Shown here one piece after another: positions 1-25,782 of a stretch of 25,782 nt of DNA; positions within the stretch are counted from its first letter, which is position 1, and each line of letters opens with the position of its first letter. The notes under the pieces are model-generated. The model saw only the letters and a list, made by a program, of their open reading frames with translations. It made no database searches and was not told where the DNA came from. The stretch lies in the IMG/VR virus record IMGVR_UViG_3300042939_000516, positions 1-25,782 of that record; one strand, 5' to 3'. Both the position numbers and the translations under genes were made by a program. The DNA comes from a virus.

Positions 1-2
1 CA

Positions 3-257
3 TCACGTCGCCCCTTCCTTGGTGAGCCCCCGCCGCGCCGCATACGCTCGGACCGCGGCCAGGTGCTCGGTCGTGTAGTGCTTGTGCCCGTACTTCTTCT
101 CCGCCGGCGGCGCGGCCCGGAGGGCCTGCCGCACGTCCCAGGCCCCAAGGGCCGGGATCTCGGCCTGGACGGTCGCCCAGAGCTCCGACCAGCGGATCCA
201 CGTCCTCGGCTCCCTGTCGCCTCGCATCCGCGAGAACGTCCACCAGTCGGCTGTCAT
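3..257 (-). CDS. Small basic hypothetical phage protein
   Basis: An 84-residue protein of unknown function. The start (ATG at 257) overlaps the stop of the upstream 55-residue gene in an ATGA junction, which fixes the start and argues for translational coupling. The N-terminal half is rich in Trp and Arg (WWTF, WIRW, WSELW). The C-terminal third is a basic helix-like stretch with KKYGHKHY. No domain was recognised; it could bind nucleic acid, but this is only suggested by charge. Its TGA stop at 3-5 overlaps a possible GTG or ATG start of another leftward gene that runs out of the window. Confidence 0.6.
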   Translation of the reverse strand: MTADWWTFSRMRGDREPRTWIRWSELWATVQAEIPALGAWDVRQALRAAPPAEKKYGHKHYTTEHLAAVRAYAARRGLTKEGAT

Positions 258-421
258 GCTGCGGCCTCCTGCTCGGCCAGGTGCCGCTCGATCAGCTCGA
301 CGGCGAACGCCACGAGGGCCGCGGCCGAGAGCCGCTTCGACTCGGGCGTCGTCTCGTCCTGGGCGAGGGCCCGCTTCGCGACGCGAGCCCACGCGGCCAG
401 CTCTTGCGCGGTGTCGCTCAT
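254..421 (-). CDS. Small hypothetical protein, 55 aa
   Basis: A 55-residue, Ala-rich and probably all-helical protein. It lies between the RecA-like ATPase gene and the basic 84-residue gene, with ATGA overlaps on both sides, so it is certainly within the same leftward early operon. No family was recognised. Its position next to a phage ATPase suggests an accessory to replication or recombination, but nothing in its sequence shows that. The reading frame continues upstream inside the ATPase gene; the ATG at 421 is chosen because of the stop-start overlap. Confidence 0.6.
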   Translation of the reverse strand: MSDTAQELAAWARVAKRALAQDETTPESKRLSAAALVAFAVELIERHLAEQEAAA

Positions 422-1371
422 GACTGCACCGCCTGCGGCTCGATCGCGTCGTGCCGCTTGCCGATCGCCGCCCGCAGGGCCTCGGCCTGGTCGGCGTCCA
501 GCTCGCCGTCGCTCGCCAGGGCGTCGACCCGGTCGCCGATCTTCCCGAGGACGCGGACGTTCTCGGCCGCCGCGATGTAGGCCTCGATCCGCTCGTAGAG
601 CGGCAGGGCCTCGAGGTCCGCCGCCTGGACGTGGGCCCGGACCGTCGTGTTCACCGGGGCCCGGACGACCGCCGGCTTCACCGGCTCGCCCTCGGAAAGC
701 CAGGCGGCCAGCTCGCGGCCGAACCGCTCGTCGGGCTTGTCGATCAGCTTGTCCTGGAACTTGCCCGTCCTGTCCTTGATGACGTTCGCGATGTGCTCGG
801 TCGAGATCTCGACCAGGAGGTCGAACTCGTACTCGACGCCCTTGCCCTGCTCGGGGGCCAGGCCGACCCGCTGGGGCGACTTCTTCCCGCGGCCGTCGTC
901 GACGGTCGTCCACTCGGTTTTCGACCGCATCGTCGCGAGGACGTGGCCGGGGAAGGTGAGGATCGCCTGGACGAGCTTCCGCTGGAGCGGCGTCCCCTCG
1001 GACCAGGCCGACCAGGTGTTCCCGCGGTACTTTGCCTTCGCGAGCTTCTCGACCTCCTCCAGGAGCGTCTGCCACCCGTGCGACAGCGAGTCGATCACGA
1101 GGACCGCGTAGCCGGCCTCGGCCGCGAGGCGGATCGCGTCGACGTATCCCTGGATCGTCTGGTCCTCCAGCTCGAGCACGTCGAACCCGAACCGGTCCGA
1201 ATACTTCGAGGCGGAGCCGCGCTCGGTGTCGATCACCGCGATCCGTCCCGCGTCGCCGGCCAGGCCGGTCGCCACCCGGAGACTCGTGTACGTCTTCCCG
1301 GCCCCGCTCGGGCCGAAGATCGCCGCCCGGAGTTTCGCCTGGGCCTTTGTTGCCTTCTTGAACCCTGCCAT
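418..1371 (-). CDS. RecA-like phage AAA ATPase (AAA_24 / Sak4-like type)
   Basis: A 317-residue P-loop ATPase of the type found in phage recombination and replication blocks. The Walker A motif GPSGAGKT lies at residues 20-27. An IDTERG segment follows at about 48-53, and the Walker B-like strand LVIDS lies at 91-95, followed by the SHGW that is typical of phage nucleotide-binding proteins of the AAA_24 group. The C-terminal part (after about 225) is an Ala/Glu-rich helical extension. The ATG at 1371 is preceded by GAGGAGGT in the right position and only four bases separate it from the upstream stop. In related phages such proteins assist single-strand annealing recombinases; no annealing protein is visible in this window, so the exact role is open. 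Confidence 0.85.
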   Translation of the reverse strand: MAGFKKATKAQAKLRAAIFGPSGAGKTYTSLRVATGLAGDAGRIAVIDTERGSASKYSDRFGFDVLELEDQTIQGYVDAIRLAAEAGYAVLVIDSLSHGWQTLLEEVEKLAKAKYRGNTWSAWSEGTPLQRKLVQAILTFPGHVLATMRSKTEWTTVDDGRGKKSPQRVGLAPEQGKGVEYEFDLLVEISTEHIANVIKDRTGKFQDKLIDKPDERFGRELAAWLSEGEPVKPAVVRAPVNTTVRAHVQAADLEALPLYERIEAYIAAAENVRVLGKIGDRVDALASDGELDADQAEALRAAIGKRHDAIEPQAVQS

Positions 1372-1375
1372 CGTC

Positions 1376-1648
1376 CTACCTCCTCGTTCGCGAATCCCGA
1401 ACCTCGACCCAGCCCGCGCGGGCCAGCGTCTCCAGATCACCGGCGGCCGGTCCTTCGGCCGCCGGCGTCGTCGTGCATCCATGCCGGCCGGCCTCCCGCC
1501 GGCATCCTTGACCGCGGCATCCGCCCCGGCCTCCGTCCTTGCGTTGCCAGAGCAGGGCGAGCCCGCCGACGACGACGACCGTCGCCGCCGTGGCCTGGAC
1601 GGCCGCGGCCACGAGGAGCCAGACGCCGAGCCATTGGTCCGCGTTCAT
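1376..1648 (-). CDS. Small single-pass membrane protein
   Basis: A 90-residue protein whose ATG at 1648 overlaps the stop of the upstream gene (ATGA). Residues about 6-34 form one hydrophobic segment rich in Val and Ala (LLVAAAVQATAATVVVVGG), followed by a positively charged Arg/Gly/Cys-rich linker and a short charged tail. Expected topology is one inner-membrane helix with a cytoplasmic basic tail. No family was recognised. The low-complexity Arg/Gly part could be a weak point of this call, but the operon overlap and the SD of the next gene sitting on its stop support it. Confidence 0.55.
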   Translation of the reverse strand: MNADQWLGVWLLVAAAVQATAATVVVVGGLALLWQRKDGGRGGCRGQGCRREAGRHGCTTTPAAEGPAAGDLETLARAGWVEVRDSRTRR

Positions 1649-1911
1649 CGCCAGACCTCCCCCGTCTCGTCGGTCATGTAGGCCCAGGCGACCTCGCGGG
1701 CGGCCTTCGCCTGGAGGACGACCAGCCGGTTGATCGGCGGGCCGACCCGGTCGATCTCCTCGAGCAGGGCGTCGAGGGCCCGGAGCGGCCGCCAGGCGCA
1801 CCGGCCCAGGTGCCAGGCGAGCCGGCCCTGGGCGACGACCGGCAGGATGTTGGCCTGCCGGTGAGTCGAGCGGTGGAGGGCCGAGTCGTTTCGAGAAGCA
1901 GCGCGGGGCAT
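1645..1911 (-). CDS. Hypothetical protein, 88 aa
   Basis: An 88-residue protein with no recognised domain. The start at 1911 is supported by GGAGGCAAGG directly upstream of ATG; the same 16-base initiation sequence is used by the phosphoesterase gene at 7544. The N-terminus is basic, with Arg and His clustered (HRSTHRQ, WHLGRCAWRPLR). A predicted long helix (LRALDALLEEIDRV, then LVVLQAKAAREVAWAYM) follows. It overlaps the next gene by ATGA. An in-frame ATG twelve bases further upstream is possible but has no ribosome binding site of its own. Confidence 0.6.
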   Translation of the reverse strand: MPRAASRNDSALHRSTHRQANILPVVAQGRLAWHLGRCAWRPLRALDALLEEIDRVGPPINRLVVLQAKAAREVAWAYMTDETGEVWR

Positions 1912-1922
1912 CCTTGCCTCCA
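1907..1922 (-). repeat. Shared 16-base translation-initiation sequence, copy 1
   Basis: Read leftward this is TGGAGGCAAGGATGCC, i.e. ribosome binding site plus ATG plus second codon. An identical copy lies at 7540-7555 in front of an unrelated gene, and a near copy sits in the terminator loop at about 15731. Confidence 0.6.
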
Positions 1923-1924
1923 TG

Positions 1925-2161
1925 TCAGGGGAGCAGCTCGTCGGCCTCGACCTCGACAACGTCGTCGGAGGTCTCGATCAGGATCCGGCCGCGGTGGAAG
2001 TCCACGATCCGGCCTTCCTCGGTCTGGCCGGCGGGCCAGTCGTCGCGGCGGAAGGCGACCTCCTGGCCCTTCGTCAGGCTGCGGCCGTAGAGGTCGACGA
2101 TCCCGCGGATCGCCGCGTCGGCCTCCGCGTCGCCCGGCATCCGTTCAGTGTTGGCGTCCAT
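1925..2161 (-). CDS. Hypothetical small beta-rich protein
   Basis: A 78-residue protein with an AAGGAGA ribosome binding site before the ATG at 2161. After an acidic helical N-terminus, residues about 31-78 read as a small beta barrel: LTKGQEVAFRRDDW, then EGRIVDFHRGRILIE and VVEVEADELLP. This pattern resembles SH3/KOW-like or phage regulatory mini-domains, but no named family can be assigned. It is followed closely by the 88-residue gene in the leftward operon. Confidence 0.6.
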   Translation of the reverse strand: MDANTERMPGDAEADAAIRGIVDLYGRSLTKGQEVAFRRDDWPAGQTEEGRIVDFHRGRILIETSDDVVEVEADELLP

Positions 2162-2197
2162 GCCAAGTCTCCTTTTCGTGAAATGATCTACCGCAAG

Positions 2198-2314
2198 TCA
2201 GCCGGCCGCGCCGGCCGCAACGATCCGCAGGACAACGATCACCAGCTCGATCCAGAACTCGACGTTCATCCGTGACTCCATGCACCAGGTGACCTCGTTC
2301 GTCAGGCCATCCAT
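2198..2314 (-). CDS. Possible small membrane peptide
   Basis: An unlisted short leftward reading frame of 38 codons (ATG at 2314), or 23 codons if the ATG at 2269 is used. The inner ATG has GGAG at 2276-2279, a proper distance upstream, so the 23-residue form is the better supported one. Residues NVEFWIELVIVVLRIVAAG form a hydrophobic helix long enough to cross the membrane. It fills an otherwise empty gap between two leftward genes. Small phage membrane peptides are common, but no homology can be claimed and a chance reading frame remains possible. Confidence 0.4.
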   Translation of the reverse strand: MDGLTNEVTWCMESRMNVEFWIELVIVVLRIVAAGAAG

Positions 2315-2407
2315 GACGCGACGCAGAGGCTATTCAATGGATCGTGAAATGGTCAATAGGAAATAAAGAGTTTTTCTGGCAGGGGGAAAACCAGCAGGAA
2401 CGCCGGC

Positions 2408-2719
2408 CTAGAAGGCGTCGCGGGCGGCCTTGGCCTGGGAGATTAGGTCGGATAGGTCGCCCTTGGAGATCCCGCGAGGGACGGCGATGCCGAGGTCCTT
2501 CGCGAACGCGAGCTGGCGGTCGGTTGGCTTGTCAGTTCGCCAGGCGTTCGGCCGCCTCGGCCAGGCCAGCGCGCCGCCCACGGTGCCCGCGGCGGCCAGG
2601 CCGAGCAGGACGGCCGACCGCTCCTTCGCGGTGACGGCGAGGACGAGGAACGACAGCCCGACGAAGATCACGAGCAGCGCCCCGGCGGCGCGGGCGAGAT
2701 AGATCAGACCGGACAGCAT
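2408..2719 (-). CDS. Membrane protein with C-terminal helical mini-domain
   Basis: A 103-residue protein. Two hydrophobic segments (about 5-30 and 35-53) give two probable membrane helices, followed by a conserved-looking cytoplasmic domain: PTDRQLAFAKDLGIAVP and then GISKGDLSDLI. This TDKQ...AK.LGI...ITK.DLSDLI pattern recurs in many phage and planctomycete proteins as a small helical domain of unknown role. The ATG at 2719 has an excellent CTGGAGG site. Between this gene and the next leftward one lies an AT-rich stretch (about 2330-2390) that may hold a promoter, though no clean -35/-10 pair is visible. Confidence 0.65.
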   Translation of the reverse strand: MLSGLIYLARAAGALLVIFVGLSFLVLAVTAKERSAVLLGLAAAGTVGGALAWPRRPNAWRTDKPTDRQLAFAKDLGIAVPRGISKGDLSDLISQAKAARDAF

Positions 2720-2733
2720 GGCACGGCCTCCAG
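2717..2733 (-). repeat. Shared 17-base initiation sequence, copy 1
   Basis: Read leftward: CTGGAGGCCGTGCCATG, ending in the start codon at 2719. The identical 17 bases occur at 19308-19324, again ending in the start codon of an unrelated gene. Confidence 0.6.
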
Positions 2734-2734
2734 G

Positions 2735-2974
2735 TTATGCGGCCGTGGTGCCCTTCCTGGGTCGACCGCCGCGCTTCTTCCTGGTCTCGGCCTTCCGCTT
2801 GCTGAGACGCTCGACCTCGTCGAGATAGTAGTAGACCCGCCTCGGCGTTTCCACGACCCGCTTCAGCTCGCCGGACTGGAACAGCTTCCGGAAGTAGCTC
2901 GCGTGGCAGTCGAAGATCTTCGCCGCCTCGTGCGGGGATACGAGCTTCTTGCCGGTCTTGGGGTCGATCACCAT
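2735..2974 (-). CDS. Excisionase/MerR-like helix-turn-helix protein
   Basis: A 79-residue DNA-binding protein. Residues about 11-58 match the winged helix-turn-helix pattern of excisionases and MerR-like HTH_17 proteins: SPHEAAKIFDCHASYFRKLF, then SGELKRV and a RVYYYLDEVERL wing-helix. The tail is strongly basic and ends in GGRPRKG, close to an AT-hook core. The ATG at 2974 was chosen over the ATG at 2980 because GGAGG ends eight bases before the former but only two before the latter. It diverges from the integrase gene across a palindrome-rich region, the usual place for a recombination directionality factor or lysogeny regulator. Which of these it is cannot be told from sequence. Confidence 0.75.
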   Translation of the reverse strand: MVIDPKTGKKLVSPHEAAKIFDCHASYFRKLFQSGELKRVVETPRRVYYYLDEVERLSKRKAETRKKRGGRPRKGTTAA

Positions 2975-3229
2975 CGCCATAGCCTCCGATGCTAGGGGGC
3001 GTCTTCCTTGAATCAACGGCCGGTCCTGGATCCGGGTGTCCGGCAGCCCCGTCCCGGGTATTCCCCGGGACAGGATTGGAACGGTTGCCAATGGCGGGGG
3101 CAGGAGCGAACCGTTCAACGACCAACCGTGCGGCGGCTAATCCGCACGGCCGGCACGACCAGAACCCACCCACGGACGGACCGCCCCCGCATGGAAGCGT
3201 GACCTATCCCTACTCCGGAGGATCACGCC
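2975..3229. promoter_or_regulatory. Divergent control region with three perfect inverted repeats
   Basis: This 255-base gap separates the leftward helix-turn-helix gene from the rightward integrase and carries no supported gene. It holds three perfect 8-base inverted repeats: 3051-3071 (GTCCCGGG, five-base loop), 3079-3086 with 3109-3116 (GAACGGTT / AACCGTTC, 22-base spacing), and 3126-3149 (CCGTGCGG, eight-base loop). Such repeats suit operators, excisionase or integrase arm sites, or transcript hairpins. The integrase ribosome binding site CGGAGG lies at the right end. No convincing sigma-70 promoter could be picked out. Confidence 0.55.
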
Positions 3230-4129
3230 ATGACTCTCGACCAGTTTCTCGCCGACGTGTACGTCCCGCTCCGTCTCCGCGGCCGCTCGCCCGAAAGCGT
3301 CCGCCTTCTGCGTCACGCGATCACCCAGTTCTCGACGTGGCTCGGGCGGCCCGCGACGCTCGACGACCTCGAGGACCTCCTCGTCTCCCAATGGCTGGCG
3401 GCCATGTCGGCGAAGAAGAGCCCGAACTCGGTCGCCCGCGAGCGGTCCGGAATCCTCGCCCTCTGGAACCTCGCCCAGGGCCGCGGGCTCGTCCGCCTCC
3501 GCCCGACCGTCGCGCCCGAGCTGGTGCCGCAGGCGACGCCGCGGGCGTTCACCGCCGACGAGTTGGCGCGGCTCGCGGCGTCCGCCCGGCTGGCTTCGGG
3601 CTGGGTCGGTCCGGTGCCGGCCGCCGTGTTTTTCCAGGCCTTGATCGCCGTCGGCCTGGAGACGGGCGAGCGGATCAACGCGATTCTCCAGACGCCGCGG
3701 CATTGTTGGAACAGGCCGTCGCTCACGGTCCCGGCCGTCGTGCGAAAGGGCCGCCGGCAGGGCCGGATCTACGAGCTCTCGCCCGAGGCCTCGGACCTGG
3801 TCGACGCCGTCGCCCGGCACGAGGGGCCGACGGTGTTCTGGTGGCTCGCTTCGGACACGGCCCTCCGGAAACGGTGGAAGACGATCACCAGGCGTGCCGG
3901 CCTCGGCGACGGCCGCGACGTGCAGTTCCACGCCCTGCGTCGGTCGACGGCCTCGCACATGGCGGCCGCCGGCCTCGACGCGACGAGCTACCTCGGGCAC
4001 TCGACCGACCGGATCACGCGGAAGAGCTACCTCGACCCGCGGGTCGTCGATGCCACCCGCCCGAAGCCCTGGCAGTCGCTGCCGCGCGTGTTCCGCCCGG
4101 ACCCGGAGCCGCCGGCACAGGCCGGATAA
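3230..4129 (+). CDS. int: Tyrosine recombinase / phage integrase
   Basis: A 299-residue site-specific recombinase and the only rightward gene. Residues 1-90 form the SAM-like core-binding domain (TLDQFLADVY..., SPESVRLLRHAI). The catalytic domain holds a full set of residues: Arg148 in ETGERIN, Lys173 in VRKGR, His234 and Arg237 in FHALRRST, His257 in YLGHST, and the nucleophile Tyr267 in TRKSYLDP. The enzyme should therefore be active and catalyse integration or excision. GGAGG lies seven bases before the ATG. It diverges from the excisionase-like gene and converges with the late operon. A C-terminal Pro-rich tail follows the tyrosine. The attachment site was not identified. Confidence 0.93.
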   Translation: MTLDQFLADVYVPLRLRGRSPESVRLLRHAITQFSTWLGRPATLDDLEDLLVSQWLAAMSAKKSPNSVARERSGILALWNLAQGRGLVRLRPTVAPELVPQATPRAFTADELARLAASARLASGWVGPVPAAVFFQALIAVGLETGERINAILQTPRHCWNRPSLTVPAVVRKGRRQGRIYELSPEASDLVDAVARHEGPTVFWWLASDTALRKRWKTITRRAGLGDGRDVQFHALRRSTASHMAAAGLDATSYLGHSTDRITRKSYLDPRVVDATRPKPWQSLPRVFRPDPEPPAQAG

Positions 4130-4164
4130 TCGCGCCGGTTCGGCGTCCTGCCCCCCCACGGTGC

Positions 4165-4193
4165 CGATCGTCGAATCCTGCGTCGCACGATCG
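4165..4193. terminator. Inverted repeat between convergent genes
   Basis: CGATCGT at 4165-4171 and ACGATCG at 4187-4193 can pair across a 15-base loop. The structure sits in the 64-base gap where the integrase (rightward) and the last late gene (leftward) converge, where a bidirectional terminator would be expected. There is no T run, so it could instead be a protein-binding site or part of attP. Low confidence on function. Confidence 0.3.
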
Positions 4194-5486
4194 TCAGGAC
4201 CGGCTCGCCTGCCGGTGCTCGACCTCGTGCTGGCGGAGCAGCTCGCGCGGGACCGTCCGCCGGATCGCGTCGGCCGCCTGCGTGACGTGCTCGGCCCGGA
4301 CGCCCTGCGGCGGCCGGCAGCAGGCGTAGACGCCGGCGAGCGTCGCGGCCCGGTGGACCGCGACCGGGGCCAGGTCGTACTCGACGTCCGCCCGGACGGG
4401 GCGGCCGGCCACGACATCGACGACGCGGCCCTGGTCGTCGTAGTTCATGACCTCGACGGCCGTCCCGGTGCCGATCCCGGTGAGCGTCACCAGGGCCGGG
4501 GCGTGGGCCTGGAGGCGTCGCTGGCCGCAGACGAAGACGTATGACAGCTCGAGGCCGGTCGCCTGGCAGAACTGCCGCATTGTCCGGCCGGTGCCGTGCA
4601 GATCGACGAACAGCGTCCCCGGGGCGATCCGTTTGACATACGTCAAGAATCCGGCCGACGGCCGGCGGAGCGTCTCGCGGCTGGCCCAGAACTGGCACGT
4701 CTGGTCGGACGGGTAGAGGTGCCCGTAGGCCTCGCCGAGGATGATCGTGTCGCGCGAGACGAACGCCACCCGCTCGGGCCGCGCCGCCTCGACGTACCCG
4801 CGGACGAGCGCGGCCGCCGCCAGGACGAAGGGGACGTTCGCGGCCGCAGCCCCGGCCCACCAGCCGGCCTCGGGAGAGCCGGGCTCGTGCGGATTCTGGA
4901 GCCGGGCCGCGCGGGCCGCCCCGGCAATCTCCCAGATCCCGGCCTCCTCGAGGTCCTTCTCCGCCTTCGTCCACGCCCCGCCCTTGTAGTGGCAAGCCTC
5001 GACGCCGGCCGCCCGGGCCTGGGAGACATCGCTCCGCGGGTTGTCCCCGACGTGGGTCTCGATCTCGCGGGCCGCCTTCGACCGCCAGTACCGGCCGGTC
5101 CACTTGCCATCCCACGAGGCGGCGATGTCGAGCCCGGCGGGGAGGCCGATCTTCTCCGCGAGGGCCTGGACCTGGTCGGCACCGAAGTAGGTGTCGGTCA
5201 CGATCCGGTCGCCTGTCCCGAACCGCCGGACGTTCTCGGCGATCGGGAAGCCGCAGGCCAGTTCGGCCCGCTCCTCGAGGTCCCGCAGCTCGTCGACGCG
5301 GTCCTGGCTCCAGCCGGTGATCTCGCGGAGCGTGTCGAAGATCCCGGGCCAGGTCTTGTCGGACCGCCGCTCGGCCTCCTGGCGGACGGACCGGTACTCC
5401 TCGCCGCCGACGAGGTCGAAGATCCGCCAGGGCTCGCCGCAGCTTCGGCCGTGGAGCGTGTCGAAGTAGTCCCACGACCTCACCAT
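4194..5486 (-). CDS. HAD-superfamily protein of the capsule-cluster type (COG5610-like)
   Basis: A 430-residue protein and the last gene of the late operon. The N-terminal ~175 residues form a HAD hydrolase fold: motif I SWDYFDTL (nucleophile Asp6), motif II VTDTYF (Thr97), a Lys near 137, and motif [11 protein letters not shown] (Asp148, Asp153). The C-terminal half has [11 protein letters not shown] (about 240-250), [11 protein letters not shown] and VDLHGTGRT. This architecture matches two-part HAD proteins found beside glycosyltransferases in surface polysaccharide clusters. It overlaps the upstream GT25-like gene by seven bases, so the two are probably made together. Possible roles are processing a sugar phosphate for virion or host-surface glycosylation; substrate unknown. 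Confidence 0.7.
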
Positions 5487-6103
5487 GTCCGGGCCCCCGC
5501 CTTCTTGTTGGTGATGTCCGAGAGCCCGGCGGCCTGGCCGCAGATCCACGGCCGGACGGCGTAGACGCCGAGCCGCCGCTCGCGGTGCAGGACGCCCATC
5601 CGGTGATCGACGTGATGGCGGCAGGCCCAGGCCGGGCTCGGCTCGATCCAGTCCCGGAGCGTCTCCAGGGCCGCGCGGCCGAGAACCCCGTAGGCGTGGG
5701 TCCGGTTGACGTTCAGCCCGCGGACGAAGTCCACGCGGCCCGGCAGGGCCTCGGGCTTCGTGAGGTGCTGCCCGCCGAGGTAGAGCTGGCCGGTGTCCTC
5801 GGGCGGCGTCAGGGCCGCGAGCCGGGCGGCGAAGTCCCCGACGAACGTGGCGTCGTCCTCGAGGACCAGGATCCGCTCGACGCCCGTGGCGATCGCCCAC
5901 GACAGGACGGCGTAGTGCGACCGGGCGCAGCCCCACGCCCCAGGCTTCGCCTTCCAGCCGGCCGGCGGCGACTCGGCCTGGCCGTCGACTGCCGGCACGA
6001 CCTCGGGCCAGGGCAGGGGCCAGGGCCGCGGCAGGCGGTCCCAGAACGCCGCCAGCCGGTCGGGCCGGCGGGCGAGCGAGATCACGACGACGGCGTCGAA
6101 CAT
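5480..6103 (-). CDS. Glycosyltransferase family 25-like protein
   Basis: A 207-residue glycosyltransferase. The N-terminus [16 protein letters not shown] matches the 'INLxRRxDR' start of LPS biosynthesis family 25 enzymes. Residues about 57-88 carry the family signature: [16 protein letters not shown] followed by [10 protein letters not shown], where EDD is the metal and nucleotide-sugar binding motif. A later YLGGQH and HAYGVLGR agree with the fold. Full-length for a minimal GT25 catalytic domain. It starts 22 bases inside the upstream DUF6378 gene. With the adjacent HAD protein it forms a likely glycan-modifying pair; the acceptor could be a tail protein, host surface glycan, or another molecule. 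Confidence 0.85.
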
Positions 6104-6555
6104 GGCGGCGTCTCCGCGGCCTCGACCTCGGCGAGACAGGCCGCATACCCGGCGAGGTCTACCGGCGTGTCGCTGCTCTTCGCCGCGCCCTGGTGCCGCG
6201 CGAGCTTGTCCAGGATCATGATCTGGGCCCAGTCGGCGACCGTCAGCGGCTCGCGGAGCTTGTGGCCGAAGATCGCGTTCACCGCGGCGACGGTCTTCGC
6301 GAAGTGTTCGCCCGGCGGGCCGTAAGTCGTGCGGCGCTGGCGGATCGTGCGGGTGGCGAGTTCGAGGAGCTGCTCGGCAACGGTCTCTGGTAGCACTGCC
6401 ACGGTGGCCTCCTGGAGATGGCGGATCATGCGGACGAGATGCACGACCCACGAGGCTAGGCTGCCGCTCGTGCCAGTCCACGCCCCCGAAAACCGCCGGG
6501 CCTCCTGCTCCGCGTGGGCGAGCTGCTCGGCGTCGAGCCAGACGGCGGGCCTCAT
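6082..6555 (-). CDS. DUF6378-like phage protein
   Basis: A 157-residue protein. The C-terminal half (about 85-150) has the pattern [11 protein letters not shown], then [15 protein letters not shown] and VDLAGYAAC, which matches the DUF6378 family of phage-encoded helical proteins related in appearance to MazG/nucleotide-pyrophosphohydrolase-like bundles. The N-terminal half is helical with no known domain. The ATG overlaps the phosphoesterase stop (ATGA). A nucleotide-metabolism role is possible but not demonstrated by any visible catalytic EExxE motif. Confidence 0.65.
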
Positions 6556-7544
6556 GACGTGCGGACCTTGCCGGCCGAGATCCGAAAGTTCTCCACGTCG
6601 AACTCGCCGCCGTCGTGAACGGTGACGATCGCGGCCCCGTGGTTCCACCGGTTGATCCGGGCGTATTCCGGCGTCAGGTCGCACAGGCAACCGGTGGACC
6701 AGGTGAAGATCTCGTTATGCCACATGTCGGATTCGGCGTGGCCGCTTGAGCGGTGCGAGTGACCGACGAGGACCGTCGACAGCGTCCGCAGGAACGCCCC
6801 GCGGGCCACGTTCACCGGCGCGGCCAGGCCCTTCGGCAGCTCGTGGCCGTGGAGGACCGGCAGCTTCCCGACCATGACCGGCCGCTGCTCGTCGACGTAG
6901 TCGATGTCGTGGTCCGCGAGCTTGAGCCAGCCGGGGAGCGACATAATCGGATCGTCCGACAGCTCGGGGGCGTGCTGCCAGATGTAATGGGTCCACCGCT
7001 CCTCGTGGTTGCCGGCCTTGAGGACGATCGGGATCTTCGGGAACCGGTCGCGGATCCAGGCGACGAAGTCGCGGCAGGCCGAGAGCTCGCCCTTGAAGTC
7101 GCGTTTCGTGGGGTCCTTCATCCAGCGCGAGATCGCGTAGAAATCGCAGATGTCGCCGTTCAGTAGCAGGGCCGCGAGACCGGCGTCCTCGAGGTGAGTG
7201 ACCGCGGCGGCGACCGCCACGTCCGAGTGGTAGGGGACGTGTACGTCAGAAAGGATCCCGACCCGGCCCTTCACGCCCAGGACGTGCGGGACCCACGGCT
7301 CGGCGACCGACTGCGGCATCTGCCGGACCTCGCCGGCCTGGCGTGGCGGCCGCGGGTGCTTCGCCCGTTTTCGGTGGGATTCGCCGTGGACGCCGAGGAC
7401 CTTCCGGATCCTCGAGCGGGCCTGCTCAAGCGTGATCGCCCGGTTCGTCTTCTCGACGAGCATCCGGGCCAGGCCGCGGGCCGGGTGGTCCGGGTGCCTC
7501 TGCACCAGGCGGCGGGCCTGTATCGCGATCGGGTCGGTCGGCAT
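6552..7544 (-). CDS. Metallophosphoesterase with N-terminal HTH-like region
   Basis: A 330-residue calcineurin-like phosphoesterase. All five metal-binding blocks are present: SDVH (Asp100, His102), NGD (Asp131), GNHEE (Asn179, His180), LHGHE (His232, His234) and VGHSH (His262, His264). Residues about 5-52 form a helical region with [18 protein letters not shown], which looks like a DNA-binding helix-turn-helix fused before the enzyme. A basic linker (about 55-75) joins them. The start at 7544 has GGAGGCAAGG in front. Family members cleave phosphodiesters or phosphomonoesters; in phages related proteins are linked with DNA or nucleotide processing. The target here is unknown. Confidence 0.88.
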
Positions 7545-7555
7545 CCTTGCCTCCA
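7540..7555 (-). repeat. Shared 16-base translation-initiation sequence, copy 2
   Basis: Identical to 1907-1922 (TGGAGGCAAGGATGCC read leftward) and again provides the ribosome binding site and start codon, here for the metallophosphoesterase. Confidence 0.6.
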
Positions 7556-7585
7556 GTCTCGAAGGTACGGCCTGGTCGACGCGAA

Positions 7586-7882
7586 TCAACCGGATCCGAT
7601 CCCGAGGGCGCGGCCGATCTCGTTCAACTTCTCGGCCCGCCTGCGGCACCCGCACGGCCGGCCGATCGCCCGCGAGACCCGCTCCTCTGTGATGCCGACC
7701 GCAGCCAGCGACGATTTCACCATGTCGCCCAGGCCGGGCGTCTTCCGCGGGTACGACGGGTGCCGGATGTCGACCTCCACCCAGCCGCCGCCGTAGTCGA
7801 CGCCGAAACAGCCGGCAATATCCTCGACAGCCAGGCCGCGAGCCGTCGCCCTGGCCTCCACGTCGGCGCGCCGCATCTTCAC
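7586..7882 (-). CDS. Small phage protein with Cys-Gly-Cys C-terminal motif
   Basis: A 98-residue protein starting at the GTG at 7882, which overlaps the upstream stop (GTGA); an ATG six bases later is an alternative. The C-terminal part reads GRPCGCRRRAEKLNEIG, a pattern (PCGC.KR.EKLN) that recurs at the end of small proteins in many phage tail-to-lysis regions. The N-terminal half contains a short beta stretch (GGGWVEVDIRHP). No function is known for this type. The two cysteines could bind metal or form a disulfide. Confidence 0.65.
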   Translation of the reverse strand: MKMRRADVEARATARGLAVEDIAGCFGVDYGGGWVEVDIRHPSYPRKTPGLGDMVKSSLAAVGITEERVSRAIGRPCGCRRRAEKLNEIGRALGIGSG

Positions 7883-8451
7883 GGGCAGGCCTCGCAGTCG
7901 AACTCGAAGACAGGATCGTCCCAAGTCGCGGACCCTAACTGAGCCAAGCAAGGCTTATCCGGAGGATCAAAGCTGAATATCGTCGTTTTCTTGAAGATTC
8001 CGGTCGGGCATCCGCACTCGTTGCACGACGGAAAGGCATACCGGCGCTCCGTCTCGATCGTGATCAGATACATCGGCCACGATTCCATGACGTACTGCGC
8101 TCCGACGGCAGGCAGATCGCCGTTCGGCAGCTTGTCGATCTGAAGGTATTGCGTGAATAGTGTCGCTTGGTAGACGCCACATTCTCCGAAACATTCGAGT
8201 ATCACGCGCGCTATCGTCATTACGGCCTCGCCTGGAATCTGCGGATACCATCTCGCGTTCGCATTTCCTGCGGTGTCGGTAACGCAGAGCACATAGCTCA
8301 GGCCGTTAGCAGGAAGCGTGACGCCGTCGATCGTCACGTTGAGCGTGCACTCGCAGTCGCACCGGCACTCGTTGCAGCAGCATGGCTCATCGAGCCCGAC
8401 CTTCCCGTCGTGTAGCGGGATGCCGCTACAGTTTTTTGGGATCTGGCTCAT
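7879..8451 (-). CDS. Cys-rich tail-region protein of unknown function
   Basis: A 190-residue protein whose ATG at 8451 overlaps the previous stop (TAATG). Residues 24-35 hold seven cysteines in twelve positions (CCC..C.C.C.C), followed by a beta-rich body (LNVTIDGVTLP, YVLCVTDTAG). A second cluster appears near the end (CNECGCP and FDCEACP). It is more AT-rich than its neighbours: bases 8161-8220 hold 31 G/C of 60, against 44 of 60 for 8881-8940. This points to a recently acquired exchangeable module, as is common for tail tip or receptor-binding proteins. The clustered cysteines may bind metal or cross-link. Confidence 0.65.
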   Translation of the reverse strand: MSQIPKNCSGIPLHDGKVGLDEPCCCNECRCDCECTLNVTIDGVTLPANGLSYVLCVTDTAGNANARWYPQIPGEAVMTIARVILECFGECGVYQATLFTQYLQIDKLPNGDLPAVGAQYVMESWPMYLITIETERRYAFPSCNECGCPTGIFKKTTIFSFDPPDKPCLAQLGSATWDDPVFEFDCEACP

Positions 8452-8957
8452 TAGCTGCCTGCACCGCACTCGAACACGTCGAACCACTTCAAGCATCCGG
8501 AGGCATCGTGTCCGAGAATCTGCTCGGCTGCGCCGTTCCATCCGGGCCATCTAGTGATGTCCTCGCCGCCGATCGTCTTGTGACAACTACCTCCCATGCC
8601 CGCGTCGAGCAGATACCAGCGGCCCGTAACCCCGCGGCCGATCACGACCCACGAGTCGGCCGGCACGTTGTACGACAGGTTCGCCACGTCCTCGATCGTC
8701 TTGGATGGGCTGGTCTCCGTCGGCTCGCAGCTCGACCCGCCCTCCCAGATCGTCACCGTCGCGCAGGTCCCGCGGTCCCAGTTGGCCTCGACCTTGCCGA
8801 TCCGGACCGGATCGCCCTCCTCGTAGGCCGTGCGGATCGCCGGCGGCGGTATGTTGCGGTCGCCGCCCTCGACCTTGCGCACGACCTCGGCGATCCGCCG
8901 CGCAGCCTCGACGGAGATCAGGGCCCCGCGGTCCGAGTTGTCGAGGCGGCGTCCCAC
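8451..8957 (-). CDS. Tail-region hypothetical protein
   Basis: A 168-residue protein with a GTG start at 8957, one base after the upstream stop; its own stop overlaps the Cys-rich gene. The N-terminal 35 residues are helical, and the rest appears beta-rich with Gly/Trp (WVVIGRGVTGRWYLLDAG). Cysteines occur in pairs at distance (TC, SSC, SC, GC). No family was recognised. Located between the tape-measure-side genes and the Cys-rich protein, so a tail-tip or fibre-associated role is inferred from order alone. Confidence 0.6.
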   Translation of the reverse strand: MGRRLDNSDRGALISVEAARRIAEVVRKVEGGDRNIPPPAIRTAYEEGDPVRIGKVEANWDRGTCATVTIWEGGSSCEPTETSPSKTIEDVANLSYNVPADSWVVIGRGVTGRWYLLDAGMGGSCHKTIGGEDITRWPGWNGAAEQILGHDASGCLKWFDVFECGAGS

Positions 8958-8958
8958 G

Positions 8959-9864
8959 TCAGGCCCCCGGCGTGAACAATGAACCGAACGGAGTCGCGAA
9001 GTCCTTCTCCTCGTAGACGAAGAACTCGAGGGCGTCGGGTGCCTCGCCGGCGGCCTTGGCGATGCCGTTGTTTAGCGCGACCGGCTGGCGGACGGCCTTC
9101 CCGTCCTGGCCCTTGATCTGGGCCCGTTGCGTGCCGGACCCGGTCGGCGTGCCATCGTCGTCGACGAGCTGGGCAAATCCGATGTCCCAAGGCTTGAGCG
9201 TCCACTCGTCGGCCTTGTAGGCGAACTCCCAGGTGAGCTCCCAATAGACGAGCGTCGCGCCGTCCTTCGTTTCGATGTTGAGCTTCTTCGAGCAGCCCTG
9301 GCACTTCCACGTCCTGGCCGCCCCGCCGTTCCACGCGGCGTCGTTGATCGCGTTCGTGTAGTCCCGCGAGAGCTGCATCCATCCGTTATGGGAGGCGTAA
9401 TACTGGGTCAGCGTCAGCCGTTCCTCGGCCCTCTCGGCTTGGAGATCCTCGAGCGGATCCTTCGCCGAGTTCGTCATGATGTCGCCGTTTTTGTCCTTGT
9501 AGATCGGCTCGACGACGACGGAGCTCGTGCCTCCCCAGACCGGCGGCTTGAACTCCATCGAGCCAGGCTTGTCTGGATCCGGGTTCTCCTGCTCGTCTGG
9601 ATTGAACTTTTTGTACTTGAACGTCACGACGTACAAGAGGCCGCTATCGTCGGCCGGCTTGATGTCGTAGGAGTCCATCACACAGGTGGAGTTGTCCGGA
9701 TGTGGGTCGTTGAAGGCGACGCCCGGAGCGTTTGAGATGTCCACCAGCGACTCGGTCGTCGAGTCGGTGCGGACCCAGAAGCCGCGCGAATACTCGTCCC
9801 CGTCCTTGCGTTTTCCGGACGCCGCCCGCTCCTTCGGGATCTCGCGCACAAATACGATGCCCAT
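8959..9864 (-). CDS. Probable tail-tip protein downstream of tape measure
   Basis: A 301-residue protein immediately downstream of the tape measure gene, the position usually occupied by the distal tail (Dit-like) protein. The sequence is beta-rich: GFWVRTDSTTESLVDI, LLYVVTFKYKKF, VYWELTWEFAYKADEW and FFVYEEKDF. A CQGCSKKLN motif lies near residue 190. I do not recognise a specific domain, so tail-tip function is based on gene order. The ATG at 9864 lies three bases after the tape measure stop region and has GGAGGC upstream (GGCAGGAGGC). Confidence 0.6.
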   Translation of the reverse strand: MGIVFVREIPKERAASGKRKDGDEYSRGFWVRTDSTTESLVDISNAPGVAFNDPHPDNSTCVMDSYDIKPADDSGLLYVVTFKYKKFNPDEQENPDPDKPGSMEFKPPVWGGTSSVVVEPIYKDKNGDIMTNSAKDPLEDLQAERAEERLTLTQYYASHNGWMQLSRDYTNAINDAAWNGGAARTWKCQGCSKKLNIETKDGATLVYWELTWEFAYKADEWTLKPWDIGFAQLVDDDGTPTGSGTQRAQIKGQDGKAVRQPVALNNGIAKAAGEAPDALEFFVYEEKDFATPFGSLFTPGA

Positions 9865-9867
9865 CGT

Positions 9868-11430
9868 TTAGCCTCCTGCCCCGCCCGCGAGCTCGACCGT
9901 CTCGAGGTCGAGCTCGCCCATGTCTTCGGTGTTGTCCGCGATCCGGGCCAGGTTACGGGCGTTCTCCTGCTCCCGCTGGTCGGCCTGGTCGCCGCGCATG
10001 ATCCGGAACATCTCCTTGATGCCCTCGGAGCTGCTCGACTCGATCCCCTTCACGGCCTCCTTGATCCCTGTCAGGTCGACCTTCTGCGTTACCTCGACCT
10101 CTTGCTTCGCCGCCACGTCAATGTCGTCGGCGGCATCGCGGGCCGCGGCGATCGCCTGGTCGATGGTCTGCGTAAGCGGTCCGGCGATCGCCTCGCCGGC
10201 GGCGTTCTGAGAGGCCTCGTCGCCGAATAGGGCGGTCGAGAAGTTGGCAGCGGCCGAGTTCAGGTTGTCGGTGATCCCGTCGCCGATCGTGTCGTTGAAA
10301 GCCTGCATCCCGGCGATCGCCGCGTCGAGCCCGGAAGTGTCGAAGCCCAGCCGCTCGCCGATGAACGCGGCCGCCTCCATGAGCGATTGCACCGGGCCAC
10401 TTATCCCCATGATCAGGATCCCGAACGCGGCCTGGAGGCTGTCGCCGATGCCGGCGAAGAAGGCCGCGACGCGGCGGCCCACCTCCCAGACAGCGTTCCA
10501 CTGCCCGCCGATCTGCGAGACGTAGTTCCAGAGCGGCCCCATCTGGGCGATGAAGGCGTCGGCGACCTGGGCGAAGAACCTCGCGCCCTGGAGGATCCCT
10601 TCGCCGATCCGCTGGCCGATCGTCGCGCCGCCGATGCTCCCCACCATGTCGGTAAAGGCCGTCGAGATCGCCGTGATCGCCGGGGCCAGGTAGGCCGTCA
10701 CCTGGTTGATCACGCCCTGGACCGCGGCGCGGACCTTGTCGAACGAGTCGCCCATCGCGTCCACGTTCCCGGCCTGGGCGTTCGTGAGCGTGAGCCCGAA
10801 CCGCTCGGCCTCCTCGCGGGCCGCCCGGATCCCGGCGGCCCCTTCGTTGAACATTGGCAACAGGGCGACGCCGGCGCGGCCAAAGATTGCCACCGCGGCG
10901 GCCGCCCGCTCGGCTTCGCTCGGCAGCTCGGAGATCGCCTGGGCGATCGCCTCGAACTGCTGCTCGGCCGATAGGCCGTTCAGGTCCGCGACGGAGAGCC
11001 CGAGCTGGGCGAAGGCCGCGTTCGCTTGCTTGGACCCGCCGGCGGCCTTGGCGAACGTCACCTGCGCCCGCGTCATGGCCGCGCCGATCTGGTCCATCGA
11101 GACGCCGACGAGACTCCCGGCGTAGGACAGGCCCGACAGCTCGCCGTAGGTCAGGCCGAGCCGCGTCGCCAGGTCGTTCTGTTGGGAGATCGCCTCGGTC
11201 GCCGCGGCCCCCATGCCGATCAGCGACCGGGCCGCCGAGGTCGCCCCGGAGACGAACGAGGCGAAGAGCTGCGTCCCCTGGATCGCGACGAGGGCCCCCA
11301 TCCCGGACCGCAGGCCGGCGACATCCGACTGGAGCCGCTTCATGGAGGCCGACGCCGCGTTCACCCCGGCCGAAAGGCCTGAGGTCGACGCGGTGAAGAC
11401 CGCCCGCACCTTTCCGATCGTGCTCGCCAT
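9868..11430 (-). CDS. Tail tape measure protein
   Basis: A 520-residue protein dominated by Ala/Gly-rich helices. The N-terminal region (VRAVFTASTSGLSAGVNAAS) has the TP901/phage tape-measure start, followed by ERFGLTLT and AVQGVINQ repeats typical of the family. A hydrophobic middle section (about 255-370) and a charged C-terminus (MFRIMRGDQADQREQENARN) complete it. The family rule of roughly 0.15 nm per residue would give a short tail of about 75-80 nm. Its ATG overlaps the stop of the frameshifted chaperone product (TAATG), the canonical G-T-tape measure order. Confidence 0.88.
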   Translation of the reverse strand: MASTIGKVRAVFTASTSGLSAGVNAASASMKRLQSDVAGLRSGMGALVAIQGTQLFASFVSGATSAARSLIGMGAAATEAISQQNDLATRLGLTYGELSGLSYAGSLVGVSMDQIGAAMTRAQVTFAKAAGGSKQANAAFAQLGLSVADLNGLSAEQQFEAIAQAISELPSEAERAAAAVAIFGRAGVALLPMFNEGAAGIRAAREEAERFGLTLTNAQAGNVDAMGDSFDKVRAAVQGVINQVTAYLAPAITAISTAFTDMVGSIGGATIGQRIGEGILQGARFFAQVADAFIAQMGPLWNYVSQIGGQWNAVWEVGRRVAAFFAGIGDSLQAAFGILIMGISGPVQSLMEAAAFIGERLGFDTSGLDAAIAGMQAFNDTIGDGITDNLNSAAANFSTALFGDEASQNAAGEAIAGPLTQTIDQAIAAARDAADDIDVAAKQEVEVTQKVDLTGIKEAVKGIESSSSEGIKEMFRIMRGDQADQREQENARNLARIADNTEDMGELDLETVELAGGAGG

Positions 11431-11768
11431 TACTTCGCGTCCTTGCTTTTCTTTGGCTTCGCCAGGTGTTTTAGTTTCGCCAGCTCGCGGGCCATCTCCT
11501 CGGGCGTCTGCGTCGGCCGGCTCGGGTCATAGGTCGGCAGAAACATCTCCTCGAACTCCTCCGAGACCTTCGCGTTCAACGCCCGGCAGATCGCCGCGGT
11601 CTGCCGGCCTGTCCGCCGCCACTCGTCGCCGAACGGCTCGAGGCGGTAGAAGGCGGCCCAGCGGCGAATCTGCCGGACCGACGTGGTCCGCAGGAACTCG
11701 GGGACGTTCGGTATGCGGTGGTGTGCGGCGAGCCGGTGGACGAACGTCAGCCACGGCTCGCGTCGGAG
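11430..11768 (-). CDS. Tail assembly chaperone, -1 frameshift extension (T-like)
   Basis: This frame has no start of its own and is reached from the upstream chaperone gene by a -1 slip at 11768-11774. The extension adds about 112 residues, giving a 227-residue fusion. It carries FLRTTSVRQIRRWAAFYRLE followed by PFGDEWRR, the 'W..yy.lEPfGe' pattern of phage tail assembly protein T. A Lys-rich tail follows. In lambda the equivalent G-T product helps load the tape measure and tail tube proteins. Its stop overlaps the tape measure start. Confidence 0.85.
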   Translation of the reverse strand, partial: LRREPWLTFVHRLAAHHRIPNVPEFLRTTSVRQIRRWAAFYRLEPFGDEWRRTGRQTAAICRALNAKVSEEFEEMFLPTYDPSRPTQTPEEMARELAKLKHLAKPKKSKDAK

Positions 11769-11774
11769 TTTCCC
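11728..11774 (-). promoter_or_regulatory. Programmed -1 ribosomal frameshift signal
   Basis: The leftward strand reads GGGAAAC at 11774-11768, in frame as G GGA AAC, a canonical slippery heptamer (lambda uses GGGAAAG at the same place). Six bases later a stem starts: GCGAGCCG at 11761-11754 pairs perfectly with CGGCTCGC at 11735-11728, extended by TGG/CCA across one bulged C. The zero-frame stop lies inside the loop region at 11747-11749. All three elements needed for efficient -1 slippage are present. Confidence 0.88.
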
Positions 11775-12112
11775 TCCTCTTCCTTGACGGCCTTCTCGTC
11801 GTTGCGGAGCACGGTCTCCCAGCACTTGACGTAGATCCACATGAGCGTCCGCGGGCTCGTCTGGAGGAGCGCCGGGATGTCGGCGTCCCGGTATCGCCGC
11901 TCGCCGTTGACATCGGCGACGCAGACGGCGACCGTCCTGGCGATCAGCTCGGCCGGCGGATCCTCGCCCGCGAGCTTGCGGTGGGCGACGGAAAGGGAAT
12001 GCCACTCCTCGAACGACGGCCACCGCAGCCGGACCGGTGTCTTCGACCGCGGCGGCGTGACCTCGATCGGCTCGTCGGCGATCGCGAGGATCTCGTCCAG
12101 GGGCTTCGGCAT
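11747..12112 (-). CDS. Tail assembly chaperone (G-like)
   Basis: A 121-residue zero-frame product, two bases after the preceding tail gene's stop. It has the layout of siphophage tail chaperone G proteins: a beta-strand N-terminus (KTPVRLRWPSFEEWHSL), helices in the middle (PPAELIARTVAVCVADV), an RTLMWIYVKCWETVL helix and an acidic tail (KEEEGN) ending at the slippery site. Codons 114 and 115 (GGA AAC) form the slip point. The molar ratio of short to extended product is normally set by the frameshift rate. The start ATG at 12112 follows GGAG. Confidence 0.85.
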   Translation of the reverse strand: MPKPLDEILAIADEPIEVTPPRSKTPVRLRWPSFEEWHSLSVAHRKLAGEDPPAELIARTVAVCVADVNGERRYRDADIPALLQTSPRTLMWIYVKCWETVLRNDEKAVKEEEGNSDASRG

Positions 12113-12114
12113 GA

Positions 12115-12510
12115 CTAGGGCTCTCCGGTGAAGGCAAACTCGGCCGACCCGCGGAGGAGGTCGCCGACCGACCCCTCGATCTCGAACGACAGGAGGATCG
12201 CGTCCCACGTCACGGAGCCGCCGTCGAAGGTGACGGTCAGCGTCCCACGCGAGCCGATATCGTCCACGCCGTAGGGCGGGCACCCTAACAGCCTCACCGA
12301 GGCCGTCCCCGGGTCAACACTCGTGCAGGCCACAGTCCGGACCAGGCGGACTTCCTCGCCAGCGCCCCAGACCGTGTTGTCGACGCCGGTCGTGTCGGTG
12401 GTGGCGGCGGACGCCGGCCGCGCGACCCAGTTCAGAATCGACCCGAGCGGCGTCCCGTTGAAGCTAACGGTCGACCCTTGGGCGTATGCTGGCGAGCCGC
12501 TTCCTGGCAT
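12115..12510 (-). CDS. Tail-tube-like protein, third of a tandem trio
   Basis: A 131-residue beta-rich protein: VSFNGTPLGSILNWVARPAS, a central AGEEVRLVRTVACTSVD, then GTLTVTFDGGSVTWDAILLS and GSAEFAFTGEP. It lies directly before the tail chaperone gene, the standard position of a major tail (tube) protein. It shares strand pattern and length with the two preceding genes but is clearly more diverged from them. It may be the main tube subunit, with the other two as decoration or variants; sequence alone cannot decide. Confidence 0.6.
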   Translation of the reverse strand: MPGSGSPAYAQGSTVSFNGTPLGSILNWVARPASAATTDTTGVDNTVWGAGEEVRLVRTVACTSVDPGTASVRLLGCPPYGVDDIGSRGTLTVTFDGGSVTWDAILLSFEIEGSVGDLLRGSAEFAFTGEP

Positions 12511-12534
12511 GGGATCCCCCGAGGGGCTCGGGGA

Positions 12535-12900
12535 TCAGGACCCAGCCGGCACCGACACGAAGGTCGCGGTTCCCTTCACGAGCTCGCCGACGGCGTATTC
12601 GACCTCCGCCTCGGTGCAGCGGAACTCCCCGCCGTCGATCGTGTAGGTGTCGCCGGCCGTCGGGGCGCTCGCCGTCAGAAACGAGCAGGTGATCGTCGTC
12701 GTCACGCCGTCCACCGCCCCGGCCCCGGAGTCCGGCAGGCCGTCGACGTAGACGCGGTTCGACCCGACCGCCAGGTCAAGCGTCGAGGCGTCGAGGCGGT
12801 TGCCGCTGCTCGTGGTGTCGACGCCCGTCACCTTGACCTTGACGTTCGTCAGGTCGGAGACAGGCAGGACGGGAGCGTTTCCCTGGGCTGGCGTTGGCAT
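12535..12900 (-). CDS. Tail-tube-like protein, second of a tandem trio
   Basis: A 121-residue protein clearly paralogous to the next upstream gene. Shared stretches include TNVKVK near residue 18, RVY in the middle, DGVT.T.TCSF, CTE.E.EYAVG and KGTAT near the end. Predicted all-beta. Position in the tail block suggests a tube or tube-decorating role. Only three bases separate the two paralogs, consistent with a local tandem duplication. Confidence 0.65.
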   Translation of the reverse strand: MPTPAQGNAPVLPVSDLTNVKVKVTGVDTTSSGNRLDASTLDLAVGSNRVYVDGLPDSGAGAVDGVTTTITCSFLTASAPTAGDTYTIDGGEFRCTEAEVEYAVGELVKGTATFVSVPAGS

Positions 12901-12903
12901 GGA

Positions 12904-13266
12904 TCAGGATCCCTCCGGAGCCTTGTAGGTGTAGGTCGCGGTGCCCTTGATCATGTCGCCGACGGCGTACTCGGTCTCGACCTCGGTGCAGATCCAGCCG
13001 GTCGCCTCCGGGTCGTCGTTCACCGCAGGGGCTTCGCCAAAGAACGAGCAGGTGACCGTCTGCGTGACGCCGTCCTCGTCGGCCCCCGCCCCCACTTCCA
13101 CCAGCGGCGCGTCCTCGTAGACCCGCTCGGTGTCCGCGAGCGTGGTCACGTCGACCTTGTTCGAGGTGCTCGACGGGTCGGCGGCTGAGGTCTTGACCTT
13201 GACGTTCGTGCAATTCGCCGGAAGCGAGAGGCCGGCGATCGTGGGCAGACCAGCGAGGGCGGGCAT
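12904..13266 (-). CDS. Tail-tube-like protein, first of a tandem trio
   Basis: A 120-residue beta-rich protein, full-length partner of the following paralog (see shared motifs TNVKVK, TCSF, CTE.ETEYAVG, KGTATY). It follows the tail-completion gene by three bases. The N-terminus is hydrophobic (ALAGLPTIAGLSLPAN). Function as a tail tube or surface protein is inferred from order, size and fold pattern. Confidence 0.65.
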   Translation of the reverse strand: MPALAGLPTIAGLSLPANCTNVKVKTSAADPSSTSNKVDVTTLADTERVYEDAPLVEVGAGADEDGVTQTVTCSFFGEAPAVNDDPEATGWICTEVETEYAVGDMIKGTATYTYKAPEGS

Positions 13267-13269
13267 CGG

Positions 13270-13677
13270 TTACTCCATCCAGGAGACGGCGACGGTGATC
13301 TCGACGACGTACGCGATCGGGCGGTTCTGGCCGTCCTCGAAGACCGGGTCGGAGTCCTTCGAGTCGGTGACCAGCACCCGGACGATTGTCAGGTCGCCGG
13401 ACGAACCGGCGAAGTTCCGCAGGGCCCGGCGGATGTCCCGGGCGGTCTCGTGGGTGTCGGCGTAGTTCGTCCCGTAGACCTCGATCGTGAACGTCCCGGT
13501 CGTGACGGTCTCGTCGTCGGCCGCGAGCGTGTCCTCGTCGGCCTGGCCGGCCTGGGCGAACATGACGTAGGGCGGGTCCGCGGCCGGCCCGATCAGCGGC
13601 CAGGCGTTGCACCCGGCGGCCTCCTCGAGCGTCTCGCGGAGCCAGGACTGGATCAGGTCTTCGGATCCGGATGGCAT
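13270..13677 (-). CDS. Tail completion / terminator protein (DUF3168-like)
   Basis: A 135-residue protein with an alpha/beta pattern of tail terminator proteins: helical start (SEDLIQSWLRETLEEA), beta strands (PYVMFAQAG; TGTFTIEVYGTNYADTHETA), a helix (DIRRALRNFA) and closing strands (PIAYVVEITVAVSW). Lies between the gp10-like gene and the tube genes, the usual position of the tail terminator. The ATG at 13677 is used because a GAGGA site precedes it and the upstream gene begins to its right. Confidence 0.7.
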   Translation of the reverse strand: MPSGSEDLIQSWLRETLEEAAGCNAWPLIGPAADPPYVMFAQAGQADEDTLAADDETVTTGTFTIEVYGTNYADTHETARDIRRALRNFAGSSGDLTIVRVLVTDSKDSDPVFEDGQNRPIAYVVEITVAVSWME

Positions 13678-13687
13678 AGCGTGGTCC

Positions 13688-14206
13688 TCAGAGGCCGGCG
13701 GCGCGGCCGCGGGCCGACATGCCGGGGTTCTTGTCAGAGGCGAGCTCTGTCGCCGCCCGCTCCAGTCCGATCCGCAACTGCTCGGCGAGCTTGGAGGCGA
13801 CAACGCCCCGGATGGACTCAAAGGTGCGCTGCATCATGGCGATCCCTTTCATTCGGGTTGTCCCGAACTCGTGCCAGATCGCCTTCCGGCTCTCCCAGCC
13901 GTACTTGTAGCCAATGCCGGCCACTGCAACGCCGCCGCTGTTGTTGCCGATGTAGCGGGCCTTGGTAGTGGCGGCCCGCCGTAGCGCGCCGGTGGACCGG
14001 GCCTTCTCGCCCTTCTTCCGCCGGCCGCGTCGCGTGTTTACCGGCGGCGTGTTCGACCGCAGCCGCTGCACGCCCTTAGATTCCTTCACGGCCCGGCGCA
14101 TGGATGCGACCAGGTGCTTCTTTCCGATGTGCCTCGGCAGCTTGTCGAATCGCCCGACCAGCGCCCCGATCTCTCGGTCGAGCGTGTTCCAGTTGAGCGA
14201 GATCAT
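13688..14206 (-). CDS. HK97 gp10-like tail/neck protein
   Basis: A 172-residue protein with the HK97-gp10 pattern: an N-terminal helical part (LDREIGALVGRFDKLP), a basic central loop (NTRRGRRKKGEKARSTGALR), then HEFGTTRMKGIAMMQRTFE, matching the conserved 'E-G-T...PxR' region of the family. The C-terminus is a long helix. ATG at 14206 overlaps the upstream stop (ATGA) and has GAGGAGG upstream. The basic loop is stronger than usual. Confidence 0.8.
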   Translation of the reverse strand: MISLNWNTLDREIGALVGRFDKLPRHIGKKHLVASMRRAVKESKGVQRLRSNTPPVNTRRGRRKKGEKARSTGALRRAATTKARYIGNNSGGVAVAGIGYKYGWESRKAIWHEFGTTRMKGIAMMQRTFESIRGVVASKLAEQLRIGLERAATELASDKNPGMSARGRAAGL

Positions 14207-14541
14207 GCCGCGACCTCCTCGACCGAGAGCTCCATCGCCTCGCGGTGGCCCTGCTCGACGACGCCCGAGATGTAGAGCAGGCGATCCCCACGCGAGAGCC
14301 AGCGGAGCCGCCAGTTCGCTTGAAGGCCTTCGTAGTAGCGGATCCGGACCGTGGCCGACGTGCTTCCGCCTACCTGGCCGCGGCGGGCCTGCTCGACGTA
14401 GGACAAGGCCTCGTAGGACCCATAGACCCGCGCGACCTCGTCCCACTCCTGGACCATCTCGCCGACGGCGTTCCGCGTCTCGGTCGGCGACTCGATGGCG
14501 TAGAACTCCCGGAGGATGCCGGACGGCAGGACGCCCATCAC
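14203..14541 (-). CDS. Head closure / head-tail joining protein
   Basis: A 112-residue beta-barrel protein of the phage head-tail joining type (SPP1 gp16-like): GILREFYAIESPTETRNAVG, EMVQEWDEVARVYGSYEALS, TATVRIRYYEGLQ and GDRLLYISGVVEQGHR. The GTG at 14541 overlaps the connector stop (GTGA); the ATG three bases later is an alternative. Placement after the gp6-like connector and before the gp10-like gene is canonical. Confidence 0.82.
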   Translation of the reverse strand: MMGVLPSGILREFYAIESPTETRNAVGEMVQEWDEVARVYGSYEALSYVEQARRGQVGGSTSATVRIRYYEGLQANWRLRWLSRGDRLLYISGVVEQGHREAMELSVEEVAA

Positions 14542-15101
14542 CAGGCCCCCGAATGGCTGGCGGACGCGAGCAGGGCCTCGAAGGCCTGGGGCAGCTCGGC
14601 CGAGCCGTCCTCGGCGATGATGCCCCGGTTCTTGAACGTGTGTTCCACGAACATCAGGAGGGCGGCCTTCGTGTTCGGCTCGACCGGGTCGCCCGGCTCG
14701 ACGCCGCCCCAGTAGGTGACGACGACCTTCCCGGAGACCCCGGCCGCGAGCTTGACCGTCGCCGGCATCGCGTCGGCGTCGACCTCGAGGTCCTCCTCGT
14801 CGACCTCCTCGCCGTCGACCGTGACGGTTAGCGAATAGGCCGAGCCCGTCAGGAGCGGCGGGTTCGGGATCGTGAGGATCCCGGTCACCGGCACGGCGGC
14901 CCAGGTCGCCCGGTACTCGGTGGCGACGAGCGTCTGGCCCAGCCGCTTCTCGATGTAGCGGCGGCCGGCCGCGATCTTGTCGGAGATCATGGCGTCGAAC
15001 TCGTCGAACGACTCGGTGATACCGAGCTGGGCCTTCGCCTCGGCGAGCGTCACCGGCTCGGCCTCGGGCCAGGTCACGACGCGGACGGTGTTGGGCTTCA
15101 T
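14538..15101 (-). CDS. Head-tail connector protein (gp6-like)
   Basis: A 187-residue connector. The N-terminal helical domain has the family pattern EPVTLAEAKAQLGI, DEFDAMISDKIAAGRRYIEK and RLGQTLVATEY. A beta-rich middle and a C-terminal helix (KAALLMFVEHTFKNRG) follow, as in phiE125 gp8 / HK97 gp6-like proteins that form the ring beneath the portal. Its ATG overlaps the previous gene by four bases. Somewhat longer than minimal gp6 proteins, like the gp8 group. Confidence 0.85.
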   Translation of the reverse strand: MKPNTVRVVTWPEAEPVTLAEAKAQLGITESFDEFDAMISDKIAAGRRYIEKRLGQTLVATEYRATWAAVPVTGILTIPNPPLLTGSAYSLTVTVDGEEVDEEDLEVDADAMPATVKLAAGVSGKVVVTYWGGVEPGDPVEPNTKAALLMFVEHTFKNRGIIAEDGSAELPQAFEALLASASHSGAW

Positions 15102-15493
15102 GACGAGCCGGCCTCCTCGATGGTGGTGGACGCGATCACGTTCGGCAGGGCCTCGCGGTATGACACCGAGCCCGAGAACATGACGTAGGCCGTATCCCCG
15201 CCCGAGGCCTCCTCGAGCGTCCCGGCCTCGAGCCGCCAGGTCCGGGTGCCGAACGAGGAGAAGTCGTCCGGGTCGACAGTGAACTGGACGGTCACGATCC
15301 CGTCGCTCCCGGTGATGTCGTAGGGGACCAGCTCGACGACCTCCGCCTTCGAGGTCGCGGTGGCGTAGAGTTCGCCCGCCGGCAGGTCCTCGCCCTCGGC
15401 GAAGACGATGGTCACGTCGCGCGGGGCCGCGCCGGTCGACAGGACGATCGCCCGCGTCGAGGCCCCGGCGAGGCGGATCTTTTCAGTGGGCAT
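15098..15493 (-). CDS. Hypothetical structural protein downstream of capsid
   Basis: A 131-residue beta-rich protein of unknown family (EKIRLAGASTRAIVLST, DVTIVFAEGEDL, IVTVQFTVDPDDF, TAYVMFSGSVSYRE). The ATG at 15493 lies inside the upstream gene and follows GAGG. Place between capsid and connector, and the all-beta character, suggest a capsid decoration or tail-fibre-like baseplate domain, but this is inference. Confidence 0.6.
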   Translation of the reverse strand: MPTEKIRLAGASTRAIVLSTGAAPRDVTIVFAEGEDLPAGELYATATSKAEVVELVPYDITGSDGIVTVQFTVDPDDFSSFGTRTWRLEAGTLEEASGGDTAYVMFSGSVSYREALPNVIASTTIEEAGSS

Positions 15494-15698
15494 GGGCGAA
15501 CCTCGTCTCGACCGCCGGCACGGCGACGGCCCGCTCGGGCCGGGCAGCGGCCGCATCCAGGAGCGTGCCCTGGATCTCGCGGACGCCGGTCCCAGTCTCG
15601 ACCAGGTGCTCCGCCAGTCCAGCGGTCGCCTGGATCACGGTCCCAGCCCGGTAGCCGCGGTAGGACTTCACGAGGCGGATCGGGTGCAGGGCGGCCAC
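15483..15698 (-). CDS. Small protein directly after capsid
   Basis: A 71-residue protein starting at a GTG with AGGAGG five bases upstream, right after the terminator T run. The N-terminal ~45 residues have a compact pattern, RLVKSYRGYRAGTVIQATAG and LAEHLVETG, seen in small head-region proteins of many phages (a basic, SH3-like mini-domain). Function unknown; a head-stability or capsid-binding role is a guess from position. Confidence 0.65.
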   Translation of the reverse strand: MAALHPIRLVKSYRGYRAGTVIQATAGLAEHLVETGTGVREIQGTLLDAAAARPERAVAVPAVETRFAHAH

Positions 15699-15710
15699 GG
15701 GGTCCTCCTA

Positions 15711-15765
15711 AAAACGAACAGCCCGGCGGAGGCATCCTTGCCCCCGCCGGGCGTTCTGCGTGGGG
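15711..15765 (-). terminator. Rho-independent terminator after major capsid gene
   Basis: Read leftward, GCCCGGCGG pairs perfectly with CCGCCGGGC, with GGC/GCC inside and GAAC/GTTC outside one bulge, followed by a GTTTTT run. The loop holds CAAGGATG, a near copy of the initiation sequence used at 1911 and 7544. It separates the capsid gene from the connector genes, likely lowering downstream expression. The ribosome binding site of the next gene begins right after the T run. Confidence 0.8.
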
Positions 15766-15777
15766 GCGAGATCAGGT

Positions 15778-17010
15778 TCAGCTACCGGCCTCGACCAGCT
15801 TCGCCACGAAGGAGGCGTCGTGGTTCGAGACGCCGACCCGCTGGAGGCCGCGGAACTTCACCGCGTCCGACTCGAAGCCGGCGTGCTCGGAGGCCGAGAT
15901 CACAAGCCCGTTCGACTTCACCGCGACGGCGGTCGCCATCGAGAAGTCGCCGTAGAGGGCCAGCGTCCCGGCCGGCAGGCCGAGGCACTTGTAGACCGGG
16001 GCACCCATCACGACCGGGAGGACCCGATCGCCGACGGTCGTCGACTGGGAGACGACCGAGCTCTTCATGATGTGCTCCCAGCCGGCGGAGCTCACGACCC
16101 AGGCCGTGTTCATGGCCCGGCTGTCGATCTTGCCCACGAGCGAGGCGAGGTCCGCCCCGTCGTAGTCGGTGCCCGCCTCGACTTCGTTGCCAGCGTCGAT
16201 CTCGTCGACCAGGCCGTCGATGCCCTTGCCGGCATCACCCTGGAGCCAGACGGTGTCGATCTTCTTCGCGATCGCGAGACCGAACCGGTTCGCGGCGAGC
16301 TGGGCCAGGTTCACGACCGCGGCCGAGTCCTGGATCAGCTCGTTGGAGAACGAGAGGATCCGGCCCATCTTGTAGAGCGGGATCGTGACCTTCGAGGTCG
16401 TGGCCTCGTCCTCGGTCACGGCCTCGTGCTCGTCGAACCACTCGGCGTCGATCTCGCCGATCTTCGGGATCTCGAGCGTGTGGCTCGAGGTCGTGTAGAC
16501 CTGGGCGAGCTGGACGCCGACGGACTGGTAGCCCAGCACGTCGATGTACCCGCGGAAGAGCTCGGGAGAGACGAGCTCGGCACCCTCGCCGTCATAGGTC
16601 GGCGAGGTCTCGCCCATCGCCCGGGCCTCGGCGAAGTCGCCGCGAGCGATCGCCCGCAGGAACCGGCCGGCCCGGACCGCGTCCTCGGTCGTGCCGAAGC
16701 CGCGGAGCGACTTACCCGGCATGACGTGGATCGCGGGGCCCTTCCGCTTCTCGGCCTTCTCGACCGTGGCGCGGCTGTCGCTGTCGCTCGTGGCGGTCAC
16801 GGCCCGCAGCCCGGCGAGCTTGTCGTCGAGAGCCCGCTCGGCGGAGGCGAGCTTCGTCACCTCGTCGGCCCGAGCCATCCGCTCCGTCAGCCGCTCGCCG
16901 ATCTGGGTCGCCTCGGCCTCGTCGGCCGGCGTCAGGGCGCGGAGGTTCTCGATCTCGGTCGTGATCGTCGCGGCCTCGTCCTGGAGGCGCTGGAGCTTGG
17001 CGCTGGGCAT
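15778..17010 (-). CDS. Major capsid protein, HK97 family
   Basis: A 410-residue capsid protein. Residues 1 to about 75 form the coiled-coil delta (scaffold) domain (KLQRLQDEAATITTEIENL, ERLTERMARADEVTKLASAE). The HK97-fold body follows, with SPELFRGYIDVLGYQSVG, TLEIPKIGEIDAEWFDE, VTIPLYKMGRILSFSNELI, and a typical end (GLVISASEHAGFESDAVKFR, VGVSNHDASFVAKL). The start at 17010 was chosen because AAGGAAG precedes it, rather than an ATG 15 codons upstream. The delta domain is expected to be removed by the prohead protease at about residue 80-90. The gene is separated from the protease gene by nine others, which is unusual. Confidence 0.93.
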   Translation of the reverse strand: MPSAKLQRLQDEAATITTEIENLRALTPADEAEATQIGERLTERMARADEVTKLASAERALDDKLAGLRAVTATSDSDSRATVEKAEKRKGPAIHVMPGKSLRGFGTTEDAVRAGRFLRAIARGDFAEARAMGETSPTYDGEGAELVSPELFRGYIDVLGYQSVGVQLAQVYTTSSHTLEIPKIGEIDAEWFDEHEAVTEDEATTSKVTIPLYKMGRILSFSNELIQDSAAVVNLAQLAANRFGLAIAKKIDTVWLQGDAGKGIDGLVDEIDAGNEVEAGTDYDGADLASLVGKIDSRAMNTAWVVSSAGWEHIMKSSVVSQSTTVGDRVLPVVMGAPVYKCLGLPAGTLALYGDFSMATAVAVKSNGLVISASEHAGFESDAVKFRGLQRVGVSNHDASFVAKLVEAGS

Positions 17011-17111
17011 TGGTTCGCTTCCTTGCGTTCGGGTGGTGGTGAAAACCTCCCGCACGATATGGGCGACCGCCCGACCGGCGAAGTTTGGCGTACTACCGTA
17101 GGACGGTCGAC

Positions 17112-17402
17112 CTACTTGGGCTTCCCGGTGACGGCGGCCTGGATCTCGCGCTGGCCGGCCGCCAGCTCCCGCAGCGTCTCGGCCTGCTGCTCCTGGGTCC
17201 GGCCCAGGCCTTCAAGCGTCGCCGTCGTCTGGCGGAGGAAGGTCGCGTGTGACTCGACGACCGGGACGACGACCGTATGGTGTAGGGCCGTCGCCGCCTC
17301 GCGGAGGCCGAGTAGGAGGATGCAGACCATCACGACCGGGAAGCCAAACTCCCGGGCGATCCGGATCCCCACGTCGATCACGTCGCTGGTTTGCTGCGTC
17401 AC
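17112..17402 (-). CDS. Single-pass membrane protein, holin or spanin-like candidate
   Basis: A 96-residue protein with a GTG start overlapping the previous stop (GTGA). A hydrophobic helix (FGFPVVMVCILLLGL, about 18-33) is followed by a long heptad-like helix (ESHATFLRQTTATLEGLG, TQEQQAETLRELAAGQREI). One membrane anchor plus a coiled coil fits a holin, XhlA-like or spanin-like lysis accessory, or a structural membrane anchor. Position in a cassette of membrane proteins and proteases favours a lysis-related role, but no family was recognised. Confidence 0.6.
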   Translation of the reverse strand: MTQQTSDVIDVGIRIAREFGFPVVMVCILLLGLREAATALHHTVVVPVVESHATFLRQTTATLEGLGRTQEQQAETLRELAAGQREIQAAVTGKPK

Positions 17403-17704
17403 TTGTTGCTCTCCCACCACTTCCGGACCAATGCCTCGACGATCGCGGCGATCGCCCACCAGAGGATGATCGTCGTGAAGGCGAACCCGCACCGCTCGCG
17501 GTATTCGCGGCGGACCTTCTCCTCGAGGTCCAGGCGGACCAGCCGCTCTCCGTCGGTGCCGCGGCCGGCGGCGAGCAGCTCGCCGGCGGGCGGCATCTTG
17601 TCGGCGGCCACCGCGGCGATCGCGTCGGACCGCTCGCGGCCGAGGAGGGCCCGGCGGACCGGGTAGGCCGCGAGGGCCTGCCAGACGTAGTCGGCGTCGT
17701 TCAT
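17399..17704 (-). CDS. C-tail-anchored small membrane protein
   Basis: A 101-residue protein overlapping the protease stop (ATGA). The N-terminal ~65 residues are soluble and helical (DYVWQALAAYPVRRALLG, DLEEKVRREYRERCG), and residues about 72-92 form a membrane helix (FAFTTIILWWAIAAIVEALV) followed by KWWESNK. This tail-anchored layout is uncommon for holins. No family recognised. Confidence 0.6.
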   Translation of the reverse strand: MNDADYVWQALAAYPVRRALLGRERSDAIAAVAADKMPPAGELLAAGRGTDGERLVRLDLEEKVRREYRERCGFAFTTIILWWAIAAIVEALVRKWWESNK

Positions 17705-18435
17705 CGGCGGACGCATCTCCCGTCGAGGCAGGCCTTCGCCAGGACCGAGCGGATCTCGACGACGTGGCTCCCGGCCGTCAGGCCGTGCGACGATCCCCAG
17801 AGGATCCCGGCCAGCTCGCCCGACTCGGTGAAGATCGGACCGCCCGAGTCGCCCTGGCGGGCGGCCGCGCGGACCTCGACCATATGGGCGGGATGCCGGC
17901 CGGCCGGGGAGAGGAACTGGGTCACCGGGCCCGAGGCCTCGCGGTAGACGAACGGCGCGCCGCCGTAGCCGGCGATCGTCAGCCGGTCGCCGACAGCGGG
18001 GGCCTTGGCTGCGAGCTGCACCGGCGCGGCCTTGGGCGTCGGCGTCGACAGGACCGCGAGGTCGAAGGCGTCGTCGCTGGCGACGACCTTCGCGGCGGCG
18101 GTCGTGCCGTCGGGCCACCGGATCGTAATCGCGTCGCGGTGGCCGCGGACGACGTGCCAGGCCGTGAGCACGACCGCCCGGCCGCCACCGGCGTCGACCA
18201 GGACCCCGGAGCCGCAGTCCCTCGACGGCCCGGCCCCGCACTCGATCCGCGGGACCGCCGGCCTGGGGCCGCCGGCGGCGCGGGCCGGCTTGTCGGGCAC
18301 GACGCCCGAGCCATCGCAGACCGGGCAGGAGAACCGGACCGGGCCCGGCCCGACGACGCGGTCGCCGCGGCAGTTGTCGCACGGAGCGGCCGCGGCAGAG
18401 GCGGCGAGCAGGATCGCCAGGAGGATCGGTCGCAT
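17701..18435 (-). CDS. Secreted trypsin-like serine protease with CxxC zinc-finger-like N-terminus
   Basis: A 244-residue protein. Residues 1-17 form a clear signal peptide (RPILLAILLAASAAAA). The mature N-terminus has two CxxC pairs (Cys19/22 and Cys37/40, the second as CPVCDGSG), like a DnaJ-type zinc-binding unit. The S1/DegP-like protease domain has the full triad: His94 in LTAWHVV, Asp125 in AFDLAVL, and Ser197 in GDSGGP. Two further cysteines flank the end. It should act outside the cytoplasm. It starts two bases after the papain-like gene's stop and overlaps the next gene by ATGA. An exported phage-encoded trypsin-like protease in a structural operon is unusual; host-envelope degradation or virion maturation are both possible. 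Confidence 0.88.
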   Translation of the reverse strand: MRPILLAILLAASAAAAPCDNCRGDRVVGPGPVRFSCPVCDGSGVVPDKPARAAGGPRPAVPRIECGAGPSRDCGSGVLVDAGGGRAVVLTAWHVVRGHRDAITIRWPDGTTAAAKVVASDDAFDLAVLSTPTPKAAPVQLAAKAPAVGDRLTIAGYGGAPFVYREASGPVTQFLSPAGRHPAHMVEVRAAARQGDSGGPIFTESGELAGILWGSSHGLTAGSHVVEIRSVLAKACLDGRCVRR

Positions 18436-18437
18436 GG

Positions 18438-19310
18438 TCACCCGGCGGGCCGGCTCCAGTCGTCGGGGAGGGTCATGGACGCGATGGCGAACGAGCCCCG
18501 CCAGGCGGACCGGGCGGTTCGCTCGGAGTCGTAGCGGACGATGTCGTACGAGTCCGGGTACGCCATGAGTCGCTCGCCCGGGATCCACCGGGCCCAGGGC
18601 ACGGCGTGGCCGTTGCGGCCCACGCTCACGACCAGGCCGGCGAGGACGCAGCACACCGCCTGCTCGTAGGACTCGGGGAAGATCACCTCGAGCGGCCGGA
18701 ACCAGGCGGCCGTCTCCTGCCAGCCGTCGGGGAAGGCGGAGACCGGCGTCCACCGGCCGCTCGCCTGGTTCAGCCCGCCCGCGCCGGTCGTGCCGGGCAG
18801 GGCGTGTCGGAAGGCGTAGTCGTGCGGCTGGACCGTCTCGGGCAGCATCCCGCGGCGGACCGCGATCTCGAGGACCTGGCGGACGTTCGCGCCGCCCCAC
18901 TGCCGCGGGTTCGCCTCGGCGTAGACCGATAGCGGCGAGAGCCAGACCGAGCCGGCCTGGCCGCTCTCGGCGTAGCGGTAGTCGTCCGTCGGGCCGTCGG
19001 CGTAGATCACGCCGCGGGCCCGGTTGCGGGCGGCCTCGGCGTTCGCCCGCAGACTGTGGCAGGTACACTCGTGGGTCGGGTTCTGGTTCGTGAACCGGTC
19101 GAGGTAGTTCATCGCCCACGATCCGGCCGCGTCGTTCTCGCGGGCCTTCGCCTCCCAGTCTCGCGGCTCGACCCAGAGGGCCGCCGGGAACTCCCGCGAG
19201 GCGGAGCCGCAGGCGTCGCGGAGGGCGTCGGTCGTGTCCTCCGCGGCCAGCTCGGCCGGGTAGCCGTCGTGCTCGGCGGGGAACACGTCGACGAGGCGCG
19301 GGTCGATCAT
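18438..19310 (-). CDS. Probable papain-like (C1-type) cysteine peptidase
   Basis: A 290-residue protein. The segment TNQNPTHECTCHSLRANAE places Gln76 six residues before Cys82, the same spacing as the oxyanion Gln19 and nucleophile Cys25 of papain. GRNGHAVPWARW gives a candidate catalytic His235, and Asp253 (YPDSYD) lies 18 residues later, where papain has Asn175. Between them are helices and Gly/Trp-rich loops as in the fold. No signal peptide is visible. A neighbouring cysteine (Cys84) leaves the exact nucleophile uncertain. It could be inactive or a transglutaminase-like relative. The start at 19310 overlaps the previous stop and uses the same 17-base initiation sequence as the gene at 2719. 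Confidence 0.65.
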   Translation of the reverse strand: MIDPRLVDVFPAEHDGYPAELAAEDTTDALRDACGSASREFPAALWVEPRDWEAKARENDAAGSWAMNYLDRFTNQNPTHECTCHSLRANAEAARNRARGVIYADGPTDDYRYAESGQAGSVWLSPLSVYAEANPRQWGGANVRQVLEIAVRRGMLPETVQPHDYAFRHALPGTTGAGGLNQASGRWTPVSAFPDGWQETAAWFRPLEVIFPESYEQAVCCVLAGLVVSVGRNGHAVPWARWIPGERLMAYPDSYDIVRYDSERTARSAWRGSFAIASMTLPDDWSRPAG

Positions 19311-19681
19311 GGCACGGCCTCCAGCACGGCGGCCTCGGTCGCCGGGGCCGGCGTCACCCGGAGGACCGTCTGGCCGGCCAGGGCGACAACGGCCGGGAGC
19401 CCGGCCTTGCGGGCGGCCGCCAGGGCGAGCCGGTACTGGTCGGGAACGTCGCCGATCCCGTCGGTCGTGTCCGCCTCGAGCAGCGTCGCCACGATCTTCC
19501 GCTCGCGGTTCAGCCGGTTGATCGCCACGGTCACGAACGCCGGCACGGCGTGGGCGTCCTTCTCATAGACGTAGACCGCCGCGGTGGCCGGGCCCGCCGT
19601 GGTGACGTGCCGGCACGACTCGACGTGCGGGAAGCCGAAGATCAGCACCAGCCCGGCGACGACGAGGGCGAGCGGCTTCAC
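19307..19681 (-). CDS. Exported or membrane-anchored small protein
   Basis: A 124-residue protein with an N-terminal hydrophobic segment (PLALVVAGLVLIFGF) followed by a Cys in VESC, near but not matching a lipobox. The rest alternates beta strand and helix (AAVYVYEKDAHAVPAFV, YRLALAAARKAGLPAVVALA, TVLRVTP), which resembles a thioredoxin-like fold without a CxxC. Exported location is likely. Function unknown. Confidence 0.6.
   Translation of the reverse strand: MKPLALVVAGLVLIFGFPHVESCRHVTTAGPATAAVYVYEKDAHAVPAFVTVAINRLNRERKIVATLLEADTTDGIGDVPDQYRLALAAARKAGLPAVVALAGQTVLRVTPAPATEAAVLEAVP
19308..19324 (-). repeat. Shared 17-base initiation sequence, copy 2
   Basis: Identical to 2717-2733 (CTGGAGGCCGTGCCATG leftward); here it also encodes the last residues (LEAVP) of the upstream gene while serving as ribosome binding site and start of the papain-like gene. 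Confidence 0.6.
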
Positions 19682-19920
19682 GGCTTTGGGGCCTCCGGCT
19701 GGAGCAGCTCGTCGAGGAGCTTCTGGCAGACGACGACGGCCGAGGCCTTGCCCTGGTCACGGAGCCGGGCGGCGAGGTCGATCACGAGGCGGAGGTCGTC
19801 GACCGGCGTCCGGACCCGCCGGCGGCCGACGTAGGTCCGGGCTTGCTGGACGACGAGGACCAGGGCGTACCCGAGGCAGGCGACGCCGGCGGCGTATTGG
19901 ACGACTTGGGAAACGGTCAC
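19678..19920 (-). CDS. Small N-terminally anchored membrane protein
   Basis: An 80-residue protein with a GTG start at 19920 overlapping the previous stop (GTGA). An apparent longer frame upstream is the shadow of the 88-residue gene. Residues about 4-24 form a membrane helix (SQVVQYAAGVACLGYALVLV). A basic patch (RTYVGRRRVRTP) and a helix (LRLVIDLAARLRDQG) follow. No family recognised; a small holin-like or anchor role is possible. Confidence 0.6.
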   Translation of the reverse strand: MTVSQVVQYAAGVACLGYALVLVVQQARTYVGRRRVRTPVDDLRLVIDLAARLRDQGKASAVVVCQKLLDELLQPEAPKP

Positions 19921-20183
19921 GGGGTTTTCTCCATAGAGGCGACGAGCTGCACGATCCGCTGGACGAGGGCCGCGCCTTCCGGCGTCTTGAGGACGGCCGC
20001 GACGTGGCGGGCCAGGTCGTCGTCGAGCCGGCTCTCGGTCCGCGACGCCGCCCACTCGAGCGCGTCGGCGACGATCACCGACCGGGCGTTGGCGTTCGGC
20101 TCGGCCGAGTAGCGTCGCGCGTATCCGAGCAGGGGAGACCACTCGGCGAGGAGCCGGATCTGCTCGATGGTCGGGAGGGGCAT
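19917..20183 (-). CDS. Small helical hypothetical protein
   Basis: An 88-residue, probably all-helical protein (IEQIRLLAEWSPLLGYARR, ARSVIVADALEWAAS, ALVQRIVQLVASME). No membrane segment and no recognised domain. Tightly linked on both sides, two bases from the previous stop and overlapping the next start. Confidence 0.6.
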   Translation of the reverse strand: MPLPTIEQIRLLAEWSPLLGYARRYSAEPNANARSVIVADALEWAASRTESRLDDDLARHVAAVLKTPEGAALVQRIVQLVASMEKTP

Positions 20184-20184
20184 G

Positions 20185-20553
20185 TCACCGCCTCACGAGC
20201 CAGAGGAGTTGCTCGATCGCCCCGGATGCCAGGGCCAGGACGAGGGACCGCACGGCGGGCCGGGCGACGACCCAGACCGGCAGGGCCACGAGCGGGACGG
20301 CCCGGTCGGCCACCGCGTCGAAGAGGTCGCCGACCGACTGGAGGGCGAGGGCCTTCTTCTGCTCGCCGGTCATGGTCGAGACCGTGTCGAGGATCGTCAC
20401 GACCAGCCGCAGGAGGCCGACCATGAGCTCGCCGAACTCGGCCCAGGTCAGGCCGTCGGCGGTCGTGTTCCTGGCGGTGGCGACATACGCGGAGATCTTG
20501 TCGAGGAGGCCGAGGCTATTGTCGGCGGCGGCGAGCGGGACGGCGGTGATCAT
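20185..20553 (-). CDS. Helical, possibly membrane-associated protein
   Basis: A 122-residue protein. The ATG at 20553 overlaps the stop of the zinc-ribbon gene (ATGA) and follows GGAGGAGG. It has helical segments (LLDKISAYVATA, LMVGLLRLVVTILDTVSTM) and a hydrophobic C-terminal part (VPLVALPVWVVARPAVRSLV, LASGAIEQLLWLVRR) that may associate with the membrane. No family recognised. First large member of the protease/membrane cassette. Confidence 0.6.
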   Translation of the reverse strand: MITAVPLAAADNSLGLLDKISAYVATARNTTADGLTWAEFGELMVGLLRLVVTILDTVSTMTGEQKKALALQSVGDLFDAVADRAVPLVALPVWVVARPAVRSLVLALASGAIEQLLWLVRR

Positions 20554-20705
20554 TTGACCCTCCTCCAGACGTGGTTCGCTGGGACGACCTGGCGGCCCCG
20601 AGCGCGGCAGCATTGGCAGGCGACGTAGCGGACCTGGCGGTCGCCGGCCCGCTTCGACGATTCAACGCGGCAGCGGCCGCCGCACTTCGAGCAGCTAGCC
20701 GGCAT
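20550..20705 (-). CDS. Small zinc-ribbon protein
   Basis: A 51-residue protein. Two CxxC pairs, Cys5/Cys8 (CSKC) and Cys30/Cys33 (CQCC), frame a basic beta-hairpin (CRVESSKR, RQVRYVAC), as in a zinc ribbon. Small phage zinc ribbons (for example Ogr/Delta type) often regulate late transcription or bind nucleic acid, but no specific family is claimed. Its ATG at 20705 lies inside the end of the prohead protease-HAD gene (11-base overlap) and its stop overlaps the next start. Its size and overlap make it easy to miss. Confidence 0.7.
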   Translation of the reverse strand: MPASCSKCGGRCRVESSKRAGDRQVRYVACQCCRARGRQVVPANHVWRRVK

Positions 20706-21678
20706 GGATCCGCATCCTCGCGACGGCGGCCGCCGCCGCGGCGCGGACGCCGGCGAGCGACGAGACCTTGACCGCTCGCGGCTCGGGGGCCGCGGCCGGG
20801 ATCTTCTCGGGCGAGTCGTCGATCCAGATGTCGACGGAGAGACCGGCGGCCTCGGCGGCCGACCGCTTCTGCGTGTCCGGCCCGCACAGGAGGACGCCGG
20901 CGAGCTCCTCGTAGAGGTCGCCGAACGCGAGCCGCAGCTCGTGCCGGTTCGCCTCGGTGTCCTGCCGGCGGGTGATGCAGACGACGCGGTTCCCGCGGGC
21001 GGTCGCGTCGGTGACGAACGACCGCCAGAGGCCCGGGGCCGCGGTGAACGTGCCGTCGAAGTCGAGGGAGATCGTCAGACCGCGCGGCTCGGCCCGGTGC
21101 GCCACCATGCCGCGGGCCTGCCGCCAGGCGTCGAGGGATCGCGGGGCGATCGAGCTCGACGGGTAAGCCGGGCTCGTGACCGCGGAGATGTCGTAGAGGC
21201 CCGAGGCCTTGTGGACCGTGCGAATCACGTTCCCCCGCTCGTCCTCGGTCCAGTTCTCGCCGCCGTCGGCGACCGTGAACGCGAACGACGAGCCGGTGAT
21301 CGTGCGATCCTCGACCATCATGATCAGGTCGCGGCCCATGCTGGTCTGTAGCGGCTTGTGCCGGTAGGCCAGGCCGCGGGCATCCTTCGCGAGCTCGAGG
21401 CGGCCGTTCGAGGTCCGGCCCGTGACGTGGTTCGGGTCGTGATTGAACAGGAACGGCACGTCGATCTTCCCGCGCGGGTCGGTCGGCTTGCGGTCGACCA
21501 GGCCGTCGAAGGCGGTCGGGGCGAACTTCTCGCGGAATCCGCCGAGGTCGACCGAGAGCGAATCCCACGGGGGCGAGATCCCGACCAGCACGGCCTCGGC
21601 GTCGCCGTCGCGACGCTCGACCGTGATCGCGTCGGGCGTGTCGTTCGTCAGGAGGTAGCGGCGTTCGATCTGCGTCAT
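20695..21678 (-). CDS. Prohead protease (S78) fused to a HAD-superfamily domain
   Basis: A 327-residue two-domain protein. Residues 1 to about 180 are an HK97-type prohead protease: LFNHD.NHVTGRT (His80), TITGSSFAF (Ser130/131) and YDISAVTSPAYP (Asp163 region). Residues about 200-295 form a HAD phosphatase-like domain: SLDFDGTFT (Asp206 and Asp208), VVCITRR (Thr236), Lys271, and WIDDSPE (Asp287, Asp288). All four HAD motifs are present, so it may be active. The protease should cut the capsid delta domain. Fusion to a HAD domain is not part of the usual family layout. There is no stop or frameshift between the two. Met191 offers a possible internal start but has only a weak ribosome binding site. 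Confidence 0.88.
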   Translation of the reverse strand: MTQIERRYLLTNDTPDAITVERRDGDAEAVLVGISPPWDSLSVDLGGFREKFAPTAFDGLVDRKPTDPRGKIDVPFLFNHDPNHVTGRTSNGRLELAKDARGLAYRHKPLQTSMGRDLIMMVEDRTITGSSFAFTVADGGENWTEDERGNVIRTVHKASGLYDISAVTSPAYPSSSIAPRSLDAWRQARGMVAHRAEPRGLTISLDFDGTFTAAPGLWRSFVTDATARGNRVVCITRRQDTEANRHELRLAFGDLYEELAGVLLCGPDTQKRSAAEAAGLSVDIWIDDSPEKIPAAAPEPRAVKVSSLAGVRAAAAAAVARMRIHAG

Positions 21679-23228
21679 GCTTCGGGCTCCTCGTCGATCG
21701 GATCCGCGGACAGCTCGGCGACTCGCTTCCCGACGGTGAACTCCGTCGGCTCCCCGTCCTCGTAGACGCGGAGGCTCGCGGCCGGGTCCGCCTCGGTGGC
21801 GGTGATCGAGAACGGCGAGCCCTCGACGCCGAGGACGCCGTCGACCATCAGGTGCTCGATAGTCCCCTCGCCGCCGTCCCAGTAGACGTACTGGCCCTCG
21901 CGGAAGCCGCCGGCCTCGGGGACGCCGGCCCCGGGGGCCCGCTCGTTGCCGGCCGGCTCGTCCACCGGCGGCTCGCCATCGGCGACGACGGCCCCGCCTT
22001 CCGGCGCGGCCGCGTTGCCCAGCGTCGAGAAGCCGAGCTGCATGTACGTCTCGTCCGCCGCCGGGTCCTCGAGGAGCGGGAGGTCTTCCATCTCCCGCAG
22101 CTCTTGGGGCTTGAGCGCCCCCATGTTGAAGAGGGCCTGGTAGAGCTGGACGCGGCTCGCGGTGTCGGCCCGGAGAATCCCGCGGTTATCAAGGCGGGCG
22201 TATACGTCCTCGCCGTAGACCGGCTGGAGCATCATGTCGAGCGGGCCTTCCATGCGGCGGGCCCAGGGCAGGAGGCACCAGACCTGCGCCGACAGGTGCT
22301 CCTGCTCGACGTTCGACCAGCGGGCCATCTTGTGATCGCCGACCAGCGTCGACGGGACGCCCCAGGCCCGGGCGATGTCGGGGAGAATCGAGTCCCGCAG
22401 CTCCTGGTACTGGTTCGCCTCCATCGAGTTCGACTCGATCGGCTTGAGCTGGGTCTTCTTCGGGAGGACGGCGATCGACCCGCGGTTCCGAGCCCCGCCG
22501 TAGATCTCCCGGAGCTGCGCCCGGAGGGCGGTCATCGCCTCGTCGGGGATCTTCTCCTGGAGCTCCATCACCATGTCGGGCCGCGCAGAGTTCGCCCAGA
22601 ACGCGGTCGCCGCGATGTCGAGCTGACGGGCCAGGGCGATCGACGTGCCGCAGAGCTCGGAGGGAGCCATCCCGACCAGGCCGTTATCCGAGAGCCACCG
22701 CCAGTGGATCACCGGCTCGCGGATCGTCTCCCACGAGCCGGCGTCGTTCCAGAACTGGTACGAGACCGAGTAGTCGCGGTTCCGGACGACGTTCACCCGG
22801 GACGGGTGCATCGGCCGCAGCTCGGAGCAAAAGCCGCGCGGGCCGGGCATGACGCGGGCGAAGGCGTTCCCGTGGAGGGCGGTCCAGTAGGCGACGAGCT
22901 GGTAGAAGTCGTAGGCCGACTGCCAGCCGTTCGGCCGCTTCCGCAGCGTGTACGAACAAGGGAGGTCCGCGTCCTCCTTCCGGCCGCCGGGGAGCGTCCG
23001 CATCACCTGGACCGGCATGACGGCGACGGCTTGGGCGATCCACCGGACGACGGCCAGGATCGACGAGACGCGGATCGCCTCGGTCGTGCCGATGTCGGCC
23101 GGCGAGATCGTGCCGAACCCGAACGACGCGACGGGGCTCCAGACGGATCCGACGGCCCGCTTCTCGGGCGTGGTGCGGCGCGGGGCCCGCCGGCGGGGCG
23201 TGGACTTGGCGGGCGTCTTGCGGGCCAT
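21675..23228 (-). CDS. Portal protein, HK97 family, with C-terminal extension domain
   Basis: A 517-residue portal using the ATG at 23228 (a longer frame begins 16 codons upstream but lacks support). Portal features: TEAIRVSSILAVVRWIAQAV, YDFYQLVAYWTALHGNAFAR, a RQLDIAATAFWANSARPD helix, RDSILPDIARAWGVP and NVEQEHLSAQVWCLLPWARR. After the core ends (about residue 420), a linker leads into a small beta domain (QYVYWDGGEGTIEHLMVDG, then PAASLRVYEDG and VGKRVAEL), a pattern also found in other phage proteins as a KOW/tudor-like mini-domain. Its ATGA stop overlaps the protease start. The N-terminus is basic and Thr/Pro-rich. Confidence 0.92.
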   Translation of the reverse strand: MARKTPAKSTPRRRAPRRTTPEKRAVGSVWSPVASFGFGTISPADIGTTEAIRVSSILAVVRWIAQAVAVMPVQVMRTLPGGRKEDADLPCSYTLRKRPNGWQSAYDFYQLVAYWTALHGNAFARVMPGPRGFCSELRPMHPSRVNVVRNRDYSVSYQFWNDAGSWETIREPVIHWRWLSDNGLVGMAPSELCGTSIALARQLDIAATAFWANSARPDMVMELQEKIPDEAMTALRAQLREIYGGARNRGSIAVLPKKTQLKPIESNSMEANQYQELRDSILPDIARAWGVPSTLVGDHKMARWSNVEQEHLSAQVWCLLPWARRMEGPLDMMLQPVYGEDVYARLDNRGILRADTASRVQLYQALFNMGALKPQELREMEDLPLLEDPAADETYMQLGFSTLGNAAAPEGGAVVADGEPPVDEPAGNERAPGAGVPEAGGFREGQYVYWDGGEGTIEHLMVDGVLGVEGSPFSITATEADPAASLRVYEDGEPTEFTVGKRVAELSADPIDEEPEA

Positions 23229-23322
23229 CTGGGGCGTCCTGCGGGCCCGGGGCGCGGAATCCCCTGGGAACCACAAGTGTCAGACGGCGGCCCATTCCGG
23301 CGAAGTTCGCGGGCCCGTCAGA

Positions 23323-23568
23323 TCAGGACGCCGGCGGCGCGGGCAGCGGCATCCAATGGGTCGCGCGCACCGTCGTGAATCCTGGCTCCTCGTAAAACGA
23401 TGGCGTGTTTTCATAGCCAATGGCATCGAACCTGGCGACGCGAACTACGCCCTCACTGTCAACGGTCAGGCACTCCTGGTCATCTCCAGGAACCAGCTCG
23501 GTAACCGGAATCCATCGGCGGCCGTGCATCTCGTCCCACTGCTGCCGCAGTTGTTCCTTCGTGTCCAT
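23323..23568 (-). CDS. DUF551-like small phage protein
   Basis: An 81-residue protein. WIPVTELVPGDDQECLTV at the front and TVRATHWMPLPAPP at the end match the DUF551 pattern ('WIPVsE.lP' and 'THWMPLPePP') of small phage proteins. The ATG at 23568 has GAGGAGGG in front, better than the ATG 13 codons upstream. Lies alone between terminase and portal, flanked by 55- and 94-base gaps, and has more AT than its neighbours, so it looks like an inserted moron-like gene. Function unknown. Confidence 0.8.
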   Translation of the reverse strand: MDTKEQLRQQWDEMHGRRWIPVTELVPGDDQECLTVDSEGVVRVARFDAIGYENTPSFYEEPGFTTVRATHWMPLPAPPAS

Positions 23569-23623
23569 CTGGCCCTCCTCTCGCCACAAGTCTACGACGC
23601 CCGTCAACTTCCGAAAACCCGCC

Positions 23624-25288
23624 TTAGATCAGCGTGATCCGGTAGTCGTCGAGACTCCCGGCCACGTCGTCCTCGTCGGTGCTCGCGAGGGCCAGGGCGT
23701 TCACGAGCGCGGCGATCCCGTCGATCTTCTCGTTCGACTTCGCCTTGTCGGGTTTGATCATGCCCGTCGGGTCTGTGTAGACGCAGACGTTATTCGCGTT
23801 CCACGTCGCGACCGGGTTCCCGCCGGTCCGGAGCCGCTTCTCGACGACCAGGGCTTCGAGGAGCTTGCAGGACGAGTTGAGGTACGCCGTCCGCTGCGGG
23901 ATGTCCTTGACCGTGATCCCTTCGCGCTGGAGCAGCGTCTCCAGGGCCCCGGCCTGCCACGGGTCGACGCCCACCGCCTTGATCTCGTGGGCCTCGCCGT
24001 AGGCGATCAGATCGCGGGCGACGCTCTCGTGATCAAGCCGGTGGCCGTCGGTGACGGTCACCCAGCCCTCGCGGATCCAGGTGTCGTACGGGATGCCTTC
24101 GCGGACGCGGTCGGCCACGGTCTCGCGCGGGACCCAGTACTTCCACTCGACCGCGTAGCTGCCGTCCCGCTCTTTGAACACGAAGGCGGCCGCGGTCATG
24201 TCCAGGTTCGAGGCCAGGTCGACGCCGACCCAGCACGGCCGGCCGGCGAGCGGCTCGGCGGGGCCGGCGTTGCATTGGGCCCAGGCGTCGCCCTGGAACC
24301 AGCGGGCGTCGGCCTGGGCCCAGATCCCGAGCCGGTAGCGTAGGAACGACGTTCTCTTCGTCCCGCTTGTCAGGCTGTCGGCGTAGTCGTTCGCGAAGTC
24401 CTTCTCCGAGATCGTCACGCCCAGCGACGGGTTCGCGTCGCGCCAGACCTCGGGCGAGTCGACGCCCCGGGCGTCGTCCTCCTTCGCCTCGTAGATCTTC
24501 CCGAAGAAGGTCGGGTTCGCCTCGGGGCTCGCCTGGACGAGCCGGGCGTCCTGATACCACTGGTAGCCGATCCCGTTCCGCGACTCGCCGGCCGTCGAGA
24601 TCGCCACGACGAGCGGCTGGGCTCGAGCGGCTCCCGCGTAGGTCAAGGCCTGGACGAGGTCCGGCTTCCGGTGGGCGTGCAGCTCGTCGATCACGACGGC
24701 CGAGGCGTCGATGCCTTCCGCCCGCCACGAGTCCGCGGCGAGGCAGGTGTACCTCGAGGCCGTCGGCTTGTGGACGATCGTCGAGCGGGAGTCGATCACC
24801 TCGAGGGCCCTGGCGAGCTCTGGGTTCGCCCGGACGCTGGCGGCGACGGAGCGGTAGATCACGCCGGCCTGGATCCGGTCGACGGCCGCGCCGAAGACGG
24901 CGGCCCCGGGCTCGCCGTCCGCGAGCATGTGGTACAGGACCAGGGCCGCCATGAGCGACGACTTTCCGTTCTTCTTACTGACGAAGATCGCGGCCCGCCG
25001 GTAGCGGCGGAGGCCCTGGTCGTCGACCCAGCCGTAGATCGGCTCGATGATGTCGTGGATCTGCCACGGCATGAGCTTCATCGGCTTACCGGCGAACCGC
25101 CGGCCGCTCGTCATGGTCACGAACCGCTCGACGAACCTGACGACGCGGTCGGCCCGATCCTGCTCGAACGAGTAGCCGGCGACGTACTCGGGCCGCCGCT
25201 TCCACGCCGGGCCGCGAGGCTTCCGCGGCGTCGCCTTCTTAGGCTCGGCCTTCGATGAACGCTTGGAGCGTGTCTCGGACTTCGCCAC
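23624..25288 (-). CDS. terL: Terminase large subunit
   Basis: A 554-residue packaging motor. The ATPase half has an atypical Walker A (SKKNGKSS, 104-111) and Walker B VVIDELH (198-204, Asp201 and Glu202). The nuclease half has the three acidic residues expected: Asp357 in GVDLASNLD, Asp442 in VGVDPW and Asp523 in KIDGIAALVNA. Length and motifs match the HK97-like Terminase_1 type. Starts at a GTG with GGAGG six bases before and overlaps the small subunit by 50 bases. Confidence 0.94.
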   Translation of the reverse strand: MAKSETRSKRSSKAEPKKATPRKPRGPAWKRRPEYVAGYSFEQDRADRVVRFVERFVTMTSGRRFAGKPMKLMPWQIHDIIEPIYGWVDDQGLRRYRRAAIFVSKKNGKSSLMAALVLYHMLADGEPGAAVFGAAVDRIQAGVIYRSVAASVRANPELARALEVIDSRSTIVHKPTASRYTCLAADSWRAEGIDASAVVIDELHAHRKPDLVQALTYAGAARAQPLVVAISTAGESRNGIGYQWYQDARLVQASPEANPTFFGKIYEAKEDDARGVDSPEVWRDANPSLGVTISEKDFANDYADSLTSGTKRTSFLRYRLGIWAQADARWFQGDAWAQCNAGPAEPLAGRPCWVGVDLASNLDMTAAAFVFKERDGSYAVEWKYWVPRETVADRVREGIPYDTWIREGWVTVTDGHRLDHESVARDLIAYGEAHEIKAVGVDPWQAGALETLLQREGITVKDIPQRTAYLNSSCKLLEALVVEKRLRTGGNPVATWNANNVCVYTDPTGMIKPDKAKSNEKIDGIAALVNALALASTDEDDVAGSLDDYRITLI

Positions 25289-25721
25289 CGCGTACCTCCA
25301 TGCCGGCCCTGGCCGACGGTGTCAGGCCGTACTCCTGCTCGATCCGGAGCATCGAGTGGGCCAGCTTGACGAACATCGTCGCGGCCGGCGTCGACTGCAT
25401 GTATTTGACCTTGCCGTCCTTGTCCCGGATCACGAGCACGTCGAGCCCGCGGCGGATCTGGTCGAGGTAGCGGACCCACTGCTCGTACATGGCACAGTAG
25501 CGGCCGATCGCCTCCGTGTCGGCCGGCGTGATCAGACCCATCGCCTCGAGCTGCGGGACGACCTCGTCCCACTTCTCGCGAGCCTTGCCGGTCACCCACG
25601 CAGGAGCAACGACGGCCCCGGCCTGCGGGACCGGCTCGCCGGCGTGTTTGCCTTCCTTCGACGGGTCGCCCCGCAGGAGGCGGAGCTTCGTCGGCTGTTT
25701 ACGCGGTCCGCGTTTTCCCAT
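25239..25721 (-). CDS. terS: Terminase small subunit, P27 family
   Basis: A 160-residue protein of the P27 small terminase type: basic start (GKRGPRKQPTKLRLLRGDPS), APAWVTGKAREKWDEVVPQL, LITPADTEAIGRYCAMYEQW, and a C-terminal LRIEQEYGLTPSARAG. It recognises phage DNA and feeds it to the large subunit. GAGGAGGTG precedes the ATG, which lies inside the end of the methyltransferase gene. Confidence 0.9.
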   Translation of the reverse strand: MGKRGPRKQPTKLRLLRGDPSKEGKHAGEPVPQAGAVVAPAWVTGKAREKWDEVVPQLEAMGLITPADTEAIGRYCAMYEQWVRYLDQIRRGLDVLVIRDKDGKVKYMQSTPAATMFVKLAHSMLRIEQEYGLTPSARAGMEVRGGEVRDTLQAFIEGRA

Positions 25722-25782
25722 GCGTCACCTCCTCGCGTGTCGCCTTCTTCCCGGTCAGAGTCTCCCATCGCTTCACGATCAC
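25699..25782 (-). CDS. C-terminal end of a DNA methyltransferase (partial)
   Basis: The gene enters from the right edge and ends with TAA at 25701-25699, overlapping the small terminase start. The visible 27 residues read KRWETLTGKKATREE near their start. 'RWe.fTGkkA' is the usual C-terminal end of phage N6/N4 DNA methylases of the PF01555 type that lie beside terminase genes. Only this tail is visible, so the class is a moderately confident guess. Confidence 0.5.
   Translation of the reverse strand: MIVKRWETLTGKKATREEVTHGKTRTA

Follow-up and report, generated by a model that had tools for sequence, protein, structure and literature searches.

A swappable cassette of proteases and small membrane proteins beside the capsid gene as a candidate lysis module of Planctomycete phages

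The window, which is the whole 25,782-nucleotide stretch of virus DNA analysed here, carries between its prohead protease and capsid genes a block of proteases and small membrane or exported proteins (cassette A). We judge with moderate confidence, from sequence comparison, that hel1 and cassette A together form a late host-lysis module in which proteases would replace a peptidoglycan-cutting endolysin; the exact substrate of the proposed module is less certain than its role. In relatives, the same position is occupied by a different block (cassette B), and we propose that the two cassettes are alternative solutions to one task that swap as units. No earlier description of cassettes A or B was found in literature searches.

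The interval between the two head genes spans ∼3.6 kb and contains nine ORFs, most of which overlap their neighbors by 4 nt, in agreement with the gene count of an earlier sequence-only reading of this DNA; all of the window genes described below, including both flanks, are on the minus strand. The upstream flank, outside the cassette, is the S78 prohead protease (20695–21678; Peptidase_S78 Pfam E = 1.1e-32), which ends at a stop at 20695 and has a C-terminal extension that appears to be HAD-like (residues 201–305 match phrog_4919/4256). The downstream flank is the HK97-type major capsid protein (15778–17055; Phage_capsid Pfam E = 2e-22), with a start at either ATG 17010 or GTG 17055. The sequence-only reading treated all nine genes as one cassette inserted into this phage. 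The zinc ribbon that it noted is present as a 51-residue C4 zinc-ribbon-like protein (ZnR; 20550–20705) adjoining cassette A or B, but is assigned to the S78/head module of window-type phages because it also follows S78 in cassette-B phages. The next gene, hel1, is the sole gene common to cassettes A and B, and the exact exchange unit comprises the remaining seven genes, from hel2 to mem96 (17105–20190). Chance ORFs are excluded, since gene order and catalytic residues are kept in dozens of diverged relatives.

The papain-like protein and the secreted trypsin-like protease that had been noted from the sequence both stand up to comparison. The most conserved gene of the cassette, papA (18438–19310), encodes a 290-residue candidate papain-like cysteine protease with no signal peptide or TM segment. 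Its Q76, C82 and H235 are invariant in 32 sequences; the position of the Asn is uncertain and may be taken by D253, which is also invariant. No Pfam, PHROG or PDB sequence match was found for papA and its AlphaFold2 model is poor (pLDDT of 35), such that the papain fold is a candidate assignment from motif spacing and conservation. The adjacent S1 (17701–18435) is a 244-residue trypsin-like protease with a predicted signal peptide, a CxxC..CxxC zinc-ribbon-like segment preceding the Trypsin_2 domain (Pfam E = 3.4e-22) and a full triad (H94/D125/S197) that is invariant in 37 sequences. Its nearest solved relatives are a mycobacterial membrane-associated serine protease and DegS/DegQ/HtrA; no PDZ domain was matched in S1, and 244 residues leave no room for one.

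The remaining members are small. Three of them are single-TM proteins, consistent with the earlier count of at least three small membrane proteins: mem80 (19678–19920; 80 residues) has its segment at the N-terminus, mem101 (17399–17704) has a C-terminal segment and is likely to be tail-anchored, and mem96 (17112–17402; alignment A2) has an N-terminal segment ahead of a helical, Q-rich tail that resembles a coiled coil, a topology that could be spanin- or holin-like. The best PHROG holin match of mem96 is below threshold (E = 0.19), and no gene matched a holin or spanin family above threshold. A holin candidate is hel1 (20185–20553; alignment A7), a 122-residue protein with two moderately hydrophobic helical segments and no Pfam or PHROG match. 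The first gene of the exchange unit, hel2 (19917–20183), encodes an 88-residue soluble helical protein that has no TM segment and is conserved in 76 of 89 loci. The exported protein of the sequence-only reading, exp124 (19307–19681; alignment A3), does have a hydrophobic N-terminal anchor or signal, and can now be described more closely as a thioredoxin fold (AlphaFold2 mean pLDDT of 84; best Foldseek PDB matches all thioredoxin-like, with E of about 5e-3) that lacks the redox-active CxxC in all 31 sequences.

Relatives with cassette B are ∼85–95% identical to the window on both flanks and keep the upstream hel1, with a different five-gene block of about 2.2 kb in place of cassette A. Nucleotide homology ends at window position 20191 and restarts at 17104/17105 (loci L286, L288, L291 and L297), and cassette B fills the gap between the flank matches in L286, L288 and L291. 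Both cassettes center on a papain-like cysteine protease with small membrane or exported proteins, the extras of cassette A being the secreted trypsin-like protease and the cysteine-free thioredoxin fold. The protease of cassette B (papB), for which 590 relatives were found, has a predicted N-terminal membrane anchor, and its Q100-6-C106, H272 and N304-SWG are invariant in alignments A8 and A12; papB thus has the Gln, Cys, His and Asn of papain in order and spacing, and papA has the Gln, Cys and His. Against the PDB, profiles A1 and A8 retrieved no protease relative, and C1 enzymes were reached only with A12, which is broader and built from diverse papB sequences; its best matches include papain-family members with the catalytic residues aligned (E = 0.02–0.3). 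Neither papA nor papB has a Peptidase_C1 Pfam match or any match among 50,697 GenBank phages, and no homology between the two was detected by BLASTP or hhalign, so that common descent is unproven. In chromosomal prophages, a thioredoxin gene adjoining papB has a CxxC (CPYC/CRYC/CPHC).

The slot was filled wherever the sequence showed it. Among 80 window-type loci found via the capsid, all 74 with upstream sequence have cassette A or B, as do all 37 window-type phages showing both S78 and capsid, none of which has the two cassettes together. A further 72 new hel1 loci comprised 21 with A, 44 with B, two with a cut B and five ended by the contig end; none of the 72 had both cassettes or neither. 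No relative without a cassette was seen among the loci examined, and the notion of a one-off insertion unique to this phage is ruled out by the relatives that carry the block, this being one of the alternative alleles that can occupy the slot. An accessory moron is unlikely, as no empty slot was seen among window-type phages. A defence island was also rejected; PADLOC gave only generic protease-domain matches of S1 and no specific system gene. Block A is spread over at least three types of genome, among them phages with a lambda-type portal and gpA terminase, so HK97 heads are not a condition for carrying it; it also sits at other genome positions in phages whose heads are unrelated.

No Pfam match to a peptidoglycan hydrolase was found in cassettes A and B or in the scanned window proteins, for which the earlier remark that the window lacks such an enzyme holds, nor among the Pfam matches listed for about 110 other gene families from 13 relatives. 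The same was true of G001, a complete 30-kb relative with a 127-bp terminal repeat (best 25 of 29 families, the rest being weaker than E = 0.006), and no endolysin or holin–endolysin pair was found in the loci examined, G001 included. PHROG scans of complete genomes, covering the best 25 of 92 and the best 25 of 108 families, are weak negative evidence. Divergent endolysins can be missed by profile searches. With no recognisable peptidoglycan-cutting enzyme, Planctomycete phages may burst their hosts by digesting protein.

The hosts are Planctomycetes, as cassette-B-type prophages sit in chromosomal contigs of these bacteria. YTV wall repeats are present in all 27 carriers and a PBP transpeptidase in four of the 27; some carriers, such as G336, encode a PBP. 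In the host order, 46 of 347 genomes have a PBP transpeptidase and 87% do not. Enrichment of carriers for PBP-less hosts was not supported (PF00905 absent from 22 of 25 matched order members, compared with 301 of 347 in the order). It is disputed whether Planctomycetes rely on peptidoglycan or on walls made of protein: Planctomycetales are reported to have Cys-rich YTV wall proteins and to have lost most peptidoglycan-synthesis genes (PMC8567305), whereas biochemical studies report peptidoglycan in several Planctomycetes, with some sacculi sensitive to lysozyme (PMC4432640).

The proposed module would act like a holin–endolysin system but probably cut a protein wall. The cassette genes, which overlap on one strand with no separate orientation, would be made together with the late structural genes. 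The small TM proteins and hel1 may permeabilise or rearrange the inner membrane; papA, predicted to have no export signal, could then pass the lesion as a canonical endolysin does, papB with its predicted N-terminal anchor would parallel signal-anchor endolysins, and S1 is predicted to leave the cell through its signal peptide. Between them, papA and S1 might break down a cross-linked layer of protein in the Planctomycete envelope; the thioredoxin-fold and Cys-rich parts might act on, or bind to, wall proteins rich in disulphides. As for the earlier suggestion of a lysis or envelope module that acts by degrading protein, obligate presence, a clean swap with a second papain-based module, the failure to find a peptidoglycan hydrolase in the complete relative and YTV-rich, PBP-poor hosts speak indirectly for it; its boundaries did not survive, with ZnR in the head module and hel1 common to both cassettes. 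Several points weigh against the lysis reading: lack of a PBP is widespread in the host order with no enrichment among carriers, some of which do encode one; peptidoglycan is reported from several Planctomycetes (PMC4432640); no gene clears the threshold for a known holin or spanin; and one Planctomycete phage is reported to exit its host without lysis (PMC10945688). A broader statement, which we offer tentatively and at slightly less than even weight, is that Planctomycete phages lyse through dedicated proteolytic modules of at least two types, unrelated by BLAST and using one slot, because the load-bearing host wall is a disulphide-rich protein layer and not peptidoglycan.

Late envelope remodelling or superinfection exclusion would also be served by a set of small membrane proteins together with proteases that are exported or anchored in the membrane; the proteases would then strip or modify proteins on the surface of the infected cell or of the lysogen and would not trigger lysis. 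Exclusion systems commonly have swappable alleles, and the block is near the integrase end in type III phages (G003 and G005). We nevertheless regard this as unlikely: the cassette is in every window-type phage examined, unlike accessory genes, it overlaps the late structural genes with no opposite-strand unit of its own, and the phage would be left without any lysis function. A role in the virion or at entry, with the proteins packaged or used in assembly as extra maturation proteases or ejected to digest the envelope, seems more doubtful still. In type I phages, a place flanked by the maturation protease and the capsid would fit a module aiding assembly or entry, and a host protein wall must also be digested at entry. 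The same block, however, accompanies unrelated heads at other genome positions, signal peptides or TM anchors, which are unusual in virion proteins, occur in several of its members, and maturation is already supplied by S78.

Least probable in our estimate is an ordinary holin–endolysin set with very diverged enzymes, in which papA and papB would cut peptidoglycan by means of a papain fold, as NlpC/P60 and CHAP enzymes do. Many cell-wall hydrolases do have papain-like folds (PMC10318531), the topologies parallel those of soluble and signal-anchor endolysins, and the sacculi of some Planctomycetes are lysozyme-sensitive (PMC4432640). However, the Gln, Cys, His and Asn-Ser-Trp-Gly of papB are the signature of C1 enzymes that cut protein, the papB profile drifts to C1 proteases in the PDB, neither NlpC/P60 nor CHAP is matched in Pfam, a trypsin-like protease adjoins papA and PBP transpeptidases are absent from most genomes of the host order.

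If the proteolytic lysis reading is true, it would add a protease-based strategy to those so far described for tailed phages; we found no answer to how phages escape from bacteria whose walls are perhaps mainly protein. An always-present, two-version protease module without a recognisable hydrolase is independent evidence on the host barrier, a question that becomes testable with single enzymes, and the cassettes may yield enzymes that open Planctomycete cells.

Among known systems, holin–endolysin–spanin cassettes are likewise late-operon blocks of small membrane proteins and one or two hydrolases, with an enzyme that lacks an export signal or is N-terminally anchored, and form an exchangeable, apparently obligatory unit; the present cassettes differ in having papain-like and trypsin-like proteases in place of a peptidoglycan hydrolase, no recognised holin or spanin family and an extra thioredoxin-fold protein. 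With papain family C1 (silicatein 2vhs of cathepsin type, bacterial cysteine protease 3ois and Legionella Lpg2622 6a0n), papB shares Gln-6-Cys, His and Asn-Ser-Trp-Gly, and papA shares Gln-6-Cys and His, with an Asp that could replace the Asn; unlike that family, they are phage-encoded, show marginal similarity to solved enzymes with no Pfam match to it and, in papB, are membrane-anchored. S1 shares Trypsin_2, a full triad and predicted export with HtrA/DegS-like proteases and mycobacterial 3k6z, but is a phage late gene that has the zinc-ribbon-like segment and no PDZ domain. A phage-derived metzincin/TIMP-like pair of Listeria similarly ties a secreted protease of phage origin to lysis sensitivity, but is a metalloprotease in a remnant locus that is said to sensitise cells to lysins and not to replace them (PMC8235301).

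The window, a 25,782-bp viral fragment from IMG/VR, has a G+C content of about 70% and encodes small and large terminase subunits, a lambda-independent HK97-type portal, an S78 prohead protease, a capsid protein, a tape-measure-like protein and an integrase. The nine coupled genes that the sequence-only reading had placed between the prohead protease and the capsid are borne out by minus-strand ORFs whose ends touch or overlap, in most cases by 4 nt. The trypsin-like protease S1 provides the sole significant Pfam match among them (Trypsin_2, 3.4e-22); the Pfam search gave no significant match for the other eight. The S78 protease (20695-21678) carries a C-terminal extension that matches phrog_4919/4256 and resembles a HAD-type phosphatase/kinase domain (DFDGT motif), an odd fusion for a head gene. 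The metallophosphoesterase-integrase interval (4194-6555) contains a large HAD-like protein, a glycosyltransferase-like gene and a third protein with conflicting relatives, named phosphofructokinase in PHROG but resembling dATP/dGTP diphosphohydrolases in the Pfam relatives from sister phages.

The window S1 protein retrieved 12 relatives in viral contigs; the papain-like papA retrieved 113, and 80 of these were retained. Mapping of the window genes on these loci gives an eight-gene block in the fixed order hel1-hel2-mem80-exp124-papA-S1-mem101-mem96. After correction for contig ends, papA is followed by S1 in 61/61 loci, by mem101 in 60 and by mem96 in 57; upstream of papA, 48/48 loci have hel2 and exp124, and 46 have hel1 and mem80. 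The loci were retrieved through papA and the counts hence measure cohesion of the block, not its frequency. Most conserved is papA (73-85% identity for most relatives), with invariant residues Q76, C82 and H235. The Gln and Cys are spaced six apart, Ser stands at Cys+4 and Glu at Cys+10, as in the papain pattern, and the papain-like assignment of papA is by motif alone. All 37 S1 sequences compared keep the triad, and exp124 is confidently predicted to adopt a thioredoxin fold lacking CxxC. A DNA methyltransferase-like ORF (DPPY motif) lies between exp124 and papA in L018 (625-1966) and L022 (434-1709), with an equal-sized gap at this site in L020 and L086, and a homing-endonuclease-like ORF (HNH/NUMOD type) separates papA from S1 in L010 (3886-4493) and in L011-L013.

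Block A is a module. In genome types that we assigned from gene order, it lies between S78(-zinc ribbon) and capsid in type I (window-like) genomes, between head and tail genes in type II (G002, G007, G008 and the first half of G013), which have a lambda-type portal and gpA-type terminase, and after the tail genes, near the integrase end, in type III (G003 and G005).

In many type I phages the S78-capsid slot is instead occupied by a second cassette, B. It was seen in G013 (L095-L099), a 77,375-bp contig and single IMG/VR record apparently holding two phages, one with each cassette, which seem to be tandem prophages or a chimeric assembly. Downstream of hel1 the second phage carries B184 (TM and an extracytoplasmic part), papB (381 residues, N-terminal TM, papain C1 signature), B86 (TM), B85 (Transgly_assoc-like, three TM segments) and the Cys-rich B108 (L097 16255-16581). 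Each cassette has a CxC/CxxC-rich, zinc-ribbon-like segment in a protein that is exported or membrane-bound, at the S1 N-terminus (window 18300-18380) and in B108, perhaps as a common wall-binding or redox theme. A papB search returned 591 stretches, 590 of them confirmed. Among 72 new loci found via hel1, the most window-like of 552 matches and thus undersampling distant types, 44 carry B, 21 A and two a partial B, and five end right after hel1. With the capsid protein, which is not part of the block, as query, 80 loci were retrieved (58 B, ten partial B, six A and six cut off at the capsid), and the protease-capsid interval, whose comparison across relatives had been proposed, is always filled, by A or B, in the 37/37 with S78 visible. 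Four loci (L286, L288, L291 and L297) share about 86-95% nucleotide identity with the window on both flanks; the match ends at 20191 (end of hel1) and restarts at 17104/17105, just past mem96, and 17105-20190 has therefore been exchanged as a unit. In L258 identity is about 0.95 in portal and S78 and falls to 0.7-0.8 in the zinc ribbon and hel1 before ending, so that, on this alignment, hel1 may be swapped or diverging along with the cassette.

The absence of a peptidoglycan-cutting enzyme, noted earlier for the window, extends to its relatives in Pfam searches. Two are complete by terminal repeats, G001 (30,250 bp, 127-bp repeat) and G011 (31,912 bp, 123 bp). Genes were called with our own gene caller and the gaps in both were inspected by eye. 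In the rest of G001, Pfam matched families such as terminase, HNH, HTH and metallophosphoesterase and no wall hydrolase, and none was among the matches listed for some 110 additional gene families from 13 relatives; highly diverged enzymes could escape such a search.

The hosts appear among Planctomycetes. In genomes, papA gave a single strong match, on a 40-kb contig assigned to a Planctomycetaceae MAG. Members of the papB family are found in 4/294 genomes drawn from the phylum and in 25/347 of the order of G137, on contigs of up to 6.4 Mb. G137, G395 and G400 share the gene order hel1-like, B184-like, papB-like, B86-like, signal-peptide thioredoxin with CPYC, terminase and portal; L387 shows no terminase within the stretch read, so some matches may not be intact prophages. 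In three chromosomal prophages (L384 10928-11488, L383 6738-7256 and L381 6135-6704) a B108-like N-terminus is fused, at the B108 position, to a thioredoxin with an active CxxC, and in a prophage of the PBP-containing genome G336 (L388 9784-10842) the papB-like gene lies just after the capsid gene, not before. Repeats of YTV wall proteins are present in 27/27 carriers tested and 0/14 control genomes. PF00905 occurs in 4/27 carriers and 46/347 genomes of the host order, which is therefore mostly without PBP transpeptidases, the carriers not being special within it. Evidence for a Planctomycete protein wall is summarized in PMC8567305, whereas PMC4432640 reports lysozyme-sensitive peptidoglycan sacculi, so the substrate may be either wall protein or peptidoglycan.

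The module is obligate, late-operon and swappable, the protease active sites are conserved and most other members carry predicted membrane or export signals. Genes have been assigned to packaging, head, tail, integration and replication, which leaves lysis without one; lysis is therefore the likely function of the module, assigned largely by elimination. The protein-degrading lysis system proposed from the sequence gains indirect support from a slot that is always filled, the swapping with a second papain-based cassette and searches of relatives that detected no alternative lysis enzyme, although the lysis role itself is unproven. In such a system, hel1 and the small TM proteins would open the inner membrane, papA would pass out through the opening and papB would wait on its membrane anchor; the substrate would be wall protein, and the thioredoxin-fold and Cys-rich parts would suit a disulfide-rich wall.

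The module is real and widespread and, as far as our searches show, undescribed. It resembles a holin-endolysin cassette in its way of working, but the defining peptidoglycan hydrolase is missing and it is therefore not filed as one. papB has the C1 papain residue signature, and the broader papB profile gives weak matches to C1 structures. By profile S1 is a true S1-clan protease; its nearest solved structures are a mycobacterial membrane-associated protease and DegS/HtrA, and it has no PDZ domain.

What the first reader, a model, noticed from the sequence alone, without database searches (positions are those of the whole stretch)
20695..21678. Prohead protease fused in frame to a complete HAD phosphatase-like domain
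The S78 protease domain is followed by all four HAD motifs (Asp206/Asp208, Thr236, Lys271, Asp287/Asp288) in one continuous frame. The protease acts inside the prohead and is normally autolysed, so the HAD domain would be carried into the capsid or released there. A phosphatase in this location has no obvious role in known HK97 maturation.
Basis: partly seen in the sequence, partly recalled or inferred. Interest (0 to 1): 0.8.

Follow-up and report, generated by a model that had tools for sequence, protein, structure and literature searches.

The report
Capsid protease carrying a phosphatase domain
A virus that infects bacteria has a phosphatase-type enzyme built into the protease that works inside its immature shell, and many relatives attach the same enzyme to the shell's portal instead, apparently a way of loading an enzyme into the virus particle.

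Summary
Window 21678-20695 (minus strand) is one 327-residue frame: an intact S78 (HK97-type) prohead protease followed by a capless HAD domain with all four catalytic motifs. It is neither an assembly error nor a single case: 167 fetched loci (60 distinct HAD cores) carry protease-HAD, 12 loci (4 distinct) HAD-linker-protease, and 45 loci (29 distinct) portal-HAD. These HADs, with a few encoded beside the protease, form one supported clade separate from stand-alone phage HADs. AlphaFold gives a HAD fold (pLDDT 94), closest in the PDB to the T4 polynucleotide 3'-phosphatase domain. The C-terminal tail of the fusion resembles the tail of unfused proteases, so the HAD sits between protease core and tail. 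An invariant Arg in 60/60 relatives' capsid proteins aligns with HK97's known cleavage site (Lys103|Ser104), and a similar Arg|small-residue site directly precedes the HAD in 25/26 portal fusions and 19/34 protease fusions. Some portal-HAD proteins also carry toxin-type effector domains. Best reading: a nucleic-acid-end or nucleotide phosphatase loaded into the prohead through interior-facing proteins, clipped free at maturation and possibly injected. Fold, fusion and conservation are shown; location, release, substrate and injection are inferred.

The parts
20695..21678 (-). prohead protease-HAD fusion gene, 327 aa (ATG at 21678; its first bases overlap the end of the portal gene)
   Evidence: fusion conserved in other contigs
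21136..21621 (-). S78 prohead protease core, residues 20-181; H80 (21441-21439) and S131 (21288-21286) invariant
   Evidence: PF04586 E=1e-32; TIGR01543; T4 gp21 best structural match Z 10.6; invariant columns
21079..21096 (-). linker with candidate self-cleavage bonds R195|A196 and R199|G200
   Evidence: inferred from the HK97-aligned capsid cleavage column and linker tally
20785..21084 (-). capless HAD domain, residues 199-298; D206, D208, T236, K271, D287, D288
   Evidence: PHROGs 4919/4256; AlphaFold pLDDT 94.2; PDB matches all HAD at the top
20698..20778 (-). C-terminal Ala/Arg-rich tail, residues 301-327, resembling the tail of unfused proteases; begins with candidate cleavage bond R301|A302
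21675..23276 (-). portal gene (in many relatives the portal carries the HAD instead)
   Evidence: PF04860 E=1.8e-70
15778..17055 (-). major capsid protein; predicted cleavage at the R|A bond near 16621 (EAR|AMGE), the position of HK97 K103|S104
   Evidence: PF05065
23624..25288 (-). terminase large subunit of the same head/packaging module
   Evidence: PF20441, PF03354

Best explanation
The gene makes a prohead protease with a functional HAD phosphatase domain between its catalytic core and its C-terminal tail. During assembly the protease is taken into the prohead and brings the HAD with it; in relatives the interior end of the portal does the same job. When the protease is activated it cuts the capsid protein's scaffold domain after an arginine and probably cuts similar sites next to the HAD, freeing it inside the head. 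The freed enzyme, related in fold to the T4 polynucleotide 3'-phosphatase, is then packaged with the DNA and acts on nucleic-acid ends or nucleotides, most likely in the newly infected cell. Shown: fusion, conservation, fold, intact motifs, two carriers, motif at junctions. Inferred: interior location, cleavage, retention, injection, substrate.
For: Fusion to protease C-side, protease N-side and portal C-end in one clade of HADs. Carriers are both interior-facing in HK97-type proheads (established knowledge; HK97 prohead I holds about 60 proteases and 12 portals, PMC12749128). Arg|small residue in 60/60 capsid proteins at the HK97 cleavage column and directly before the HAD in 25/26 portal and 19/34 protease fusions, against shuffle means of 1.3 and 2.4. 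HAD motifs and purifying selection. Fold: T4 Pnkp phosphatase Z 9.5-9.6. Company: portal-HAD-ADP-ribosyltransferase (L185), Ntox46-HAD (L187), weak LPD1 after portal-HAD (L248, L250). Stand-alone relatives beside DNA polymerase, ligase, RNR, thymidylate synthase, RNA ligase.
Against: Nobody has shown the HAD in a virion. Prohead protease fragments generally leave the head (PMC10052503), so a freed 12-kDa domain may be lost. The junction motif in the window is R|G, while capsid sites are R|A, T, V or S; 15 of 34 protease fusions lack the motif at that exact place; the shuffles ignore shared ancestry. Sequence comparison with T4 Pnkp is weak (hhalign E=0.13), and several HAD families score within 1-2 Z of it. 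P22-like relatives encode the HAD separately between terminase and portal without a fused carrier.
Confidence: 0.5

Rival explanations
1. Packaging-linked enzyme: the HAD works during assembly on DNA at the portal/terminase (end clean-up or quality control) and is discarded afterwards; it is not delivered to the next host.
For: HAD is at the portal in many relatives, and in some P22-like phages it is a separate gene between terminase and portal, or next to head closure Hc3. Protease fragments usually leave heads.
Against: Terminase cuts are expected to leave 3'-OH ends, so a 3'-phosphatase is not obviously needed; head-fused members share polypeptides with effector domains; many stand-alone relatives lie in nucleotide-metabolism regions.
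Confidence: 0.22
2. Cytoplasmic enzyme with a convenience fusion: the HAD acts in the host cytoplasm while part of the unassembled fusion protein; head location is incidental.
For: Stand-alone relatives in Bas88 and pSal-SNUABM-01 sit among DNA metabolism genes; gene fusion of neighbours is common in compact genomes.
Against: The switch among three physical arrangements, always with interior-facing head proteins and within one clade, and the junction motif. An internal start to make free HAD is not conserved.
Confidence: 0.15
3. Structural or regulatory role: the HAD fold serves protease dimerisation, timing or scaffold binding, without catalysis.
For: It sits between the protease core and the tail; HAD folds can lose activity.
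Against: Catalytic residues are near-invariant in protease-, portal- and stand-alone forms; many related phages have the same protease without it.
Confidence: 0.08

Closest known systems
HK97 gp4 / S78 prohead protease (PF04586, TIGR01543)
   Same: core domain, His and Ser invariant, gene order portal-protease-capsid, capsid protein with N-terminal scaffold and aligned cleavage column
   Different: carries a HAD between core and tail; about 3.6 kb of other genes before the capsid gene
T4 polynucleotide kinase/3'-phosphatase, phosphatase domain (PDB 1rrc, 5uj0)
   Same: capless HAD fold, best structural matches (Z 9.5-9.6), catalytic motifs in the same order; Arg two residues after motif II in both sequences
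   Different: no kinase domain, sequence similarity barely detectable, fused to a head protein
Polyvalent / virion-delivered effector proteins (Iyer et al. 2017, PMC5512222)
   Same: enzyme domains fused to portal, MuF or assemblin-like peptidase and predicted to be packaged and injected
   Different: a text search of the paper found no phosphatase or HAD domain among those described; the paper reports the assemblin-like peptidase always at the C terminus, here it is at the N terminus
SPN3US/T4 internal head proteins cleaved by the prohead protease (PMC10052503)
   Same: interior proteins and the protease itself trimmed at maturation, cargo ejected into the host
   Different: there the removed part is mainly an N-terminal propeptide; here the carrier would be the protease or portal itself
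PHROGs 4919 and 4256 (small phage proteins, unknown function)
   Same: sequence family of the HAD domain
   Different: profiles of about 126-141 positions covering the HAD only; the stand-alone relatives fetched here are separate genes, not fused to head proteins

Membership tests
HAD superfamily phosphatase | motif I DxD, motif II Thr/Ser, motif III Lys, motif IV acidic pair | tested here: met
   (D206, D208, T236, K271 in 59/59; D287, D288 in 57/57 rows covering them)
HAD superfamily phosphatase | HAD Rossmannoid fold | tested here: met
   AlphaFold pLDDT 94.2; top PDB matches are HAD proteins
HAD superfamily phosphatase | phosphatase activity | not testable with these tools
   needs purified protein
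S78 prohead protease | curated profile match | tested here: met
   PF04586 113.9 bits, cut-off 21; TIGR01543 69.4 bits, cut-off 59
S78 prohead protease | conserved catalytic His and Ser | tested here: met
   H80 and S131 invariant in 22 sequences
S78 prohead protease | position between portal and an HK97-type capsid gene | tested here: met
   (separated from the capsid gene by about 3.6 kb)
T4 Pnkp family | detectable sequence homology of the phosphatase domain | tested here: inconclusive
   hhalign E=0.13, motifs aligned
T4 Pnkp family | 5'-kinase (P-loop) domain | tested here: not met
   no such domain in the 327 residues
Polyvalent virion-delivered proteins | effector-type enzyme domain fused to a head/packaging protein | tested here: met
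   protease-HAD in the window; relatives portal-HAD-ART, Ntox46-HAD
Polyvalent virion-delivered proteins | packaged and injected into the host | not testable with these tools
   needs virion proteomics and infection assay

The most novel reading that the evidence does not exclude
A phage cargo-loading system: a phosphatase cassette bounded by maturation-protease cleavage sites moves between interior-facing head proteins (protease or portal), is carried into the prohead by them, is cut free by the same protease that matures the capsid, and is injected to repair DNA/RNA ends or to destroy defence nucleotides. The maturation protease thus doubles as vehicle and release switch for its own cargo.
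Probability: 0.35. Interest if true: 0.85.

Novelty: new variant of a known kind. Interest (0 to 1): 0.7.

Why it matters
Prohead proteases are usually seen as short-lived assembly tools that destroy themselves. A conserved enzyme domain built into one, and its reappearance on the portal, points to a general way for small HK97-type phages without dedicated internal proteins to load enzymes into the head. It gives a concrete, testable protease cleavage rule (Arg|Ala-like) for an uncultured phage group, and a natural design for loading enzymes into capsids. Only three proteins need to be co-expressed to test it.

Tried and rejected
Internal translation start giving free HAD: the in-frame ATG at residue 191 is not conserved. 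Assembly artefact: excluded by many contigs. Simple C-terminal appending: rejected, because the tail after the HAD matches the tail of the unfused proteases L210/L159 (mean z 3.4/2.6) and not the tail of their separate HAD genes (0.66). Sequence search of PDB with the HAD or its profile gave only chance hits. Planctomycetota genomes: only 4 of 392 matched, and only the known one was a fusion, so no host range from that. Host: two matches lie in Planctomycetaceae MAG contigs, which could be mis-binned phage; no tRNA in the window. BFVD hits named XkdF and 'prohead protease' suggest the HAD is also fused to another protease family, but those sequences could not be fetched, nor is it told which part aligned. 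Papers: no report of a HAD fused to a prohead protease or portal found in the open-access library. The Duda 2013 paper on HK97 protease encapsidation is not held.

Full report
WHAT IS THERE. The window belongs to a 25.8-kb uncultured virus record. On its minus strand lie a likely terminase small subunit, terminase large subunit, portal, and then the gene in question, whose start overlaps the end of the portal gene. The 327-residue product matches the S78 prohead protease at residues 20-181 (PF04586, E=1e-32; TIGR01543 above its cut-off). Residues 201-305 match two PHROG families of small phage proteins of unknown function (E=8e-17 and 5e-16). Pfam itself does not recognise the HAD part. The capsid gene follows only after about 3.6 kb of other genes.

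THE FUSION IS REAL AND CONSERVED. A scan of viral contigs returned 59 loci with a window-type fusion at 58-100% identity, and a scan with the HAD alone matched 255 loci, of which all 80 kept carry it in the protease frame. One copy lies in a Planctomycetaceae MAG contig (L158). The HAD motif residues are invariant wherever covered. By Nei-Gojobori estimates the HAD part is under somewhat stronger purifying selection than the protease part (median dN/dS 0.29 against 0.42).

IT IS A HAD. AlphaFold2 on the fusion gives pLDDT 77.6, with the T4 gp21 protease as best structural match of the first half (Z 10.6) and the T4 polynucleotide kinase phosphatase domain as best match of the second half (Z 8.5). 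The HAD alone, with 54 diverse relatives, folds at pLDDT 94.2; the best matches are T4 Pnkp (Z 9.6 and 9.5, rmsd 3.2-3.7 over 99-101 residues), MDP-1 (9.2) and a bacterial RNA-repair Pnkp (8.7). Rows within 1 Z are ties, so this points to capless HAD phosphatases of nucleic-acid or protein substrates without fixing the substrate. Sequence comparison with T4 PseT is weak (E=0.13), although the motifs align.

THE SAME DOMAIN SITS ON OTHER HEAD PROTEINS. A query led by portal-linked copies gave many phages in which the HAD is fused to the C-terminal side of the portal, in one frame, upstream of an unfused protease. In six contigs (L062, L063, L067-L070) the order is HAD-linker-protease. In L159 and L210 the HAD is a separate gene directly after the protease. 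Totals over fetched loci, overlapping fetches included: protease-HAD 167 loci (60 distinct HAD cores), portal-HAD 45 (29), HAD-protease 12 (4). In a tree of 56 HADs the head-linked ones form one branch (98/99 support, 47 rows), apart from stand-alone bacterial and phage HADs; the four labels need 7 changes. With only 100 columns, inner forks are poorly resolved.

STAND-ALONE RELATIVES. A query with stand-alone HADs fetched 80 loci, all with the HAD in a small ORF of its own. Their neighbours include RNR, thymidylate synthase, RNA ligase, metallophosphoesterase, helicase and clamp loader, but also terminase, portal and head closure Hc3. In some P22-like phages the gene abuts a P22-type portal (Pfam-checked in L276, L288, L328), in L288 and L328 directly between terminase and portal. 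In isolates such as Bas88 and pSal-SNUABM-01 it lies among DNA polymerase, ligase and exonuclease genes.

WHERE THE HAD WAS PUT. Proteases without a fused HAD (L159, L210) end in a tail like LIGARAAAALARMKANG; the window's tail after the HAD is SSLAGVRAAAAAAVARMRIHAG. Against composition-preserving shuffles the fused tails resemble the unfused protease tails (mean z 3.4 and 2.6), not the tails of the separate HAD genes (0.66). So the HAD was most likely inserted between core and tail. In HK97 the region after the core is thought to matter for encapsidation (own knowledge; the paper of Duda et al. 2013 was seen only as a citation).

CLEAVAGE SITES. HK97's capsid protein has a 103-residue scaffold domain (PMC10275583), cut between Lys103 and Ser104. 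Aligned with 60 capsid proteins of these phages, that bond falls on an invariant Arg followed by Ala (51 of 60), Thr, Val or Ser; of the rows displayed, all fit in two MAFFT settings and all but one in the third. Directly before the HAD core, 25 of 26 distinct portal linkers and 19 of 34 protease linkers have Arg or Lys followed by a small residue (shuffle means 1.3 and 2.4). In the window the candidates are R195|A196 and R199|G200, and R301|A302 after the HAD. The shuffles do not remove shared ancestry, and R|G is not seen in the capsid proteins, so this is suggestive for the window and stronger for the portal fusions.

COMPANY. Some portal-HAD proteins carry further domains behind the HAD: an ADP-ribosyltransferase (L185, PF03496 E=3e-11), weak LPD1 polyvalent-associated matches together with a metallopeptidase-like HEFGHH stretch seen by eye (L248, L250; below the curated cut-off), TUDOR-like domains (L203, L229); L187 fuses Ntox46 to the HAD. 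Fusion of such domains to portals is the hallmark of the polyvalent/virion-delivered proteins of Iyer et al. 2017, in whose text no phosphatase or HAD superfamily is mentioned.

MECHANISM. The simplest account is that the HAD is an enzyme loaded into the prohead by an interior-facing carrier and freed by the maturation protease. Cleavage of interior cargo, of the portal and of the protease's own C-terminal propeptide is documented in SPN3US (PMC10052503), but the same paper recalls that propeptides normally leave the head. Whether the HAD stays, is injected, or acts during packaging is open; the substrate is inferred from fold and gene neighbours only. A packaging-time role or a cytoplasmic role remain possible.

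NOVELTY. The wider idea, enzymes delivered on head proteins, is known; a HAD phosphatase on a prohead protease, its exchange with the portal, and junction sites matching the capsid cleavage column were not found in the literature searched. I rate it a new variant of a known kind.

Noticed in passing
window 17701-18396 (-): Trypsin-like protease gene (PF13365 E=3e-22) with a possible CxxC zinc-binding start, lying between the protease-HAD and capsid genes.
   Followed up: partly
window 17112-20613 (-): About 3.6 kb of accessory genes between prohead protease and capsid; protease-HAD phages have a median gap of 2.8 kb here, while phages with portal-HAD or HAD-protease have about 200 bases. A hydrophobic 142-aa ORF (20185-20613) may be holin-like; the 290-aa ORF 18438-19310 has no Pfam match.
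   Followed up: partly
L185 2-1714; L187 4182-5297; L248 1653-4640: Head-module proteins joining this HAD to an ADP-ribosyltransferase, to Ntox46, and to a metallopeptidase-like/LPD1 region.
   Followed up: partly
L276, L288, L328 (also L269, L290, L292): In P22-like phages the HAD is a separate small gene beside the portal, between terminase and portal where checked, with overlapping ends.
   Followed up: partly
BFVD A0A6J5N6Z6, A0A6J7WLI9, A0A6J7WEB6, A0A6J7WUA4, A0A6J5NSI2, A0A6J5NAI8: Proteins named XkdF or prohead protease match the HAD model, suggesting HAD fusion to a second protease family.
   Followed up: no
L062 2832-4172, L077 4473-5678, L071 3690-4808: A conserved domain (YDxIDFxPPxGVREEAxRGLxWRxxxGRGGTxxGxARARDLSNG) precedes the protease in several of these phages.
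   Followed up: no
window 21675-21900 (-), portal C-terminal end: Portal tail resembles by eye the TUDOR-like stretches of the portal-HAD proteins in L077 and L203.
   Followed up: no
L035, L037, L055 against window: Diverged protease halves joined to closely similar HAD halves, pointing to recombination at the domain junction.
   Followed up: no
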